Assembly: GCA_029243165.1 (NCBI GenBank)
Contig: JAQWSN010000034.1
Span: 1-64,000, forward strand
DNA length: 64,000 nt
Direction of reading: 5' to 3'
From: Flavobacteriaceae bacterium
Lineage (GTDB): Bacteria; Bacteroidota; Bacteroidia; Flavobacteriales; Flavobacteriaceae
The notes beneath the pieces were generated by a model. The model worked only from the letters and a program-made list of their open reading frames with translations. It was not told the DNA's origin and searched no databases. Shown in pieces: positions 1 through 64,000 of this stretch; within the stretch, counting starts at the first letter, position 1; each line of letters starts with the position of its first letter. A program made the translations under genes and the position numbers.

Positions 1-1
1 A

Positions 2-688
2 TTTACTTTTGAAGTGGCTCAAAAAAACGGTTTGCCCTTCAATCTAATAAATCGTGCAAAAAAGAAAATTGAACGTGGAAAAGTTCGCTTTGACGCAACC
101 ATTGCAAAGCTTCAGAAAGAACGCTCTGCAATGATGAAAACAGGAAAATCTTTAAAAGAAAAAGAAAGTAAGGTCAAGTCAGAATCGGATCGAATGGAGC
201 TGATGAACGCAAAGCTTAAATCTAAATTGACCAGTTATCAAGAACTTTTCGATTACAACCAACGTATGATTGTTTTAGGAAATAAGGTCAATGAACTGGC
301 TGAACGCTATTTTTCAAATAATAAAAAACGTCCATTGATTGCGGAATTACTCCGCTTGGTAGAAACTGAAAATGCTAAACGAAAACGCAAGACAGCAGCG
401 ATTGCCAAAAAAGAACGAGAACAGAAAAAAAAGTTAAATAAGGAAGTTAAAAAGGATTTAGTTAAGGTCCGTAAAGAAAAGAAAAAGGAAAAAATACAGC
501 CAAAACTTATTGAAAAACCCAAACCAAAACTAGCCGTTGGTGATCAGGTCAGACTTTTCGATGGTCGTTCTGTGGGCAGTATCGATTCGATTGAAAAACA
601 AAAAGCTATTGTGAATTATGGAGCTTTTACTACCCAGGTCAGTTTAGATCTTCTTGAATTGGTTCAATCAAAGAAAAAGAGCAAATGA
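2..688 (+). CDS. MutS2-like protein, C-terminal part (5' end outside window)
   Basis: The frame is open from base 2 with no stop, so the gene begins upstream; about 228 residues are visible. The opening residues FTFEVAQKNGLP resemble the end of the MutS-type ATPase domain of the MutS2 family. A long, highly charged Lys/Glu-rich helix (probable coiled coil) follows, then a small KOW-like beta domain starting near VGDQVRLFDGRSVG. MutS2 proteins act on branched DNA or stalled ribosomes. The stop follows directly after the KOW-like segment, so there is no C-terminal Smr nuclease domain. The stop overlaps the next gene by 4 nt (ATGA). The ATPase part is not visible, so the family call rests on the C-terminal layout. 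Confidence 0.72.
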   Translation, partial: FTFEVAQKNGLPFNLINRAKKKIERGKVRFDATIAKLQKERSAMMKTGKSLKEKESKVKSESDRMELMNAKLKSKLTSYQELFDYNQRMIVLGNKVNELAERYFSNNKKRPLIAELLRLVETENAKRKRKTAAIAKKEREQKKKLNKEVKKDLVKVRKEKKKEKIQPKLIEKPKPKLAVGDQVRLFDGRSVGSIDSIEKQKAIVNYGAFTTQVSLDLLELVQSKKKSK

Positions 689-1095
689 AACCCTTAATCA
701 TATTTTATGATGGTTACTGTGTGTTGTGTAATTTTTGGGTACGCAAATTATGTCGTTGGGATCGAAAAGATCGCCTCCGTTTTGCTGCTCTTGAAAGTTC
801 TGTCGCAGATAAAATGGCAGTCGAAACAGGCTATGACTTGACTCAAACAGATTCCGTTTTGATTTGGGATCAGCAAAACATTCCTTTAGCAGAATCGGCC
901 GCTGTTTTTAAGGTTTTGGAAACCTTAGGGGGATTCTGGAACGTCTTTTTTATTTTTAAAATACTTCCTACTGCATTATTAAATTGGACTTACAAAAGTA
1001 TTGCAAAGAATCGATATCAATGGTTTGGAAAAAAGGACCACTGTCCACTCCCACAACGCTCGTTTCAACACAAATTTTTAACCCATAAAACGTAA
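685..1095 (+). CDS. DCC family (DUF393) thiol-disulfide oxidoreductase-like protein
   Basis: A 136-residue protein beginning MKPLIIFYDGYCVLCNFWV. The D-G-x-C-x-x-C signature near residues 9-15 defines the DCC/DUF393 (YuxK-like) family, which is presumed to have a thioredoxin-like redox role but has no firmly assigned substrate. A hydrophobic stretch near residues 87-103 (FWNVFFIFKILPTALLNW) matches the family. The start overlaps the stop of the MutS2-like gene by 4 nt, and mscL starts 3 nt downstream, which suggests one transcript. Redox function is inferred from the family only. Confidence 0.8.
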   Translation: MKPLIIFYDGYCVLCNFWVRKLCRWDRKDRLRFAALESSVADKMAVETGYDLTQTDSVLIWDQQNIPLAESAAVFKVLETLGGFWNVFFIFKILPTALLNWTYKSIAKNRYQWFGKKDHCPLPQRSFQHKFLTHKT

Positions 1096-1098
1096 ATC

Positions 1099-1521
1099 AT
1101 GCGCAGTCTAATCAAAACTCCATTAAAAGAATTTAAAAAGTTTATCAGTCGAGGGAATGTCATTGACATGGCAGTCGGTCTTATTTTAGCAACGTATTTC
1201 GGAGCGATCGTCAAATCTTTGGTTAATGATGTAATCATGCCTCCCGTTGGTGTTCTTATCGGAGGTGTAGATTTTTCTTCTTTCAAAATTGTAATTCAGC
1301 AAGCACAGGGTGATGTTAAAGAAGTAGCCATAAATTATGGAACATTCATCAACAACATGCTCACTTTTTTAATTGTTAGTGCGGCTATTTTTATTGCAGT
1401 AAAAATTTACAATAAAGTTCAGGACAGTATCATTAGTGAAGAAGCAGCACCAAAGACACCCCCAGCTCCATCAAAAGAAGAAATTTTATTAACGGAAATA
1501 CGTGATTTACTTAAGAAATAG
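1099..1521 (+). CDS. mscL: Large-conductance mechanosensitive channel MscL
   Basis: A 140-residue inner-membrane channel that opens under membrane tension and releases solutes on osmotic downshock; the family forms homopentamers. The N-terminal motif FKKFISRGNVIDMAVGLILA, containing the pore-lining first helix, is diagnostic. A periplasmic loop follows, then a second helix near residues 92-108 (LTFLIVSAAIFIAVKIY) and a charged cytoplasmic C-terminal helix. Length is normal for the family. It follows the DCC gene by 3 nt and converges with the symporter gene, leaving only 2 nt between the stops. Confidence 0.95.
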   Translation: MRSLIKTPLKEFKKFISRGNVIDMAVGLILATYFGAIVKSLVNDVIMPPVGVLIGGVDFSSFKIVIQQAQGDVKEVAINYGTFINNMLTFLIVSAAIFIAVKIYNKVQDSIISEEAAPKTPPAPSKEEILLTEIRDLLKK

Positions 1522-1523
1522 CT

Positions 1524-2786
1524 TTATTTCAGTTTACCAATGGATTTTCCTACAATCATTGAAACTGCAGCATCTCCAGTAACATTAACGATGGTACGGC
1601 ACATATCGAGTGGCCTATCGATAGCAAATATCAAAGCCAATCCTGCTTCAGGAATTCCTGCCTGAGCGAGAACAATGACCAGCATTACAATTCCAGCACT
1701 TGGAACCGCCGCAGTTCCAATGGAGGCCAGCGTTGCCGTAAATACGATGCCAAGTTGGGCACTCAAACTCAGATCTAAACCAAAAGCTTGGGCGATAAAA
1801 ACAGCAGCAACCCCTTGATAAACGGAGGTGCCGTCCATATTTATGGTAGCACCAATGGGAAGAACAAAACTTGCTACTTCTTCATCAACACCTAAATTTT
1901 CCTCAACACATTCCATGGTAACGGGTAAAGTGGCTGCACTCGAACTGGTTGAAAAGGCAAGAAGCTGAGCTGGAGCAATTCCTTTCATAAAAAAATCTAC
2001 CTTTTTATTGGTAAATACTCGAACAACAATAATGTAAACTACGATCATGGCAGCCAAACCTAATAGTAAGGTAATGGCATAAAGCGCCAAGGCTTGAAAC
2101 AATTCTAAACTTGGGGCTTCCACTACCAAAGCTGCAAGAAGAGCAAACACGCCATAGGGAGCAGCGAGCATAATCAGATCAATTAATTTAAGAATGATTG
2201 CATTGAATGAATCAAAAAACTTTTTTACCGGTTTGATTTTTTTTCTGGGCAACAATATCATTCCAATGCCAAAAAAGAGAGCAAAGAAAATTACTTGAAG
2301 CATGTTTCGGTTGTTTGATGCTGCCAAAAAGATATTGGATGGAACCATTTCAACTAATGCATTTAATGGCCCTGCCTCTTTTTGTTTTGCGGCTGCTGCT
2401 TGCTTTTCCTGTGTATTAGTGGAATACGCTTCTACCAGTTCGTTTCGGGTTTCGACACTGATGGATTTCCCGGGTTGAATCACATTGACTAAAACCAGAC
2501 CAATGCTTACCGCTGTTAGCGTAGTGATCAAGTAGGTCAAGATAGTTCGTCCTCCCATTTGAGACAATTTTGAGATGTCTTTTAAATCAGAAACTCCTTT
2601 AATAAGCGATGCTAATATTAGCGGAACAGCAATAAGCTTAAGCAAATTGATAAAAATGGTTCCAAAGGGTTTGATGTAATCTTTAATAAAATCAGAGCCG
2701 CTAGGGACAAACGATAAGAAAACTCCAAAAAGGACTCCAAGTACCATTCCTATTAATATTTTCCAGTGTAAGGCTAGTTTTTTCAT
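1524..2786 (-). CDS. Dicarboxylate/amino acid:cation symporter (DAACS family)
   Basis: A 420-residue secondary transporter of the GltP/DctA/GltPh type that imports dicarboxylates or acidic amino acids with H+ or Na+. Re-entrant hairpin 1 carries the serine-rich motif STSSSAATLP, and the NMDGTSVY motif of transmembrane helix 7 (cation site) is intact. Residues near 370-415 (PLDMCRTIVNVTGDA) contain the substrate-binding D and R/N of helix 8. The soluble loop near residues 120-140 is rich in Ala, Gln and Glu. It lies 15 nt downstream of aroC on the same strand and may share its transcript. Substrate cannot be fixed from sequence. Confidence 0.9.
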   Translation of the reverse strand: MKKLALHWKILIGMVLGVLFGVFLSFVPSGSDFIKDYIKPFGTIFINLLKLIAVPLILASLIKGVSDLKDISKLSQMGGRTILTYLITTLTAVSIGLVLVNVIQPGKSISVETRNELVEAYSTNTQEKQAAAAKQKEAGPLNALVEMVPSNIFLAASNNRNMLQVIFFALFFGIGMILLPRKKIKPVKKFFDSFNAIILKLIDLIMLAAPYGVFALLAALVVEAPSLELFQALALYAITLLLGLAAMIVVYIIVVRVFTNKKVDFFMKGIAPAQLLAFSTSSSAATLPVTMECVEENLGVDEEVASFVLPIGATINMDGTSVYQGVAAVFIAQAFGLDLSLSAQLGIVFTATLASIGTAAVPSAGIVMLVIVLAQAGIPEAGLALIFAIDRPLDMCRTIVNVTGDAAVSMIVGKSIGKLK

Positions 2787-2801
2787 TTTAATGCGTGGGG
2801 T

Positions 2802-3866
2802 TTAAATTTTATTAGTTCGTTTAATTAGCATAAAATCAGCAAGCACTAATGCTGCCATAGCCTCAACAATAGGAACAGCTCTGGGGACTACACAAGGGTC
2901 GTGTCTTCCTTTTCCTTGCATAGCTACAGAATCTCCTTTGGAGTTTATGGTCTCTTGATTTTGCATGATGGTGGCCACAGGTTTAAATGCCACATTAAAA
3001 TAAATGTCCATACCATTGGAAATTCCACCTTGTATTCCTCCAGAGGCATTTGTTTTGGTAGTTCCATCTGTATTGAAAAGGTCATTATGTGCACTACCCT
3101 TCATTTCAGTGCCTGCGAAACCACTACCGTATTCAAAACCTTTTACAGCATTAATAGACAACATAGCTTTTCCTAGTTCAGCATGAAGTTTATCAAAAAC
3201 AGGTTCCCCTAGACCTACAGCTACATTTTTAATTACACAACTTACAATCCCTCCAATGGTATCCCCCTCTTTGCGAATTTCTTTAATATGGTCCTCCATT
3301 GCTTTTGCTTTTACAGGATCAGGACAACGTACAGGATTGTTTTCTAGTGTTGAAAAGTCAAGGGATGAAGGATCACCTTCTAGACGTATCGACCCAACAG
3401 CAGAAACATAGGCATTGATTTGAACGGGAGCCAAAAGCTGTTTTGCAATGGCTCCTGCTACTACCCTACTGGCCGTTTCACGAGCGGAACTTCGTCCACC
3501 GCCTCGATAGTCACGAAATCCATATTTTTCATCGTAAACATAATCTGCATGAGAAGGACGATAACTGTCTTTGATATGCGAATAATCTTTTGACTTTTGA
3601 TTGGTATTGTGAATAGCAAATCCAATAGGTGTTCCTGTAGTTTTTCCTTCAAAAATTCCAGAAAAAAAGACAACTTCATCGGGCTCTTTACGCTGAGTCA
3701 CAATTGCGGATTGACCGGGTTTACGGCGGTCTAAATCGCGCTGTATGGCATGAAGATCAAGCTCAATACCCGCGGGACAACCATCAATAACTCCTCCGAT
3801 TGCTTCTCCATGGGATTCTCCAAAAGTGCTAAGCTTAAAAATAGTGCCGTAAGTGTTGCCTGCCAT
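2802..3866 (-). CDS. aroC: Chorismate synthase
   Basis: A 354-residue enzyme catalysing the last shikimate-pathway step, 5-enolpyruvylshikimate-3-phosphate to chorismate, with reduced FMN as cofactor. The start [20 protein letters not shown], the central [19 protein letters not shown] and the C-terminal [20 protein letters not shown] are family signatures. Full length. A TATCTTTG box (minus strand, 3884-3891) lies 17 nt upstream of the ATG. Another shikimate gene, aroK, lies about 57 kb away and is not linked. Confidence 0.97.
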
Positions 3867-3883
3867 AGTTGTGTTTTAAAAAT

Positions 3884-3891
3884 CAAAGATA
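3884..3891 (-). promoter_or_regulatory. Candidate -7 promoter box for aroC
   Basis: TATCTTTG on the minus strand matches the Bacteroidota housekeeping -7 consensus TAnnTTTG and sits 17 nt before the aroC start. I see no clear TTG -33 element at the usual distance. Confidence 0.5.
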
Positions 3892-3914
3892 AAATTAAAG
3901 TTTTGTATTGACTT

Positions 3915-6836
3915 TTATGAGTAGACTTTTTTAACCAGTGCTTCATTTAAAATACTGATTGGGTGCAAACTTTCTCTTCCAGTACCGTCTAATATTTGAT
4001 GACGACAACTGGTTCCATTTGCAGCAACGAGGGTTTCAGAATCCATTTTACGAACTGCGGGAAATAAGCGTTCTTCACCTACTTTCATGCTTACATCATA
4101 ATGCTCTTTTTCATAACCAAAAGAACCAGCCATACCACAACAACCCGTATTGAGAAGGCTAACCGAATAATTTTTGGGAAGATTCAATATTTGAAAGGTT
4201 TCATAAGGCTTTCCCAAAGCTTTTTGATAGCAGTGTGCATGAATTTTTATGTCTTTTTTTACTGTGTGAAATTGCTCAGAACGGATTGCACCAGCTTCAA
4301 TTTCTCGGGCTATGAAAGTCTCGATCAGCATGCAATGGGCAGCTAATTTTTTTGCATCGGTTGAAAAAGAACTCAGTTTGGGGTATTCATCCTGAAAGGA
4401 ATAGATAGCAGAGGGTTCAATGCCGAGCAATGGAGTTTCTTTGCTGATCAAATCTCGGTAAATTGAAACATTGTGATCCACACATTTTTTTGCTTGGTCT
4501 AAAAAACCTTTTGAAATGTATGTTCGCCCACTTTCTGTTGAAGGTAAGACATCAACTTGATACCCCAAACCTTCTAAAAGATCTAATGCAGCCTTACCGA
4601 TATGAGTTTCGTTGTAATTTGAAAACTCGTCCAGATACAAATAGACACGCTTACTGGATTTTTTAAAAACACGGTTTTGTAGTGTATCAAATAGACTCTT
4701 TTCGAGTTTGGGAAGACTTCTTTTAAAACTGATACCTAAAACAGATGCAGTAATTTTTCGAGTCATGGACAGTTTAAAAATTACATTTTGAATCCCTCGA
4801 AAAGGTTGCGCTATTTTATTTATTTTTCCAAAATTCGCAAAGATTTTATCACGTAGCGAACTACCATTTGCTTTTTGATATTGATGTAAAAATTCTGCCT
4901 TGTAGGTTGAAATGTCTACACTACTTGGACATTCAGTAGCACAGGCCTTACAACTCAGACATAAATCGAAAACCTCTTTGAGTTCTTTGCTGTCAAAAGC
5001 ATTGGGCTTTTTGTCTTGACTCAATACTTCTCTAAGTACATTTGCCCTACCCCGTGTATTGTGTTTTTCATCAAGAGTAGCTCGGTAACTTGGACACATT
5101 GCTCCAGTAGGTAATGTAGATCTGCATTGTCCAGCTCCATTACATTTTTCAGCTGCCCTTAACAAACCTTGATCTGCAGAAAAATCAAAAGTGGTTTTGT
5201 GGATTGGAGTATCTTTATTTTCAGTTCTTAAATTTTGATCCATGGGCAAAGGATCCACAATTTTACCTGGGTTGAATATTTTGTTAGGATCAAAAAGTGT
5301 TTTGATGTCCTGAAATAATTTGTAATTATTTTCGCCTACTACAATAGGAATGAATTCAGAACGAACAATTCCATCGCCGTGTTCTCCGCTAAGTGCGCCT
5401 TTGTATTTTTTTACAAGTCGAGCTACTGCAAGGGTTATGGCTCTGAAATCCTGAACCCCTTTTTTTGTTTTTAAGTTCAAGATCGGACGAAGATGCAATT
5501 CCCCTGCCCCTGCATGCGCATAATAAACGACCTTTTGATTAAAGTTTAACATCAGTTTCTGAAATTCATCTATGTAATCTGCAAGACGATTTAAAGGAAC
5601 AGCCGTGTCTTCTATGCATGCTACCGCTTTGTCATCACCAACTAAATTGCCTAATAAGCCCAAGCCAGCATGGCGCAACTCATTGGCTTTCTCGATCGAT
5701 TTATCCCATAAAGGAATAGCGGCATAACTCAATTCACTTTCTTGAACGGTCTTAATCAAAGAGGAAAGTTGTTCTTTAAGAACATCAGAATCATCCTCTC
5801 TGAGTTCTAATAACAAAATGGCTTTAGGATCTCCTTTTATGAAAAGGCGATGTTCCTGATATCCTGGATGATCTTTAGTACAGTCTAAAATGGTTTTATC
5901 CATCAATTCACAGGTGTACAATTTGTGTTTCATTACAGGCATAACTGTTCGCATGGCCTCCCCTATGCTCTTAAAATGAACTGCCAAAATTACAGCCTGC
6001 TTTGGGGGTATTGGAGTCAATTGGAGTGTAATCGCTGTAGTTAAGGCTAAAGTACCCTCACTTCCCGTAAGTAATTTAGAGAGATTGAAAGGTGCTCCTT
6101 TGGGGTCAAATGGTTTTTGCTTAATTAAACGATCTACTGCATAGCCCGTATTTCTTCTGTGGACACTTGCTTCAGGAAATTCTTCAGTAATTTCACGCTG
6201 TACGGATTCTTGGGATAATGTTTTCTTAAAAAAGGAATAGATAGATCCTTCTAAAGAAGACTGTTTTGCCTTTTCATTGAATTCTTCTTCATTTGTATTT
6301 TTAAAATGGGCATAAGAACCGTCAGAGAGCAGAACTTCCAGCGCTATGACTTGATCTCGGGTAACGCCGTATCGGATGGAAGTTGTTCCAGATGAGTTGT
6401 TACCTACCATACCCCCTATCATGCAATAAGCAGAAGTTGAGGTGTTGGGACCAAAAAAAAGTCCGTAAGGTTTTAAATAGGTGTTTAGAGTGTCTCGGTT
6501 TACCCCGGGTTGCAATCGGACGGTTTGTTCCTCTAGATTCAGTTCTATTATTTTGGTAAAATGCTTGGAAACATCAACCACAATTCCATTTCCCACACAT
6601 TGACCTGCAAGAGAGGTTCCAGCAGTTCGAGGTATCAGACTGGTCTTATGTGTTCTTGCAAATTGAATGAGTAGCTTTAAATCTTCGGAGTTTTTTGGGA
6701 AAGCTACGGCAAGGGGAAGCATTTTGTAAACAGAAGCATCAGTTGCGTACAGGGTCTGGTGTAACGTATCCCACTCCAACTCGCCTTCCAGTTGTTTTTT
6801 TAAATGTAGAAGATTTTTGTGCACCCCAATTACCAT
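3915..6836 (-). CDS. YdiJ-like FAD-linked oxidase / Fe-S dehydrogenase (candidate D-2-hydroxyglutarate dehydrogenase)
   Basis: A 973-residue fusion. The N-terminal FAD-binding (PCMH) domain shows PRTAGTSLAGQ and GGMVGNNSSGTTSIRYG; a FAD-oxidase C-terminal domain ends near residue 530. A ferredoxin-like module follows with cysteine clusters near residues 564-585 and 624-634 (CLSCKACATECP). The C-terminal CCG-type domain carries NTGCCGMAGSFGYE near residue 898. This is the layout of YdiJ and related membrane-associated 2-hydroxyacid dehydrogenases, which pass electrons to the respiratory chain. D-lactate or glycolate are possible substrates. D-2-hydroxyglutarate is favoured here because a DUF1338 dioxygenase that can make it lies 4 kb upstream on the same strand. 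Confidence 0.82.
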   Translation of the reverse strand: MVIGVHKNLLHLKKQLEGELEWDTLHQTLYATDASVYKMLPLAVAFPKNSEDLKLLIQFARTHKTSLIPRTAGTSLAGQCVGNGIVVDVSKHFTKIIELNLEEQTVRLQPGVNRDTLNTYLKPYGLFFGPNTSTSAYCMIGGMVGNNSSGTTSIRYGVTRDQVIALEVLLSDGSYAHFKNTNEEEFNEKAKQSSLEGSIYSFFKKTLSQESVQREITEEFPEASVHRRNTGYAVDRLIKQKPFDPKGAPFNLSKLLTGSEGTLALTTAITLQLTPIPPKQAVILAVHFKSIGEAMRTVMPVMKHKLYTCELMDKTILDCTKDHPGYQEHRLFIKGDPKAILLLELREDDSDVLKEQLSSLIKTVQESELSYAAIPLWDKSIEKANELRHAGLGLLGNLVGDDKAVACIEDTAVPLNRLADYIDEFQKLMLNFNQKVVYYAHAGAGELHLRPILNLKTKKGVQDFRAITLAVARLVKKYKGALSGEHGDGIVRSEFIPIVVGENNYKLFQDIKTLFDPNKIFNPGKIVDPLPMDQNLRTENKDTPIHKTTFDFSADQGLLRAAEKCNGAGQCRSTLPTGAMCPSYRATLDEKHNTRGRANVLREVLSQDKKPNAFDSKELKEVFDLCLSCKACATECPSSVDISTYKAEFLHQYQKANGSSLRDKIFANFGKINKIAQPFRGIQNVIFKLSMTRKITASVLGISFKRSLPKLEKSLFDTLQNRVFKKSSKRVYLYLDEFSNYNETHIGKAALDLLEGLGYQVDVLPSTESGRTYISKGFLDQAKKCVDHNVSIYRDLISKETPLLGIEPSAIYSFQDEYPKLSSFSTDAKKLAAHCMLIETFIAREIEAGAIRSEQFHTVKKDIKIHAHCYQKALGKPYETFQILNLPKNYSVSLLNTGCCGMAGSFGYEKEHYDVSMKVGEERLFPAVRKMDSETLVAANGTSCRHQILDGTGRESLHPISILNEALVKKVYS

Positions 6837-6844
6837 TTTTATTC

Positions 6845-6852
6845 CAAAGCTA
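6845..6852 (-). promoter_or_regulatory. Candidate -7 box for the YdiJ-like gene
   Basis: TAGCTTTG on the minus strand matches TAnnTTTG and ends 8 nt before the ATG at 6836, giving a very short leader. It is divergent from the box at 6891-6898. Confidence 0.45.
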
Positions 6853-6890
6853 AAATAAGGATAAGTTTTCCATGTTCCTTTTCAATTGTG

Positions 6891-6898
6891 TAAATTTG
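6891..6898 (+). promoter_or_regulatory. Candidate -7 box for the TlpA-like gene
   Basis: TAAATTTG matches the Bacteroidota -7 consensus and lies 17 nt before the chosen ATG (6916). It also shows that the upstream in-frame TTG at 6886 would be ahead of the transcript, which supports the later start. Confidence 0.5.
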
Positions 6899-6915
6899 TG
6901 GTTTACAAAGAAATT

Positions 6916-8028
6916 ATGAAAAATACAGTTTTCGGTTTGCTTATTGCGCTCATAGTATTCAATTCTTGTCAAAATTCCTCTGGTAATCTTAGAATCAAAG
7001 GGACTACAGATTTAGAAAACGGAAGTGCCTTGTACCATATCGTTGCAGATTTAAACAATCAGCCTAAAGTTTTAGACACGCTAATAGTGAAAGCAGGAGA
7101 GTTTAATTTAATTACTGAAAATGAAGCTCCCAGTATTCACTTTCTTCAAATTGAGGGGTTACAAGGAAATTTTCCTTTTGTTGCTGAGAAAGGAACGGTT
7201 GCTATCGAATTGTACAAAGACAGTTTAGGATCTTCAAGAGCAACAGGAACCGTGTCTAATGATGATTTCATGCAATACAAATCAGATACTCAAGTTTACA
7301 TTGCCTCCTTAAATGGCATAGGAAACGACCTCCAGCAAGCCATGATTTTAAATGACACTCTTCTTGCAGAAGATTTGAAAGAACAGTATCAAGACGTTAG
7401 AGATCAAATTCAAGAATACGAATTGAATTTTATCAAATCGGCACCGAATTCCTTTATTTCGATTTTAATATTAGAGCGTTTTGTTGCTAACAACATCATT
7501 CAAATCCCTGAAGCCAAAGAATTATTCGATGGTTTTACTGAACGGATTAAAAATACTCCATCTGGAAAGGCTATTGGAGATCTTTTAAAAAAAACGCCCA
7601 AGGCTGAAGTAGGTCAATTGGCTCCTCTTTTTGAGGGACCTGATCCTGACGGTGGAACCTTCAGTTTAGAAGATCGTTTGGGTAAAATAACGATTATTGA
7701 TTTTTGGGCAAGTTGGTGTAGACCCTGTCGAGTTGAGAATCCTAATCTTGTTCGCTTATTCAACAAACATAAAGACAAAGGGCTTCAGATTGTTGGAGTA
7801 TCTCTAGATCGGACTAAACCTAAGTGGATTCAGGCCATTGCAGACGATGGACTCGTATGGGATCATGTTTCTAATCTTCAATTTTGGAACGATCCGATAG
7901 CCAAACTGTACAAGGTGTCTGCCATCCCTGCTACTTTTATTTTAGACGAAAATGGGGTTATTCTTACCCGAGATTTGAGAGGTCCAATGCTTGAAAGAAA
8001 AATTGACGAGTTACTTGGAAATATGTGA
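6916..8028 (+). CDS. TlpA-like thiol:disulfide oxidoreductase lipoprotein with N-terminal DUF4369-like domain
   Basis: A 370-residue protein from ATG 6916, chosen over the in-frame TTG at 6886 because it gives a lipoprotein signal (MKNTVFGLLI, lipobox ending at C18) and follows the promoter box. The first part resembles the DUF4369 beta domain common in Bacteroidota, followed by a helical linker. The C-terminal thioredoxin fold carries WASWCRPCRVEN with the CxxC redox pair and the cis-Pro region SAIPATF. It is probably anchored in the cell envelope and reduces or resolves periplasmic thiols, as TlpA/ResA proteins do. It converges with the rhomboid gene with 1 nt between stops. Confidence 0.87.
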   Translation: MKNTVFGLLIALIVFNSCQNSSGNLRIKGTTDLENGSALYHIVADLNNQPKVLDTLIVKAGEFNLITENEAPSIHFLQIEGLQGNFPFVAEKGTVAIELYKDSLGSSRATGTVSNDDFMQYKSDTQVYIASLNGIGNDLQQAMILNDTLLAEDLKEQYQDVRDQIQEYELNFIKSAPNSFISILILERFVANNIIQIPEAKELFDGFTERIKNTPSGKAIGDLLKKTPKAEVGQLAPLFEGPDPDGGTFSLEDRLGKITIIDFWASWCRPCRVENPNLVRLFNKHKDKGLQIVGVSLDRTKPKWIQAIADDGLVWDHVSNLQFWNDPIAKLYKVSAIPATFILDENGVILTRDLRGPMLERKIDELLGNM

Positions 8029-8029
8029 T

Positions 8030-8683
8030 TTACCGTTGCTGTCTGTAAAGTAATACTCCTGCAGTAATTACCGCAAGTGAAAGAATACTGAGCATGAGTA
8101 TTGATGAGTAAAGTACTTCGGGCTTTACCAAAAGTGTTATTAAAATCCCCCCAATTGCTCCACCAAAATGTGCTGTATGACCAATCGTATCATTTTGAGC
8201 TTTCATACCATACAAAGTGTACAAAATGTAACCAATTCCAAACAGATAACCCGGTATGGGTATCGGAATAAGAAAAAGCATGAGTTCGATGTTGGGGTAC
8301 AAAAGAAGAGCACTAAACAAGACGCCTGTTACGGCACCACTAGCTCCAACTGCGGAATAGTAGCTGTCTTTAAAATGAAAGTAATAAGCAAAAAAGTTGC
8401 CTGCTAGTAGGCTGCCAAGAAATAGTCCTAAAAATGAAACCGTCCCCAACATCCCTACAACTATGTTGACAAAAAAATAAAAGGTAAACATGTTAAATAA
8501 AAGATGGGTGGTGTTTACATGAAGAAATCCAGAAGAAAGTAACCTAAAATATTCACCTTCTCTAATTTTTCCAATTTGAAAACGGTATTGATCAAAGAAG
8601 TTATCGTTTTTAAAACCGATGAATGTAAAAAGGATATTTAACCCAATGATAAGAATTCCTACTAGAGGAAGGTTTTGTAACAT
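8030..8683 (-). CDS. Rhomboid family intramembrane serine protease
   Basis: A 217-residue membrane protein with six to seven hydrophobic segments. The catalytic serine motif GASGAVTG places Ser115, and the second catalytic residue is His172 in GHTAHFGGAIGG; HVNTTHLLFNM (residues 55-65) is the usual second-helix signature. Rhomboids cleave transmembrane substrates inside the bilayer; the substrate here is unknown. It sits between the ALDH and YdiJ-like genes on the same strand, 33 nt after the ALDH gene, but shows no evident link to lysine metabolism. Confidence 0.92.
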   Translation of the reverse strand: MLQNLPLVGILIIGLNILFTFIGFKNDNFFDQYRFQIGKIREGEYFRLLSSGFLHVNTTHLLFNMFTFYFFVNIVVGMLGTVSFLGLFLGSLLAGNFFAYYFHFKDSYYSAVGASGAVTGVLFSALLLYPNIELMLFLIPIPIPGYLFGIGYILYTLYGMKAQNDTIGHTAHFGGAIGGILITLLVKPEVLYSSILMLSILSLAVITAGVLLYRQQR

Positions 8684-8716
8684 GGCTCTAATCTAAGTTA
8701 AATTCCAAATAAAACC

Positions 8717-10252
8717 TTACAGATCAAAAATAATTCCTTGCGCTAAAGGTAGGTCTTTAGAATAGTTAATGGTATTGGTTTGACGTCGCATGTAGGCCTT
8801 CCATGCATCAGAACCACTTTCACGTCCCCCTCCTGTATCTTTTTCACCACCAAAGGCACCACCAATTTCAGCACCAGATGTTCCTATGTTTACGTTGGCA
8901 ATACCACAATCACTGCCCCAGTGCGCTAAAAAAGTTTCTGTTTCCTGAATATTAAGTGACATGATGGATGAGGACAACCCTTGTTTGACTTCGTTTTGAA
9001 TATCAATAGCCTTTTCAACTCCTCCTTTGTATTTCATGACATACAGTATTGGCGCAAATGTTTCTTGATGAACAATTGGTGCATTGTGATCAATTAGGGC
9101 AACAGCAGGTTTTACATAGCAGTCACTCCCAAGAGTATCTTTACTCATTCTTCCTCCAGGCACCAACCATTCTCCTCCTTGTTCTTCCACTTGATTAAGT
9201 GCATTTACATAGGTATTTACAGCATCCTCATCGATCAAGGGTCCGAGATGATTGTTTTCATCCAGTGGGTTTCCAATCCTCAATTGGCCATATGCCTTTT
9301 TGAGATTTTGTGTAAAAGAATCGAAAATGTCTTCATGTACAATGAGTCTTCGAGTAGAAGTACAGCGTTGTCCGCAAGTACCAACAGCTCCAAAAATTGC
9401 CGCTCTCATGGCGGTATCAAGATCAGCATTTGGAGTAATAATAATTGCATTGTTTCCTCCGAGTTCTAGAAGAGACTTCCCTAACCTAGCTCCAACACGT
9501 TGAGCAACATCTTTTCCCATTCGGGTAGATCCAGTGGCAGAAACCAAGGCTACACGATGATCTTCAGCAAGCCATTTACCGACATCAGCACCTCCGGATA
9601 AAACTGTAGAAATTCCTTCAGGATATTTATTTTCACGTAAAACTTCACTAACTATTTGTTGACAGGCAATACTGCAGAAAGGAGTTTTTTCGCTTGGTTT
9701 CCAAATACACACATTACCACAAACCCATGCCAATGCAACATTCCAACTCCACACAGCTACAGGAAAATTAAATGCTGAGATTACTCCAACGATACCTAGG
9801 GGATGATATTGTTCATAAAGCCTATGAAGAGGACGTTCAGAGGTCATTGTAAAGCCATGAAGCTGCCTAGAAAGTCCGACAGCAAAGTCACAGATGTCGA
9901 TCATTTCTTGAACTTCTCCAAGCCCTTCTTGTAAGGATTTTCCCATTTCCCAAGAAACCAATTGACCAAGAGCTTGTTTTTTTTCTCGAAGTTTGTTTCC
10001 CAGTTGACGGACCATTTCTCCTCGTTTAGGAGCAGGGATTTTTCGAAAGCTTAAAAAAGCGTGTTCCGCTTTTGCAATAGCATTTTCGTAGTCCTCTACT
10101 GTTGCGCTTGAGACAGTTCCTAACTCGGAACCATCTACAGGACTAAACGATCTTATGGTTTCACCTGAACCGTACCAAGTTTTCCCAGAATGACAACCTT
10201 TCTGTGAAGAAGAAACATTTAGTTCTTGGAGTAATTCATTAAAATTCTGCAT
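8717..10252 (-). CDS. ALDH7-type aldehyde dehydrogenase (candidate 2-aminoadipate semialdehyde dehydrogenase)
   Basis: A 511-residue NAD(P)-dependent aldehyde dehydrogenase. The catalytic nucleophile is Cys297 in GTCGQRCTSTRR and the general base is Glu263 in LLELGGNNA, the ALDH7 (antiquitin) form of this motif. ALDH7 enzymes oxidise 2-aminoadipate-6-semialdehyde, in equilibrium with piperideine-6-carboxylate, to 2-aminoadipate. The DUF1338 gene ends 2 nt upstream and the saccharopine-dehydrogenase-like gene precedes that, which supports the lysine-catabolic assignment over a general aldehyde role. Full length with no key residue missing. Confidence 0.9.
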   Translation of the reverse strand: MQNFNELLQELNVSSSQKGCHSGKTWYGSGETIRSFSPVDGSELGTVSSATVEDYENAIAKAEHAFLSFRKIPAPKRGEMVRQLGNKLREKKQALGQLVSWEMGKSLQEGLGEVQEMIDICDFAVGLSRQLHGFTMTSERPLHRLYEQYHPLGIVGVISAFNFPVAVWSWNVALAWVCGNVCIWKPSEKTPFCSIACQQIVSEVLRENKYPEGISTVLSGGADVGKWLAEDHRVALVSATGSTRMGKDVAQRVGARLGKSLLELGGNNAIIITPNADLDTAMRAAIFGAVGTCGQRCTSTRRLIVHEDIFDSFTQNLKKAYGQLRIGNPLDENNHLGPLIDEDAVNTYVNALNQVEEQGGEWLVPGGRMSKDTLGSDCYVKPAVALIDHNAPIVHQETFAPILYVMKYKGGVEKAIDIQNEVKQGLSSSIMSLNIQETETFLAHWGSDCGIANVNIGTSGAEIGGAFGGEKDTGGGRESGSDAWKAYMRRQTNTINYSKDLPLAQGIIFDL

Positions 10253-10254
10253 AA

Positions 10255-11160
10255 TTATTTTTTTAATTGTGAAGTAAATGTACTTTCAAATATTCGATCT
10301 GCATTGGAGGTTTCAAACCCTTCTCTTCTGTGTTTTCTTTGAATCAATTTTTGGCTCAGGTCACAAAACTCAGGCAACACGCTACGCTCAGCGAACTCTA
10401 CATAGCTCCCTGCAATTTTTCGGGTTGCACCTTCAGCAAAAGTAGCTTGCACTTGGTTGGCTACTGAACTGGATTGCCTAAGGAGTTTGTCCTGACTTGT
10501 TTTAATTTCTCCACCTGAATCATTTAGTTTAATGCCAATAGACTTTAGAAACCCATTGAAAGACTCTAAAACATTAAATTTTTCAGGGAGATCGTGAACA
10601 CTTATGGTGTAATGATTCAAGTAATAACGATTGTAAATTACCCATGCGGCATATTCACTTTCGGCAAGTAAATTTTCATAATCGGTCATGCTAGGTAGTG
10701 ACCAAAGCGGTGTCTGAAAAAATTCAGCTACTGCATTAACATCATTCAGATCCAAGGCATCTACAGGATCAGAAGTGATTTGAGATACATGTTTTTTGAT
10801 AATATGTTGAGTAGGCTCACTAAGTAAGTCAACTTTGAGCTCACTAATAAAAACACGAGGTAAATCATCCGTTGGTGGTGCATACCAATGGGCATCCAGT
10901 TTTTTTGATTCGAAATGGTAAAAGTCCTTACGACTGTAATCGTGGGCAAGAAAAATTTTTTCAAATGAAGCAATTCCAAGATTGGGTACTCCTAAAGTTC
11001 GGAAGGCGACGTGATCATTAACAATATCGGTCTGATCCTCTACCATTCCTTTTTCAATCATAGCTTGGGTGATTTTCCGAACATCTGGTACGCGGGCTTC
11101 ATAAACTTTAAAAAGAGCGTCCAAAATTTGGGTCATGGGGGTGGTACTTTTAAACTTCAT
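10255..11160 (-). CDS. DUF1338 family 2-oxoadipate dioxygenase/decarboxylase (HglS-like, short form)
   Basis: A 301-residue member of DUF1338. The characterised Pseudomonas member HglS is a non-haem Fe(II) enzyme converting 2-oxoadipate to D-2-hydroxyglutarate with O2 and loss of CO2. Likely metal ligands are His50 (VNDHVAFRT), His183 (LNHYTISVHD) and Glu255 (GSYVEFAER); Arg54 in HxxxR is the expected substrate carboxylate contact. It is shorter than HglS or YdcJ (about 450 residues), lacking their C-terminal extension, as in the plant and Bacteroidota short forms. It sits 18 nt after the saccharopine-dehydrogenase-like gene and 2 nt before the ALDH7 gene, probably in one operon. Confidence 0.85.
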   Translation of the reverse strand: MKFKSTTPMTQILDALFKVYEARVPDVRKITQAMIEKGMVEDQTDIVNDHVAFRTLGVPNLGIASFEKIFLAHDYSRKDFYHFESKKLDAHWYAPPTDDLPRVFISELKVDLLSEPTQHIIKKHVSQITSDPVDALDLNDVNAVAEFFQTPLWSLPSMTDYENLLAESEYAAWVIYNRYYLNHYTISVHDLPEKFNVLESFNGFLKSIGIKLNDSGGEIKTSQDKLLRQSSSVANQVQATFAEGATRKIAGSYVEFAERSVLPEFCDLSQKLIQRKHRREGFETSNADRIFESTFTSQLKK

Positions 11161-11178
11161 AATGCATCTTTGTTTTTA

Positions 11179-12240
11179 TTAGGTTAAAAATAAACTTCCT
11201 GTTGGAGTTTTCAAGAATTTATCAAAGGGAATTTCTTCTTGTTTTAAAAATCCCTTTTGGGGTAGGGTCTTTGCAGCGACCATTTCAATCACTGCAACAA
11301 TTGAAGCCGCAGTGGTCCATGAGATTGCACGCCATTTTTTTCCTTGGATTTCCATAGGATAAAAAGCTTTGTAATATTCTTTACGAGACAAGGTTTCTTT
11401 TTGCCAGCCCTCAGCAACTGCATAAACATAAACAACATCTTCTTCCACGGGTGGTTTTGCATTGCTCAAAATGCGTTCTAATTGTTCTTTATCGTCTTTT
11501 AAGATTAGTTCATACATTAAGAATCGCATCAGTTTACCATGTCCTGGATAACGAATTGTTTTGTAATTTAAGGTATCTACCTTCCCTTCGAATGTTTCAC
11601 AAAGCGTACCTAATCCTCCGGAAGTAGTAAAGGCTTCAAATTCTTGTCCTTCAATATTGATGTATTCAAACCCCTCTAGTGAGGGTACTAGTTTTCTTTC
11701 TCCATTGTGAATTGCCTCGGCGTCATTGAGGTATTCATTGATCACGCCATAAGGAGACCAGGTAAATGAATAGGCCAATTGACCGTTCGGATACCGAGGT
11801 AAAGCACCCACACGCAATTCTATGTCGCGTAAGCGATCAAAGGGTGTACACAAATCTTTACCAACGATCCCAATAAATCCAGGGGCCAAACCACATTGGG
11901 GTGCCAGAATCTTTTTCGCTGTCTTTTGTAAACTCTGAATGAATTGAGTGGTGGGTACATCTTCGGTTAAGTCAAAATAATGAATCCTCAGATCGTGTGC
12001 CAATTGAGCAATATTTTTGTTTAAAAAATAAGGTAAGGCAGAAACCACAGCATCGTGTTTTACCATCTGATCTGCAAGCCATTTTAGGTTTGTCACATCA
12101 CCTTTAACACACTCAAAGGGAAGATCGTAGTTGTAATGGGGCTTTTTTTGATCTACGGCTTTGACTTTAAAATTTTTACTTAGTAGAACTCCTACTAAAC
12201 TTCCAACTTTGCCCATACCTAGGACTAAAATATTTTCCAT
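11179..12240 (-). CDS. Saccharopine dehydrogenase family protein (candidate saccharopine oxidoreductase, Lys9-like)
   Basis: A 353-residue protein from ATG 12240. I chose this start because MENILVLGMGKVGSLVG opens directly with the Rossmann dinucleotide-binding motif; an in-frame start 39 nt upstream would add 13 unconserved residues and overlap a palindrome. Family features include DLTEDV near residue 80, APQCGLAPGF (residues 108-117) and a C-terminal KGFLKQEEIP segment. Enzymes of this family cleave saccharopine to glutamate and 2-aminoadipate semialdehyde; carboxynorspermidine dehydrogenase is a related alternative. Downstream ALDH7 and DUF1338 genes favour the lysine role. The saccharopine-forming partner is not in the window. 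Confidence 0.83.
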   Translation of the reverse strand: MENILVLGMGKVGSLVGVLLSKNFKVKAVDQKKPHYNYDLPFECVKGDVTNLKWLADQMVKHDAVVSALPYFLNKNIAQLAHDLRIHYFDLTEDVPTTQFIQSLQKTAKKILAPQCGLAPGFIGIVGKDLCTPFDRLRDIELRVGALPRYPNGQLAYSFTWSPYGVINEYLNDAEAIHNGERKLVPSLEGFEYINIEGQEFEAFTTSGGLGTLCETFEGKVDTLNYKTIRYPGHGKLMRFLMYELILKDDKEQLERILSNAKPPVEEDVVYVYAVAEGWQKETLSRKEYYKAFYPMEIQGKKWRAISWTTAASIVAVIEMVAAKTLPQKGFLKQEEIPFDKFLKTPTGSLFLT

Positions 12241-12268
12241 ATTTAACAAATTTTGTAAATAATGTTTT

Positions 12269-12289
12269 ATTTGTAACAAAATTACAAAT
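12269..12289. promoter_or_regulatory. Perfect inverted repeat, candidate operator of the lysine-degradation operon
   Basis: ATTTGTAA-N5-TTACAAAT, two perfect 8-nt arms around CAAAA, lies 29-49 nt upstream of the saccharopine-dehydrogenase-like start. The position and symmetry fit a dimeric repressor or activator site. No regulator gene is adjacent. A less perfect copy (arms ATTTAACAAA/TTTTGTAAAT) abuts the start codon at 12241-12260. Confidence 0.45.
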
Positions 12290-12364
12290 TGAACTGAATA
12301 GATAAAAGTTTAATTTAAATAGAGTTTGAAAAGTTTTTAACACCCGAATTATCATTAAAAAAAG

Positions 12365-12372
12365 TAAATTTG
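12365..12372 (+). promoter_or_regulatory. Candidate -7 box for the LpxL-like gene
   Basis: TAAATTTG matches TAnnTTTG and lies 17 nt before the GTG start at 12390. Confidence 0.45.
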
Positions 12373-12389
12373 CAGTTTAAAAATTACAT

Positions 12390-13265
12390 GTGAACGCCTT
12401 AGTTTATTATCTCTCTTTTCCAATCTTATTTTTAATTTCAAGATTGCCTTTTCCCCTCTTTTATTTGTTTTCAGATGGGGTTTGTTTTTTGCTTTATCGT
12501 GTTTTGGGTTATCGTAAAGCTGTAGTTCGTTCTAATTTAAAACTTGCATTTCCAGAACTTAAAGAAAAGGAGTACCAACAGATTGAAAGAAAGTTTTACC
12601 GTCATCTCTGCGATTTATTTCTAGAAATCATCAAGTCCATGGGGATGGGGAAAAAAGAAATGCTGAAGCGTTTTAAAGTCAAAAACATAGAGGTGTTAAC
12701 CCAATTTGAAAGTGAGAACCGTTCCGCTTTTATCATGTGTGGACATTACGCCAGTTGGGAATGGATGATGTCCTTGGGATATCACATGAATCATTTAGGT
12801 TACGGTATTTACCGCCCCATTAAAAATCCTTATTTTGATCGATTGATTAAAAGCATTAGAAGTCGTCATGATGCTTTTATGATTCCCCAAAAAACAGCAG
12901 CTGAAGTGATTCGTTTACGAGAGAAAAAAAATCAGCGGGGTGTCTATGGTTTTGCAAGTGATCAGTCTCCACGCCCCTCAGCCAAGTCGTATTGGAGAAC
13001 TTTTATGGGCGTTGAAGTTCCAGTATTTACTGGAGCAGAGCGCTTGGCAAGAGAGCTCAATATCCCAATCGTATTTGGCAACATTAATCGCGTTAAACGA
13101 GGATATTATGAGCTGGAATTTAAATTACTTTCGGGTCAGCCAAAGAAAACTAAAGAAAATGAAATAACCGATATTTACACGAATTGGCTTGAAGAGCAAA
13201 TAAAAAAAGATCCCACTCAATACTTTTGGACGCACAAACGGTTCAAACATGCTAGACTCAAATAA
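12390..13265 (+). CDS. Lysophospholipid/lipid A acyltransferase family protein (LpxL/HtrB-like)
   Basis: A 291-residue inner-membrane acyltransferase. The N-terminal hydrophobic anchor (residues 5-40) is followed by the HX4(D/E) catalytic motif as His119 to Glu124 in CGHYASWEW. FASDQSPRP (residues 188-196) and the C-terminal YFWTHKRFK (residues 277-285) are characteristic of the LpxL/LpxM family, which adds secondary acyl chains to Kdo-lipid A. The start is GTG at 12390; an ATG two bases earlier is out of frame and immediately hits a stop. The last 8 nt overlap the convergent glmM gene. Confidence 0.85.
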   Translation: MNALVYYLSFPILFLISRLPFPLFYLFSDGVCFLLYRVLGYRKAVVRSNLKLAFPELKEKEYQQIERKFYRHLCDLFLEIIKSMGMGKKEMLKRFKVKNIEVLTQFESENRSAFIMCGHYASWEWMMSLGYHMNHLGYGIYRPIKNPYFDRLIKSIRSRHDAFMIPQKTAAEVIRLREKKNQRGVYGFASDQSPRPSAKSYWRTFMGVEVPVFTGAERLARELNIPIVFGNINRVKRGYYELEFKLLSGQPKKTKENEITDIYTNWLEEQIKKDPTQYFWTHKRFKHARLK

Positions 13266-14637
13266 TAGCTTTAATTTCGGTTTCAAATTGAAGGGCGAGC
13301 TCATCGGCTTCTGACTGAGATTTTGCTTCGGTGTAAACCCTGATGATCGGTTCAGTATTTGATTTGCGTAAATGTACCCAAGCTGTTTTAAAATCGATTT
13401 TCAAGCCGTCAACCGAATTGGTTTTTTCATTTGAATAAGCATTCTCTAAATGATTAAGTATCTCATCTACATCCGTTCCTTCTTTGAGGTCTATTTTATT
13501 TTTACTCATGAAGTAATTTGGATAGGATGCTCTAAGGTGAGAGACACTTACCTTTCTTTCCACCAAAAGTGATAAGAATAGAACTACTCCAACAAGAGCA
13601 TCTCTTCCGTAATGTAAATCAGGATAAATAATTCCCCCATTACCCTCTCCTCCAATGACAGCAGAGGTTCTTTTCATCTCCGCAACTACATTAACTTCGC
13701 CAACAGCACTGGCAGAATAGGATTGACCGTGAGATTCAGTGACATCGGCTAAAGCACGTGTTGAAGACAAATTGGAGACGGTCGCTCCTGGTGTTTTATC
13801 CAAGATGTAATCTGCACAAGCCACCAATGTGTATTCTTCTCCAAATAATTCCCCTTTTTCGTCAACAAAAACAAGCCGATCTACATCGGGATCCACTGCT
13901 ATTCCAAAATCAGCTTTATGTTTTACAACAGCTTCACATAAATCTGTCAAATGTTCTTTTAAAGGCTCTGGATTGTGTGGAAATTCTCCATTGGGGGTAC
14001 AATGTATTTTAACGACCTCAATATCAAGGGCTTCGAGTAAATTTGGAATTGCAATTCCTCCAGAAGAATTGACACCGTCAACTACAACTTTAAATCGATG
14101 CTTTTTGATTTTTTCGGTTTCGACCCGATTCATTGCTAAACAAGCAGTTATGTGATTTTCTAACGCATCCGTTTTAGCTATGATATTTCCTAAATTTTCC
14201 ACAGTGGCGTATTCAAAAGCTTCTTTTTCAGCAAAATTCAATACTTCTTCTCCTGCGTTTGCATCAATAAATTCTCCATTTTTATTTAGTAGTTTTAATG
14301 CATTCCACTGCTTTGGATTATGACTGGCGGTCAGTACAATGCCTCCATGTGCATGTACTGTAGGAACGGTAAGTGCTACGGTTGGTGTGGTAGAAAGCTC
14401 TAAGCTTATTACGTCAATACCCATACCTACTAGGGTTTGATTTACCAGACTGTGTACCATGGGTCCTGAAATTCTTGCATCACGCCCGGTGACAACAGTT
14501 AGTTTTTCGGAATGCGTTTTCTTAAGCCATTGTGCATAAGCGCTTGTAAACCTAACGATGTCAATAGGACTTAGATTAGAACCTGTTGATCCTCCTAGAG
14601 TTCCACGGATGCCTGAAATGGATTTGATTAATGTCAT
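13258..14637 (-). CDS. glmM: Phosphoglucosamine mutase (GlmM-like phosphohexomutase)
   Basis: A 459-residue alpha-D-phosphohexomutase. The active-site phosphoserine is Ser105 in TASHNPKQWN, the metal loop is DPDVDR, and the sugar-binding EGNGGIIYP motif and C-terminal phosphate-binding SNTEPIIRVYTEA are present. GlmM isomerises glucosamine-6-phosphate to glucosamine-1-phosphate for peptidoglycan and LPS precursors; phosphomanno/glucomutase activity is possible in this family. It lies 41 nt downstream of the porin gene on the same strand and overlaps the convergent acyltransferase gene by 8 nt. Confidence 0.87.
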   Translation of the reverse strand: MTLIKSISGIRGTLGGSTGSNLSPIDIVRFTSAYAQWLKKTHSEKLTVVTGRDARISGPMVHSLVNQTLVGMGIDVISLELSTTPTVALTVPTVHAHGGIVLTASHNPKQWNALKLLNKNGEFIDANAGEEVLNFAEKEAFEYATVENLGNIIAKTDALENHITACLAMNRVETEKIKKHRFKVVVDGVNSSGGIAIPNLLEALDIEVVKIHCTPNGEFPHNPEPLKEHLTDLCEAVVKHKADFGIAVDPDVDRLVFVDEKGELFGEEYTLVACADYILDKTPGATVSNLSSTRALADVTESHGQSYSASAVGEVNVVAEMKRTSAVIGGEGNGGIIYPDLHYGRDALVGVVLFLSLLVERKVSVSHLRASYPNYFMSKNKIDLKEGTDVDEILNHLENAYSNEKTNSVDGLKIDFKTAWVHLRKSNTEPIIRVYTEAKSQSEADELALQFETEIKAII

Positions 14638-14678
14638 TTTTTTCTTTTGGGATTTAAAGATAATGGTTAAAATTGAAC

Positions 14679-15881
14679 TTACCAGTCGTATTTTAGACGA
14701 ACAAGTCCCATGAGTGCGTTGGGCAGACCCGTATCACTTCCTGGATTAATTACATACTGAAAGTTGGGTTGAAAAGTCCACCTTCTTTGAGTGACCCATT
14801 GATAACTCAATTCAATTGCCGTTTCATTTTTTAATCCATCAGGAAAAAGGGATTGATAGCTTTTAGAAAAAAGAGTATGTGCTGCTGCTAATCCAATTCC
14901 ATCGTTAAGTCTTTTAGAAGAAATTCCTTCAAAAAGGAATCCGCCGCCCAAATACCCCTGAGTTGGATTGTGATTTTTTAGTGAGATTCCGCCTTGAAAA
15001 AAAACTTTAAGTGTAGCATTTGAAGCATCATTTCTGAAGAGAACTTGATCGCTTATCAAATAAATTCCTTGACTATTGGGAACGATTTTATTGTTGATCT
15101 TTTGGTCTTGGGTATGTTTCCAATAACCCAGCTTAAAGGTGCTTTGCAGCAAACTATCTTTTTTAATTTCATAACTTATTTCATTGATGAACATGGCACC
15201 ATCATTTTTATTTAGACTCCAATTCAATGAATTTGGATTTTCATTCTCAGAACCTGGATTTCCATCATAAATAGCATGTTGCACCTTGAATTTTTCACCA
15301 AGACCCCAGCTGAAAACAGCACCCAAAGTTGCAAGTGGGAAAATTGAAACGGGAACATTGGTTGAAATATCAGGCTGAATCCCAAAAGAACTGTTGATGA
15401 AAAACAAGCCTGTCTCACTTACAGCAAAGGTACTGTTTAAGTCATGTTGTCCAATGAGTACGGACCAAAACTGGAATTTATGCTCATACCAAAACTCGTA
15501 GAGTCGGGTATTCGATTCAGCTTCAATATTATTCGCAACCTGAAAATCACCCATTAAAGCCGAGAGTGAATTTCCATGATTGTTGAGTAAATACATAAAA
15601 AAACGACCTCCTTTCCATAAGTTCAAAGTTTCAGTATTCAATTCAAAATTTACATCGACATTCCCTAAATAAGCAGTTCCTTGTTTAACTCCTCCACTCA
15701 TATTTGCCGCCAAATCAAAAGTGTATCCACCTGAGAATGAAATTGCTGGAGAAGTAGCGTTTTGAGCTTTTAAAAACGGATTTGAAATAAAAATTGCAAT
15801 GAAGACTAATCTTACATAACTTGATTTCCATTCCGTTCGAGTTTCTAACTTAGATAAAGTGCAATTTGATAGGGTTGTCAA
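14679..15881 (-). CDS. Carbohydrate-selective porin, OprB-like
   Basis: A 400-residue outer-membrane protein. A hydrophobic signal segment (VRLVFIAIFISNP, then FLKAQN) is followed by alternating beta strands typical of the OprB family, for example FWYEHKFQFWSVLIGQHD and the terminal LVRLKYDW ending in an aromatic residue. OprB porins pass mono- or oligosaccharides. There is no in-frame ATG or GTG before the signal; the only conventional candidate is the TTG at 15881, which leaves an unusually long 20-residue n-region. A stop lies 33 nt further upstream. Substrate is unknown. Confidence 0.78.
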   Translation of the reverse strand: MTTLSNCTLSKLETRTEWKSSYVRLVFIAIFISNPFLKAQNATSPAISFSGGYTFDLAANMSGGVKQGTAYLGNVDVNFELNTETLNLWKGGRFFMYLLNNHGNSLSALMGDFQVANNIEAESNTRLYEFWYEHKFQFWSVLIGQHDLNSTFAVSETGLFFINSSFGIQPDISTNVPVSIFPLATLGAVFSWGLGEKFKVQHAIYDGNPGSENENPNSLNWSLNKNDGAMFINEISYEIKKDSLLQSTFKLGYWKHTQDQKINNKIVPNSQGIYLISDQVLFRNDASNATLKVFFQGGISLKNHNPTQGYLGGGFLFEGISSKRLNDGIGLAAAHTLFSKSYQSLFPDGLKNETAIELSYQWVTQRRWTFQPNFQYVINPGSDTGLPNALMGLVRLKYDW

Positions 15882-15961
15882 GTGTAGAATTGATTTATTG
15901 GGTAAATGTAATTATTCTTACAATTAATAAAAGGATTCCCTCTTTTGAATACTAAATCATT

Positions 15962-15969
15962 TAATTTTG
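15962..15969 (+). promoter_or_regulatory. Candidate -7 box abutting the AcpH-like start
   Basis: TAATTTTG matches TAnnTTTG and ends 3 nt before the GTG start at 15973, so the transcript would begin at or very near the start codon (leaderless). Confidence 0.45.
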
Positions 15970-15972
15970 CGT

Positions 15973-16557
15973 GTGAATTTTTTAGCACATGTTTTTTTGT
16001 CAGGGGATAATTTCCCATTAGCTTTTGGAAATCTGATTGCTGATCAAATCAAGGGAAAAGAAATAAATAACTTTCCTTTTGAAGTTCAACAAGGAATTTA
16101 CCTTCACCGTGCGATTGATCATTTTACAGACTCCCACCCTATTTTTAAAAGTTGTGTTACCGAGTTATTTCCTGTTTATCGCCACTACAGTAGAGTAATT
16201 GTAGATATGTATTTTGATCATTTTCTGGCCTTGCACTGGGAAGCATTTCACAATTTAACACTGAATGAATTTTCAATGGATTTTTATTCAAAACTCAAAA
16301 ATTATGATATTCAGTTATCAGATGAATTAAGACGCTTTATTACTGCATTAATAGATTATGATTGGTTTGAACAGTACAAAAGTTTAGACGGACTCAGGGC
16401 AATTATGGGTCAAATGGACAAGCGCACGCGTTTTGATTCCAATTTAGCCCTTTCAACTAATGAATTAGTAGAAAAATATCCCTATTTTGAGTCGCAATTT
16501 TTAAATTTCATCAAACCCTTAATTGCTTTTTCTAAATTAAAAACTACTCAACTATGA
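15973..16557 (+). CDS. Acyl carrier protein phosphodiesterase family protein (AcpH-like, DUF479)
   Basis: A 194-residue protein from GTG 15973, chosen because MNFLAHVFLSG matches the typical N-terminus (MNFLAHL) of the AcpH family; a TTG two codons upstream lies inside the promoter box. GNLIADQIKG, GIYLHRAIDHFTDSHP and the metal-binding HYSRVIVDMYFDHFLA are the family's HD-like motifs. AcpH removes 4'-phosphopantetheine from holo-ACP, although the cellular role is uncertain. The stop overlaps the gamma-glutamyltransferase start by 4 nt. Confidence 0.85.
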   Translation: MNFLAHVFLSGDNFPLAFGNLIADQIKGKEINNFPFEVQQGIYLHRAIDHFTDSHPIFKSCVTELFPVYRHYSRVIVDMYFDHFLALHWEAFHNLTLNEFSMDFYSKLKNYDIQLSDELRRFITALIDYDWFEQYKSLDGLRAIMGQMDKRTRFDSNLALSTNELVEKYPYFESQFLNFIKPLIAFSKLKTTQL

Positions 16558-18236
16558 AAAAAAATCAATTCTTAAGCTTAGTCTTTCTTTTTAGTTTAAA
16601 CTTCCTGAGTATCTCTTGTACTATTGAGAAACCTGTCAAAGGAGCTGTTGTTAGTGCCCGAGAGGAAGCCTCAAGAATTGGAGTTGATATTATGGCAAAA
16701 GGAGGAAATGCTTTTGATGCCATGATTGCTACAGATTTTGCATTAACCGTTTGTTATCCCAATGCTGGAAATATTTCGGGAGGGGGTTTTTTGGTGTATC
16801 GATTAAATACTGCTGAAAAAGGAAGTTTAGATTTTCGAGAAAAGGCACCCATGGCTGCTACTGCTGATATGTATTTGGATGAGGAAGGAAACGTAATTCC
16901 TGGGCAGAGTACATTTGGTGGAAAGGCAGTTGGAGTTCCAGGAACGGTTGCTGGATTGGAGGCAATCCACAAAAAATTCGGTAGTCTTCCCTGGAAGGAA
17001 TTGGTTCAGCCTGCCATTGATTTGGCTCGAAATGGGTATGTCGTTACTCCTAAACAGCAATCGAGCTTTGAAAGTAAAAAAGAGGATTTTATTAAGATGA
17101 ATGGTGAAAGTACATTTTATGCACAAGGCTTTAAAGCGGGTGACCTTGTTAAAAACAGTGCCCTAGCGAACACTTTAGAACGTATTGCTGAAAATGGGAG
17201 TGCTGGATTTTATCAAGGTGAAAATGCTAAAGCCCTAATTGAGCGAGTACAGCAAACAGGAGGCGTGATGACTTTAGAGGATCTGCTAGCCTACGAACCT
17301 GTCTGGAGAGATCCTGTTCATTTTACATACAAAGATCTTGATCTTTTCACTATGGGTCCGCCATCAAGTGGTGGTATTTGTTTGGGACAAATAATGAAAA
17401 TGGTAGAACCCTTTGATTTAGGTCAATATCCACAAAACTCGATAGAAGCAATTCAAATCTTGGTCGAAGCAGAACGTCGTTCGTATGCAGACCGAAGTTT
17501 GTATTTGGGAGATCCAGACTTTATCAATATTCCACAAGACAGTTTGCTAGATGATACTTATTTGGCAGAACGTATGGCGAGTTTTCAGTTTGAACAAGCC
17601 ACAAAATCCTCAGACATTAATCCAGGTACCATCGTATGGGAAGAAAGTGAAGAAACTACACATTATTCTATTTTAGACCCCATGGGAAATGCCGTTGCAG
17701 TAACGACAACTTTAAATGGGAGCTATGGTTCAAAAGTTTTTGTAGAATCTGGAGGTTATTTTTTAAACAATGAAATGGATGATTTTAGCAGTAAGCCTGG
17801 CAGTCCAAATATGTTCGGCTTAATTGGAGGAAAAGCCAATGCGATTGCCCCCGAAAAAAGAATGTTAAGCGCAATGACCCCTACCATTGTTGAAAAAGAC
17901 GGAGCATTATCTATGATTGTGGGAACCCCTGGAGGGTCCACCATCATAACTTCTGTTTTACAAACCATATTAAATGTCTATGAATTTAAAATGACAATGC
18001 AAGAGGCCGTTTCGGCTCCTCGTTTTCACCATCAATGGTTACCTGACGTGGTGATTTTTGAGCCGAAAAGATTCGATTCAACATTCATTAAAAACCTTCA
18101 GGCAAAAGGATATGATATCAAAGAGGAATACACCCGAATTATCGGAAGAGTTGATGCTATTCATGTTTCAGATGAAAAAAAGATTTCAACTGGAGCAGAT
18201 CCTAGAGGCGATGATAAAGCGATTCATCTTTATTAA
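16554..18236 (+). CDS. ggt: Gamma-glutamyltransferase lipoprotein
   Basis: A 560-residue N-terminal nucleophile hydrolase that transfers or hydrolyses the gamma-glutamyl group of glutathione and related peptides. The precursor is expected to self-cleave before Thr368 in EETTHYSILD. GGGFLVYR, the glutamate-binding AVTTTLNGSYGS and GTPGGSTIIT oxyanion motifs are intact. The N-terminus (hydrophobic to FLSISC, C22) looks like a lipoprotein signal, so the enzyme is probably anchored in the envelope. The start overlaps the AcpH-like stop by 4 nt. Confidence 0.95.
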   Translation: MKKNQFLSLVFLFSLNFLSISCTIEKPVKGAVVSAREEASRIGVDIMAKGGNAFDAMIATDFALTVCYPNAGNISGGGFLVYRLNTAEKGSLDFREKAPMAATADMYLDEEGNVIPGQSTFGGKAVGVPGTVAGLEAIHKKFGSLPWKELVQPAIDLARNGYVVTPKQQSSFESKKEDFIKMNGESTFYAQGFKAGDLVKNSALANTLERIAENGSAGFYQGENAKALIERVQQTGGVMTLEDLLAYEPVWRDPVHFTYKDLDLFTMGPPSSGGICLGQIMKMVEPFDLGQYPQNSIEAIQILVEAERRSYADRSLYLGDPDFINIPQDSLLDDTYLAERMASFQFEQATKSSDINPGTIVWEESEETTHYSILDPMGNAVAVTTTLNGSYGSKVFVESGGYFLNNEMDDFSSKPGSPNMFGLIGGKANAIAPEKRMLSAMTPTIVEKDGALSMIVGTPGGSTIITSVLQTILNVYEFKMTMQEAVSAPRFHHQWLPDVVIFEPKRFDSTFIKNLQAKGYDIKEEYTRIIGRVDAIHVSDEKKISTGADPRGDDKAIHLY

Positions 18237-18272
18237 TTCTTTTGCATTGATGAAAAGACTGCAATAATATCT

Positions 18273-18280
18273 TATTTTTG
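18273..18280 (+). promoter_or_regulatory. Candidate -7 box for the uvrA operon
   Basis: TATTTTTG matches TAnnTTTG and lies 14 nt before the uvrA ATG. A TTG at 18247-18249 is 23 nt upstream and could be the -33 element. Confidence 0.5.
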
Positions 18281-18294
18281 CAGATTAACCAGCT

Positions 18295-21150
18295 ATGAAA
18301 AAAACCAAAAGCACCATTCATATTGAAGGAGCGCGAGTTCACAATTTGAAGAATATCAGTTTGAATATTCCAAGGAATGAATTGGTTGTGATCACAGGTT
18401 TATCTGGAAGCGGAAAATCCTCTTTGGCTTTTGATACAATTTATGCAGAGGGGCAGCGAAGGTACATGGAGACTTTTTCGGCTTATGTAAGACAGTTTTT
18501 AGGAAATATGGAGCGTCCTGATGTCGATAAAATTGATGGCCTGTCTCCCGTTATTGCGATCGAACAAAAAACGACCTCTAAAAGCCCTCGCTCCACAGTT
18601 GGTACGATTACAGAATTGTACGATTACATTCGTTTGCTTTTTGCTCGTGTCGGGACTGCATACAGCTATGTGTCCAATCAAAAAATGGTGAGTTACACTG
18701 AGGAACAAATTCAAAAACTAATTCTAGAGGATTACCAAGATCAAAAGGTTGTTCTCCTCGCTCCTATTATTAAATCAAGAAAAGGACATTATCGGGAATT
18801 ATTTGATTCCCTCTCAAAACAAGGTTTTTCTAAAGTACGTGTGGATGGACATGTTGTTGATCTAACACCAGGAATGAAAGTTGATCGTTACAAAACTCAT
18901 GATATTGAATTGGTCATCGATCGATTTACCGTTAAAAAAGATGAAGAGTTTCTGAAACGACTCAACGATTCTTTGGTAACTGCTCTTCACTACGGTCAAG
19001 ATGTCATGATGGTGATGGACTTGGAAGATCAAAAAGCACGCTTTTTTAGCAGAAACTTGATGTGCCCAAGTTCTGGTATTGCCTACCCAGTGCCAGAGCC
19101 CAATACATTTTCTTTTAATTCTCCTAAGGGAATGTGTCCCAGCTGCAAAGGCCTTGGAGTTCAGCATAAGGTTAATTTGAAGAAAATTATTCCGGACGAC
19201 ACCTTGTCCATTACACAAGGAGGACTCGCTCCACTGGGAACCAAGAAATCAAGTTGGACTTACAGGCAAATAGAAACGATTGCGAAATGTTACGATTTTT
19301 CACTATCCGATCCAATCAACAAAATTCCCAAAAACGGAATGGAGGTGATATTGAAGGGAAGTCAAGAAAAATTTGAAATTCCTTCTACTACTTTAGGGAT
19401 CACACGATCGTATAAAATTGATTTTGATGGACTTGAACACTACATTGAATCTTCTTACGCTGAAGCGGCTACGGCAAGTATTAAACGTTGGGCATCTGGC
19501 TACATGGACAGCTACAAGTGCAGTGATTGTGACGGTTCTCGTCTTAGAAAAGAAGCGTTATTCTTTAAGTTAAACGATTTCAATATCGCTGATCTTGTCC
19601 AGATGGATTTACACGATTTGTTTGTTTGGATCGATGAGTTGCCTTCTTATTTAAGTGAAAATGAAAAAATAATTGCTACCGAAATCTTGAAAGAAATTCG
19701 AGTCCGCCTCCAGTTTTTATTAGATGTTGGTTTAGATTATTTACAGCTGAATCGTTCGTCAAAATCACTTTCAGGTGGCGAGGCTCAACGCATACGACTT
19801 GCCACTCAAATTGGATCTCAATTAGTAGGTGTTCTTTACATTCTAGACGAACCGAGCATTGGACTCCATCAAAGAGATAATGATAGACTAATTCATTCTC
19901 TTATGGCTCTTCGCGATCTAGGAAATTCCGTTCTGGTTGTGGAGCATGATAAGGATATGATGCTACGTGCAGACCATCTGATAGACATGGGCCCATTTGC
20001 AGGAAAAAATGGAGGTGAAATAATTTCTCAGGGCACTCCGAAGCAAACACTTGGTCAAAAAACACTTACTTCTAAATATTTATCTGGTGAGTTGCGCATT
20101 GAAGTTCCCAAAGTACGTAGAAAAGGAAATGGAAAATCAATTCAGCTTTTGGGTTGTAGAGGAAACAATTTAAAAAACTTAAATGTTGAGTTCCCTTTAG
20201 GGCTAATGATTGGCGTTACAGGAGTCTCGGGTAGTGGAAAATCTACTCTGGTTAATGGAACCCTCTACCCCATACTAAATGAACATATTTTTAATGGTGT
20301 TAAAATTCCTCTGGCTTATGATAAGATCAAAGGATTAAAACATATTGATAAAGTGGTGGATATCAATCAAAGCCCCATTGGAAGAACTCCAAGAAGTAAT
20401 CCGGCAACTTATTGTGGGGTGTTTAGTGAAATCCGAAATTTATTTACATTGACACCCGAAGCACAAATTAGAGGTTACAAACCCGGACGTTTTAGTTTTA
20501 ATGTTGTTGGAGGCCGATGTGAAACTTGTCAAGGAGGAGGAATGAAAGTCATTGAGATGAATTTCTTGCCAGATGTCTATGTGGAATGTGAAAGCTGTCA
20601 AGGGCGAAGATTTAATCGTGAAACTCTTGAAATAAGGTTCAAAGGTAAATCCATATCTGATGTCCTGAATATGTCGATCAATGAAGCTTGTAAGTTTTTT
20701 GAGTCCATCCCAAAGATTTACCGCAAACTAAAAATGATTCAAGATGTTGGTTTAGGTTACATTACACTTGGACAATCTTCCACTACCCTTTCAGGCGGTG
20801 AAGCGCAACGGATCAAATTAGCTAGTGAACTTTCTAAAAAAGACACAGGAAAGACATTTTACATACTAGACGAACCTACAACGGGACTTCATTTTGAAGA
20901 CATTAGGGTTTTGCTGGACGTTCTTAATCGACTCGTAAATAAAGGAAATACGGTATTGATTATTGAACATAATTTGGATGTAATTAAGCAGGTAGACTAC
21001 TTAATTGATATTGGACCTGAGGGAGGTCGTAAAGGAGGAGAATTACTTTTTAGTGGTGTGCCTGAAGAATTAATTTCAAAAGAAAAAAGTCATACCGCTC
21101 GCTTTTTAGAGAGAGAATTAGAAGAAACGTTAAACCCCGTAATCACATGA
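18295..21150 (+). CDS. uvrA: Excinuclease ABC subunit A
   Basis: A 951-residue ATPase that finds bulky DNA damage with UvrB in nucleotide excision repair. Two ABC modules are visible: Walker A GLSGSGKSSLAF (residues 35-46) and GVSGSGKSTLV, with signature motifs SLSGGEAQRIRLA and TLSGGEAQRIKLA. Zinc sites are MCPSCKGLG with CSDCDGS in the first module and CETCQGGG with CESCQGRR in the second. Full length. The stop overlaps the LOG-family gene by 4 nt, so that gene and the following barrel gene are probably cotranscribed. Confidence 0.98.
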   Translation: MKKTKSTIHIEGARVHNLKNISLNIPRNELVVITGLSGSGKSSLAFDTIYAEGQRRYMETFSAYVRQFLGNMERPDVDKIDGLSPVIAIEQKTTSKSPRSTVGTITELYDYIRLLFARVGTAYSYVSNQKMVSYTEEQIQKLILEDYQDQKVVLLAPIIKSRKGHYRELFDSLSKQGFSKVRVDGHVVDLTPGMKVDRYKTHDIELVIDRFTVKKDEEFLKRLNDSLVTALHYGQDVMMVMDLEDQKARFFSRNLMCPSSGIAYPVPEPNTFSFNSPKGMCPSCKGLGVQHKVNLKKIIPDDTLSITQGGLAPLGTKKSSWTYRQIETIAKCYDFSLSDPINKIPKNGMEVILKGSQEKFEIPSTTLGITRSYKIDFDGLEHYIESSYAEAATASIKRWASGYMDSYKCSDCDGSRLRKEALFFKLNDFNIADLVQMDLHDLFVWIDELPSYLSENEKIIATEILKEIRVRLQFLLDVGLDYLQLNRSSKSLSGGEAQRIRLATQIGSQLVGVLYILDEPSIGLHQRDNDRLIHSLMALRDLGNSVLVVEHDKDMMLRADHLIDMGPFAGKNGGEIISQGTPKQTLGQKTLTSKYLSGELRIEVPKVRRKGNGKSIQLLGCRGNNLKNLNVEFPLGLMIGVTGVSGSGKSTLVNGTLYPILNEHIFNGVKIPLAYDKIKGLKHIDKVVDINQSPIGRTPRSNPATYCGVFSEIRNLFTLTPEAQIRGYKPGRFSFNVVGGRCETCQGGGMKVIEMNFLPDVYVECESCQGRRFNRETLEIRFKGKSISDVLNMSINEACKFFESIPKIYRKLKMIQDVGLGYITLGQSSTTLSGGEAQRIKLASELSKKDTGKTFYILDEPTTGLHFEDIRVLLDVLNRLVNKGNTVLIIEHNLDVIKQVDYLIDIGPEGGRKGGELLFSGVPEELISKEKSHTARFLERELEETLNPVIT

Positions 21151-21830
21151 AAAAAATAAAAACAAAACACTGGAGTGAAATTAAATCAAATGACTCATGG
21201 GCTCTTTTTAAGATCATGAGCGAATTTGTTGAAGGCTATGAAACCCTGAGTGCTATTGGACCGTGCATATCCATTTTTGGATCTGCGAGAACACAAGAAG
21301 ACGATCCTGTTTACCAGCTTACCATTGATATTGCAGAAGCCATAGCAGCAGCAGGTTATGGCATTATTAGCGGTGGAGGCCCTGGAATCATGGAAGCTGC
21401 CAATCGGGGTGCTCAAAAAGCCGAAGGTACTTCTGTTGGGTTGAATATCGTACTGCCCTTTGAACAAGACAGCAACCCCTACATTGACCGAGATAAGTTG
21501 ATTAACTTTCAGTATTTCTTTGTGCGCAAAGTTATGTTTGTAAAATATGCCCAAGGTTTTGTTGTAATGCCTGGAGGAGTCGGTACTTTAGATGAACTTT
21601 TTGAGGCGTACACCTTGATTCAAACAAACAAGGTCAATAAATTTCCCATCATTCTTGTAGGCCGCTCTTATTGGAGCGGTTTGATTGATTGGATTAAAAA
21701 TACGGTTCTTAAAGAAAAAAATATCAGTCCTGAAGATTTAGATTTATTTGAATTGGTGGACACTTTAGATGAAGTCATGGATTGCCTCAACCGTTTCTAC
21801 ACTAAAGACAATTACAAACCCAATTTTTAA
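21147..21830 (+). CDS. LOG family protein (TIGR00730-type Rossmann fold)
   Basis: A 227-residue protein with GGGPGIMEAANRGA (residues 77-90) and PGGVGTLDELFEAYT, the nucleotide-binding and catalytic motifs of the LOG family. Characterised members are nucleoside 5'-monophosphate phosphoribohydrolases; the older name lysine decarboxylase is a misannotation. It is somewhat longer than minimal LOG proteins because of an N-terminal extension of about 40 residues. The start overlaps uvrA by 4 nt and the stop abuts the next start with no gap. Confidence 0.87.
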   Translation: MKKIKTKHWSEIKSNDSWALFKIMSEFVEGYETLSAIGPCISIFGSARTQEDDPVYQLTIDIAEAIAAAGYGIISGGGPGIMEAANRGAQKAEGTSVGLNIVLPFEQDSNPYIDRDKLINFQYFFVRKVMFVKYAQGFVVMPGGVGTLDELFEAYTLIQTNKVNKFPIILVGRSYWSGLIDWIKNTVLKEKNISPEDLDLFELVDTLDEVMDCLNRFYTKDNYKPNF

Positions 21831-24659
21831 ATGCGTGTGAATCGTTTTTTTGAGGGCCTTTTCTTTGTTTTGCTTTTTGCATCAGAATTTGTTTGGAGTC
21901 AAACAAATTATTCTCTTGATGTTTCGCTTAAAGTAGCAGAAGAAACCCTACAGGTTTCTCAAACCATCGAATACGTAAATGCGGAAAACAAAGCTTTAAA
22001 CACACTGTATCTTTATGATTGGGCAAATTCTTATCAAGGTGCACCAGCTCCACTAGCAAACCATTTAGCGAACGAATTCAACCGAAGTTTTTACATCAGT
22101 TCAAACAGTAAGTTGGGCTATTCACAGATGGGAATTTTAGGCGCATCGAATATTTCTAGTTGGTCTCGTTTGGCAGATCAATTGGACATTATTAAGATCA
22201 ATCTTGATAAGGAATTAGAACCCGGTGATACGCTTAAAATTGACCTAAAGTATTTGGTAAAAATTCCTGATGACAAATTTACTGGAGTTGGGATCAATTC
22301 GAGTAAAGGAATTTTATTGCGCGACTTATTCATAAGTGTAGCCCCACGTTACGATGGTGAATGGCTACTAAACAGCAATTTGGGATTTCGTGATTACAGC
22401 GGCACACCGAGCAACTATGAATTTAATTGGGAGTATCCTACTACTTACACACTTTTGAGTAATCTTAGTGAAAAATCAAGTCAATCGAAGTCCTCAACTA
22501 ATACCAAAACCAGTCGATTTATCGATAAAAATATTTCAAGTCCAGAATTTGTTTTTGACCTAAAAGATTCCTTTAAAACGATTAAAATCAGTGAAAATTT
22601 TTCCATAGTCACGGATATTTTGCCCAATAAAAATACAGATGTGGATTTTGAAGCCTCCCTCCAGAGAATTGATGCTTTTACAAAAAAAATACTAAAACCA
22701 CTGCCCAACAAAAAGTTACTTGTATTGAAGAAAGACTATGCAAGGAATCCATTGGTAGGAATCTCTCAGGCATTGGCTTTCCTGAATCCTTTTCCTGATG
22801 ATTTTATTTTCGAGACACGCTTTATTAAAGCTTATTTAGCTTCTTATTTAAATGAACTATTCACCATAAACAAACGAAAAGAGCATTGGATTACAGGGGG
22901 GATTCAGACCTATGTGATGATCAAGTATGTGGATGCATTTTATCCTGACAGTAAATTTTTAGGAGACCTTTACAAATTTAAAATATTAGGTGTTCGTCCA
23001 TTCAACTCTTACAGTGCTGCTAAAATTGGCTTTAATGAGAGTTATTCTTTTATTGCTGAATTTGGAGAACATGCTAACAGACAGCAGCAGGACACATTGG
23101 GAAAGGAACGTCTTACGAAATCTAACGAACTCTACACCATACCGTATCACGTAGGATCAGGATTAATTTATTTAGATAGCTATTTGGGAGATGACGTTTT
23201 AGTCAAAGCCATCAAAACATTTTCTGAAACCAGAGGCACCGTTAGTTTAAACCAAGTTTTGAAAGAAAAAACAAACAAAAATGTTCAATGGTTTTTTGAT
23301 ACCTATTTAACAGATAGAGAAGCCTACGATCTTTCCATTAAAAATGTAATTAAAGGAAAAAATGAAATCCGGTTGACAGTTAGTGAGGAGAATTCCAAAC
23401 CAGTCCCTTTTAAACTGGATTTGATCCAAGACGATAAAATCATTAGTGAGCAGTGGATTCATCATTCAGGAAAGGATACTATTTTGCAATTAAAATCACT
23501 TGATGCTGATTTTGTCGCAATCAATTCAAATCGTTTTCTCCCTGAAAAAAACAGACCGAATAACTGGAAATATTTAAAATCAAGCTCTGGTTTTAAACCT
23601 CTTCAGCTCACTTTTTATGGGGATGGTGAAAATTTAAAACGAAATCAGCTCTTCTACCACCCCATTTCAGATTTTAACGCTTACGATGGGTTTACCGGCG
23701 GAATGCGTATTTACAATACCCGTGTTAAAAATCAACCTTTTGAAATTGATCTACATCCACAATACTCGTTTAAAGAGCAGTCATTTGTTGGTTTTTTCAG
23801 AACGCGCTATCGATTTATTAATCATAAGAGTAAAAACTATTTAAATCAAGTTTTTTTGACGGGGAAAAGTTATCATTACAACACCAACTTGAGGTACACT
23901 TCTTTACAGCCTTCTTTTTCAATGTATTTTAGGCCTTTTGATTTACGCTCCAACAAAAGACAGCTTTTCAATATTTCTTGGTACAATGTTTTTAGAGATC
24001 GTGACCCTAATATCCAAACCGCACCCGACTACAGTGTTTTGAGTCTTTTGCATCGGTACAATAATTCAGATGCAGTTAATGTATTTTCGACCAATTCTAA
24101 TTTTGAGGCTTCAAATAAATTTGGCAAGATCTATTTTAGCAGTAATTACAGAAAGCTCTTTCCTAGTGGACGGCAATTCGCCATTCGCTTTTTTGCTGGA
24201 AAGTTCCTTTGGCACAACACCAAAGAGACCCAATACTTTGATTTTAACTTAAACCGTTCTCCAGACTATTTATTTCGTTACGATTATTTAGGACGGTCTG
24301 AAGATACTGGAATTTACAGTCAGCAATTTGTCCCTGCAGAAGGGGGTTTTAAAGCGTTCTTTGATCAATCTTCAGCCAATGATTACATGGCATCGATCAA
24401 TGCATCAATTGGTTTGTGGAAATGGATTGAATTTTATGGTGATGTAGGGATATTGCGCAATAAGTCTCTTTCTGCAGTTACTTATTTTGATTCAGGTTTT
24501 AAATTTAGTTTGGTCCCTGATTATTTTGAAATCTTTTTTCCGTTGTATTCCTCCAATGGATTCGAGCCTACCCAATCGCGTTATGCGACCAAAATACGAT
24601 TTATTTTCACCCCTAGGCTCAGTACTTTGAGCAGCTTATTTACCCGTAAGTGGTTCTAG
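21831..24659 (+). CDS. Degenerate M1-peptidase-like protein fused to an outer-membrane beta-barrel
   Basis: A 942-residue secreted protein (signal MRVNRFFEGLFFVLLFASEF). Residues about 25-200 form the beta-rich N-domain of M1 (gluzincin) aminopeptidases, followed by a helical peptidase-like domain to about residue 500. Where M1 enzymes have HExxH near residues 333-345, this protein reads IKAYLASYLNELF, and the downstream zinc Glu position reads WITGGIQTY (353-361), so all zinc ligands are absent. From about residue 600 the sequence alternates like beta strands and ends in TRKWF, a terminal aromatic typical of outer-membrane barrels. The function is unknown; a binding or surface-display role is plausible. 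Confidence 0.7.
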   Translation: MRVNRFFEGLFFVLLFASEFVWSQTNYSLDVSLKVAEETLQVSQTIEYVNAENKALNTLYLYDWANSYQGAPAPLANHLANEFNRSFYISSNSKLGYSQMGILGASNISSWSRLADQLDIIKINLDKELEPGDTLKIDLKYLVKIPDDKFTGVGINSSKGILLRDLFISVAPRYDGEWLLNSNLGFRDYSGTPSNYEFNWEYPTTYTLLSNLSEKSSQSKSSTNTKTSRFIDKNISSPEFVFDLKDSFKTIKISENFSIVTDILPNKNTDVDFEASLQRIDAFTKKILKPLPNKKLLVLKKDYARNPLVGISQALAFLNPFPDDFIFETRFIKAYLASYLNELFTINKRKEHWITGGIQTYVMIKYVDAFYPDSKFLGDLYKFKILGVRPFNSYSAAKIGFNESYSFIAEFGEHANRQQQDTLGKERLTKSNELYTIPYHVGSGLIYLDSYLGDDVLVKAIKTFSETRGTVSLNQVLKEKTNKNVQWFFDTYLTDREAYDLSIKNVIKGKNEIRLTVSEENSKPVPFKLDLIQDDKIISEQWIHHSGKDTILQLKSLDADFVAINSNRFLPEKNRPNNWKYLKSSSGFKPLQLTFYGDGENLKRNQLFYHPISDFNAYDGFTGGMRIYNTRVKNQPFEIDLHPQYSFKEQSFVGFFRTRYRFINHKSKNYLNQVFLTGKSYHYNTNLRYTSLQPSFSMYFRPFDLRSNKRQLFNISWYNVFRDRDPNIQTAPDYSVLSLLHRYNNSDAVNVFSTNSNFEASNKFGKIYFSSNYRKLFPSGRQFAIRFFAGKFLWHNTKETQYFDFNLNRSPDYLFRYDYLGRSEDTGIYSQQFVPAEGGFKAFFDQSSANDYMASINASIGLWKWIEFYGDVGILRNKSLSAVTYFDSGFKFSLVPDYFEIFFPLYSSNGFEPTQSRYATKIRFIFTPRLSTLSSLFTRKWF

Positions 24660-24723
24660 AGCATATTCGAAAGCAATCACACTCTCATCCATGACTTCCT
24701 GCCTAAGACCATAATTTTTTTTG

Positions 24724-24731
24724 TATTTTTG
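24724..24731 (+). promoter_or_regulatory. Candidate -7 box for the E1 alpha/beta gene
   Basis: TATTTTTG matches TAnnTTTG and ends 8 nt before the ATG at 24740, giving a very short leader. Confidence 0.45.
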
Positions 24732-24739
24732 CACACCAT

Positions 24740-27154
24740 ATGAAAATTCATAATTCCGAAAGTGAACTTAAAATCAGCATTGAAGACTTTAAGCTAAAGG
24801 TCCTTGAAGATTATCGCCTTGCCGTTCTAAGCAGGGAATGTAGTCTGCTCGGACGACGTGAAGTATTCTCTGGAAAAGGAAAGTTTGGAATTTTTGGTGA
24901 CGGAAAAGAATTGCCTCAATTAGCGATGAATCATTTTTTTCAAAATGGGGATTATCGATCCGGTTATTACAGAGATCAAACTTTACTTATGGCTCAGGGA
25001 GTACTTACAGTTGCAAATGTTTTTGCAGCTTTGTACGCTGACCTTGATCGATCTAGAGAACCTATGTCAGGAGGAAGACAAATGGGAGGTCATTTTGCAA
25101 CACCAAGTAGAGATGAAAATGGGTCATGGTTAAAAGTTGTTGATCTTAAAAATCACAGTGGTGACATCTCTCCTACTGGCTCACAAATGCCCAGACTTTT
25201 AGGCCTAGCACAAGCCTCTAAAGTGTATCGAGAGTATGCTACAAAAAACCGAGATAACTTTTCCAAAAACGGAAATGAAATTGCTTGGGGTACCATCGGA
25301 AATGCGAGTACCAGCGAAGGAATGTTTTTTGAAACCATCAATGCAGCAGGTGTAATGCAAGTCCCCATGGTAATCAGTGTATGGGACGATGAATATGGAA
25401 TTTCGGTTTCAAACAAAGACCAAACGACAAAGGAAAGTATTTCAGAGGCCTTAAAAGGGTTTCAAAGAACAGAATCTGAGAAAGGTTTCGAAATCATAAA
25501 AGTTAAAGGATGGGACTATCTAGCACTCATAGAAGCCTATGATACCGCATCGAAAATAGCACGGAAAGAGCATGTTCCAGTCATGGTCCATGTAACTGAA
25601 CTAACACAGCCCTTAGGTCATTCTTCCTCTGGCTCGCATGAACGCTACAAATCGAACGAGCGTTTGAAATGGGAAAAAGAATTTGATTGTAATTTAAAAA
25701 TGCGGAATTGGATTCTAGAAGAAGGTTTTGCAAAAGAGTCGGATCTTGAACTAATGGAAGAAGCGGCTACAAAAGAAGTTCGTTTAGCCCGAAGAAAAGC
25801 GTGGAATGCTTATCAGGAACCAATTTTAAAGGAAAAGGCCAAGCTCATGCAATTCTTCCCCGTACTTAAAAAAGAAACGCATAACGATCCAAAAGTTCAA
25901 TGGATTTTCTCTCAATTGGATCAGGTCAATGAACTTGGCTTCAAAGATATTATTTCAGCTGGACGACAAATCAAAACGGTATTAGCTAAACATCCTTCAG
26001 CCAATGCAACTGCATTTAAAAAGTGGCACGATTCATTGACTCAGGAAATGATAGAAAAAATTTCATCCCACTTGTACACAGTATCCAAGGATGAATTAAT
26101 AAATTTTAAATCCATACAGCCAACCTACAAAAAAGACGTTCAGCCTGTAGATGGTAGGGTTATTATTCGAGATAATTTTGATGCCCTACTCGAAAAACAC
26201 GATTCCCTCTTAATTTTTGGAGAAGATGTAGGTAAGATCGGTGATGTTAATCAAGGCTTGGAGGGGTTACAAAAGAAATTTGGAAGTTTACGAATTGCCG
26301 ATACAGGAATAAGAGAGGCTACAATTGCAGGTCAAGGAATTGGTTTGGCACTAAGAGGCCTTCGTCCTATCGCAGAAATACAATATTTAGACTACATTCT
26401 TTATTGTATTCAAATTCTAAGTGATGATTTAGCATCTATGAACTACAGAACTGTAGGTCAACAAATTGCACCACTCATAATTCGCACAAGAGGTCATCGT
26501 TTAGAAGGAATTTGGCATTCTGGATCTCCCATGGGAGGAATGATTCATTTGCTCCGTGGTATGCATATTCTAGTGCCTCGGAACATGACCCAAGCGGCAG
26601 GATTTTACAATACTTTAATGCAAATTGAGCAACCTGCGATCGTAATTGAGTCACTAAATGGATATCGATTAAAGGAAATCCCTCCAGACAATTTGGGTGA
26701 ATTTTGTATCCCCCTAGGTAAAATTGAATACATGCGAGAAGGAACTGACCTTACGGTAGTTTCCTACGGCTCAACACTTAGAATTGTTGAGGCAACAGCA
26801 CAAAGACTGGCGCAAGAAGGAATTGAAATTGAAATTATTGACATTCAAGCACTGATCCCTTTTGACCTTAAGGAAGAAATACGTGAAAGCATCGCCAAAA
26901 CGAATCGTTTACTTATTGTAGATGAGGACGTTCCAGGAGGAGCTAGTTCTTACATTCTTCAGCAACTGATTGAAAAGCAAAGCATATTTTCACTTTTGGA
27001 TAGTGCTCCTAAATTGCTTTCTGCTAAAGCACACCGACCCGCCTATGGTGGTGATGGAAATTATTTTTCTAAACCTTCAGAAGATGATATTTTTGAAGCT
27101 GCATACAACATCATGCATGAATCAGATCCCAACCAATTTCCATTATCATTTTAG
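24740..27154 (+). CDS. 2-oxoacid dehydrogenase E1, fused alpha and beta subunits (branched-chain type)
   Basis: An 804-residue thiamine-diphosphate enzyme combining E1 alpha (about residues 20-340) and E1 beta (about residues 470-800), which are separate chains in most bacteria. The beta part shows FGEDVGKIGDVNQG, ADTGIREATIAGQGIG and RLEGIWHSGSPMG. The ThDP/Mg motif of the alpha part reads GNASTSEGMFFETIN, where most E1s have GDGATSEG. Such fused E1s are common in Bacteroidota and are usually annotated as 2-oxoisovalerate dehydrogenase, feeding branched-chain acyl-CoA to iso-fatty acids. The E2 and E3 partners are not in this window. The 3' end overlaps convergent holA by 4 nt. Confidence 0.88.
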   Translation: MKIHNSESELKISIEDFKLKVLEDYRLAVLSRECSLLGRREVFSGKGKFGIFGDGKELPQLAMNHFFQNGDYRSGYYRDQTLLMAQGVLTVANVFAALYADLDRSREPMSGGRQMGGHFATPSRDENGSWLKVVDLKNHSGDISPTGSQMPRLLGLAQASKVYREYATKNRDNFSKNGNEIAWGTIGNASTSEGMFFETINAAGVMQVPMVISVWDDEYGISVSNKDQTTKESISEALKGFQRTESEKGFEIIKVKGWDYLALIEAYDTASKIARKEHVPVMVHVTELTQPLGHSSSGSHERYKSNERLKWEKEFDCNLKMRNWILEEGFAKESDLELMEEAATKEVRLARRKAWNAYQEPILKEKAKLMQFFPVLKKETHNDPKVQWIFSQLDQVNELGFKDIISAGRQIKTVLAKHPSANATAFKKWHDSLTQEMIEKISSHLYTVSKDELINFKSIQPTYKKDVQPVDGRVIIRDNFDALLEKHDSLLIFGEDVGKIGDVNQGLEGLQKKFGSLRIADTGIREATIAGQGIGLALRGLRPIAEIQYLDYILYCIQILSDDLASMNYRTVGQQIAPLIIRTRGHRLEGIWHSGSPMGGMIHLLRGMHILVPRNMTQAAGFYNTLMQIEQPAIVIESLNGYRLKEIPPDNLGEFCIPLGKIEYMREGTDLTVVSYGSTLRIVEATAQRLAQEGIEIEIIDIQALIPFDLKEEIRESIAKTNRLLIVDEDVPGGASSYILQQLIEKQSIFSLLDSAPKLLSAKAHRPAYGGDGNYFSKPSEDDIFEAAYNIMHESDPNQFPLSF

Positions 27155-28155
27155 AGTGTAAAAAGGCGAATTAATAACGTTTCTAAAATTTGATTCGGAT
27201 TTGAATTTGAGCCACCTATTCCTTTGCTCATTAAATCAGCTTCAAAAATACAACGCATAGCAGTCGATATTTGTTTCATGCTCATTCGGCTTGCTGCAGC
27301 TTCATATTCTTTCAGAAAATAAGGGGAAACTCCAATAGTTCCCGCTGCCGCTCTTGGATTGGCGACGCCTTTTAGGAGCAATAGTTTCTGAAAATAGGAA
27401 TGTAATGATGATAAAGTGAGTACTAAGGGGTGATCTTTCCTATTCCTATTGAGATATTGTACAATTTGGAATGCTAGGGAAAAATTTCTTTGTCCGATTG
27501 CTTTTTGAAGTTCAAAACTGTTGAATTTTTTACTGATCCCAATAAATTTCTCTATGGTCTCTTCGCTAACAGTTTCGTTCAATTGAACCACAAGCTTAAG
27601 CTTCTTTAATTCGTTTGATAGCAGTGTTAAATTTGCCCCTACATAAGTAGCAAGTAATTCTACAGCTGTAGGAGTAAGATCCAATTCTAATGATCTTGCG
27701 TGTTCACGAATCCACTGGGGTATTTGATTGTCGTAAAGTGGCTTTACAGTCAACAACTCCCCTGACTTTTCAACGGCTTTAAACAGTTTTTTCCTTTTAT
27801 CAAAAGCCTTATGCATGTAGCACAAAACCACTACTGTCTGCTGTGTAGGTTGAGCTGCGTAGAGGGCCAGTTCATCAAAGGCAGATGGAGGCATTTGCTG
27901 AGCTTCCTTAACAACAACAACGTTATGCCTACCTATCATGGGATATCGCTTCGCCGTTTCAATGACTTGAGAGGCATTGGCTTCTTTTCCAAAAAAAATA
28001 GTGTAGTCAAAATCACGAGAAGCTTCGTCGACCAACTTCGATGTTAAGGCAGTTAAAATCGAGTCAATGTAAAAAGATTCCGTTCCCGACAGCAAATAAA
28101 TGGGCGAAAACTGATCTTTATCAATTTTGGAAAGTAGCGTGAAAAACGCTTGCAT
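27151..28155 (-). CDS. holA: DNA polymerase III subunit delta
   Basis: A 334-residue clamp-loader subunit. The N-terminal region YLLSGTESFYIDSILTAL (residues 21-38) and later WIREHARSLELDLTPTAVELLATYVG (cut here: WIREHARS to LLATYVG, about residues 148-173) match HolA. Delta opens the sliding clamp DnaN, whose gene lies 12 kb away on the other strand. The gene is divergent from the HsdR-N gene with 27 nt between the starts and overlaps the E1 gene by 4 nt at its 3' end. Confidence 0.92.
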   Translation of the reverse strand: MQAFFTLLSKIDKDQFSPIYLLSGTESFYIDSILTALTSKLVDEASRDFDYTIFFGKEANASQVIETAKRYPMIGRHNVVVVKEAQQMPPSAFDELALYAAQPTQQTVVVLCYMHKAFDKRKKLFKAVEKSGELLTVKPLYDNQIPQWIREHARSLELDLTPTAVELLATYVGANLTLLSNELKKLKLVVQLNETVSEETIEKFIGISKKFNSFELQKAIGQRNFSLAFQIVQYLNRNRKDHPLVLTLSSLHSYFQKLLLLKGVANPRAAAGTIGVSPYFLKEYEAAASRMSMKQISTAMRCIFEADLMSKGIGGSNSNPNQILETLLIRLFTL

Positions 28156-28182
28156 ATTAAAATTTTATTGCACTTTTACAGT

Positions 28183-28635
28183 ATGGAGAAACTCAATTTT
28201 CCACCTTGCGAAATACAACTCAAAAATAAGGAAAATAAACCCTTTATCTTTGACCAAATTCGTAAAAAATGGATTCATTGCACTCCTGAAGAATGGGTGC
28301 GTATCCACTGCCTCAATTATTTGATTCATACTTTAAATTATCCTGCTTCTTGGATTAAAGTTGAAAACGAAATCAAACTATTCCAAACTCGAAAAAGATT
28401 TGATGTAATGCTAGTGAATCCAAATTTCGGGAATTTACTTTTAGTAGAATGTAAAGCACCTTCTGTAAAGTTAGATCAAAAGGTATTCGATCAAATAGCA
28501 CGCTACAATTTACAAGTCAAAAGCCAATACATGATGCTAACCAATGGCTTGAATCACTATTTTTGTACTATGGATTACAAAAATCAACAATACCGTTTCA
28601 TTAAAGAATTACCTAAATACGATGCTGTCCGATGA
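28183..28635 (+). CDS. HsdR-N domain protein, stand-alone PD-(D/E)XK nuclease-like
   Basis: A 150-residue protein from ATG 28183, chosen over a start 33 nt upstream that would sit in the divergent promoter region with holA. It matches the N-terminal nuclease domain of type I restriction R subunits: Asp74 (RFDVMLV), Glu89 and Lys91 (LLLVECKAPS) form the D-ExK core, with Glu61 upstream. No helicase, specificity or methylase gene is near. This stand-alone form recurs next to holA in Bacteroidota and is therefore unlikely to be a restriction system. The stop overlaps the glycosyltransferase start by 4 nt. Its role is unknown. Confidence 0.8.
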   Translation: MEKLNFPPCEIQLKNKENKPFIFDQIRKKWIHCTPEEWVRIHCLNYLIHTLNYPASWIKVENEIKLFQTRKRFDVMLVNPNFGNLLLVECKAPSVKLDQKVFDQIARYNLQVKSQYMMLTNGLNHYFCTMDYKNQQYRFIKELPKYDAVR

Positions 28636-29639
28636 ATTCAATCGCAGTAGTTTTACTTAATTACAATGGCCTAGAACTTTTAAAGCAATTTCTTCCCAAA
28701 GCCATTATGCACAGCAAACAAGCATCTGTTGTCTTGGTTGATAATGCTTCAAATGACAATTCTATGGACTGGGTAAAAACAAATTATCCTGAGATAAAAT
28801 GCATTGAATTAAAATCAAATCTAGGGTATGCCGGAGGATACAATGAAGGTTTAAAACATGTGAAAGCCCAATATTATGCCTTAGTAAATACAGATGTCGA
28901 ATTGACAGAAGGCTGGCTTACTCCACTCTTAAATCATTTTGATTCAAATCCTAGTACGGTTGCTTTACAGCCTCATATTTTAGATTACAATAAGCGGACA
29001 CATTTCGAATATGCGGGTGCTGCTGGAGGTTACATTGATGCCTTGGGCATTCCCTTTTGCCGAGGGAGAATACTCAATCATTGTGAAGTAGATCAAGGAC
29101 AATACGATCAATCAGTTCCCATATTTTGGGCAAGTGGAGCTTGTTTTTTAATTCGCAGCAGTACATTTTGGGAACTTGGAGGATTTGACACTCGTTTTTT
29201 TGCGCATCAAGAAGAAATCGATCTTTGTTGGCGGATTTTTAATGAAGGATACAACATTCAATCTATCGGTGAATCTAAAGTTTATCATATTGGTGGGGCA
29301 ACCCTCCCTCTTTCTTCAAAAAAAATATTTTTGAATCATAGGAATTCATTATTAATGTGTGCAAAAAATCTTCCTGATAACGCACGCTTTAAAATCCTAT
29401 TAAAAAAACTAATCCTTGATGGTGTAATTGGGATAGTTTATGCATTGAAATTAAATTTTAAAGCAACTCTAGCAATAATTAGGGCTCATTTTTCGTTTTA
29501 TAAAATGTTAAAAAACAATCAATTACTTCGTAAAAAGTCAAGTCAAAGTCAAAATTATTTCTTGAGAAAGAACATTATTATTGATTTTTTTGTGCTTAGA
29601 AGGTTAAATTTCAAAGATTTGAATAAAAATTATAAATAA
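28632..29639 (+). CDS. Family 2 glycosyltransferase
   Basis: A 335-residue GT2 with the GT-A fold: NYNGLELL near residue 10, VLVDNASNDNSMDW (residues 34-47), and NTDVELTEGWL (residues 94-104) in the nucleotide-sugar/metal site. FFAHQEEIDLCWRIF (residues 193-207) is typical of rhamnosyl- or similar transferases that act on cell-surface polysaccharide. The C-terminus is basic and hydrophobic and may associate with the membrane. It overlaps the HsdR-N gene by 4 nt. The sugar donor and acceptor cannot be stated. Confidence 0.88.
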   Translation: MNSIAVVLLNYNGLELLKQFLPKAIMHSKQASVVLVDNASNDNSMDWVKTNYPEIKCIELKSNLGYAGGYNEGLKHVKAQYYALVNTDVELTEGWLTPLLNHFDSNPSTVALQPHILDYNKRTHFEYAGAAGGYIDALGIPFCRGRILNHCEVDQGQYDQSVPIFWASGACFLIRSSTFWELGGFDTRFFAHQEEIDLCWRIFNEGYNIQSIGESKVYHIGGATLPLSSKKIFLNHRNSLLMCAKNLPDNARFKILLKKLILDGVIGIVYALKLNFKATLAIIRAHFSFYKMLKNNQLLRKKSSQSQNYFLRKNIIIDFFVLRRLNFKDLNKNYK

Positions 29640-29683
29640 ATTTCAGTTAATTTGTAAAAAATAAATTTAAACAGAACATCACT

Positions 29684-30535
29684 ATGAAAAAAGCGATCGC
29701 TTTAATGGTAACAGGGCTACTTTTAGCTTCCTGTGTATCTCAAAAAAAATTCACAGAACTAGAAGAGTTACAGCAAAACACTAAAAATTTATTAGATGCT
29801 GCTACTGTAAAACTCAATACATGTAACGAGGAAAAAGAAGCTGCTCTAGCTTCACTCGCCACCTTGACTGAACAAAATCAGTTTTTAAAGGCTAACAACC
29901 AAGATCTGATCAATAACATAGGTAACTTGACTACCCTTTCTCAAAAAGGTGCAGAAAATCTTGAAATGTCTTTAGAAAGCATGAAAGAAAAAGACATTCG
30001 CATCCAACGTATGCAAGACGCTGTTACTAAGAAAGATTCTGTAACCTTAGCACTTGTAACAAGCCTTAAAGGTGTATTAGGGAATATGAGCGATGAGGAT
30101 ATCGAAATTAACGTTGAAAAAGGTGTGGTTTATGTATCTATTTCAGACAAACTTTTATTCAGAAGCGGAAGCTACACAGTAACTGCTAGAGCAAAAGAAG
30201 TACTTGGAAAAGTAGCGAAAGTTGTAAATGACAAGCCAGAACTTGAGTTCATGGTAGAGGGTCATACCGATAATGTACCAATTAAGATTGACGGAATTGT
30301 TGATAATTGGGATCTTTCTGTAAAAAGAGCAACTGCAGTTGTTCGTATTCTTGAAAACGACTTTGGCGTAGCTCCTGCAAGAATGACTGCTGCTGGAAGA
30401 AGTTATTACATTCCAGTTGCTGATAATGACACTGCTGCTAATCGTGCTAAAAATAGAAGAACTCGTATTGTAGTTCTTCCAAAATTAGATCAATTCTATG
30501 ATCTGATTGCTAAAGGTATGGACGCTGCTCAATAA
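29684..30535 (+). CDS. OmpA-family peptidoglycan-binding lipoprotein
   Basis: A 283-residue lipoprotein: signal MKKAIALMVTGLLLASC with lipid-accepting C17. Residues 22-120 are Gln/Glu/Asn-rich and predicted to be a coiled coil. The C-terminal OmpA domain contains FMVEGHTDNVPI, the Asp of NWDLSVKRA and the Arg-rich NRAKNRRTRIVV motif that binds diaminopimelate in peptidoglycan. It probably tethers the outer membrane or an envelope complex to the wall. It is followed by a strong hairpin terminator. Confidence 0.92.
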   Translation: MKKAIALMVTGLLLASCVSQKKFTELEELQQNTKNLLDAATVKLNTCNEEKEAALASLATLTEQNQFLKANNQDLINNIGNLTTLSQKGAENLEMSLESMKEKDIRIQRMQDAVTKKDSVTLALVTSLKGVLGNMSDEDIEINVEKGVVYVSISDKLLFRSGSYTVTARAKEVLGKVAKVVNDKPELEFMVEGHTDNVPIKIDGIVDNWDLSVKRATAVVRILENDFGVAPARMTAAGRSYYIPVADNDTAANRAKNRRTRIVVLPKLDQFYDLIAKGMDAAQ

Positions 30536-30553
30536 CATTCAGCTTAAATAAAT

Positions 30554-30585
30554 AAAAAAAGCTACCCTTAGGTAGCTTTTTTTTT
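30554..30585 (+). terminator. Rho-independent terminator after the OmpA-like gene
   Basis: GCTACC-CTTA-GGTAGC forms a 6-bp GC-containing stem with a 4-nt loop, extended by an A tract on the left and a run of nine T on the right, 18 nt after the stop codon. Confidence 0.88.
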
Positions 30586-30656
30586 GCCCTTTACTAATCT
30601 GATCAATAGAATAAAAAAATTGCTTTTATCGAGAGATAAAATGGTCATCGAAGCTG

Positions 30657-30664
30657 TATCTTTG
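30657..30664 (+). promoter_or_regulatory. Candidate -7 box for the YggS-like gene
   Basis: TATCTTTG matches TAnnTTTG and ends 4 nt before the ATG at 30669, leaving no room for a leader or ribosome-binding site. Confidence 0.45.
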
Positions 30665-30668
30665 CGCA

Positions 30669-31319
30669 ATGGATATCATCACCAACACTAAAACCTTTAT
30701 CGAAATACTTCCTCCTGAGGTTGCCCTTGTGGCTGTTTCCAAAACAAAACCAGTTGAAGAAATAATGCAGTCTTACGAAGCTGGGCAGCGTATTTTTGGT
30801 GAAAATAAGATACAGGAAATGGCTTCCAAATGGGAACAACTCCCTAAAGACATATCTTGGCATATGATCGGTCATGTACAGACCAACAAAGTGAAATACA
30901 TGGCTCATTTTGTGGACTTGATTCATGGTGTGGATAGCTTAAAACTCCTTAAAGAAATCCAAAAACAAGCAGTTAAACACAATCGTGTAATTTCATGCTT
31001 GATTCAGATACGTATTGCCCAAGAAGAGACAAAATTTGGACTTCCAAAAGAAGGTTTAGAGGAACTGCTCGAGGCATCATCATTTTTTAAAAATGTAAAA
31101 ATTGTTGGTCTTATGGGTATGGCTACTTTTACTGATGATAAAAATCAAATAGCAGATGAGTTTCAAATACTTAAAATTCTTTTTGATAAGACAAAAACGA
31201 CATACCCAGAGATGAAATACCTGTCTATGGGAATGAGTGGAGACTACGAGATCGCCATAGCATCAGGTTCCAATATGATACGGGTTGGAAGCAAAATTTT
31301 TGGAGCTCGTAATTATTAG
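30669..31319 (+). CDS. YggS/PLPBP family pyridoxal-phosphate homeostasis protein
   Basis: A 216-residue PLP-binding TIM-barrel protein. The PLP lysine lies in VALVAVSKTKPVEEI (residues 18-32), and FGENKIQEM, WHMIGHVQTNKV and the C-terminal LSMGMSGDYEIAIASGSNMIRVG match the family. These proteins buffer cellular PLP and have no known catalytic activity. The next in-frame Met is far inside the fold, so the start at 30669 is secure even though it abuts the promoter box. The exonuclease gene starts 2 nt after the stop. Confidence 0.92.
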   Translation: MDIITNTKTFIEILPPEVALVAVSKTKPVEEIMQSYEAGQRIFGENKIQEMASKWEQLPKDISWHMIGHVQTNKVKYMAHFVDLIHGVDSLKLLKEIQKQAVKHNRVISCLIQIRIAQEETKFGLPKEGLEELLEASSFFKNVKIVGLMGMATFTDDKNQIADEFQILKILFDKTKTTYPEMKYLSMGMSGDYEIAIASGSNMIRVGSKIFGARNY

Positions 31320-31321
31320 GT

Positions 31322-32683
31322 ATGTACGCAATTCTTGACATTGAAACTACTGGAGGAAAATACGATGAGGAGGGAATCACTGAAATTGCGATTTACAGAC
31401 ATGATGGAGAAACAATTACGGATCAATTCAGCAGTCTCGTAAATCCTCAAATCGAAATCCAACCTTTTGTTCAAAAGTTAACTGGAATATCAGGAAAAAT
31501 GCTTCAGAATGCACCCAAGTTTTATGAAATAGCAAAACGGGTGGTGCAAATTACAGAGGATTGTGTCATTGTAGCTCACAATGCTGCTTTTGATTATCGT
31601 ATTTTACAGACAGAGTTTAGACGTTTGGGGTTTACTTTTGAAAGAAAATCACTTTGTACTGTATCACTTTCTCAGCTACTTCTGCCAGATCAACCGGCTT
31701 ACAGTCTAGGAAAATTGGTTCGAAATCTTGGTATTCCCTTTTCAGATCAGCACAGAGCACAAGGTGATGCAAAAGTCACAGTCAAGTTATTTGAACTCCT
31801 TTTGGAAAAAGATCTTCATAAAAATATTTTAAAAGCACACATTAGTTCAGAGCACCCAAATAAAGTTCCACCGAAGTTTTTAGAAGTGATTGATGGGCTT
31901 CCCTCAGAAATGGGTGTTTATTACATCCATAATTCCAAAAATGAAATCATTTACATCGGGAAGAGCAACAATATCAAAAAAAGAATTTTAAATCACCTAA
32001 CAGGGAAATCCAAAAAAGCGCGAGTAATTCAAAACGAAATACACAAAGCAACTTTTGCATTAACAGGAGGCGAATTGGTCAGTTTACTTAAGGAACAAAA
32101 CGAAATAAAAACAAATGCTCCAAAACTTAATAAAGCGATGAAGTACAGGATTTTTCCTATGGGAATTCGTTTAGACGATTCGGTTGAGTATCCAGAGTTA
32201 ATTGTTGAGCAAATAAAAAAAGAGCACACTTATTTTAGTGTTTACAAGAATTCGAAAAGTGCTAAATCCGCTATTTTTAATTGGACCGAAAACTATGGTA
32301 TTTGCTTAAAAAAAACGAGTCTTTCAAATAAAACGGGTACTTGCTTTTTACATGAAGTTAATAAATGTGATGGTGCCTGTACAGGTAAAGAAACTCCTGA
32401 CTCCTACCGAAAAAAAATTAAATTACTTTTAGCCGATTTTGAGTATCCTTTTTCAGATTTTATTATTACTTCAAAGGGAAGAAAACTAGGTGAATCCTCT
32501 TTTATTTACATCAAAGGCAATGTTTTTTTAGGATATGGTTATTATGAACTTAATCATCAAATTAAAAACGACAAGCAAATTATGTCTCGACTTATTTCTA
32601 TGGAGGACAATCCCGATGTTCAAAAATTAATTCGTAGCTTTTTATCTCGGAAAAAATACAATAAGTTGATACCTTTGGAGTAG
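31322..32683 (+). CDS. DEDDh exonuclease fused to a GIY-YIG (UvrC/Cho-like) endonuclease domain
   Basis: A 453-residue fusion. Residues 1-165 form a DnaQ/epsilon-type 3'-5' exonuclease with Asp6, Glu8 (LDIETTG), Asp91 (HNAAFDYRI), His144 and Asp149 (QHRAQGDA). Residues 195-275 form a GIY-YIG nuclease with GVYYI, IIYIGKS, Arg221 and Glu258 (LLKEQNEI). The C-terminal part keeps a UvrC-like cysteine motif (CFLHEVNKCDGAC). The combination resembles the E. coli Cho nuclease plus a proofreading-type exonuclease and suggests a DNA-repair role. It follows the YggS-like gene by 2 nt. Confidence 0.87.
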   Translation: MYAILDIETTGGKYDEEGITEIAIYRHDGETITDQFSSLVNPQIEIQPFVQKLTGISGKMLQNAPKFYEIAKRVVQITEDCVIVAHNAAFDYRILQTEFRRLGFTFERKSLCTVSLSQLLLPDQPAYSLGKLVRNLGIPFSDQHRAQGDAKVTVKLFELLLEKDLHKNILKAHISSEHPNKVPPKFLEVIDGLPSEMGVYYIHNSKNEIIYIGKSNNIKKRILNHLTGKSKKARVIQNEIHKATFALTGGELVSLLKEQNEIKTNAPKLNKAMKYRIFPMGIRLDDSVEYPELIVEQIKKEHTYFSVYKNSKSAKSAIFNWTENYGICLKKTSLSNKTGTCFLHEVNKCDGACTGKETPDSYRKKIKLLLADFEYPFSDFIITSKGRKLGESSFIYIKGNVFLGYGYYELNHQIKNDKQIMSRLISMEDNPDVQKLIRSFLSRKKYNKLIPLE

Positions 32684-32712
32684 ATTTAAAATCATAAGCT
32701 CTAGCCCTAGGC

Positions 32713-33525
32713 ATGAAAAAGTGGAAACATAGACTGCACGAAATTATTTACGAAGCCAATACCCCAGCAGGAAAACTTTTCGATGTAGTCCTTCTCGTTA
32801 CGATTTTGCTTAGTGTCGTATTTGTTGCACTTGAAAGTGTCGCTTCAATAGACGCAGTGTATCACGAATACTTAAATTGGGCAGAGTGGATCATCACCCT
32901 ACTTTTTACACTAGAGTATTTTTTACGCATCATCAGTGTAACCAAGCCCTCAAAATACATTTTTAGTTTCTATGGCATTATTGATTTAATGTCCACGCTT
33001 CCTAAATATCTTTCTCTGATTTTGGCAGGCACTCACAGCTTGTTTGCTTTAAAGGCATTGAGACTCCTACGAGTCTTTAGAATTTTAAAATTAACGAAGT
33101 ACGTCAGTGAGTCCAATACCTTAATCAAAGCACTTCGTTCAAGCCGCACAAAGATTTCTGTTTTTATTTTTGGTGTTTTAATTTTATGTATCATCTTTGG
33201 CACCTTAATGTATTTAATAGAAGATGATTCGAGTGGTTTTACCAGCATTCCAAGAAGTATTTACTGGTGCATTGTAACCCTAACCACAGTAGGTTATGGA
33301 GACATAGCTCCACAAACACCAATAGGTCAGTTAGTTGCCTCCCTAATTATGATTATGGGATATGGCATAATTGCTGTTCCGACTGGAATCGTAACCGCGG
33401 AATTTTCAAAACAAAAACCCATAGATACCAATACCCAAGCCTGTCCTCATTGTCTAACCCTGTCCCACAAGGAAGGTGCACTATTTTGTCACCAATGTGG
33501 AAAACTCATAAATGATGTCAACTAA
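32713..33525 (+). CDS. Voltage-gated-type potassium channel with C-terminal zinc ribbon
   Basis: A 270-residue six-helix channel. The S4 segment has regularly spaced positive charges (R117, R120, R123, K126, K129 in ALRLLRVFRILKLTK), and the pore carries TLTTVGYGDIAP (residues 189-200), the K+ selectivity filter. After S6 the cytoplasmic tail ends in a zinc-ribbon-like pair, CPHC (244-247) and CHQC (259-262). K+ efflux or membrane-potential control is the expected role. It overlaps the miaA start by 14 nt (11 nt if the second ATG is used). Confidence 0.9.
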   Translation: MKKWKHRLHEIIYEANTPAGKLFDVVLLVTILLSVVFVALESVASIDAVYHEYLNWAEWIITLLFTLEYFLRIISVTKPSKYIFSFYGIIDLMSTLPKYLSLILAGTHSLFALKALRLLRVFRILKLTKYVSESNTLIKALRSSRTKISVFIFGVLILCIIFGTLMYLIEDDSSGFTSIPRSIYWCIVTLTTVGYGDIAPQTPIGQLVASLIMIMGYGIIAVPTGIVTAEFSKQKPIDTNTQACPHCLTLSHKEGALFCHQCGKLINDVN

Positions 33526-34417
33526 AACATTAATCTACATCGCTGGACCCACAGGCGTTGGAAAAACCAAAACAAGTATTGCCCTAGCAAAGGCTTTCGA
33601 TACAGAAATTATTTCCTGTGATTCAAGACAATTTTATAAAGAGATGCGGGTCGGAACCGCAGTTCCTTCTAAGGAGGAATTGGCAGCCGTAAAGCATCAT
33701 TTTATTCAAAATAAATCGGTTAAGGATACTTACACTGTTGCTGATTTTGAAAAAGAGGCGGTAAAAAAAATTGAGGAACTATTCACTAAAAAAGACACCT
33801 TAATAATGGTAGGTGGATCTGGAATGTATGCTGATGCTGTAATGTTTGGAATGGACAAATTTCCTGAGATTTCTGATGAAGTACGTAATCAGATCAATGT
33901 TTTTTATGAAACTCATGGAATTGAGGGGCTTCAACAATTACTTCGAGAAAAGGACCCCAAATACTACACCCGTGTTGACATTCACAATCCAGTTCGTTTA
34001 CTCAGGGCTCTTGAAGTTTGTATTTCAGCAGACAAGCCCTATTCTTCATTTTTAGGGCAAGATCGAGAGCCTAGAAACTTTGTATCTAAGATGATTATTC
34101 TTCATTGTCCTAGAGCCATACTCTATGAAAAAATAAATGCTCGTGTGGATCAAATGATGGACTCAAATTTAGAAGAGGAAGCAAAAGCGTTAATTCCTTA
34201 TCAATCGAATTCAGCGCTTAGAACCGTTGGATACAAAGAGCTTTTCCCCTATTTCAACGGTGCCTATGATTTGGAGCATGCTGTTAATGAAATTAAAAAG
34301 AATACGCGTAGGTATGCGAAGAGACAAATCACTTGGTTTAAGAAGTACGACAATGCGCTTTGCTTTCCTGCAAATACATCCATTGACGAAATTTACAACC
34401 TACTTCAAGACGATTAG
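33512..34417 (+). CDS. miaA: tRNA dimethylallyltransferase
   Basis: A 301-residue enzyme adding a dimethylallyl group to N6 of A37 in tRNAs that read UNN codons. The P-loop IAGPTGVGKTKTS (residues 9-21), DSRQFYKEM (catalytic Asp), and VGGSGMYADAV are family motifs; the C-terminal RRYAKRQITWFKKYDNA binds tRNA. The start is one of two tandem ATGs (33512 or 33515). It converges with purC with 2 nt between the stops. Confidence 0.96.
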   Translation: MMSTKTLIYIAGPTGVGKTKTSIALAKAFDTEIISCDSRQFYKEMRVGTAVPSKEELAAVKHHFIQNKSVKDTYTVADFEKEAVKKIEELFTKKDTLIMVGGSGMYADAVMFGMDKFPEISDEVRNQINVFYETHGIEGLQQLLREKDPKYYTRVDIHNPVRLLRALEVCISADKPYSSFLGQDREPRNFVSKMIILHCPRAILYEKINARVDQMMDSNLEEEAKALIPYQSNSALRTVGYKELFPYFNGAYDLEHAVNEIKKNTRRYAKRQITWFKKYDNALCFPANTSIDEIYNLLQDD

Positions 34418-34419
34418 TA

Positions 34420-35370
34420 TTACTGGTTAAGATATTCTGAAACATTATTCTGTATCCTATTTTCAATGTCATTTAGATCAGACTTTTCAAAAACCTTACC
34501 TGTTATCTTTTCAAAGAGTTCAATGTAACGATCAGAAATTGAGTCAATACGATCTGAATCCATTTCGGGAACTTGTTGACCCTCTAACCCTTGAAAACCT
34601 TCACTAATCAACCATTGCCTAACAAATTCTTTAGAGAGTTGCTTTTGTGGTAATCCTGCTTCTTGCCTTTCAGCATATCCTTCTTCGTAAAAATAGCGAG
34701 AGGAGTCTGGTGTATGAATTTCGTCGATCAAAACAATTTTCCCATCATGGGTTTTTCCAAACTCATACTTGGTATCAACTAAAATCAATCCTTGTTTTTT
34801 GGCAATTTCAGTACCTCTTTGAAAGAGTGCACGAGTGTATTTTTCCAATTGCAAATAATCTGTTTCATTTACGATCCCTTGCGAAATGATCTCATCTTTT
34901 GAAATATCCTCATCATGCCCCTCCTCTGCTTTAGTAGCTGGAGTGATGATTGGTATGTCAAAACGATCATTTTCTTTCATACCCTCTTTCATGGGTACAC
35001 CACAAAGAATTCTACCTCCAGATTTGTAGGTACGAGCTGAATGACCAGAGAGATACCCTCGGATGACCATTTCCACCTTAAAAGGACTACACAATTCCCC
35101 TATGGCAACATTGGGATCGGGAGTTGCTTGAAGCCAATTGGGAACTAGGTCGGAGGTAGCCTCCATCATTTGTGTTGCGATTTGGTTCAAAATTTGTCCT
35201 TTAAAGGGAATGCCCTTGGGAAGCACCACATCAAAAGCGGATAAACGATCCGTTGCCACCATTACCAAAAGATTGTTTTTAAGTCGATAAACCTCCCTTA
35301 CTTTTCCTACATATTTTGATTCCAGCCCTTCCAATTGAAGGTTGGTTTTCATAATCGTTTTATTTGGCAT
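34420..35370 (-). CDS. purC: Phosphoribosylaminoimidazole-succinocarboxamide synthase
   Basis: A 316-residue SAICAR synthetase joining CAIR and aspartate in purine synthesis. [30 protein letters not shown] and the later [11 protein letters not shown] and [11 protein letters not shown] motifs are diagnostic. I start at ATG 35370, since the codon before it is TTG and homologues begin near MPNKTI. The ATG overlaps the phoH TGA by one base (TGATG), which implies coupled translation. Confidence 0.97.
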
Positions 35371-36323
35371 CAATTGTCGTGTTCAATGGTTTTGTATGCA
35401 TCAATTATCTTCTTTACGAGGGGATGACGGATCACATCCTTATCGTCTAGGTAGATGATCTCTATTCCTTGGGTGCTTTTTAAAATTAAAAGAGACTCTT
35501 TCAATCCAGAAATCATTCGCCTTGGAAGATCGATTTGCCCGGGATCTCCGGTCAAAAGAAATTTTGCATTTTTCCCCATTCGAGTTAAAAACATTTTCAT
35601 TTGAGCGTGAGTTGTATTTTGCGCTTCATCTAAAATTACAAAGGCATTATCCAACGTTCGACCCCTCATAAAAGCTAGTGGAGCGATTTGTATCGTACCC
35701 TTTTCAATGTAAGCTTGCAATTTTTCATTGGGTATCATATCTCGAAGAGCATCGTACAATGGTTGCATGTAAGGGTCAAGTTTCTCATTTAAATCTCCAG
35801 GTAAAAACCCGAGATTTTCTCCAGCTTCTACAGCAGGACGAGTAAGAATAATCCGTTTGACTTGTTTTTCCTTCAATGCTTTGACTGCAAGAGCAACGCC
35901 AGTGTAGGTTTTCCCAGTTCCTGCTGGACCTACCGCAAAGACCATGTCATTTTTATGCATGGATTCGACAAGTCGCTTTTGATTTAAGGTTTTTGCTTTT
36001 ATTATTTTTCCTCCTACTCCATGGAGAATTTGGGTTTCTGTTCCACCGTTAAGATCAGAATTGTTCTCAGTACCTGCCATGACTATCCGATCAATAATTT
36101 CATCATTTAAAATATTGAATTTACCAAAATGAGCGATGAGCATGGCCACACGTTTGTTGAATTCAGTGAGGAGTGCATCCTCTCCGTAGGCTTTTAAGGT
36201 ATTCCCTCGCGCAACAATTTTGATTTTTGGGAAATAGGTACGCAATTTTGCAATATTCGTGTTTTGATCCCCAAAAAATTCTTGTGGATTCACTTCTGTC
36301 AGGTCAATTTTTATTTCATTCAA
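35370..36323 (-). CDS. PhoH family protein (PhoH-like ATPase)
   Basis: A 317-residue protein with Walker [13 protein letters not shown] (residues about 132-143) and Walker [12 protein letters not shown], plus [12 protein letters not shown]. PhoH-like proteins are ATPases associated with RNA metabolism and often sit near ybeY; here the partner is purC, with a 1-nt overlap. The N-terminal 110 residues form the usual KH-like small domain. The divergent SAM-hydrolase promoter region lies just upstream. Confidence 0.92.
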
Positions 36324-36345
36324 AGGCTACTCAGTTAAAATGAAT

Positions 36346-36353
36346 TATTTTTG
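36346..36353 (+). promoter_or_regulatory. Candidate -7 box for the SAM hydrolase-gldFG operon
   Basis: TATTTTTG matches TAnnTTTG and lies 69 nt upstream of the chosen ATG at 36423, giving a leader of about 65 nt. Confidence 0.4.
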
Positions 36354-36422
36354 CTCAATACAATATGTGTTGCGTATAAAAATAGAATATTTTTACGTAA
36401 TTCATTAGAGAAAAAGAACTTT

Positions 36423-37253
36423 ATGGTCCTAGTAACTTTAACGACAGATTTTGGACATAAAGATTATTCAATATCGGTAATTAAAGCTGCACTTTTGAAT
36501 CAAATCTCTGATGTTAAAATTATTGACATCACCCATGAAATTAGTCCTTACAACCCGTCAGAAACTGCTTATGTTTTAAAAAATGCTTACCAAGCCTTTC
36601 CAAAAGGCAGTATTCATATTGTTGGGGTAGAATCAGAATTTACTCCTGAAAATGTTCATTTGGCCATGAAACTTGAAGGACATTATTTCATAGGAGCTGA
36701 TAATGGAATTTTTTCTCTGATCAAAGATGAAATCATACCTGAAAAGGTGGTTGCCATTAATATCCACAAAGCGGTAACTAGTTCGTTTCCCGTTCTGGAT
36801 GTCTTTGTACAGGTTGCTGCTCATATTGCCAGAAAAGGGACCCTTGAAGTAATTGGGAGCCCTTCTACTAATATCAGAGAATTGACCAATATTAAACCCG
36901 TAATAAGTCAAGACGGAAATCAAATAATGGGCAGTGTAATTTACGTGGACAACTACGGCAATGTGATTACCAACATAACACAAAAACTTTTTAAAGAAAT
37001 TGGAAAATCAAGAAATTTTACCATCAATGCACGTACGGTTAAATTTAGAGAAATTTTCAGCAGTTACAGCCAGGCCATTGATTTTAGTCTTCCTAAAGAA
37101 AAGCGAGAGGAAGACGGCAAGAAACTTGCACTATTCAATACTGCAGGTCATTTAGAACTCGCTGTTTACAAAAGTAATCCGAACACTGTTGGTAGTGCCA
37201 GTTCACTTTTTGGATTGAACTATCGAGATCTAGTTAGCATTCAATTCGAATAA
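36423..37253 (+). CDS. S-adenosyl-L-methionine hydroxide adenosyltransferase family protein (DUF62)
   Basis: A 276-residue protein from ATG 36423, chosen because MVLVTLTTDFGHKD carries the family's N-terminal TDFG motif; an in-frame start at 36351 would overlap the promoter box. GADNGIFSLI and VDNYGNVITNI (NxxGNxxTN-type motif) match the SAM hydrolase/fluorinase superfamily, whose bacterial members hydrolyse SAM to adenosine and methionine. The fluorinase insertion loop is not evident. gldF starts 1 nt after the stop, so it is probably cotranscribed with gliding genes; whether it takes part in gliding is unknown. Confidence 0.87.
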   Translation: MVLVTLTTDFGHKDYSISVIKAALLNQISDVKIIDITHEISPYNPSETAYVLKNAYQAFPKGSIHIVGVESEFTPENVHLAMKLEGHYFIGADNGIFSLIKDEIIPEKVVAINIHKAVTSSFPVLDVFVQVAAHIARKGTLEVIGSPSTNIRELTNIKPVISQDGNQIMGSVIYVDNYGNVITNITQKLFKEIGKSRNFTINARTVKFREIFSSYSQAIDFSLPKEKREEDGKKLALFNTAGHLELAVYKSNPNTVGSASSLFGLNYRDLVSIQFE

Positions 37254-37254
37254 C

Positions 37255-37986
37255 ATGTGGAGCATAGCCAAAAGAGAATTACATTTTTACTTTAGTCAAT
37301 TATCAGGTTATTTGGTAGTCGGTGGGTATTTGCTTGTGACAGCTTTGACACTTTGGTTTTTTAATACTCCTTACAATCTATTGAACACAGAGTTAGGTAG
37401 CTTTGATCCTTTCTTTGAATTTACTCCCCTCCTATTCCTTTTTTTACTGCCTGCAATAAGTATGCGATCTTTCTCTGAAGAATTTTCTTTAGGCACTTTT
37501 GAATTGCTCCTGACCAAACCCCTAAAACCGGCTCAAATTTTTGGAGGTAAATTAATCGGGGTTGGATTAATTTTATCTATTGCCCTACTTCCTACAATTC
37601 TTCACGCTGTTGCTTTGGAAAGTTTATTTCAAGACGGATCAGAACTGGATTGGGGAAAGGTTATGAGTTCTTATTTTGCACTCATTCTTCTGGCATGCTT
37701 GTTTTTGGTAACCAGTATTTGTGCTTCCTTGCTGTTTCAAAGTCAAGTAGCTTCATTTTTGGTTGCACTTCTGACTTGTTTTATGCATTTGTATTTCTGG
37801 TCCTTTTTAGCAGATTTGACTTACAATATGACACTGTTTAAATTCATTAATAATATTGGAGCTCGGGTGCATTACAACAATCTAAGTCGAGGAATAATTG
37901 CACTTGGTGATCTCATCTATTTTCTTGGCTTTATCTTAACCTTTTTTAGTTTAGGTGTTCAACTTATTAAGTTTAAAAAAAGTTAA
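37255..37986 (+). CDS. gldF: Gliding-motility ABC transporter permease GldF
   Basis: A 243-residue ABC-2-type permease with six hydrophobic helices. The start MWSIAKRELHFYFSQLSGYLV and SMRSFSEEFSLGTFELLLTKPL (MRSFSEE to LLLTKPL, about residues 70-90) are the typical cytoplasmic-gate signature. GldF and GldG work with the ATPase GldA in Flavobacterium gliding; GldA is not in this window. gldG starts immediately at the next base after the stop, and the SAM-hydrolase gene ends 1 nt before. Confidence 0.92.
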   Translation: MWSIAKRELHFYFSQLSGYLVVGGYLLVTALTLWFFNTPYNLLNTELGSFDPFFEFTPLLFLFLLPAISMRSFSEEFSLGTFELLLTKPLKPAQIFGGKLIGVGLILSIALLPTILHAVALESLFQDGSELDWGKVMSSYFALILLACLFLVTSICASLLFQSQVASFLVALLTCFMHLYFWSFLADLTYNMTLFKFINNIGARVHYNNLSRGIIALGDLIYFLGFILTFFSLGVQLIKFKKS

Positions 37987-39639
37987 ATGCAAGTCCTCAA
38001 AAAACCGCTTATTGCATTTACGGTAACACTAATTTTATTAGTGTTAAGCAATAGATTCACTTTACGAAAGGATCTGACTGCTGACAAAAGACATAGCCTT
38101 TCTGAAACAACAATTACGTTATTAAAGAATTTAGAATCACCTATTCGTATTGATGTTTTTCTTTCAGGTGATTTGCCTGGATTGTATCGAGATTTCAGCG
38201 AAGAATTAGATGTTTTCTTAGGCCAGCTTCAATTTTACAGTAATCAACTCATCATTCAATATCACGATCCCTTCGAGATTGGAACTAATGAACAAGTAAT
38301 CCAGGAAATGCAACGCTATGGAATGACTCCTGAAATTGTTATTGAAAATAAAGACGGACAAAGAAGTGAAACTATTGTTTTTCCTTGGATGATTGTAAAT
38401 CATGCTGAAGTTTCAGAACGCATTTCACTATTAGAAAAACAGCTTGGAGATACTGACCGAGATAAAATCACTCGATCTATTCAACAAATGGAATACCTAG
38501 TCATAGATGGCATCCAAAAAACGATACTTGTTGAAAAACCAAATCTGGCTGTTTTAACCTCACATCAAACTTCAGAGAACATCAAATTAGCGGATCTCTT
38601 ACAATCGTTAAAATCATATTACAATTTGGGGGCTTTTAATTTAAAAAACAAAGAGGTCACCCCCTTGCAAAGTCTAGAGAATCTAAAACGTTTTGATGCA
38701 CTTATGATAAGTAATCCAAACGAGGCCTTTTCCCAAGAAGAAAAATATATTTTAGATCAATATGCGCTTCAAGGTGGGGGCATTCTATGGCTGGTCAATG
38801 GGATTGGCATTGATCGTGATAGTCTTTTTAACAATTCTGGAACAACTTTTGGATTTCCCTTAGAACTCAATTTAGATGACTATTTTTTTAACCAAGGGAT
38901 TCGTTTAAACAAAGCATTGGTTCAAGATCTGTATTGCGCACCCCTTGTTTTGGCAATGGGAGATCAAAATGATACTCAATTTATTCCATATCCTTGGCCT
39001 TATTACCCACTCCCTAGGCCAAAATCTAATTTAATAGGTCAAGCTGTGGGCCCCGTTTTGGTTCAGTTTGGAAGCCCTTTAGATTCAATTGAAAGCAATT
39101 TGAATAAAGAGATCCTCTTGGAAACTTCAGCTTTTACCAAAACATCGGGTGTTCCTACCCTATTGTCTCTAGCTCAAGCCAGTCAAAAAATAAAACCCAA
39201 TGAATTCAATGAACCTTCAAAAATATTGGGAATGCTTCTTTACGGTACACAGAAGTCTCTTTTTACTAATAAAATTAAACCGTTTGAATACTCCAATCAC
39301 CAAGAGAAAGGTGAACTTAAGACCATTGTTTTTGGAGACGGTAATATGGGAGAAAATCAAATAGATAAAGGAGCTCCACTACAATTGGGATTTGATAAAT
39401 GGACCAATAATTTTTACAAAAACAAACAATTCCTTATGAATTCTATTCATTATTTGAGTGGAAATCAGCAAGGTCTTATGATGCGTCAAAAAGAATGGGA
39501 GTTCAGTTACCTCGATCCACAAAAAATTGAATCAAAAGGAATGCTCTGGAAAATTATTATGCTCCTCAGTCCCATCCTCATAACCCTAAGTTTTGGCTGG
39601 ATGAATCAGCGAAGAAGAAGTAAACATTTAAGCCGCTGA
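37987..39639 (+). CDS. gldG: Gliding-motility ABC transporter auxiliary protein GldG
   Basis: A 550-residue protein with one N-terminal and one C-terminal transmembrane helix (residues about 10-24 and 523-540) and a large periplasmic GldG/ABC-transporter auxiliary domain between them. ADKRHSLSETTITLL (residues 33-47) and IQYHDPF are typical of the family, as is the late GDGNMGENQ segment. It ends in a short basic tail. It follows gldF with no gap. It belongs to the Gld machinery tied to gliding; the substrate of the transporter is not known. Confidence 0.92.
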   Translation: MQVLKKPLIAFTVTLILLVLSNRFTLRKDLTADKRHSLSETTITLLKNLESPIRIDVFLSGDLPGLYRDFSEELDVFLGQLQFYSNQLIIQYHDPFEIGTNEQVIQEMQRYGMTPEIVIENKDGQRSETIVFPWMIVNHAEVSERISLLEKQLGDTDRDKITRSIQQMEYLVIDGIQKTILVEKPNLAVLTSHQTSENIKLADLLQSLKSYYNLGAFNLKNKEVTPLQSLENLKRFDALMISNPNEAFSQEEKYILDQYALQGGGILWLVNGIGIDRDSLFNNSGTTFGFPLELNLDDYFFNQGIRLNKALVQDLYCAPLVLAMGDQNDTQFIPYPWPYYPLPRPKSNLIGQAVGPVLVQFGSPLDSIESNLNKEILLETSAFTKTSGVPTLLSLAQASQKIKPNEFNEPSKILGMLLYGTQKSLFTNKIKPFEYSNHQEKGELKTIVFGDGNMGENQIDKGAPLQLGFDKWTNNFYKNKQFLMNSIHYLSGNQQGLMMRQKEWEFSYLDPQKIESKGMLWKIIMLLSPILITLSFGWMNQRRRSKHLSR

Positions 39640-39678
39640 ATGTTGATAAGTTTGTTTTAAGAATCAAAGCATTTCAAA

Positions 39679-39686
39679 TATATTTG
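39679..39686 (+). promoter_or_regulatory. Candidate -7 box for dnaN, inside a perfect palindrome
   Basis: TATATTTG matches TAnnTTTG and is contained in the perfect 14-nt palindrome TCAAATATATTTGA (39674-39687), so the same bases could also be a dimer-binding operator. Confidence 0.4.
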
Positions 39687-39697
39687 AGAATAAGTTG

Positions 39698-39719
39698 TTT
39701 GCCTTTTGATTAAGGCAAA
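39698..39719 (+). promoter_or_regulatory. Hairpin 1 in the dnaN leader
   Basis: TTTGCCTT-TTGATT-AAGGCAAA forms a perfect 8-bp stem with a 6-nt loop, downstream of the -7 box and 59 nt before the dnaN ATG. No T run follows, so it does not look like a simple terminator for gldG. Confidence 0.45.
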
Positions 39720-39734
39720 AGCGTATCCCAAAAT

Positions 39735-39750
39735 GAAGATTTTTATCTTC
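39735..39750 (+). promoter_or_regulatory. Hairpin 2 in the dnaN leader
   Basis: GAAGAT-TTTT-ATCTTC forms a perfect 6-bp stem with a 4-nt loop, 15 nt after hairpin 1 and 28 nt before the dnaN ATG. Confidence 0.4.
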
Positions 39751-39778
39751 TTAAAAATTAATTAATACCGTATTACAG

Positions 39779-40897
39779 ATGAAATTTATTGTTTCCAGTG
39801 CCGCACTTCTCAAAGAGCTTCAAATGCTTGGTGGAGTCATAAACAGTACAAACACTCTCCCGATTTTAGATAATTTTTTATTTGAAATTAACGGAAACAC
39901 ATTAACCCTCTCTGCTTCAGATTTGGAGACTACTTTCTCTACACGTGTGGCTATTGAATCGGAAGGTAATAGTTCGCTGGCTTTGCCTGCGCGCTTATTA
40001 CTAGATACGCTTAAAACTTTTCCAGAGCAACCCCTGACCTTTATTAAAACAGACAAAAATACCGTAGAGATTAGTGCAAATAATGGTAAGTATGCGGTTG
40101 CTTATGTTGCTGGAGAAGAATTCCCTAAGGCAGCTCAACTAATGGATTCTAAAACGACAACCGTTTCGTCCAGCTTACTGCATACTGCAATCAATAGCAC
40201 TTTGTTTGCCAGTGGTAATGATGATTTAAGACCAGTGATGAGCGGTGTTTTTTTCCAGTTCTCAAATTCTGGATTGACATTTGTGGCAACCGATGCTCAT
40301 AAGCTGGTTAAATACACTAGGAATGATGCTAATTCTGAGATTACCTCAGAATTTATCATGCCGAAAAAACCACTGCAATTACTCAAAGGTATTCTTCAAG
40401 GTGTTGCAGATGAACTTACTATCCAATACAATGAAACCAATGCACAATTTGCCTTTGGAGATTCCGTACTCACTTGTCGATTAATCGACGGCAAGTATCC
40501 AAATTATGAGGCGGTGATTCCAAAAGAAAACCCAAATCAAATGCAGGTAAATCGCATTAATTTTCTGAACTCTGTTAGACGAGTTAGTATTTTCGCAAAC
40601 AAAACAACACATCAGATACGACTAAAAATAGCTGGTGCTGCTCTTCAAATTTCTGCTGAAGATTTTGATTACAGTAATAGCGCTGAAGAACGATTAGATT
40701 GCGATTACCAAGGCGATGATATGCAAATTGGATTTAACTCAAGATTTTTAATTGAAATGCTTAACAATATGGAATGTGACGAAGTTAAGCTATCCATGTC
40801 TTTGCCCAATAGAGCAGGAATTCTTACACCTATGGATCATACCGTTGAGGGTGAGGATGTTACCCTACTCGTAATGCCAGTAATGTTAAATGATTAA
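39779..40897 (+). CDS. dnaN: DNA polymerase III beta subunit (sliding clamp)
   Basis: A 372-residue clamp made of three repeated domains, starting MKFIVSSAALLKELQMLGG. It tethers replicative polymerase to DNA. Conserved features include TLPILDNFLFEI (residues 22-33), NDDLRPVMSGVFF in the second domain and the C-terminal LLVMPVML, close to the hydrophobic binding pocket. It is alone, with no dnaA or recF beside it, and has an unusually structured 139-nt upstream region after gldG. Confidence 0.97.
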   Translation: MKFIVSSAALLKELQMLGGVINSTNTLPILDNFLFEINGNTLTLSASDLETTFSTRVAIESEGNSSLALPARLLLDTLKTFPEQPLTFIKTDKNTVEISANNGKYAVAYVAGEEFPKAAQLMDSKTTTVSSSLLHTAINSTLFASGNDDLRPVMSGVFFQFSNSGLTFVATDAHKLVKYTRNDANSEITSEFIMPKKPLQLLKGILQGVADELTIQYNETNAQFAFGDSVLTCRLIDGKYPNYEAVIPKENPNQMQVNRINFLNSVRRVSIFANKTTHQIRLKIAGAALQISAEDFDYSNSAEERLDCDYQGDDMQIGFNSRFLIEMLNNMECDEVKLSMSLPNRAGILTPMDHTVEGEDVTLLVMPVMLND

Positions 40898-40909
40898 AGT
40901 CTTCTTTAA
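40894..40909. terminator. Weak AT-rich hairpin between dnaN and the convergent CapA-like gene
   Basis: TTAAAG-TCTT-CTTTAA is a 6-bp stem starting at the dnaN stop codon, between two convergent genes. It lacks GC pairs and a clear T run, so termination is only a possibility. Confidence 0.25.
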
Positions 40910-40916
40910 CTAAAAA

Positions 40917-42167
40917 TTACACTGCTTTCACCGATTCGGAAAGCCTTTTGTAGGTTCCGTTTTCAAGTTTTTCACGAATTCCAGCAAACGCATCCAAAGT
41001 AATTTGAACATCTTCAAGTGTGTGTGTGGCCGTAGGTATCAAGCGAAGCAATATCAACCCTTTCGGAATTACAGGATAAACAACAATGGAACAAAAAATT
41101 CCATAGTTTTCTCGTAAATCTTTTACTAAAGCCATGGCTTCAGGAATGCTTCCCTTAAGATAAACAGGGGTGACACAGCTTTGAGTAGTACCAATATCAA
41201 ATCCCTTTTCTTTCAGACCATTCTGTAAAGCATTTACATTTTCCCATAATTTAGCTTTCAGTTCGGGTCGATTTCGAAGCATGTCCAGACGTTTCAACGC
41301 TCCTTTTACTAACTGCATTTGCAGAGACTTGGCAAACATCTGCGAGCGCATATTGTACTTTAAATAATCAATAATCTCTTTATCAGCTGCTACAAAGGCA
41401 CCTGTAGAGGCCATTGACTTGGCAAAAGTAGCGAAGTAAACATCTATTTCATCTTGAACTCCTTGTTCATCACCTGCTCCTTTTCCATTTTCACCTAAGG
41501 TTCCAAAACCATGGGCATCGTCTACTAAAAAACGGAAATTGTATTTTTTCTTGAGTGCTGCTATTTCTTTTAGCTTTCCTTGTTCTCCGCGCATACCAAA
41601 TACACCTTCAGAAATGACCAGTATTCCTCCTCCGGTTTGTTCTGCTACTTTTGTGGCGCGCTGTAAGTTTTTTTCTAAACTCTCTACATCATTGTGCTTG
41701 TAGGTAAAACGTTTTCCTAAATGCAATCTTACACCATCTACGATACAGGCATGAGCATCAACATCGTAGACAATTACGTCATCTTTCCCTACCAAAGTAT
41801 CAACAGTAGAGAGAATACCCTGGTAACCAAAATTTAAAAGATAGGCGGATTCTTTGTCTACAAAAGTGGCGAGCTCGTTTTCTAATTGTTCATGAAGTTC
41901 TGTATGACCAGACATCATGCGTGCACCCATAGGATATGCAGAACCAAATTCTGCGGCAGCCTCAGCATCAACCTTTCGTATTTCAGGTAAATTAGCCAAA
42001 CCGAGGTAATCGTTCACACTCCAAGTAATGACTTCCTTGCCTTTAAACTTCATACGATTAGAAATTGGGCCTTCGAGTTTTGGAAAAACAAAATATCCTT
42101 CAGCTTGCGAGGCCCACTTTCCTAAGGGGCCTTTATTTTCGTGTATTCTTTGAAATAAATCTCTCAT
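40917..42167 (-). CDS. Alpha-oxoamine synthase family acyltransferase (CapA-like cysteate fatty acyltransferase or serine palmitoyltransferase)
   Basis: A 416-residue fold-type I PLP enzyme of the KBL/BioF/SPT family that condenses an amino acid with an acyl-CoA or acyl-ACP. PLP Lys250 lies in [13 protein letters not shown], with DDAHG at residues 216-220 and the SPT-like [17 protein letters not shown] (residues 80-96). In flavobacteria close relatives act as serine palmitoyltransferase or as cysteate fatty acyltransferase (CapA) in capnine synthesis. The 4-nt overlap with a cysteate-synthase-like gene favours CapA. This substrate call is contextual; the enzyme class is secure. Confidence 0.8.
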
Positions 42168-43219
42168 TTATTTGAAGATTGATCATTTATGTATTCAATA
42201 TTTCGATGTGATTCGTTCTCTGGATCAAAAAATCCTTGTTCCGACATCCAGTCTTCACTGTAAATTTTACTCATGTAGCGTGATCCGTGATCAGGGAAAA
42301 TGACCACAACATGACTTTCTTTGCTAAAATAGTTTTCCTGAGCAAGTTGATGTACCGCTTGCATTGCAGCGCCAGAGGTGTAGCCTACAAACATCCCTTC
42401 GGACTTGGTGATACTTCGTGCTCGGTGGGCACTTTCCTCATCAGTTACCTTTTCAAATCGATCGATCAGATCAAAGTGGGTAGCCGTAGGAATTAAATTC
42501 TTCCCTAAGCCTTCAATTCGATACGGGTAAATTTCATTAGGATCTAGCTCTTGAGTTTCGTGATATTTCTTAAGCACTGAGCCGTAAGCATCTACACCTA
42601 CAATTTGAATTTCTGGATTCTGTTCTTTTAAATATTTAGCGCATCCTGAAATGGTCCCTCCCGTTCCGCTACTGGCTACAAGGTGAGTAATTTTTCCTTG
42701 GGTTTGCTTCCAAATCTCCGGTCCTGTAGTGCGGTAATGAGCATCTACATTCAAATCATTAAAGTATTGGTTGATGTAAACGGAACCGTTAATTTCTGAA
42801 TGCAGTCTTTTTGCTACTTCATAATAAGATCTAGGATCATCAGTAGGAACATTTGCAGGACAAACATGAACCTGTGCTCCCATAGCGCTAAGCATATTGA
42901 TTTTATCTTTAGAGGATTTTGAACTAACTGCTAAAATGCAGTTGTATCCTTTGATCATAGAAACCATGGCTAAACTAAAACCCGTATTACCAGATGTAGT
43001 TTCTATTATGGTATCCCCTGACCTTAATATTCCTCTCCGTTCTGCTTCTTCGATGATATGAATGGCGATTCTATCTTTGTTAGAATGCCCTGGATTGAAA
43101 GCTTCAAACTTTGCATAAAACTCACCGTCAAAGCCCAACACACTGTTTTTTAATTTAACAAGAGGGGTGTTGCCTATCAGCTCAAGAATATTTTGATAGG
43201 TATTCAACGAATGATCCAT
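42164..43219 (-). CDS. Cysteine-synthase-fold PLP enzyme (CapB-like candidate cysteate synthase)
   Basis: A 351-residue fold-type II PLP enzyme. PLP lysine Lys48 is in [12 protein letters not shown]; typical cysteine synthases read NPxxSVKDR, so the Asn before Lys is a difference. The substrate loop ETTSGNTG (residues 73-80) and phosphate loop GTGGTISG (185-192) are intact. A C-terminal tail of about 30 residues extends beyond standard CysK. Cystathionine beta-synthase or cysteine synthase are alternatives. Overlap with the acyltransferase gene suggests that it supplies cysteate from phosphoserine and sulfite. A TAAATTTG box lies 24 nt upstream. Confidence 0.78.
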
Positions 43220-43242
43220 ATTTTGTTTCTAATAAGGTGATG

Positions 43243-43250
43243 CAAATTTA
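43243..43250 (-). promoter_or_regulatory. Candidate -7 box for the CapB/CapA-like operon
   Basis: TAAATTTG on the minus strand matches TAnnTTTG and lies 23 nt before the CapB-like ATG. Its -33 region would fall inside the 3' end of the upstream peptidase gene, so the pair can be expressed independently. Confidence 0.45.
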
Positions 43251-43260
43251 ATAAAAAAAA

Positions 43261-45399
43261 TCAGTCTAGCTTTCCCTCAAGTTGTAAGATAAAAGTGTAT
43301 TGTTTGGCAATATCCTTCAACGCATTGAATCGACCCGATGCCCCACTGTGTCCTGCTTCCATATTGGTGTCTAAAAATAAAACGTTAGTATCTGTTTTAA
43401 CATCACGCAATTTAGCTACCCACTTGGCTGGTTCCCAGTATTGAACCTGAGAATCGTGGTATCCAGCTGTAACCAACATGTTAGGATATTTTTGTGCTTC
43501 GACATTATCATATGGCGAATACGAAAGCATGTAGTCATAATAGGATTCATCATTAGGATTTCCCCATTCATCATATTCACTGGTGGTAAGCGGAATACTT
43601 TCATCCAACATAGTAGTTACAACATCAACAAAAGGAACGGCTGCGATCACACTTCGATAGAGTTCTGGAGCCTGGTTTACTACCACTCCCATTAACAGAC
43701 CCCCGGCTGAACCTCCCGCAGCATGAAGATGGGCTGCACTTGTCATTTTTGAATCTATCAAAAATTGAGATGCATCGATAAAGTCATTAAAAGTGTTTTT
43801 CTTTTTGAAAAGTTTTCCATTTTCATACCATTGTCGTCCTAAATACTCTCCACCTCTAATGTGGGTAATGGCAAAAACAAAACCCCTATCAAGTAAACTC
43901 AAACGACTACTCGAAAATCCAGGATCCACAGTTGACCCATAAGAACCATAAGCATATTGATAAAGAGGTGTTTTTTCGTTGAGTTTAGTGTCTTTGTGGT
44001 GGATTAAAGAAATGGGGATTTTTTCTCCATCTCGAGCTGTTGCCCAAATGCGTTTTTCAACATAATGCTCAGGGCTAAAATTTTGATCCATCACTTCTTG
44101 TTGCTTTAAAAGTATTGTTTCTTGAGTTTCCATATCAAACTCATAAACACTACTCGGCGTCCGAAGAGAAGTAAAACCATAACGAAGTTTAGAAGTTTCA
44201 AAACTTGGATTGTAGGCACCATAAAGACTGTATGTTTCTCCTTCTACGGGCAGAAAATAATCGGCTGTTCCATCCCACCGTTGAATTCTCATTGAGGTCA
44301 AACCGTTTTTACGTTCAGTAATGACAAAATGATCTTTAAAAATTTCAAAATCCTCGAGTAAGACATCTTTACGGTGCGGCAATAAATCCTCCCATTGCTC
44401 AATGCCAGGGTTGGAAATAGGTGCTTTTGAGATTTTGTAATTTTTTGCATCATTACTATTATGCAATATGTAAAAATTGTCTTCAAACTGAGCAGCACTG
44501 TACTCCAAGCCACGAGTTCTAGGCTGAATTACTTGAAATTTCCCTAGCGGATCTTTCGCATCTAAAAACTGCTGTTCGGTAGTAAGAGTGCTGTACGATG
44601 AAATCATTATGTAATCATTTGATTTCGATTCCCTTACCCACACTGAAAAGGTTTCATCTTGTTCGTGGAAAATCAGTTCGTCTTTACCGTTAGGCGTTTC
44701 AAGATCGTGTCTGAATATCCATTCTGATCTTAAAGTTTCTGTATTTTTTTTAGTGTAAAAAAAGTGCTGATTATCTAAAGACCAAGCCGAGGCACCACTT
44801 GTATTTAAAATATTTGTATCCAAAATTTGACCACTTAAGAGATCTTTGACATGCAATGTGTATTTACGCCTCGATTCGGTATCGACACCATACACCACTT
44901 TAGTATTATCTGGGCTTACATTGATCCCCACTAAGCGAAAATAGTCATGCCCTTCTGCCATTTGATTGCAATCAAATAAAATCTCTTCTGGGGCAGTCAT
45001 CGAATCTTTTTTTCTGGTGTAAATAGGGTATTGTTTTCCCTTTTCATATCGTGTGATGTACCAGTAATCATTGTGAAAATAGGGAACCGAATTGTCCTCT
45101 TCTTTGATTCTGCTTTTAAGCTCTTCAAAAAGGTCCTCCCGAAACGATTCAGTGTCCTGAGTCATTTTTTTGAAATAATCATTTTCACGTTCCAGATAAT
45201 CAATCACCTCTGGATTTTCACGTTCCCGCATCCAGTAATAAGGATCGATTCTAATATCGTCATGTTTTTTTAGTTGGAAAGGAGTTTTTTCAGCATCAGG
45301 AGGCTGAAGAGTGGTGTCAAAATTCATAGGTACGTTTTTTTTGCATGCTGAAAATGAGGTTACAAAAATCAGCATTAACATCAATTTAGTTTGCTTCAT
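43261..45399 (-). CDS. S9 family serine peptidase, oligopeptidase B-like lipoprotein
   Basis: A 712-residue prolyl-oligopeptidase-family enzyme with an N-terminal beta-propeller (residues about 100-430) and a C-terminal alpha/beta hydrolase. The catalytic Ser is near residue 564 in GGSAGGLLMG; the later DSQVQYWEPAKW (Asp) and EAGHSGASGR (His) complete the triad. DPYYWMRERENPEVIDYLE is characteristic of oligopeptidase B. A lipobox (SFSAC, C19) indicates envelope location. It starts 1 nt after the threonine aldolase stop. Confidence 0.92.
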   Translation of the reverse strand: MKQTKLMLMLIFVTSFSACKKNVPMNFDTTLQPPDAEKTPFQLKKHDDIRIDPYYWMRERENPEVIDYLERENDYFKKMTQDTESFREDLFEELKSRIKEEDNSVPYFHNDYWYITRYEKGKQYPIYTRKKDSMTAPEEILFDCNQMAEGHDYFRLVGINVSPDNTKVVYGVDTESRRKYTLHVKDLLSGQILDTNILNTSGASAWSLDNQHFFYTKKNTETLRSEWIFRHDLETPNGKDELIFHEQDETFSVWVRESKSNDYIMISSYSTLTTEQQFLDAKDPLGKFQVIQPRTRGLEYSAAQFEDNFYILHNSNDAKNYKISKAPISNPGIEQWEDLLPHRKDVLLEDFEIFKDHFVITERKNGLTSMRIQRWDGTADYFLPVEGETYSLYGAYNPSFETSKLRYGFTSLRTPSSVYEFDMETQETILLKQQEVMDQNFSPEHYVEKRIWATARDGEKIPISLIHHKDTKLNEKTPLYQYAYGSYGSTVDPGFSSSRLSLLDRGFVFAITHIRGGEYLGRQWYENGKLFKKKNTFNDFIDASQFLIDSKMTSAAHLHAAGGSAGGLLMGVVVNQAPELYRSVIAAVPFVDVVTTMLDESIPLTTSEYDEWGNPNDESYYDYMLSYSPYDNVEAQKYPNMLVTAGYHDSQVQYWEPAKWVAKLRDVKTDTNVLFLDTNMEAGHSGASGRFNALKDIAKQYTFILQLEGKLD

Positions 45400-45400
45400 T

Positions 45401-46438
45401 TTAGTTCAATTTGGTTAAAGTTGTCAATACATATTCATGTTGTTTATTTGAGTAGTCTCTGTGAGTTACCATTCTTAATTTACCTTTACCCAATCCAATA
45501 AAATGAATGCCCTTTGCTTTCATTTTATGAATAAACTCGGTTTCATCGTTTTCGGGTACTAATGAAAAAATTACAATATTGGTTTCCACAGGCGAAACTC
45601 TATCCACGAGATTTGATGATTTAAGAGCTTCGGCCAATTCACGAGCTTTTTTATGATCCTCGTTTAAATCTTTGCGATGATTTTCAAGGGCATAACTTGC
45701 TGCTGCTGCCAAATAACCTGCTTGTCGCATTCCTCCCCCTAGTACTTTACGAATTTTAAGGGCTTTCTCAATAGTATTTTTGGAACCCACCAAAACAGAA
45801 CCTACTGGGCAACCCAAACCTTTACTGAAGCATAAAGAAATGGTGTCAAAAATACGTCCATAATCTTGAGGGGCCTCTTGGGTTACTTCTAAGGCGTTCC
45901 ACAACCTTGCTCCATCTAAGTGAAGTGCTAGTTGATGCTTTTTGCAAAGGGTTTTGATCTTTATTATTTCATCAAAGTCATAAATTGCTCCCCCACCCTT
46001 GTTTGTTGTGTTTTCTAAGCTTACTAGACTCGTCTTAGGACTGTGGTAAAAATCAGGTGGATTGATTGCTTCCGCAATTAAATCTGCTGAAATTCTACCC
46101 CGATCTCCCTCCAAAAGACGGCACGAAACACCAGAATTAAAGCTTACCCCACCCCCTTCGTAGTGATACACATGTGAATAGTGATCACAAATCAGTTGAT
46201 CTCCTGGTTGGGTGTGTAGTTTAATTGCTGTTTGATTGGTCATGGTCCCTGAAGGAAAAAACAATGCCGCTTCTTTTCCAAAAAGATGAGCTACTTGTTC
46301 TTCTAGGGCATTCACAGAGGGGTCTTCTTTAAACACATCATCACCAACAGAAGCGGAAAACATGGCGTCAAGCATTCCTTTGGAAGGTTGGGTAACGGTA
46401 TCACTGATTAAATTGACTTGCATATTCTGATTATTCAT
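45401..46438 (-). CDS. Low-specificity L-threonine aldolase-type PLP enzyme
   Basis: A 345-residue fold-type I PLP enzyme cleaving L-threonine or allo-threonine to glycine and acetaldehyde. VNLISDTVTQPSKGM, FFPSGTMTNQTAIK, HLDGARLWNA and SLCFSKGLGCPVGS (PLP lysine) match the family. I use ATG 46438 (MNNQNM); ATG 46423 (MQVNLIS) is equally close to the family start. The longer open frame upstream runs through the end of the protease gene and is not used. The S9 peptidase starts 1 nt downstream. Confidence 0.92.
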   Translation of the reverse strand: MNNQNMQVNLISDTVTQPSKGMLDAMFSASVGDDVFKEDPSVNALEEQVAHLFGKEAALFFPSGTMTNQTAIKLHTQPGDQLICDHYSHVYHYEGGGVSFNSGVSCRLLEGDRGRISADLIAEAINPPDFYHSPKTSLVSLENTTNKGGGAIYDFDEIIKIKTLCKKHQLALHLDGARLWNALEVTQEAPQDYGRIFDTISLCFSKGLGCPVGSVLVGSKNTIEKALKIRKVLGGGMRQAGYLAAAASYALENHRKDLNEDHKKARELAEALKSSNLVDRVSPVETNIVIFSLVPENDETEFIHKMKAKGIHFIGLGKGKLRMVTHRDYSNKQHEYVLTTLTKLN

Positions 46439-48866
46439 CACAGGAAAAAGAACCAATTGGAGAACCGTCTGGTAGCCTTTTGGAAACTGGCGGTACAAAA
46501 TCTTCAGGATTGTCAAAATAACGGTCAATTTGACTGCGATAAACCTCTCCAAATCCATATTCAGTTTGCCCTGCAAGCCATTGATCTAGAGCTACCAATT
46601 CTTCATGAATGAGTGCTTTTACTATTGAATTGGCTTCTGGATGTTGCCCCAGATGCATCATTTGTTTTAACAAATTCGCTTTGACTAAATCATTAAGTTG
46701 CTGATCATGACTGTCTCTAAAGCGCATTTTGAAGTGTGATTTTACAAGGCTGTTCAGCGTTTCTTTAAGTCCTAACTGATTGGAATCAAAACCGTATTGA
46801 GTAACCAATCGATTGGCACGTTCAGGATGAAGAATCATTGAAAGCAAAGCATTACTCAAGCTGTGTGCAACGCCCAAATAATCAAAGGCAACCCCACTTT
46901 GAGAAAGAAAATTTTCTCTAGTTCTAGGATTTGAAAAGGATCGAGGGGGCAATAGCTTCCTTAAGTGTGCAGGTATTTTCAATGCATTAGGGTTTAAAAC
47001 ATTTGAAAATGCTTTTAGTGCATTTCTTTGACTGGTGGCTTCCACAGTACTGGTTTGATAAGAAATAGGTCCTTTTACCGCATAGTCATAGTTAACACCT
47101 CCAATAAGTTTAACTACAGCTTCAACTTGATAACGATGCAATAAATACATTGGAACCATGCGATCTTCAAGCGTACTGTAAGGCTCTCCATCTCTTAGAT
47201 GATCTAGCGAAAGATTGTTTAGCGCAACTTCCCTAATTTTCATAAGCTTATCCAATTCTTGATAAGCAGACGCACCATTGTCCCATAGGTGTGCCTTAGG
47301 ATGAGCGCCTCCAATGGGTCTTGCATCTCGATCACTGATAAATCGGTGTCCTACTTTTGCACTATTTTCAAGAATTTCATTTAAGGCCTTTTTTTCATTT
47401 GTTTCTTTTGGGAAATCACTGTAAGAGTAGGCAACACTTACTTTATCCCAAGACCCAATTCCTGTTTCATAGGCCTTTGAATAATCAATTTTACCTTGAT
47501 TTAAATTTAAAAAGGGATGTGGATAGTCCATAACCGAAGTCCTGTCCTTAGCGCTTGCAGCAAAGTTGTGAGAAAATCCAAGTGTGTGTCCTATTTCATG
47601 AGCTGAGAGTTGTCGTATTCGAGCCAATGCCAATTCTAAAGCCCGTTCACTTTTGTTATTAGCTGTTGCAAAAGGAGCCTCTGTCAATCCTAAAGCAATC
47701 ATAAAATCTTGTCGGATTCGAAGGCTTCCCAAACTTACGTGACCTTTGATGATCTCTCCTGTTCGTGGATCCGACACGCTGGATCCATAACTCCAACCCC
47801 TTGTAGAACGATGTACCCACTGAATTACGTTAAAACGAACATCAAGAGGATCAGCATCATCGGGCAGGATCTTTACTTGAAAAGCATTTTTAAATCCAAT
47901 ACTTTCAAAAGCTTGATTCCACCATTGACCACCCTCAACCAGAGCAGAACGAACCGGTTCTGGCGTACCGTTATCGAGATAGTAGATGATCGGTTCTACA
48001 GCCTCACTAACCGCAGCTTTAGGATCTTTTTTTTCTAAACGATGACGGTAAATAACCTGCTTTTTAGTAGAGATACTCACCGGCGTGGTGTAATCGTAGT
48101 AGGTTATTGCATTGGCTCCTGATCGAGGGTCAAATGCTCTAGGCCTGTAGTTTGAATCCGGTAACTCCACAAAGGAATGATGTTGAAAAACGGTTACCGC
48201 GTCTGGTGTAGGCGTAACGGAACGGAGCATATTTCCTTTGGCTTCACCCGTAAAAGTTAACAGCATATCAAATTCAATGTTTTTTGGAAAAGCTTTTGTC
48301 CGATCTAAATTAACTGCTGAACGTGTTTGATCGATCTTAAAACTTCCTTGTTTTAATTGCTTAAGTCGTTTGGCTACCCCGTGTGCATCTTCCAATAAAA
48401 AGGGAGTTAGATCAATTAAAAGACCGTCGGTTAAGGTCTCGACTATGGGAAAGCCGAACAAAACCGATTTGGCAAATGCTTCTTTGATGGATCGTTGTTC
48501 TAGGGGGTTGTCTGAGGTAGATCGGTAACGCAAATTAGGCTGAATGAGTAATAGTTTATTTCCTGATCTAGAAAAATAAACCACTCTTTCGCTGCCCAAT
48601 TGTCCACGATCCAGTCCTATGTCGTTATTGCCAATTCCTTGACTCAAGCTATTCACATAGAGAAACTCTTTTTCTGTTTGACTAACCTTTAAATAAATTT
48701 TATCTTTTTCTGAGTTGTAATAAAAGTCAAAAAAACCTTTAAAGGGATCAGATTTTTCTAGGATACTGTGCGAGGTGGGTTCGTTGCTTTGATCTGTTTG
48801 AGCCTGAGCTTGCAAACTAATCATAAAGAGCATAAGGCTCAATACCAGACGATAAGGTTTATTCAT
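46431..48866 (-). CDS. Secreted zinc-dependent metalloprotease (DUF5117/DUF5118 type)
   Basis: An 811-residue secreted protein with signal MNKPYRLVLSLMLFMISLQAQAQ (cut here: MNKPYR to AQAQ, residues 1-23). The metzincin zinc motif HEIGHTLGFSH gives His423, Glu424, His427 and His433, in the HExxHxxGxxH pattern. An N-terminal DUF5118-like and a long DUF5117-like region precede it, and a C-terminal helical domain follows. Such proteins are widespread in Bacteroidota and presumably degrade external proteins. It overlaps the aldolase gene by 8 nt and heads a probable three-gene operon. Confidence 0.9.
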   Translation of the reverse strand: MNKPYRLVLSLMLFMISLQAQAQTDQSNEPTSHSILEKSDPFKGFFDFYYNSEKDKIYLKVSQTEKEFLYVNSLSQGIGNNDIGLDRGQLGSERVVYFSRSGNKLLLIQPNLRYRSTSDNPLEQRSIKEAFAKSVLFGFPIVETLTDGLLIDLTPFLLEDAHGVAKRLKQLKQGSFKIDQTRSAVNLDRTKAFPKNIEFDMLLTFTGEAKGNMLRSVTPTPDAVTVFQHHSFVELPDSNYRPRAFDPRSGANAITYYDYTTPVSISTKKQVIYRHRLEKKDPKAAVSEAVEPIIYYLDNGTPEPVRSALVEGGQWWNQAFESIGFKNAFQVKILPDDADPLDVRFNVIQWVHRSTRGWSYGSSVSDPRTGEIIKGHVSLGSLRIRQDFMIALGLTEAPFATANNKSERALELALARIRQLSAHEIGHTLGFSHNFAASAKDRTSVMDYPHPFLNLNQGKIDYSKAYETGIGSWDKVSVAYSYSDFPKETNEKKALNEILENSAKVGHRFISDRDARPIGGAHPKAHLWDNGASAYQELDKLMKIREVALNNLSLDHLRDGEPYSTLEDRMVPMYLLHRYQVEAVVKLIGGVNYDYAVKGPISYQTSTVEATSQRNALKAFSNVLNPNALKIPAHLRKLLPPRSFSNPRTRENFLSQSGVAFDYLGVAHSLSNALLSMILHPERANRLVTQYGFDSNQLGLKETLNSLVKSHFKMRFRDSHDQQLNDLVKANLLKQMMHLGQHPEANSIVKALIHEELVALDQWLAGQTEYGFGEVYRSQIDRYFDNPEDFVPPVSKRLPDGSPIGSFSCDE

Positions 48867-48929
48867 AATGGTCTAAATTATTAGAGCTAAAACTAGTAAA
48901 AACTATTGAGATGTTATTTTTTCTTTATT

Positions 48930-48937
48930 CAAATTTA
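48930..48937 (-). promoter_or_regulatory. Candidate -7 box for the zinc protease operon
   Basis: TAAATTTG on the minus strand matches TAnnTTTG, 63 nt upstream of the protease start. The rest of the 255-nt gap to prfB is AT-rich. Confidence 0.4.
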
Positions 48938-49016
48938 GGAAATGTAAGTCAAGGGTAAAATTTAAAGCCAAAAATCAAACAATTGATAAAAAATACAGCC
49001 CCCTTTTTTTAAAAAA

Positions 49017-49040
49017 TTACTAAAACTATAAATATAGTAA
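49017..49040. repeat. Imperfect inverted repeat in the protease/prfB gap
   Basis: TTACTA and TAGTAA arms flank a shorter ACTAT-AAAT-ATAGT repeat. The two pairings exclude each other. It lies between the two divergent promoters and could be an operator, but it is AT-only and could be chance. Confidence 0.25.
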
Positions 49041-49096
49041 AGAGTTCAGTATTTTTTTTTTGATTCAAAAGGTCATGTTCAAAAGCATTATTCTTC

Positions 49097-49104
49097 TATT
49101 TTTG
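49097..49104 (+). promoter_or_regulatory. Candidate -7 box for prfB
   Basis: TATTTTTG matches TAnnTTTG and lies 17 nt before the prfB ATG. Confidence 0.5.
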
Positions 49105-49121
49105 TGAAAACGCTTTCGAGT

Positions 49122-50229
49122 ATGATTACAAACGAACAATACAAAGATTTAATGGAACGCCTGGGTGCCTTAAGGCGGTATCTTTGACATTGAAGCCAAG
49201 GAAGTTGAAATCCAAAATCAAGAAGAACAAACCTTAGCGCCAGACTTTTGGAGCGATCCTAAAAAAGCTGAATTGCATATGAAGCAAATGCGAAGTCTAA
49301 AAAAATGGGTGACTGATTACCACTATTTAAAACAAGGTTTAGAAGACTTAGAGGTCTTAATGGAATTTGAAAAAAGCGGTGATGCTGATTCGGAGGAAGT
49401 TGATACCCATTTTCAAAACCTACTAGCCCGTATGGAAGATGTCGAATTTCGCAACATGCTTTCTGAGGAAGGAGATGACCTCAGTGCGGTATTACAAATT
49501 ACAGCCGGTGCAGGAGGAACAGAAAGTTGTGACTGGGCTGCCATGCTTATGCGTATGTATTTGATGTGGGGAGAAAAACAAGGATTTAAACTCAAAGAAC
49601 TCAACCATCAAGCTGGAGATGTAGCAGGAATTAAAACTGTGACTCTTGAAATTGAAGGAAATTTTGCCTTTGGGTGGCTGAAAGGTGAAAACGGTGTTCA
49701 TCGTTTGGTACGGATTTCTCCATTTGATAGCAATGCCAAAAGGCACACTTCATTTGCTTCGGTTTACGTGTATCCGCTAGTGGATGAGAGCATTGAAATC
49801 GACATCAATCCAGCAGACTTTACCTGGGAAACCATGAGGGCCAGTGGCGCAGGTGGACAAAATGTTAATAAAGTTGAAACTGCTGTTAGACTTCGTCACC
49901 ATCCTACGGGGATCATTATCGAAAATTCCGAAACCCGTTCCCAATTGGAAAACAAGAATAAAGCAATGCAGCTACTCCGATCCCAATTGTATGAACTTGA
50001 ATTACAGAAAAAACTAGCAGCGCGTGATGAAATTGAAGCGTCTAAAAAGAAAATTGAATGGGGCTCTCAAATTAGAAATTACGTAATGCATCCCTACAAG
50101 CTTGTAAAAGATGTTCGCTCTCAACATGAAATGTCAGATGTTGACGGTGTGATGAATGGTCAAATTGATCCATTTCTTAAAGCTTATTTAATGTCGGTAG
50201 GACAACAAACAAATGAAAAGGAGCTATGA
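49122..50229 (+). CDS. prfB: Peptide chain release factor 2 (programmed +1 frameshift)
   Basis: RF2 recognises UGA and UAA and releases the peptide. A short first frame from ATG 49122 (21 codons, [15 protein letters not shown]...) ends in CTT TGA at 49182-49187; after a +1 shift the frame continues [10 protein letters not shown] from 49186 to the stop at 50229, giving about 368 residues. The GGQ motif ([11 protein letters not shown]) and the RF2-type SPF motif (RISPFDSNA) are present. A translation starting at the first later ATG (49273) would lack the N-terminal helices. The stop overlaps the HAD gene by 4 nt. Confidence 0.96.
49173..49188 (+). other. prfB +1 ribosomal frameshift site
   Basis: AGG CGG TAT CTT TGA C: a Shine-Dalgarno-like AGG six bases before the slippery CTT, the in-frame UGA recognised by RF2 itself, and the following C that weakens termination. 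This is the autoregulatory signal: low RF2 favours the shift and more RF2. Confidence 0.93.
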
Positions 50230-50843
50230 AAAAAGTAAAAAATATCATTTTTGATCTGGGAGGAGTCTTGGTGGATTGGAATCCAGAATATGTTTATTTA
50301 GATGTCTTTAATGGTGATCGGAAAAAAATGCAGTGGTTTTTTGATGAAGTTTGCACTTTTGATTGGAATGAAAATCAAGATGCAGGATATCCTTTAGTTC
50401 AAGCAACAAATGATCGGATTAAACTATTTCCCGAATACGAAGAATGGATTCGAATGTACTACGGTCGATGGGAAGAAATGCTAGGAGGACCTATTGAAGA
50501 TACCGTAGTAATTCTTAAAAAACTTACCGACAATCCCAATTATCGTGTAGTCGCTTTGACTAATTGGAGTGCCGAGACTTTTCCAATTGCATTAAAGCGA
50601 TTTGAATTTCTCCATTGGTTTGAAGGGATTGTAGTCTCAGGAACTGAAAGAACAAGAAAACCTTTTCCTGAAATCTATCAAACTACTCTAGCGCGATTTG
50701 AAATAGAAGCTGCGTCTTCGCTTTTTATTGATGACAACAAGCGAAACATAAATGCGGCAGCAGAATTAGGGATTCAGACCATTCATTTTCAAAATCCAAT
50801 CCAACTGGAGACTAATTTATCTGATTTTGGAATCCAAATCTAA
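50226..50843 (+). CDS. HAD-superfamily phosphatase, subfamily IA (YihX-like)
   Basis: A 205-residue HAD hydrolase. Motif I reads [13 protein letters not shown] (residues 8-20), in which the second Asp of the usual DxD is Gly, as in the YihX-like IA subfamily. [10 protein letters not shown] supplies motif II, a Lys in [10 protein letters not shown] motif III, and [12 protein letters not shown] motif IV. Sugar phosphates are typical substrates, but none can be assigned. It overlaps prfB by 4 nt and precedes the GNAT gene by 5 nt. Confidence 0.88.
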
Positions 50844-50848
50844 TCTCT

Positions 50849-51376
50849 TTGAAACCATTGATTTTAAATATCCATCCTGTAGGTAAAGAAGATCTTAAAA
50901 GTTTACACACTGTATCTGTACAAACTTTTAAGGAAACTTTCGAAGACCAAAATACACAGGAGGATATGTCTCAATATGTAAATGAACAACTCAGTCTTGA
51001 TCAGCTCTCTAAAGAACTTTCAGATCCCAACACCTCCTTTTATCTCGCGTTTTGTGGAAATGAATTGGTAGGCTATTTAAAACTGAATTTTGAAGAAGCT
51101 CAAAAGGAAACGGTCCTTGAGGGTAAAGCTTTTGAAATACAGCGAATCTACATTCTTAAAGCCCATCAAAATAAAGGTATTGGTAGTCAACTTTTTGAAA
51201 AAGCAGTAGAAATTGGAAAAGCAAAAGCCTACAGTCAATTGTGGCTAGGTGTTTGGGAATTCAACCACAAGGCCCTTGAGTTTTACAAAAAAAAAGGATT
51301 GAAACCCTTCGACTCTCATGTTTTTCTGTTGGGAACCGACAAACAAACCGATATTTTAATGCAATTTGAATTTTAA
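50849..51376 (+). CDS. GNAT family N-acetyltransferase
   Basis: A 175-residue acetyltransferase. The acetyl-CoA loop is ILKAHQNKGIGSQLFEKA (motif A, Q/RxxGxG/A as QNKGIG), followed by LGVWEFNHKALEFYKKKGL (motif B). The start appears to be TTG at 50849 (MKPLILNIHP); no upstream ATG exists in frame and a second TTG lies three codons on. It follows the HAD gene by 5 nt. The acceptor substrate is unknown. Confidence 0.87.
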   Translation: MKPLILNIHPVGKEDLKSLHTVSVQTFKETFEDQNTQEDMSQYVNEQLSLDQLSKELSDPNTSFYLAFCGNELVGYLKLNFEEAQKETVLEGKAFEIQRIYILKAHQNKGIGSQLFEKAVEIGKAKAYSQLWLGVWEFNHKALEFYKKKGLKPFDSHVFLLGTDKQTDILMQFEF

Positions 51377-52906
51377 TTAAAAAGGAGTAGCATCATCCTC
51401 ATCCAGCGTTCCAAACACATCATTCGGGTTGTCCGGCAGGCTGCTGTTTGGAATGTCCGTTTCATTTGGATTCATTTTGGATTGGAATTCAAAAGGAGAA
51501 TCAAAGGTATCTAGATCTTCAAATTTTCCAAGATGTCCAATGAATTTTAATCGAATATTATCCAGTCCACCATTTCTATGTTTGGCAACAATAAATTCCG
51601 CTTGGCCTTCTGAGGGAGTTCGTTCTTCATCATCCCATTCGTCAATATTGTAATATTCAGGACGATAAATAAAGGATACAATATCCGCATCCTGCTCAAT
51701 GGCACCAGACTCTCTAAGATCGGATAACATCGGACGTTTAGTTCCTCCTCTTGTTTCTACGGCTCTTGAAAGCTGAGACAAGGCAATTACAGGGATATCT
51801 AACTCTTTAGCTAAAGCCTTTAAGTTTCTTGAAATTGTAGATATTTCTTGTTCTCTATTTCCTGTTTTATTAGAAGTGCCTGCTGTCATCAATTGCAGAT
51901 AATCCACAACAATTAATTTAATTCCGTGCTGAGATGACAATCGTCGTGCTTTCGCTCTTAAATCAAAAATGGACAATGAAGGGGTATCATCAATAAATAA
52001 GGGGGCTTTTTCCAAATCAGTTACTTTGACATTGAGTTGTTGCCATTCATGATCCGCTAATTTACCCGTACGCAATTTTTCAGAAGATAAGCCCGTTTCA
52101 GAAGAAATCAAGCGAGTTATCAATTGAATTGAAGACATTTCTAGAGAGAAAAAAGCAACTGGTATTTGCTTGGTTACCGCAATATTTCTTGCCATAGACA
52201 AGGTCAGTGCTGTTTTACCCATACCAGGACGTGCTGCAATAATGATCAAATCACTGGGTTGCCACCCTGAGGTCAATTTATCAAGCTTTTCGAATCCAGT
52301 ACTAACTCCACTTAGGCCGTCCCTCTTTGAAATTTCTTCAATTTTCTTTTTTGCTTCAAGTACTAAGTTCTGAGCTGTTTCTGAGGATTTTTTAATGTTT
52401 CCCTGAGTAACATCGTACAATTTTGATTCTGCCTCATCTAAAAGGTCAAAAACATCCGTAGATTCTTTGTAAGCACTTTCAATGATTTCATTGGAGATTT
52501 TAATTAGGCTCCGTTGAATAAACTTTTGAAGAATAATACGGGCATGAAATTCAATATGTGCTGAAGAAGCTACACGTTGAGAAAGCTGTACCAAATAAAA
52601 TTCTCCTCCTACACTCTCTAGTTTCCCTTTTTTTCGAAGTTCAGAGGAAACGGTGAGAAGGTCAATCGGTTGAGAATCTTGGAAAAGCTGGAAAATTGCT
52701 TCAAAAATAATTTGATGCGCTACTTTGTAGAAGGCTTCGGGTTGAATCAAATCAATGACTTCATCCACTCCTTTTTTATCAATTAGCATTGCCCCTAGTA
52801 CGGCTTCTTCAAGTTCTAGAGCCTGAGGGGGAATCTTACCCTGCTGAAGATTAATTACTACCGGGTTTTGTGCTTTTGATAAATCTTTTGGCCGCTTGTT
52901 TTCCAT
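51377..52906 (-). CDS. dnaB: Replicative DNA helicase
   Basis: A 509-residue hexameric helicase. The N-terminal DnaB domain begins at PPQALELEEAVLGAMLID (about residue 22), a linker follows, and the C-terminal RecA-like ATPase shows ARPGMGKTALTLSMARN (Walker A) and IKLIVVDYLQLM (Walker B), with KHRNGGLDNIRLKF near the end. The acidic C-terminal tail (DEDDATPF) is typical in this phylum. The stop abuts the convergent GNAT gene with no gap. Confidence 0.97.
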   Translation of the reverse strand: MENKRPKDLSKAQNPVVINLQQGKIPPQALELEEAVLGAMLIDKKGVDEVIDLIQPEAFYKVAHQIIFEAIFQLFQDSQPIDLLTVSSELRKKGKLESVGGEFYLVQLSQRVASSAHIEFHARIILQKFIQRSLIKISNEIIESAYKESTDVFDLLDEAESKLYDVTQGNIKKSSETAQNLVLEAKKKIEEISKRDGLSGVSTGFEKLDKLTSGWQPSDLIIIAARPGMGKTALTLSMARNIAVTKQIPVAFFSLEMSSIQLITRLISSETGLSSEKLRTGKLADHEWQQLNVKVTDLEKAPLFIDDTPSLSIFDLRAKARRLSSQHGIKLIVVDYLQLMTAGTSNKTGNREQEISTISRNLKALAKELDIPVIALSQLSRAVETRGGTKRPMLSDLRESGAIEQDADIVSFIYRPEYYNIDEWDDEERTPSEGQAEFIVAKHRNGGLDNIRLKFIGHLGKFEDLDTFDSPFEFQSKMNPNETDIPNSSLPDNPNDVFGTLDEDDATPF

Positions 52907-53025
52907 GGGTCTAAATTACACGCTTTGGATAAATACGCAAGTGTGATAAGCGTTAGAAACTAGCCTAAATTTAAAGAATCAACTGTTTATAAGTTCCGGT
53001 AAAATGTTAACAACCAAAAAAACCT

Positions 53026-53979
53026 TTATCCTTGATAATTTCCCATTGCGATAAACTTTTCTCGACGTTGTTCAATTCTTTTTTCAAGATCCAATTTGTT
53101 TAATTTTATCACGGTGCTAAGAAGTTCTTTTCGCACAGATTCAAAAGTAGCTTCACGGTCATAATGCGCACCTCCTAAGGGCTCTTCAATGATTTTATCG
53201 ATCAGTTTTAATTTGAGCATGTCTTTTGAGGTCAATTTTAATGCCTCAGCAGCGGTTTCTTTGTGTTCCCAACTGCGCCACAGAATAGACGAACAAGATT
53301 CGGGAGAAATTACGGAGTACCAAGTATTCTCCAACATAAATATTTTATCCCCAACTCCAATTCCTAAGGCTCCACCAGAGGCACCTTCACCAATAATTAC
53401 TACAATAATAGGAACAGAAATGGACATCATCTCAAAAATGTTTCGAGCAATGGCTTCCCCTTGTCCTCTTTCTTCAGCTTCTAAACCTGGAAAAGCTCCC
53501 GGTGTGTCAATAAAGGTAACGATTGGAATCCCAAACTTATCTGCAGACTTCATGAGTCTTAAAGCTTTTCTGTAGCCTTCTGGATTTGCCATACCAAAAT
53601 TACGGTATTGTCTGGTTTTGGTATTGTATCCTTTTTGAGTTCCGATAAACATAAAAGACTGGTCCTCAATTTTACCAAGGCCACCCACCATGGCTTTGTC
53701 ATCTAAGACATTTCGATCACCGTGGAGTTCAAGAAAGGAATCGCCGCAAAGGGCCTTAATGTAGTCTAATGTAAAAGGTCTTGAAGGGTGTCTTGACAAT
53801 TGAACCCGTTGCCAAGCACTTAGATTACCGTAAATTTCTTTCTTGGTCTCTTTTAGTTTTTTTTGAATCTGTTCGCAAGTTTCCGTAACATCTATGTCAC
53901 TTTCATCTCCAATAAGTTTACACTTATCTAATTGATCATTAAGTTCCTTGATCGGCAGTTCAAATTCTAAATACTCCAT
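53026..53979 (-). CDS. accA: Acetyl-CoA carboxylase carboxyltransferase subunit alpha
   Basis: A 317-residue subunit that transfers CO2 from biotin to acetyl-CoA in fatty-acid synthesis, with Acc[48 protein letters not shown] and [11 protein letters not shown] are characteristic motifs. Full length. A TACATTTG box lies 17 nt upstream on the minus strand, so it has its own promoter rather than depending on the DMT gene 50 nt upstream. Confidence 0.97.
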
Positions 53980-53996
53980 AAATTAAAATCTTGAGA

Positions 53997-54004
53997 CAAA
54001 TGTA
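53997..54004 (-). promoter_or_regulatory. Candidate accA promoter (-7 box)
   Basis: TACATTTG on the minus strand matches TAnnTTTG. A TTG (minus strand, 54027-54029) 22 nt upstream is a possible -33 element. Confidence 0.5.
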
Positions 54005-54029
54005 AAAATTCTTTGGAATTGACTTCCAA

Positions 54030-54914
54030 CTATGCCCTTTGTTTTTGACGTTTAAAAATACCATTTAACAAAATAGCCCCAAGGATAATAGTAAAGCCAA
54101 CATAAAAACGAATGCTCATCAACTCTTCTTCTCCCCAAACGGCTAGAGAAAGTAAAATTCCATAAACGGGCTCAAGATTGATGATCAACATGATTGTAAA
54201 TGGAGATAAATGCTGCATAACTTTGATGGACACATTAAAAGCGTATGAGGTACAAACCCATGCAATTAATAGAATCCAAAGCCAATCCCACTGATTCAAT
54301 TCAAAAGCAGTAAGGGTGTATTGCCCAGAAAATAGCACGAAAACCAATCCTACAACAGCCCCCACGATCAATTCGTAAAAAGAAAGGGTAATAGCACGAC
54401 CTTTTTTGACCATTTGGGCGTTTAAGATTGTAAAAACAGAAGAGAGAAAAGCAGAGACTAGCGCCACACTTATGCCATAAAGATGTTCAAATTCTGCCTG
54501 AAAGATCATCCCTACCCCAAGCGCAATGAGTCCCCCAAACAGCAACTCATATCCTAAAACTTTTCGTCTATTGATCAACGGTTCGATCATGGCTGTTATG
54601 AATGCACCCGTTGCCATCATGCTCAAAGTTAACGATACTCCTGCTACTTTGATCGCATGAAAAAAAGTCACCCAATGAATCCCAATAATGATTCCCCCTA
54701 AAATAACTTTACCCCACAAATCTTTTTCTAACTTAAAAAAAGAACGATGAAAAAGCGCAAAATAAATAGCAAGACCTAAGCTTGCAAGAACCATTCTGTA
54801 GATTACTAGAGGTATCGCATCTAAGGAACAAAGCGCACCCATGACAGATGAAAATCCAAAAATGAATACAATAAAATGGAAATGAATTAAGCTTTTAGTT
54901 CTAACGTCTTGCAT
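54030..54914 (-). CDS. EamA/DMT superfamily transporter
   Basis: A 294-residue protein with ten predicted membrane helices in two EamA repeats (residues about 10-135 and 150-285). MATGAFITAMIEPLINRRKVLGYELLFGG and LEPVYGILLSLAVWGEE (near residue 245-262) are the typical repeat-end motifs: the former is residues 100-128 and is quoted only by its key pieces FITAMIEPL and RRKVLGYE. DMT proteins usually export small metabolites; the substrate is unknown. The start overlaps the LptF/G-like gene by 14 nt. Confidence 0.9.
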   Translation of the reverse strand: MQDVRTKSLIHFHFIVFIFGFSSVMGALCSLDAIPLVIYRMVLASLGLAIYFALFHRSFFKLEKDLWGKVILGGIIIGIHWVTFFHAIKVAGVSLTLSMMATGAFITAMIEPLINRRKVLGYELLFGGLIALGVGMIFQAEFEHLYGISVALVSAFLSSVFTILNAQMVKKGRAITLSFYELIVGAVVGLVFVLFSGQYTLTAFELNQWDWLWILLIAWVCTSYAFNVSIKVMQHLSPFTIMLIINLEPVYGILLSLAVWGEEELMSIRFYVGFTIILGAILLNGIFKRQKQRA

Positions 54915-55974
54915 GTCGAAGTAAAAAGAACGCTAAAATTCCAAAAATCGCAAGAGGCAACCAAGCAGCAAGAAATGGAGGAAAAGTTGATTTGCTTACC
55001 ATGACCCCAAAGATCTTGTCAAAAAAGATAAAAAGAAAACCTAAAGTGATTCCAAAAGCAAGATTTACGCCCATCCCTCCTCTTCGCTTAAAGGAAGCTA
55101 CTGCTACTGCTATTAGAGTTAAAATAAAGGCAGAAACTGGAATACTCCAGCGTTTATGACGAACCAGTAAATGATTATTAATCAAAATAGAGCCTCGCTC
55201 TCTTTCCTCTTCTATGAATTGATTTAACTCATTGTATGTTAAGGTCTCAGCGATGTAATTAACAGGGGCTAAATCGTTGATTTCAAAGTCAAAAATTGTG
55301 TCTTTTCTAGAAATTTTTTCATAGCGCTCTTGATCCCCCACAAAAGTACGCTTACTGAAATTAGATAAACGAAATGATGAATCTCTTTCAATCCAACGAA
55401 TCCGTTCTGCATGGATTTTAAACTTCAAACGGTTCCCTTCAAAATGCTCTAGAGTAAAGTTAGTTGCTCTTTTTCGAACAGGATCGTAATTATTGACGTA
55501 GATAAATTCATTGTCATTAATCTGTTGATACACCTGATCTGTGTTTCTGGCTTCTTTTTTTACAATGTATTTATATCGAAAATCGTTAAATCCTAAATTT
55601 GATTTAGGAACAATGTACATTCCTGTAAAAAAAGCAAAAATGGCGATAAAACTAGCCGCTAATAAAAAGGGTTTGAGGTAGCGAAAAAAAGAAATACCTG
55701 AACTTAAGATGGCAATTACTTCAGTATTATTTGCTAGTTTGGAGGTAAACCAAATGACCGATAAAAACAAGAAAATGGGAAAAAGTAAATTGGCGAAATA
55801 CCATGTGAAGTCAATGTAATACTCCATGATGGTAAGCAAGGGAACTTCTTTTTCCTTGAGTTTGTCAATTTTTTCAGCAAGATCTACCATAATCCCGATA
55901 GGGATAAAAAGCAATATCATAACTAAAAAAGTACTGATGTACCGTTTGATGATATAAAAATCAATCAACTTCAT
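54901..55974 (-). CDS. LptF/LptG family LPS-export permease
   Basis: A 357-residue YjgP/YjgQ-type inner-membrane protein with six helices (three N-terminal, three C-terminal) around a periplasmic jellyroll domain (about residues 130-270). LIDFYIIKRYISTFLVM at the N-terminus and PVSAFILTLIAVAVASFKRRGG near residue 275-296 are family features (key piece: RRGGMGVNLAFG). It works with LptB to extract LPS from the inner membrane; F versus G cannot be decided. It starts 1 nt after the tgt stop. Confidence 0.92.
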   Translation of the reverse strand: MKLIDFYIIKRYISTFLVMILLFIPIGIMVDLAEKIDKLKEKEVPLLTIMEYYIDFTWYFANLLFPIFLFLSVIWFTSKLANNTEVIAILSSGISFFRYLKPFLLAASFIAIFAFFTGMYIVPKSNLGFNDFRYKYIVKKEARNTDQVYQQINDNEFIYVNNYDPVRKRATNFTLEHFEGNRLKFKIHAERIRWIERDSSFRLSNFSKRTFVGDQERYEKISRKDTIFDFEINDLAPVNYIAETLTYNELNQFIEEERERGSILINNHLLVRHKRWSIPVSAFILTLIAVAVASFKRRGGMGVNLAFGITLGFLFIFFDKIFGVMVSKSTFPPFLAAWLPLAIFGILAFFLLRHARR

Positions 55975-55975
55975 A

Positions 55976-57106
55976 CTACAATCTTGGTTCCATTTGACGT
56001 ACCATTTGTGATTTCCAATTTGAAAACGTACCGGCTAAGATATGTTTTCTAGCTTCACGAATCAACCAGAGATAAAAACTCAGATTGTGAATTGTTGCTA
56101 TTTGCTTTCCTAACATTTCGTTCACGCTAAACAGATGTCGTAAATATGCTTTGCTGTACTCAAGATCTACAAAGCAATAGCCATTGGAATCGATGGGTGA
56201 AAAATCATTTTCCCATTTTTTATTTTTAATATTTATTGTTCCTTCAGCGGTAAAAAGCATTCCGTTTCGAGCATTTCTCGAAGGCAAAACACAGTCAAAC
56301 ATATCCACCCCTAAGGCAATATTTTCTAGTAGGTTAATGGGTGTTCCAACACCCATCAAGTAGCGTGGTTTATCTTCAGGTAATACTGAGCAAACTTCAT
56401 CTGTCATGGCATACATTTCATCGGCAGGTTCTCCTACAGACAGTCCTCCAATAGCATTTGCAGGAGCATTCATTGAAGCGATAAAATGAGCCGATTCTTT
56501 TCGGAGATCAGAATAAACACTTCCTTGCACTATGGGGAACAAAGTTTGCTCATAATCATAAAGCAGCGGTAGCTCTTGATCTGCTTTAAAACAACGTTCC
56601 AACCAACGGTGTGTTCTTCGCATTGATGTTTTTGCATAATTGTAGTCACAAGGATACGGGGTGCATTCATCAAAAGCCATAATGATATCTGCACCAATAG
56701 CTCTCTGGATTTCTATTGCGCGTTCAGGAGTAAAAAAATGATAGGATCCATCAATATGAGATTTAAATTTTACTCCTTCCTCTTTGATTTTTCTGTTTGC
56801 TGAAAGTGAATAGACTTGATATCCGCCTGAGTCGGTTAAAATAGGTTTATCCCAACCCATAAACGAATGCAAACCACCTGCCTGCTGCAAAATATCAGTT
56901 CCAGGGCGTAAATACAGATGATAGGTATTGCCTAAAATAATGTCTGGATTGATGTCATTTTTTAATTCACGTTGATGAACACCCTTTACGGTAGCAGCAG
57001 TACCTACCGGCATGAAGATAGGGGTCTCAATTGTACCGTGATCTGTGGTTATTGTACCTGCACGTGCTTTTGTCTTTTGGTCAGTAGTGTGAAGCTGGAA
57101 TTTCAT
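55976..57106 (-). CDS. tgt: tRNA-guanine (queuine) transglycosylase, lacking two zinc cysteines
   Basis: A 376-residue TIM-barrel enzyme exchanging G34 for preQ1 in GUN-anticodon tRNAs. Asp92 (TDSGGYQVYS) and the nucleophile Asp268 (GVDMFDCVLPSRNARNG) are present. In most bacterial Tgts the zinc site is C-x-C-x2-C plus His; here the segment reads SPIDSNGYCFVDLEYSKAY (303-321), so only Cys311 and His340 remain, with Gly309 and Asp314 in the places of the other two cysteines. The fold and catalytic residues are otherwise intact. The LptF/G-like gene starts 1 nt downstream. Confidence 0.96.
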   Translation of the reverse strand: MKFQLHTTDQKTKARAGTITTDHGTIETPIFMPVGTAATVKGVHQRELKNDINPDIILGNTYHLYLRPGTDILQQAGGLHSFMGWDKPILTDSGGYQVYSLSANRKIKEEGVKFKSHIDGSYHFFTPERAIEIQRAIGADIIMAFDECTPYPCDYNYAKTSMRRTHRWLERCFKADQELPLLYDYEQTLFPIVQGSVYSDLRKESAHFIASMNAPANAIGGLSVGEPADEMYAMTDEVCSVLPEDKPRYLMGVGTPINLLENIALGVDMFDCVLPSRNARNGMLFTAEGTINIKNKKWENDFSPIDSNGYCFVDLEYSKAYLRHLFSVNEMLGKQIATIHNLSFYLWLIREARKHILAGTFSNWKSQMVRQMEPRL

Positions 57107-57226
57107 TGGGCGTAAAGATACTATTCTACAAGGATTTTTAAATGGGTTTTTAATTGTTAATTATCTTCCTGATTTACCCTTTGATAAGGATGTTAGAAAG
57201 GTTACTTTTACCGAAAATTTTTATCA

Positions 57227-58072
57227 ATGACTAACAACGCCTCTTTAAAAGATATCACTACGCAAGTTCGTCGCGATATTTTGAGAATGGTCCACAAAGT
57301 AAACTCAGGTCATCCTGGAGGTTCTTTAGGATGTGCTGAATTTTTTGTGTCCCTTTATTTTGAAATTATGGAGCACGATACATCCTTTTCTATGGACGGT
57401 AAAAACGAAGATCTTTTCTTTTTATCGAACGGACACATCTCCCCCGTTTTTTACAGCACACTCGCCAGACGCGGTTATTTTCCTGTAGAAGAACTCAATA
57501 CTTTTAGACTTATTGACTCTAGACTTCAGGGGCACCCTACAACGCATGAAGGACTTCCAGGAATTCGGATTGCATCCGGTTCTTTAGGACAAGGACTTTC
57601 TGTAGCCATAGGTGCAGCACTCTCGAAAAAACTTAACAATGACCCCAAAACCGTTTATGCGTTGATGGGTGACGGTGAACTTCAAGAGGGACAAAATTGG
57701 GAAGCATTGATGTTTGCCGCAGCAAAAGGAGTTGATAACCTAATTGCCACTGTTGATCTTAACGGAAAACAGATTGATGGCAGCACCAATGAAGTTCTTC
57801 ATTTAGGAAGTGTTAAAGAGAAATTTGAAGCCTTTGGATGGGTTGTTTTAGAACTTGATGAAGGCAACTCATTAGAAAAAATTATTTCTGCCTTAAAGGA
57901 GGCTAAAAGCAAATTAGGAAAATCGAAACCAGTGGCCATTTTAATGAAAACAGAAATGGGTAACGGAGTGAGTTTTATGATGCATACCCATGCATGGCAC
58001 GGAAAAGCACCCAATGACGATCAATTGGAAACTGCCTTATCAGAAAATAAAGAAACATTAGGCGACTACTAA
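57227..58072 (+). CDS. Transketolase, N-terminal subunit
   Basis: A 281-residue thiamine-diphosphate-binding half. VNSGHPGGSLGCAEFFVSLYF (key: GHPGGSLG, residues 28-35), FLSNGHISPVFY, and GDGELQEGQNWEA (ThDP/Mg motif) are present. Together with the next gene it makes a two-chain transketolase that moves ketol groups in the pentose phosphate pathway. The split form is common in Bacteroidota and archaea. The second half starts 9 nt downstream. Confidence 0.96.
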   Translation: MTNNASLKDITTQVRRDILRMVHKVNSGHPGGSLGCAEFFVSLYFEIMEHDTSFSMDGKNEDLFFLSNGHISPVFYSTLARRGYFPVEELNTFRLIDSRLQGHPTTHEGLPGIRIASGSLGQGLSVAIGAALSKKLNNDPKTVYALMGDGELQEGQNWEALMFAAAKGVDNLIATVDLNGKQIDGSTNEVLHLGSVKEKFEAFGWVVLELDEGNSLEKIISALKEAKSKLGKSKPVAILMKTEMGNGVSFMMHTHAWHGKAPNDDQLETALSENKETLGDY

Positions 58073-58081
58073 AAAAATAAG

Positions 58082-59035
58082 ATGACAAAGTATATCAATC
58101 AAGGAAGTAATGACACCCGTTCAGGTTTTGGTGACGGTTTAACAGAACTAGGAAGAACACGCCCAGAAGTAGTTGCGCTATGTGCAGACCTTATCGGCTC
58201 CCTTAAAATGCAAACTTTTATTGACGAGAATCCAGAACGCTTCTTTCAAGTAGGAATTGCCGAAGCCAATATGATGGGAATTGCTGCAGGATTAACCATC
58301 GGTGGTAAAATCCCCTTTACTGGAACCTTCGCAAACTTTTCAACAGGAAGGGTTTACGATCAAATTCGTCAATCCATTGCCTATTCAGGGAAAAATGTCA
58401 AAATATGTGCTTCGCATGCAGGAGTTACTTTAGGGGAAGACGGAGCAACTCATCAAATTCTAGAAGATATTGGACTGATGAAAATGCTACCCGGAATGAC
58501 CGTTATAAACCCCTGTGACTACAACCAAACTAAGGCTGCAACAATTGCAATTGCTGACCATGAAGGCCCTGTTTATTTAAGGTTTGGTAGACCTAAAGTA
58601 GCGAACTTTACAACATCAGCTCTTGGTTTTGAAATCGGTAAAGGTATTTTATTACAAGCAGGTACGGATGTAACCCTCGTTGCAACAGGTCACCTAGTTT
58701 GGGAAGCCTTGGAAGCGGCAAAAGTTTTAGCAACTGAAGGCATTAGCGCAGAGGTTATTAACATACACACCATCAAGCCTTTGGATGATGAAATCATTTT
58801 AAACTCGGTAAACAAAACTGGGTGTATTGTAACGGCTGAAGAGCACAACTATCTTGGAGGTATGGGAGAAAGTATTGCGGGAATGCTCTCAAGAAAAAAC
58901 CCCACCCCCCTAGAGTTTGTTGCGACTCAAGACAGTTTTGGTGAATCGGGAACTCCAGCACAACTGATGGAAAAGTACGGTTTGGATAAAAATGCTATTG
59001 TTAGTAAAGCCAAAAAAGTAATTCAAAGAAAGTAG
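58082..59035 (+). CDS. Transketolase, C-terminal subunit
   Basis: A 317-residue half with the pyrimidine-binding and C-terminal domains. GIAEANMMGIAAGL (residues 59-72) contains the Glu that activates ThDP, and GEDGATHQILEDIGLM (residues 119-134) is a conserved transketolase motif. It follows the N-terminal subunit by 9 nt, so the two are cotranscribed. The 3' end is convergent with the FKBP gene after an 82-nt gap that holds a weak TCCTTT/AAAGGA stem at 59037-59057. Confidence 0.96.
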   Translation: MTKYINQGSNDTRSGFGDGLTELGRTRPEVVALCADLIGSLKMQTFIDENPERFFQVGIAEANMMGIAAGLTIGGKIPFTGTFANFSTGRVYDQIRQSIAYSGKNVKICASHAGVTLGEDGATHQILEDIGLMKMLPGMTVINPCDYNQTKAATIAIADHEGPVYLRFGRPKVANFTTSALGFEIGKGILLQAGTDVTLVATGHLVWEALEAAKVLATEGISAEVINIHTIKPLDDEIILNSVNKTGCIVTAEEHNYLGGMGESIAGMLSRKNPTPLEFVATQDSFGESGTPAQLMEKYGLDKNAIVSKAKKVIQRK

Positions 59036-59117
59036 TTCCTTTTAAAATTGCAAAGGATCGGGATAGCTTCTCTATTTTACTTCTTTTAATTTGAGTATTT
59101 AAGGAGTAAGTAGACCG

Positions 59118-59879
59118 TTAGTCAGCATCTAAATAATCCGCTAAACCGTCTCCATCGGTATCATCTGGTATCCCATCGCCGTCTTGATCGTATTCGTCTG
59201 CAGATAAAATACCATCTCCGTCATGATCCGATTTATTAATTCTGTACAAATCAATTTTGAAGATCAATGGAGAATAGGCAGGGATCGCTCCCGTGCTGCT
59301 GCTAAAATACCCAAGTCCTGATGGAAAAAATAAAATCCCTCGTCCGTATCCAAAAAAGTTGATTGTATTGTCATCATTGACTGTAAAATCGCCTGACTTA
59401 AGCTTAGGGGTTCCTTCTTTAAAACCTCTTACTACCTCAGAAAGATCAAACCATATTGGTGTTTTAGAAGAATCAAAAACTTGCCCATTTAACAACTGCC
59501 CTTCATAAGATAAATAGGTTGAGTCAACCGACGCAGGATGCTGTCCGGTACCTTCTCGTGCTATTAGATAATAAAGACTATGATCAATAAAAGACCCATC
59601 CGAAGTTCTTACCCGAATTACTTCTTTCTTAACTTGATTAATTAAAGGTGTTTTTGAAGCATTCTCACCGCTAATGGTATCCATTACAATCTCGTCATTA
59701 AAATCTGGATCTGAGAAATCATCATAATTATAAAAATGGCTTGACAAAAAGTCTTCTAAGATTTGGTCATCGGCAATAGACTGTTCTTGAACATCTCTGA
59801 TAGGTTCAACCGTGTCTTCTTTTTTACAAGAAGAGACTAATAACAGGCATACTAATATGGGGAATAAAATATTTTTCAA
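59118..59879 (-). CDS. FKBP-type peptidyl-prolyl isomerase lipoprotein with C-terminal calcium-type repeats
   Basis: A 253-residue lipoprotein. I start at TTG 59879 (MKNILFPILVCLLLVSSC), which gives a canonical lipoprotein signal with C18; the open frame extends to another TTG at 59903 and there is no ATG. The FKBP domain spans about residues 110-215: YEGQLLNGQVFDSS, FKEGTPKLKSG, GYGRGILFFPSGLGYF. The tail repeats Asp-rich units such as DHDGDGILSADEYDQDGDGIPDD, the type-3 thrombospondin/EF-hand-like pattern that binds Ca2+. This resembles the GldI-like PPIases of flavobacteria but the tail is unusual. Confidence 0.85.
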   Translation of the reverse strand: MKNILFPILVCLLLVSSCKKEDTVEPIRDVQEQSIADDQILEDFLSSHFYNYDDFSDPDFNDEIVMDTISGENASKTPLINQVKKEVIRVRTSDGSFIDHSLYYLIAREGTGQHPASVDSTYLSYEGQLLNGQVFDSSKTPIWFDLSEVVRGFKEGTPKLKSGDFTVNDDNTINFFGYGRGILFFPSGLGYFSSSTGAIPAYSPLIFKIDLYRINKSDHDGDGILSADEYDQDGDGIPDDTDGDGLADYLDAD

Positions 59880-59917
59880 GATCAATTCTTTTAGGCGTTG
59901 CAAGATACAATTTTCTT

Positions 59918-59925
59918 TATTTTTG
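59918..59925 (+). promoter_or_regulatory. Promoter for the S4-protein operon (-33 TTG, -7 TATTTTTG)
   Basis: TATTTTTG preceded by TTG at 59898-59900 with a 17-nt spacer, a good match to the Bacteroidota promoter, 26 nt before the ATG at 59952. Confidence 0.6.
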
Positions 59926-59951
59926 TGTGAACTCTTAACTAAGTTTTAAAC

Positions 59952-60338
59952 ATGCGTGTTGATCAATATTTATGGTGTGTGCGAATTTTCAAGTCGAGAA
60001 GTATGGCTACAAATGCCTGCAAAAAAGGCCAGGTAATGATTCTGGACAAAGCAGTCAAACCCTCTAGAGAAGTTTTGCCTTTAGACCTTGTAAAGGTTCG
60101 TAAAGATCAAATCTGGCGCAATTTGGAAGTAATAGCACTCCCAAATAGTAGAGTGGGCGCTAAACTTGTAGGGCTTTATTGCGTTGAGAAAATTTCCTCT
60201 GAAGACCTTGAGCGAAATCAATTGCAACAATTAGTAGGACACGCAAAACGCGACCAGGGAACTGGAAGACCCACAAAAAAAGAGAGAAGAGAGTTAGATA
60301 ACCTCTCTGAAGATAATGCACGTGAAGACGAAATTTAA
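59952..60338 (+). CDS. S4-domain RNA-binding protein, Hsp15 (HslR)-like
   Basis: A 128-residue protein. The S4 RNA-binding domain opens with MRVDQYLWCVRIFKSRSMATNACKKGQV (key: DQYLWCVRIFKSR, residues 3-15), and a highly charged C-terminal tail (RPTKKERRELDNL) is typical of Hsp15. Hsp15 binds free 50S subunits carrying nascent tRNA and helps rescue stalled ribosomes. It precedes the phosphoribosyltransferase gene by 16 nt and is probably cotranscribed. Confidence 0.9.
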   Translation: MRVDQYLWCVRIFKSRSMATNACKKGQVMILDKAVKPSREVLPLDLVKVRKDQIWRNLEVIALPNSRVGAKLVGLYCVEKISSEDLERNQLQQLVGHAKRDQGTGRPTKKERRELDNLSEDNAREDEI

Positions 60339-60354
60339 TAAGTAAATTTAAACC

Positions 60355-60858
60355 ATGACAATACTCGGAGATAAAATTAAAACCGAAGAGCAAATGCACT
60401 CAAGTATCAAAAGAATTGCTTTTCAAATCTATGAAAACAATATGGACGAGAAGGATTTGGTTGTTGTAGGGATTGCTCCTCGAGGTAGTGAACTTGCAAA
60501 AGAATTGGGCAAATCTATTGAAAGCTTAAGTGGTATTAAGATTCGCTACGGCACTTTAAAAATAAATAAAAATAATCCTACAGAAAACCTAGCTTGTGAT
60601 CTTCCCCTTTCAGAACTTGAAAACAAGTCCATTGTTGTTGTAGACGATGTTTTAAATACAGGAAGTACATTAATCTATGCAGTACGACACTTCCTTAAGA
60701 TACCGGTAAAACAAATTAAAACGGCTGTAATGGTAAACAGAAACCATAAAAAATTTCCAATCAAGGCTGATTTTAAAGGCATTTCACTCTCCACCTCAAC
60801 AAACGAGCACGTAAGTGTGATACTCAAAGGTGCTGATAGTGGAATTTATTTACGCTAA
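60355..60858 (+). CDS. Phosphoribosyltransferase family protein (PyrR-like)
   Basis: A 167-residue type I phosphoribosyltransferase. The PRPP-binding loop is VVVVDDVLNTGSTL (residues 93-106) and GIAPRGSELA (residues 39-48) is the pyrophosphate loop. Sequence and length are closest to the uracil-phosphoribosyltransferase/PyrR group. Regulation of pyr genes is not implied by context, since no pyr gene is near. The 3' end overlaps convergent aroK by 9 nt. Confidence 0.85.
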   Translation: MTILGDKIKTEEQMHSSIKRIAFQIYENNMDEKDLVVVGIAPRGSELAKELGKSIESLSGIKIRYGTLKINKNNPTENLACDLPLSELENKSIVVVDDVLNTGSTLIYAVRHFLKIPVKQIKTAVMVNRNHKKFPIKADFKGISLSTSTNEHVSVILKGADSGIYLR

Positions 60859-61380
60859 TTTTTTTCTGATTTCAGAAACAATAGCATCTATTGATTTTTC
60901 ATCTGTCGAAATTTCATAGTGTGCCTTTTGATAATAATTATTTCTTTCAAATAAATGCTTTCCAATAAATTCTTTTACGGCATCAAGAGATTTAAGGTGT
61001 GCAATTAAGGGTCGTTTCGATTTTTCATCAAACAAACGATGACTTAAGGTATTTATGCTGGCTTTAAGATAAAAAGCGGTATCGTCTTTTCTACTTGCAA
61101 TAAAGTCCATGGTGTCGTAATAACAGGGTGTGCCTCCACCAAGGGAAATTATCATCGGTTTAGATTTGTTCATAAGTTGTTCGAAACATTTTCTTTCCTG
61201 AGCTCTGAAGTACAATTCTCCTTTTGTTTTAAATATTTCAGGAATTGTCATGCCTTCTGATTGTTCAATGTAGTCATCTAAATCAATAAAATCTACATCA
61301 AAAGCCTGTCCCAGCTTCAGACCCACAGCACTCTTTCCGCTGCCCATGTACCCTAAGAGGATAATTTTGTGTGAAATCAT
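60850..61380 (-). CDS. aroK: Shikimate kinase
   Basis: A 176-residue kinase phosphorylating shikimate at O3. The P-loop is GYMGSGKSAVG (residues 10-20), DFIDLDDYIE supplies the shikimate-binding Asp, FRAQERKCF and ISLGGGTPCY are family motifs, and KSKRPLIAH forms the lid Arg. Full length. It ends over the phosphoribosyltransferase stop by 9 nt, and its start is 53 nt from the tRNA promoter region. Confidence 0.96.
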   Translation of the reverse strand: MISHKIILLGYMGSGKSAVGLKLGQAFDVDFIDLDDYIEQSEGMTIPEIFKTKGELYFRAQERKCFEQLMNKSKPMIISLGGGTPCYYDTMDFIASRKDDTAFYLKASINTLSHRLFDEKSKRPLIAHLKSLDAVKEFIGKHLFERNNYYQKAHYEISTDEKSIDAIVSEIRKKLA

Positions 61381-61441
61381 TTTTTTGTTTAGAGCTTGTA
61401 AATTTATGGTAAATCAAGAGGATAAATACATATTTGATAAT

Positions 61442-61449
61442 TATATTTG
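61442..61449 (+). promoter_or_regulatory. Candidate -7 box for the tRNA cluster
   Basis: TATATTTG matches TAnnTTTG and ends 11 nt before the first tRNA base, as expected for a tRNA promoter. Confidence 0.5.
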
Positions 61450-61460
61450 CAGCCTCAAAA

Positions 61461-61533
61461 GATTCGGTAGCTCAGTTGGTAGAGCATCTCCCTTTTAAGG
61501 AGAGGGTCCTGGGTTCGAGCCCCAGCCGAATCA
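61461..61533 (+). tRNA. tRNA-Lys (anticodon TTT), copy 1
   Basis: A 73-nt cloverleaf with acceptor GATTCGG/CCGAATC and discriminator A, D-stem GCTC/GAGC, anticodon arm TCTCC-CTTTTAA-GGAGA (anticodon TTT) and T arm CTGGG-TTCGAGC-CCCAG. CCA is not encoded. It reads AAA and AAG codons. Confidence 0.97.
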
Positions 61534-61538
61534 CTTTT

Positions 61539-61611
61539 GACTTGGTAGCTCAGTTGGTAGAGCATCTCCCTTTTAAGGAGAGGGTCCTGGGTTCGAGCCC
61601 CAGCCAAGTCA
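61539..61611 (+). tRNA. tRNA-Lys (anticodon TTT), copy 2
   Basis: Identical to copy 1 except for two acceptor-stem pairs: GACTTGG/CCAAGTC in place of GATTCGG/CCGAATC. Both changes are compensated (T-A to C-G at pair 3, C-G to T-A at pair 5), so the stem stays fully paired. Separated from copy 1 by 5 nt. Confidence 0.97.
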
Positions 61612-61619
61612 CTTCTTTT

Positions 61620-61703
61620 GCGCACGTGGCGGAATTGGTAGACGCGCTAGCTTGAGGGGCTAGTGGGAGTTTTCCCGTGGAAGTTCGAGTCTTCTCGTGC
61701 GCA
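61620..61703 (+). tRNA. tRNA-Leu (anticodon GAG)
   Basis: An 84-nt tRNA with acceptor GCGCACG/CGTGCGC and discriminator A, a long variable arm (GGGAGTTTTCCCG region) typical of leucine tRNAs, anticodon stem CTAGC/GCTAG with loop TTGAGGG (anticodon GAG), and T arm loop TTCGAGT. It reads CUC and CUU. CCA is not encoded. It follows tRNA-Lys copy 2 by 8 nt. Confidence 0.96.
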
Positions 61704-61710
61704 CTTTCCA

Positions 61711-61737
61711 TTGTTTTAATATATTTTGCTATATTTG
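61711..61737 (+). promoter_or_regulatory. Promoter of the MerR/B12 regulator gene (-33 TTG, -7 TATATTTG)
   Basis: TTG at 61711-61713, a 16-nt spacer and TATATTTG at 61730-61737, 29 nt before the MerR ATG. This is a good match to the Bacteroidota promoter. Confidence 0.55.
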
Positions 61738-61766
61738 TTTAAGCTTTTAATATGTAAATAGGACAG

Positions 61767-62690
61767 ATGAAAAGGATAAGAAGCACTTTTAGTATAAAAA
61801 ACTTAGAAAATCTCTCAGGGATTAAAGCCCATACGCTACGTATTTGGGAAAAACGATACAATTTATTAGAACCTGAACGAACAGATACCAACATAAGAAG
61901 GTACAGTTTAGACAGTTTGAAACGTCTTTTAAACGTTACTCTTCTTTACAATCACGGTTTTAAAATCTCCAAAATTGCAAGCCTTAACGAAGATGAAATA
62001 CCAGAATTGATTCGAAGTATTGCTTTGAAGTCAAATTCTGAGCAAGTTGCTATCAATGCTTTTAAGCTTGCTATGATTAATTTTGATTACGATCTTTTCG
62101 ACACAAATTACAGCGAGATACTTCAACATCACGATTTTCAATATGTATTTTTAAATGTCTTTATGCCTCTAATGCGAGAATTAGGCATCCTTTGGCAAAC
62201 TGGCGCCATATCTCCTGCCCATGAACATTTCATAACTAATCTAATTAAACAAAAGATTCATCTTCAGACTGAAACACTCCAAAGGAAAAAGCCACGGCGT
62301 ACGGATCACCCTTTGTTTGTTCTCTTTTTGCCAGAAAACGAAATTCATGAATTAGGCGTTCTGTATTTAAACTACCTCATACTTAGCAGCGGTTACCGTA
62401 CTGTATTCCTTGGCCAATCACTTCAAACTTCAAGTTTAGAAACACTTTACAGCTACAATTCTAAATTTTATTTTGTATCGTACTTAACTGTTGAGCCCAA
62501 CAAAGAAGAAATTATGCCCTTCTTACAAGGTTTTTACAATGACTTGTTAGCTGACAGGGACTCTAAATTACTATTATTTGGTCCCCAGCAAATTGAAATC
62601 GATACCGATAAGCTCCCAGGACAAATCGAATTATTTCGTTCAGTAGAGTCTTTCATGGCTAAATATCTTGAGGAAATAGTTTTTGTTTAA
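61767..62690 (+). CDS. MerR family regulator with CarH-like B12-binding domains
   Basis: A 307-residue regulator. Residues 8-60 form a MerR winged helix (GIKAHTLRIWEKRYNLLEPERT; key AHTLRIWEKRY). Residues about 90-165 form a four-helix domain with the W-x9-EH motif exactly spaced (W143 to E153-H154), as in CarH. The Rossmann cobalamin-binding part keeps E192-I-H194-E-L-G197 (DxHxxG-like, axial His194), S238-Y-L240 and F271-G272 near the expected GG. These are the contacts that let CarH use adenosylcobalamin as a light sensor. It lies 65 nt before crtB, so light control of carotenoid genes is likely. Confidence 0.87.
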   Translation: MKRIRSTFSIKNLENLSGIKAHTLRIWEKRYNLLEPERTDTNIRRYSLDSLKRLLNVTLLYNHGFKISKIASLNEDEIPELIRSIALKSNSEQVAINAFKLAMINFDYDLFDTNYSEILQHHDFQYVFLNVFMPLMRELGILWQTGAISPAHEHFITNLIKQKIHLQTETLQRKKPRRTDHPLFVLFLPENEIHELGVLYLNYLILSSGYRTVFLGQSLQTSSLETLYSYNSKFYFVSYLTVEPNKEEIMPFLQGFYNDLLADRDSKLLLFGPQQIEIDTDKLPGQIELFRSVESFMAKYLEEIVFV

Positions 62691-62755
62691 TTTTTCACCT
62701 CTAAATTCATACGTTTTTGTAAATTTATTCATCTGTTTAACTATTATTTAGTACG

Positions 62756-63595
62756 ATGAAAAAGCTGTTTGATCAAATAAGTGAAGACTGTAGTAGGCTT
62801 GTTACAAAAACCTACAGTACTTCGTTTTCTATGGCAACAAAAATGTTGCATTCCTCAATAAGAAACCATATCTACAATATCTATGGCTTTGTTCGCTTTG
62901 CGGATGAAATCGTAGACAGTTTCCATAATTATCCAAAGGAATCACTTTTAGATCGCTTTGAAGAGGATCTCTATTTGAGCTTGGATCAAAAAATTAGTCT
63001 TAATCCGATTTTAAACGCTTTTCAAGAAACAGTTAATACCCATGAGATTGATATCGAATTGATCCGTGCCTTTATGAAGAGTATGCGATGGGATTTAGAC
63101 AAAAAGATTTACGATACTCAAGAAGACTATCAATCCTACATTTATGGTTCTGCAGATGTCGTGGGCTTAATGTGCTTAAAAGTCTTTGTTAAAGGAAATG
63201 AAAAGGAATACAACGAATTAAAACCCGCTGCTATGGCTTTGGGTTCCGCTTTTCAAAAGGTTAATTTTCTCAGGGATCTTAAAGATGATTATCAAGAACT
63301 TAATAGAACCTATTTCCCAAGTGTCAATTTTAATCATTTTGATGAAGCATCAAAGTCGAGTATCATCGAGGAAATTGAATCTGATTTTGAACATGCACTT
63401 AGCGGTATTTTCAAGCTTCCTGTTGAAGCTCAGTTTGGAGTTTACACTGCATACAAGTACTACAGTAAACTATTAAAAAAATTAAAGGAAACACCCTCAA
63501 TAAATATTCAAAATACACGGATTAGAGTTCCTAACTATCAGAAAATGAGTGTGTTTGCAGGTAGTTATCTAAAATACAGGTTTAACCTTCTTTAA
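62756..63595 (+). CDS. crtB: Phytoene/squalene synthase family protein, phytoene synthase
   Basis: A 279-residue prenyl synthase condensing two GGPP to phytoene, the first carotenoid-specific step. The two Asp-rich motifs are ADEIVDSF (residues about 49-56) and NFLRDLKDDYQELNRTYFP, with YGSADVVGLMCLKVF between them. The length is normal. The gene follows the MerR/B12 regulator by 65 nt and precedes crtZ by 11 nt. No consensus -7 box is visible in the 65-nt leader, which may reflect MerR control of a non-consensus promoter. Confidence 0.93.
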   Translation: MKKLFDQISEDCSRLVTKTYSTSFSMATKMLHSSIRNHIYNIYGFVRFADEIVDSFHNYPKESLLDRFEEDLYLSLDQKISLNPILNAFQETVNTHEIDIELIRAFMKSMRWDLDKKIYDTQEDYQSYIYGSADVVGLMCLKVFVKGNEKEYNELKPAAMALGSAFQKVNFLRDLKDDYQELNRTYFPSVNFNHFDEASKSSIIEEIESDFEHALSGIFKLPVEAQFGVYTAYKYYSKLLKKLKETPSINIQNTRIRVPNYQKMSVFAGSYLKYRFNLL

Positions 63596-63606
63596 AGCCA
63601 TCAACA

Positions 63607-64000
63607 ATGACTATTTTATGGATTCTTAGTCTGATTGCAACGTTTTGCTTTATGGAATTCATGGCATGGTTTTCCCACAAATACATCATGCATGGTTTTC
63701 TCTGGTCTTTACACAAAGACCATCATATCAAACACCACAAATCTTGGTTTGAGCGCAATGATTTGTTTTTTATTTTTTATGCTTTAGTAAGCTCCGGTTT
63801 TGTTGTTTTATGGGGAGAGCTAAATTTCTGGCCCGGGCTTCCGATAGCAATTGGAATTTTTCTCTACGGAATGACCTATTTTTTGGTACATGACATATTT
63901 ATCCATCAGCGTTTTAAAATTTTCAAGAAGGCAAATAGTAAATATGCAAAAGGTATTCGTCGTGCACACAAAATTCACCATAAAAACATCCACAAAGAAA
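63607..64000 (+). CDS. crtZ: Beta-carotene hydroxylase CrtZ (3' end outside window)
   Basis: The frame from ATG 63607 (MTILWILSLIATF) is open to the window end, giving 131 residues; the remainder lies outside. His clusters typical of the fatty-acid hydroxylase-like di-iron enzymes are visible: H24/H29 (SHKYIMHG), H36/H39/H40 (HKDHH), H95/H100 (VHDIFIHQR) and H121/H124/H125 (RAHKIHH). Hydrophobic segments lie near residues 3-18, 53-70 and 76-95. CrtZ hydroxylates the beta-rings to make zeaxanthin. It follows crtB by 11 nt; no crtI or crtY is inside the window. Confidence 0.9.
   Translation, partial: MTILWILSLIATFCFMEFMAWFSHKYIMHGFLWSLHKDHHIKHHKSWFERNDLFFIFYALVSSGFVVLWGELNFWPGLPIAIGIFLYGMTYFLVHDIFIHQRFKIFKKANSKYAKGIRRAHKIHHKNIHKE

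What the first reader, a model, noticed from the sequence alone, without database searches (positions are those of the whole stretch)
3915..12240. Minus-strand lysine-degradation gene set: saccharopine dehydrogenase, ALDH7, short DUF1338 dioxygenase and YdiJ-like dehydrogenase
Three adjacent genes (2-18 nt gaps) encode a saccharopine-dehydrogenase-like enzyme, an HglS-like DUF1338 protein with His50/His183/Glu255, and an ALDH7 enzyme with Cys297/Glu263. About 1.9 kb further, after a rhomboid gene and a gene on the opposite strand, comes a 973-residue FAD/Fe-S dehydrogenase of the YdiJ type. In Pseudomonas, HglS makes D-2-hydroxyglutarate from 2-oxoadipate and a YdiJ-type enzyme oxidises it. 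Seen here: motifs and order. Known: HglS and YdiJ-type roles. Inferred: a route from saccharopine to 2-oxoglutarate in this organism, using a eukaryote-like saccharopine branch upstream and a bacterial D-2HG branch downstream. The first step and the aminoadipate aminotransferase must be elsewhere.
Basis: partly seen in the sequence, partly recalled or inferred. Interest (0 to 1): 0.72.

Follow-up and report, generated by a model that had tools for sequence, protein, structure and literature searches.

The report
One-step lysine breakdown gene cluster
A small-genome flavobacterium carries a three-gene lysine-breakdown cluster that probably starts with a single-step lysine dehydrogenase rather than the two-step saccharopine route, and feeds a plant-like enzyme making D-2-hydroxyglutarate.

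Summary
The pathway idea is mostly right, but its first step is mis-assigned. The 'saccharopine dehydrogenase' (11179-12240) is best read as an L-lysine 6-dehydrogenase (LysDH): its best solved relative is PH1688/3abi, it groups (100/100) with alphaproteobacterial proteins including a Ruegeria LysDH-type one, and it is remote from true saccharopine and carboxyspermidine dehydrogenases. No lysine-ketoglutarate reductase (LKR) was found in the genome. In 50 chosen HGLS-bearing genomes, LKR-type proteins accompany the 450-residue saccharopine dehydrogenase (12 of 12) but rarely the window type (1 of 29); 9 of 50 have neither entry. LysDH sits beside HGLS in 31 of 80 Bacteroidota-dominated loci. 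Three of nine plasmid regions viewed, all Rhizobium, carry LysDH, ALDH7, an aminotransferase, HglS and YdiJ together. The likely route is lysine, P6C, 2-aminoadipate, 2-oxoadipate, D-2-hydroxyglutarate, 2-oxoglutarate. The YdiJ-like enzyme is the weakest link: it adjoins HGLS in other families and shares E. coli YdiJ active-site residues, but fails the YdiJ cut-off, and a D-lactate dehydrogenase (Dld) replaces it in 11 of 33 same-genus genomes. All activities are inferred.

The parts
11179..12240 (-). SDH-like protein, 353 aa; read here as L-lysine 6-dehydrogenase (LysDH); ATG start at 12240
   Evidence: Best PDB hit 3abi/PH1688 1.6e-20, then 3ic5 (118 aa, deposited as putative saccharopine dehydrogenase) 1.7e-10; true SDHs 1.8e-5 to 1e-3; 100/100 clade with Ruegeria and Rhizobium homologues, apart from 450-aa SDH and CASDH
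10255..11160 (-). HGLS/DUF1338, 301 aa, 2-oxoadipate dioxygenase/decarboxylase of the short, FLO7-like type
   Evidence: PF07063; best PDB 6w1k hydroxyglutarate synthase 4e-59; H50, R54, H183, E255 invariant in 8 homologues
8717..10252 (-). ALDH7 / L-piperidine-6-carboxylate dehydrogenase, 511 aa
   Evidence: NF050084 804.9 vs cut-off 730; best PDB 10fm 3.5e-178, alpha-aminoadipic semialdehyde dehydrogenases at about 1e-167 to 1e-169; E263, C297
8030..8683 (-). rhomboid protease gene, 33 nt downstream of ALDH7; possibly co-transcribed, no pathway role inferred
   Evidence: PF01694; same place in the genus loci mapped
6886..8028 (+). TlpA/AhpC-like thiol-disulfide protein on the opposite strand (bystander)
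   Evidence: PF00578, PF14289
3915..6836 (-). YdiJ-like FAD/Fe-S D-2-hydroxyacid dehydrogenase, 973 aa; candidate D-2-hydroxyglutarate dehydrogenase
   Evidence: NF049975 612 vs cut-off 1350, so below the family line; R388, K403, H441, H448, R450, E485, H486 shared with E. coli YdiJ; only FAD-oxidase_C match in the genome

Best explanation
The cluster encodes a short L-lysine catabolic route. (1) The SDH-like protein is an NAD-dependent L-lysine 6-dehydrogenase that oxidises lysine to allysine/piperideine-6-carboxylate in one step. (2) ALDH7 oxidises that to 2-aminoadipate. (3) An aminotransferase encoded elsewhere gives 2-oxoadipate; the best candidate is G000:C26:190835-192001. (4) HGLS, an Fe(II) dioxygenase/decarboxylase of the plant FLO7 type, turns 2-oxoadipate into D-2-hydroxyglutarate and CO2. 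(5) The YdiJ-like flavo-iron-sulfur enzyme oxidises D-2-hydroxyglutarate to 2-oxoglutarate. Shown here: families, motifs, gene order, phylogenetic placement, no LKR found in the held genome, and co-occurrence. Inferred: every activity in this organism, NAD as cofactor, the aminotransferase, and step 5 most weakly (about 0.6 on its own).
For: Best solved relative is 3abi, named an L-lysine 6-dehydrogenase in PMC10413350 (passages read). Controls behave as expected: a 456-aa Bacteroidota SDH matches fungal and human saccharopine dehydrogenases at 2e-68 to 2e-65, a 403-aa paralogue matches carboxyspermidine dehydrogenase at 6e-197, and an LKR-type protein matches the human LKR domain at 6e-38. 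Tree: window type plus Ruegeria/Rhizobium proteins lie in a 100/100 clade of 26 of 41 rows. R. pomeroyi SPO0234 is listed as lysdh and SPO0235 as aasadh with updated function, and that paper says several genes of its lysine pathways were verified by experiment (PMC4334477, passages); a Ruegeria plasmid has such a pair, its SDH 40% identical to the window's. The own genome has 1 PF16653 match (the window's) and 1 PF05222 match, which passes the alanine-dehydrogenase cut-off. In 50 HGLS genomes, LKR-type proteins occur in 12 of 12 with 450-aa SDH and 1 of 29 with window-type SDH. In 3 of 9 plasmid regions viewed, all Rhizobium, HglS, ALDH, an aminotransferase and YdiJ lie beside an SDH-like gene 39-40% identical to the window's with no LKR annotated; in the one tested, HglS scores 739 vs 550, P6C dehydrogenase 798 vs 730 and YdiJ 1462 vs 1350. 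YdiJ-like directly follows HGLS in 8 of 80 loci.
Against: No assay exists for any of these proteins. The held genome is 94.18% complete, so an LKR could be missing from it. The Ruegeria protein used is not SPO0234 itself, and R. pomeroyi is said to have the saccharopine route too. In 6 of 9 plasmid regions viewed the SDH-like gene lacks the full cluster. 9 of 50 HGLS genomes have neither window-type SDH nor LKR, so HGLS can be fed some other way. The YdiJ-like protein fails the curated YdiJ cut-off; it is common in the family without HGLS, and Dld stands in its place in 11 of 33 genus genomes. Human D2HGDH Lys401 has no evident counterpart in it by my hand alignment. HGLS persists in genus genomes that lost LysDH. 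Structure prediction never ran.
Confidence: 0.78

Rival explanations
1. One reading: the SDH-like protein is a true saccharopine dehydrogenase, and a lysine-ketoglutarate reductase lies elsewhere in the genome.
For: Pfam names the domains Sacchrp_dh_NADP and Sacchrp_dh_C; public annotation calls many homologues 'saccharopine dehydrogenase' proteins; 3ic5 was deposited under that name.
Against: Remote from solved SDHs and about 100 residues shorter than the 456-aa control; no LKR found in the genome; LKR-type proteins accompany it in 1 of 29 genomes but the 450-aa SDH in 12 of 12.
Confidence: 0.08
2. LysDH plus ALDH7 mainly make 2-aminoadipate or pipecolate as an osmolyte, and HGLS with the dehydrogenase only clear the overflow.
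For: In R. pomeroyi the LysDH route is said to be preferred at high salt and to yield aminoadipate (PMC4334477, passage); the genus holds records labelled MS024-2A and Fram Strait bins (by equal contig lengths), which I recall as marine.
Against: 31 of 80 HGLS loci have LysDH beside HGLS, including genera that I recall as not marine (Flavihumibacter, Emticicia, Chitinophaga) (the scan was made with HGLS, which biases this).
Confidence: 0.15
3. The YdiJ-like enzyme is a D-lactate dehydrogenase unrelated to the lysine genes; D-2-hydroxyglutarate is oxidised by another enzyme or excreted.
For: In stretches from 33 of 38 genus genomes I found exactly one of YdiJ-like (22) or E. coli-type Dld (11), Dld in two separate clades; Dld scores 874 vs cut-off 391; 16 of 19 family genomes of other genera without HGLS have YdiJ-like; it fails the YdiJ cut-off.
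Against: Arg450 occupies the place of human D2HGDH Asn443 and mouse LDHD Ile407 and matches E. coli and Rhizobium YdiJ (residues from PMC7801405 and PMC10589216, passages); YdiJ-like directly follows HGLS in 8 of 80 named loci and lies one regulator away in L148 and L088. One of the 8, Arsenicibacter, lacks the arginine.
Confidence: 0.35

Closest known systems
Ruegeria pomeroyi lysdh-aasadh (SPO0234-SPO0235)
   Same: Lysine dehydrogenase and aminoadipate-semialdehyde dehydrogenase under consecutive locus tags; same protein families, judged through a Ruegeria sp. AD91A plasmid homologue 40% identical to the window's SDH
   Different: HGLS lies between the two genes in the window; the Ruegeria plasmid pair has cyanophycin genes beside it and no HGLS annotated in the stretch seen
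Rhizobium plasmid lysine clusters (pRiA4, R. leguminosarum Vaf10, Rhizobium sp. 007)
   Same: SDH-like, ALDH, HglS and YdiJ together, no LKR annotated
   Different: Includes the aminotransferase; HglS is the long 463-aa type and YdiJ passes the curated cut-off (tested in Vaf10)
Pseudomonas putida D-lysine route with HglS
   Same: 2-oxoadipate to D-2-hydroxyglutarate by a PF07063 enzyme
   Different: D-lysine catabolism (PMC7286885, opening of the abstract); HglS about 464 aa (recalled) against 301 aa here
Plant LKR/SDH to FLO7 route
   Same: 6w1k (hydroxyglutarate synthase; the FLO7 structure, by recall of the code and the paper) is the closest solved relative of the window HGLS and acts on 2-oxoadipate
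   Different: Plants enter by bifunctional LKR/SDH through saccharopine (PMC7253579, passages)
Polaribacter glomeratus and other flavobacterial genomes with LKR plus 450-aa SDH
   Same: The same HGLS back end; in L168 the 456-aa SDH is divergent next to HGLS
   Different: Two-step saccharopine front end in place of LysDH

Membership tests
L-lysine 6-dehydrogenase (LysDH) | Closest to LysDH in sequence among solved SDH-superfamily enzymes | tested here: met
   3abi 1.6e-20 vs 1.8e-5 or weaker for SDHs of known function
L-lysine 6-dehydrogenase (LysDH) | Clade with experimentally supported LysDH | tested here: inconclusive
   100/100 clade with a Ruegeria AD91A homologue, a stand-in for SPO0234 whose own sequence was not compared; PH1688 itself lies outside that clade; the tree carries long-branch warnings and the clade also holds two long-branched rows of unknown function
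L-lysine 6-dehydrogenase (LysDH) | Works without LKR | tested here: met
   No LKR found in own genome; LKR-type in 1 of 29 genomes with window-type SDH
L-lysine 6-dehydrogenase (LysDH) | NAD+-dependent oxidation of L-lysine | not testable with these tools
   Needs an enzyme assay; D30, at the end of the second strand of the nucleotide fold by my reading, is nearly invariant
Saccharopine dehydrogenase (LYS9/AASS type) | Sequence and length like 1e5q/2axq/5l78 (about 450 aa) | tested here: not met
   353 aa, E 1.8e-5 to 1e-3, against 2e-68 for the 456-aa control
Saccharopine dehydrogenase (LYS9/AASS type) | Genomic partnership with LKR | tested here: not met
Carboxyspermidine dehydrogenase | Sequence like 8deb/4rl6/4ina | tested here: not met
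   No hit to them at E 0.01; the Bacteroidota CASDH is a different paralogue
PF07063 HGLS, 2-oxoadipate dioxygenase/decarboxylase | HHE metal triad and 2-oxoadipate-binding Arg | tested here: met
   H50, H183, E255, R54; criterion from PMC7286885 (sections 7 and 8 read)
PF07063 HGLS, 2-oxoadipate dioxygenase/decarboxylase | Curated long HglS model NF049974 | tested here: not met
   No NCBIfam hit at E 1e-3; it belongs to the short FLO7-like branch by its best PDB match
P6C / alpha-aminoadipic semialdehyde dehydrogenase | NF050084 cut-off and catalytic Cys/Glu | tested here: met
   804.9 vs 730; C297, E263
D-2-hydroxyglutarate dehydrogenase YdiJ | NF049975 cut-off 1350 | tested here: not met
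   612.5; so not filed as a YdiJ member, only as possibly working like one
D-2-hydroxyglutarate dehydrogenase YdiJ | YdiJ active-site residues, polar/charged distal pocket | tested here: met
   R388, K403, H441, H448, R450, E485, H486 as in E. coli YdiJ; Rhizobium YdiJ has Arg at 403, Arsenicibacter lacks R450; human D2HGDH Lys401 has no evident counterpart in the window or E. coli protein (hand alignment)
D-2-hydroxyglutarate dehydrogenase YdiJ | Substrate D-2-hydroxyglutarate rather than D-lactate | tested here: inconclusive
   HGLS adjacency elsewhere against Dld exchange in the genus

The most novel reading that the evidence does not exclude
In this genus an E. coli-type D-lactate dehydrogenase (Dld) and the YdiJ-like enzyme are interchangeable occupants of one chromosomal slot and do the same job after HGLS. 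Dld would then have taken over D-2-hydroxyglutarate oxidation, while lysine 6-dehydrogenase and LKR plus 450-aa SDH are interchangeable front ends on the same plant-type HGLS back end across Bacteroidota. That would make a modular lysine pathway whose first and last enzymes are both swapped.
Probability: 0.2. Interest if true: 0.6.

Novelty: new variant of a known kind. Interest (0 to 1): 0.45.

Why it matters
Proteins of this type are annotated as saccharopine dehydrogenases, so public genomes would be credited with a saccharopine pathway they seem to lack. If right, many Bacteroidota degrade lysine in one step to P6C and then through D-2-hydroxyglutarate with a plant-like HGLS, giving simple test cases for which front end (LysDH or LKR plus SDH) a genome uses. 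The Dld/YdiJ exchange gives a natural test of what these widespread FAD/Fe-S dehydrogenases oxidise.

Tried and rejected
Rejected: saccharopine dehydrogenase, carboxyspermidine dehydrogenase, and lysine 6-aminotransferase as the entry (TIGR03251 over its cut-off in 4 of 100 relatives, none in the genus). The PF01565 search was too noisy to decide who has Dld (about 340-aa proteins, probably MurB, fill the list, and it was cut off); I draw nothing from it. Structure prediction of the SDH-like protein could not be run, so no fold comparison was made.

Literature: nine searches of the held library. I saw listings, some of them capped: 20 of 107 papers, 10 of 643, 12 of 36, 15 of 28. No listed paper ties LysDH to HGLS in Bacteroidota: none of the 20 held 'lysine 6-dehydrogenase', none of the 10 held 'HglS', none of the 15 held 'lysine dehydrogenase'. 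Neshich 2013, Yoneda 2010 and Thompson 2019 are not held, so this is no proof that the link is unpublished. PMC9007349 was looked at through passages only and said nothing on this pathway.

In the 50-genome test I chose 50 of 80 genomes (30 with an SDH-like gene beside HGLS as first mapped, 20 without), so the sample is not random. Window-type SDH was then also found away from HGLS in 3 of those 20 (G139, G143, G146), giving 29. LKR-type was assigned by PF05222 score (49-80 bits) and an open frame of 402-480 aa; five such sequences were read (L247-L250, L252), one was tested against the PDB. The 97-132-bit PF05222 group was taken as not LKR; one of it (L253) was tested and best matches alanine dehydrogenase below the cut-off. 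Low PF05222 hits in G101 and G130 (about 380 aa; G101's has no NCBIfam match at 1e-20) and fragments in G110 were not counted as LKR; counting G101's would make 2 of 29. Four Chitinophaga genomes with a 40-41%-identical SDH-like gene and a full LKR plus SDH set were counted as lacking the window type. Fisher p 2.5e-5 (1 of 29 against 12 of 21) ignores kinship. Searches cover stretches from 33 of 38 genus genomes; G011, G018, G019, G024 and G027 were not fetched. G005, G008 and G013 end inside the SDH gene; G014, G032 and G035 do not show that slot. For G025 and G026 the YdiJ-like gene was found but its neighbours were not mapped. Dld was not searched for in whole genomes.

Full report
Four minus-strand genes lie at 3915-12240 as described, with gaps of 18, 2 and 33 nt and the stated catalytic residues. 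The SDH-like gene starts at the ATG at 12240; several relatives show stops only when the longer TTG extension is included. HGLS also has R54, the position that in HglS (Arg74) and FLO7 (Arg64) binds 2-oxoadipate (PMC7286885, sections 7 and 8 read; equated by the equal spacing from the first metal histidine). H50, R54, H183 and E255 are invariant in 8 homologues.

What the SDH-like gene is. Its best solved relative is PH1688 (3abi, 1.6e-20), then 3ic5 (1.7e-10, a 118-aa construct deposited as 'putative saccharopine dehydrogenase'); saccharopine dehydrogenases of known function follow at 1.8e-5 and weaker, and carboxyspermidine dehydrogenases do not appear at E 0.01. PMC10413350 (passages) names 3abi an L-lysine 6-dehydrogenase. 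Three controls from the same phylum behave as they should: a 456-aa protein next to HGLS in Polaribacter glomeratus (L168) matches fungal and human SDH at 2e-68 to 2e-65; a 403-aa paralogue matches carboxyspermidine dehydrogenase at 6e-197; an LKR-type protein matches the human LKR domain at 6e-38. On a 41-row tree the window type joins alphaproteobacterial proteins (Ruegeria, Rhizobium, Sinorhizobium, Azospirillum and others) in a 100/100 clade of 26 rows, apart from 450-aa SDHs and CASDHs. That clade also holds two long-branched Bacteroidota proteins of unknown function, PH1688 sits outside it on a long branch, and the program warned of long branches. In R. pomeroyi, SPO0234 is listed as lysdh and SPO0235 as aasadh with updated function, and the paper says several genes of its two lysine routes were verified by experiment (PMC4334477, passages). 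A plasmid of Ruegeria sp. AD91A carries such a pair, its SDH 40% identical to the window's and closely matching 3ic5. I did not compare SPO0234 itself.

Is a lysine-ketoglutarate reductase needed? The own genome (2.09 Mb, 94.18% complete) has one PF16653 match, the window's, and one PF05222 match, which passes the alanine dehydrogenase cut-off, 506 vs 392. Among 50 of the 80 named HGLS genomes, the 450-aa SDH occurs in 12 and all 12 have an LKR-type protein; window-type SDH occurs in 29 and LKR in 1 of these, an 11.2 Mb bin; 9 of 50 have neither. So the window type works without LKR, and HGLS genomes use one front end or the other, or an unknown one. The sample was chosen, not random, and kinship is not corrected.

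Conserved neighbourhood. A scan with the HGLS alignment kept the best 80 of 558 confirmed stretches. A tblastn recount found SDH-like in 31 of 80, always on the same strand within about 100 bp of HGLS (27 window-type at 64-88%, 4 Chitinophaga at 41%); ALDH7 in 25 of 80 (21 within 300 bp); YdiJ-like in 12 of 80 (8 within 300 bp, in Sphingobacterium, Mucilaginibacter, a Sphingobacteriaceae strain and Arsenicibacter); 450-aa SDH in 1; Dld in 1; LKR and the Rhizobium-type aminotransferase in none. 31 of 80 loci showed no pathway gene. The commonest clusters outside the pathway were in 8 of 80. By record titles the SDH-HGLS carriers span Flavobacteriaceae, Saprospiraceae, Chitinophagaceae and Cytophagales.

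Independent assembly. Of 83 plasmid records with an SDH-like homologue I viewed nine regions. Three, all Rhizobium, carry LysR, a VOC protein, ALDH, aminotransferase, an FAD/Fe-S protein, Lrp and the SDH-like gene; one (Ruegeria) has SDH-like plus ALDH; the other five have no such cluster. In the R. leguminosarum copy the VOC protein is HglS, and HglS, P6C dehydrogenase and YdiJ pass their curated cut-offs (739/550, 798/730, 1462/1350), so the SDH-like protein is the only evident entry from lysine there; the plasmid gene tables are incomplete, so an unlisted LKR is not excluded. The aminotransferase of that cluster has its best own-genome match at G000:C26:190835-192001, 44% (4 matches in all); this could equally be a housekeeping aspartate aminotransferase.

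The last step. The YdiJ-like protein scores 612 against a cut-off of 1350 for YdiJ. It shares R388, K403, H441, H448, R450, E485 and H486 with E. coli YdiJ. By the published residues (PMC7801405, PMC10589216, passages) and equal spacing from the two metal histidines, R450 stands where human D2HGDH has Asn443, which binds the distal carboxylate, and mouse LDHD has Ile407. R450 is kept in 9 of 10 aligned rows, the exception being Arsenicibacter, whose gene adjoins HGLS. Human Lys401, the other key residue, has no evident counterpart in the window or E. coli protein by my hand alignment. Residues and adjacency to HGLS in other families favour D-2-hydroxyglutarate. Against it, 16 of 19 family genomes of other genera without HGLS have the enzyme. 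In stretches from 33 of 38 genus genomes I found YdiJ-like in 22 and E. coli-type Dld in 11, never both; where mapped, both occupy the slot between tlpA-like and aroC; Dld scores 874 vs cut-off 391. Dld bearers fall in two clades of an 8-gene tree, and Dld identity between the clades is close to that of aroC, so both alleles look old. Of 29 genomes checked, the 17 with YdiJ-like have it as their only FAD-oxidase_C match, and the 11 Dld genomes and G041 have none. I keep the D-2-hydroxyglutarate reading at about 0.6.

Decay. LysDH is missing or broken while HGLS stays in the eight-genome Dld clade (7 with the slot visible), and separately in G002, G029, G022 and G020. ALDH7 stays open there except in G037, where it has a stop near its end. 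What feeds HGLS there is unexplained; LKR was not searched in those genomes, and no lysine 6-aminotransferase over the cut-off was found.

Verdict. The gene set is real and the pathway idea mostly right, but the entry step is best read as a one-step lysine dehydrogenase encoded in the cluster itself. Each enzyme kind is known; the combination with a FLO7-type HGLS in Bacteroidota is a variant I saw in no listed paper of nine searches of a partial library.

Noticed in passing
window 3915-6836; L063-L069, L072, L079, L080 and L135: YdiJ-like and E. coli-type Dld exchange within the genus: 22 and 11 of 33 genomes with stretches in hand, never both, Dld in two clades; in L070 (G002) the Dld gene is broken in two.
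   Followed up: partly
L063, L070, L071, L073, L075, L077 against window 11179-12240: LysDH repeatedly lost or broken in the genus (small remnants with stops in G001 and G022, a contig-end fragment with a stop in G005, broken pieces in G020) while HGLS and mostly ALDH7 stay open; G037's ALDH7 has a stop near its end.
   Followed up: partly
L088 (G083) 8871-13295: A distant short HGLS (36%) divergent from an Lrp/AsnC-like regulator followed by a YdiJ-like gene: another HGLS-YdiJ neighbour pair.
   Followed up: no
L264 (Ruegeria sp. AD91A plasmid): LysDH-type and ALDH genes directly followed by cyanophycinase and cyanophycin synthetase genes, a possible tie of lysine breakdown to cyanophycin.
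   Followed up: no
L082 (G012) 6024-8707: A TonB-dependent-receptor-like gene (by eye), in two ORFs, sits between lpxL and LysDH in one genus member.
   Followed up: no
L293 (G101) 646-1785 and L294 (G130) 163-1305: A 380-aa protein with weak AlaDh_PNT_N similarity; G101's has no NCBIfam match at 1e-20; not counted as LKR, function unknown.
   Followed up: no
L263 (Ochrobactrum sp. MT180101 plasmid): A lone SDH-like gene 55% identical to the window's, grouping inside the Bacteroidota clade, on a plasmid typed as conjugative: possible gene transfer between phyla.
   Followed up: no
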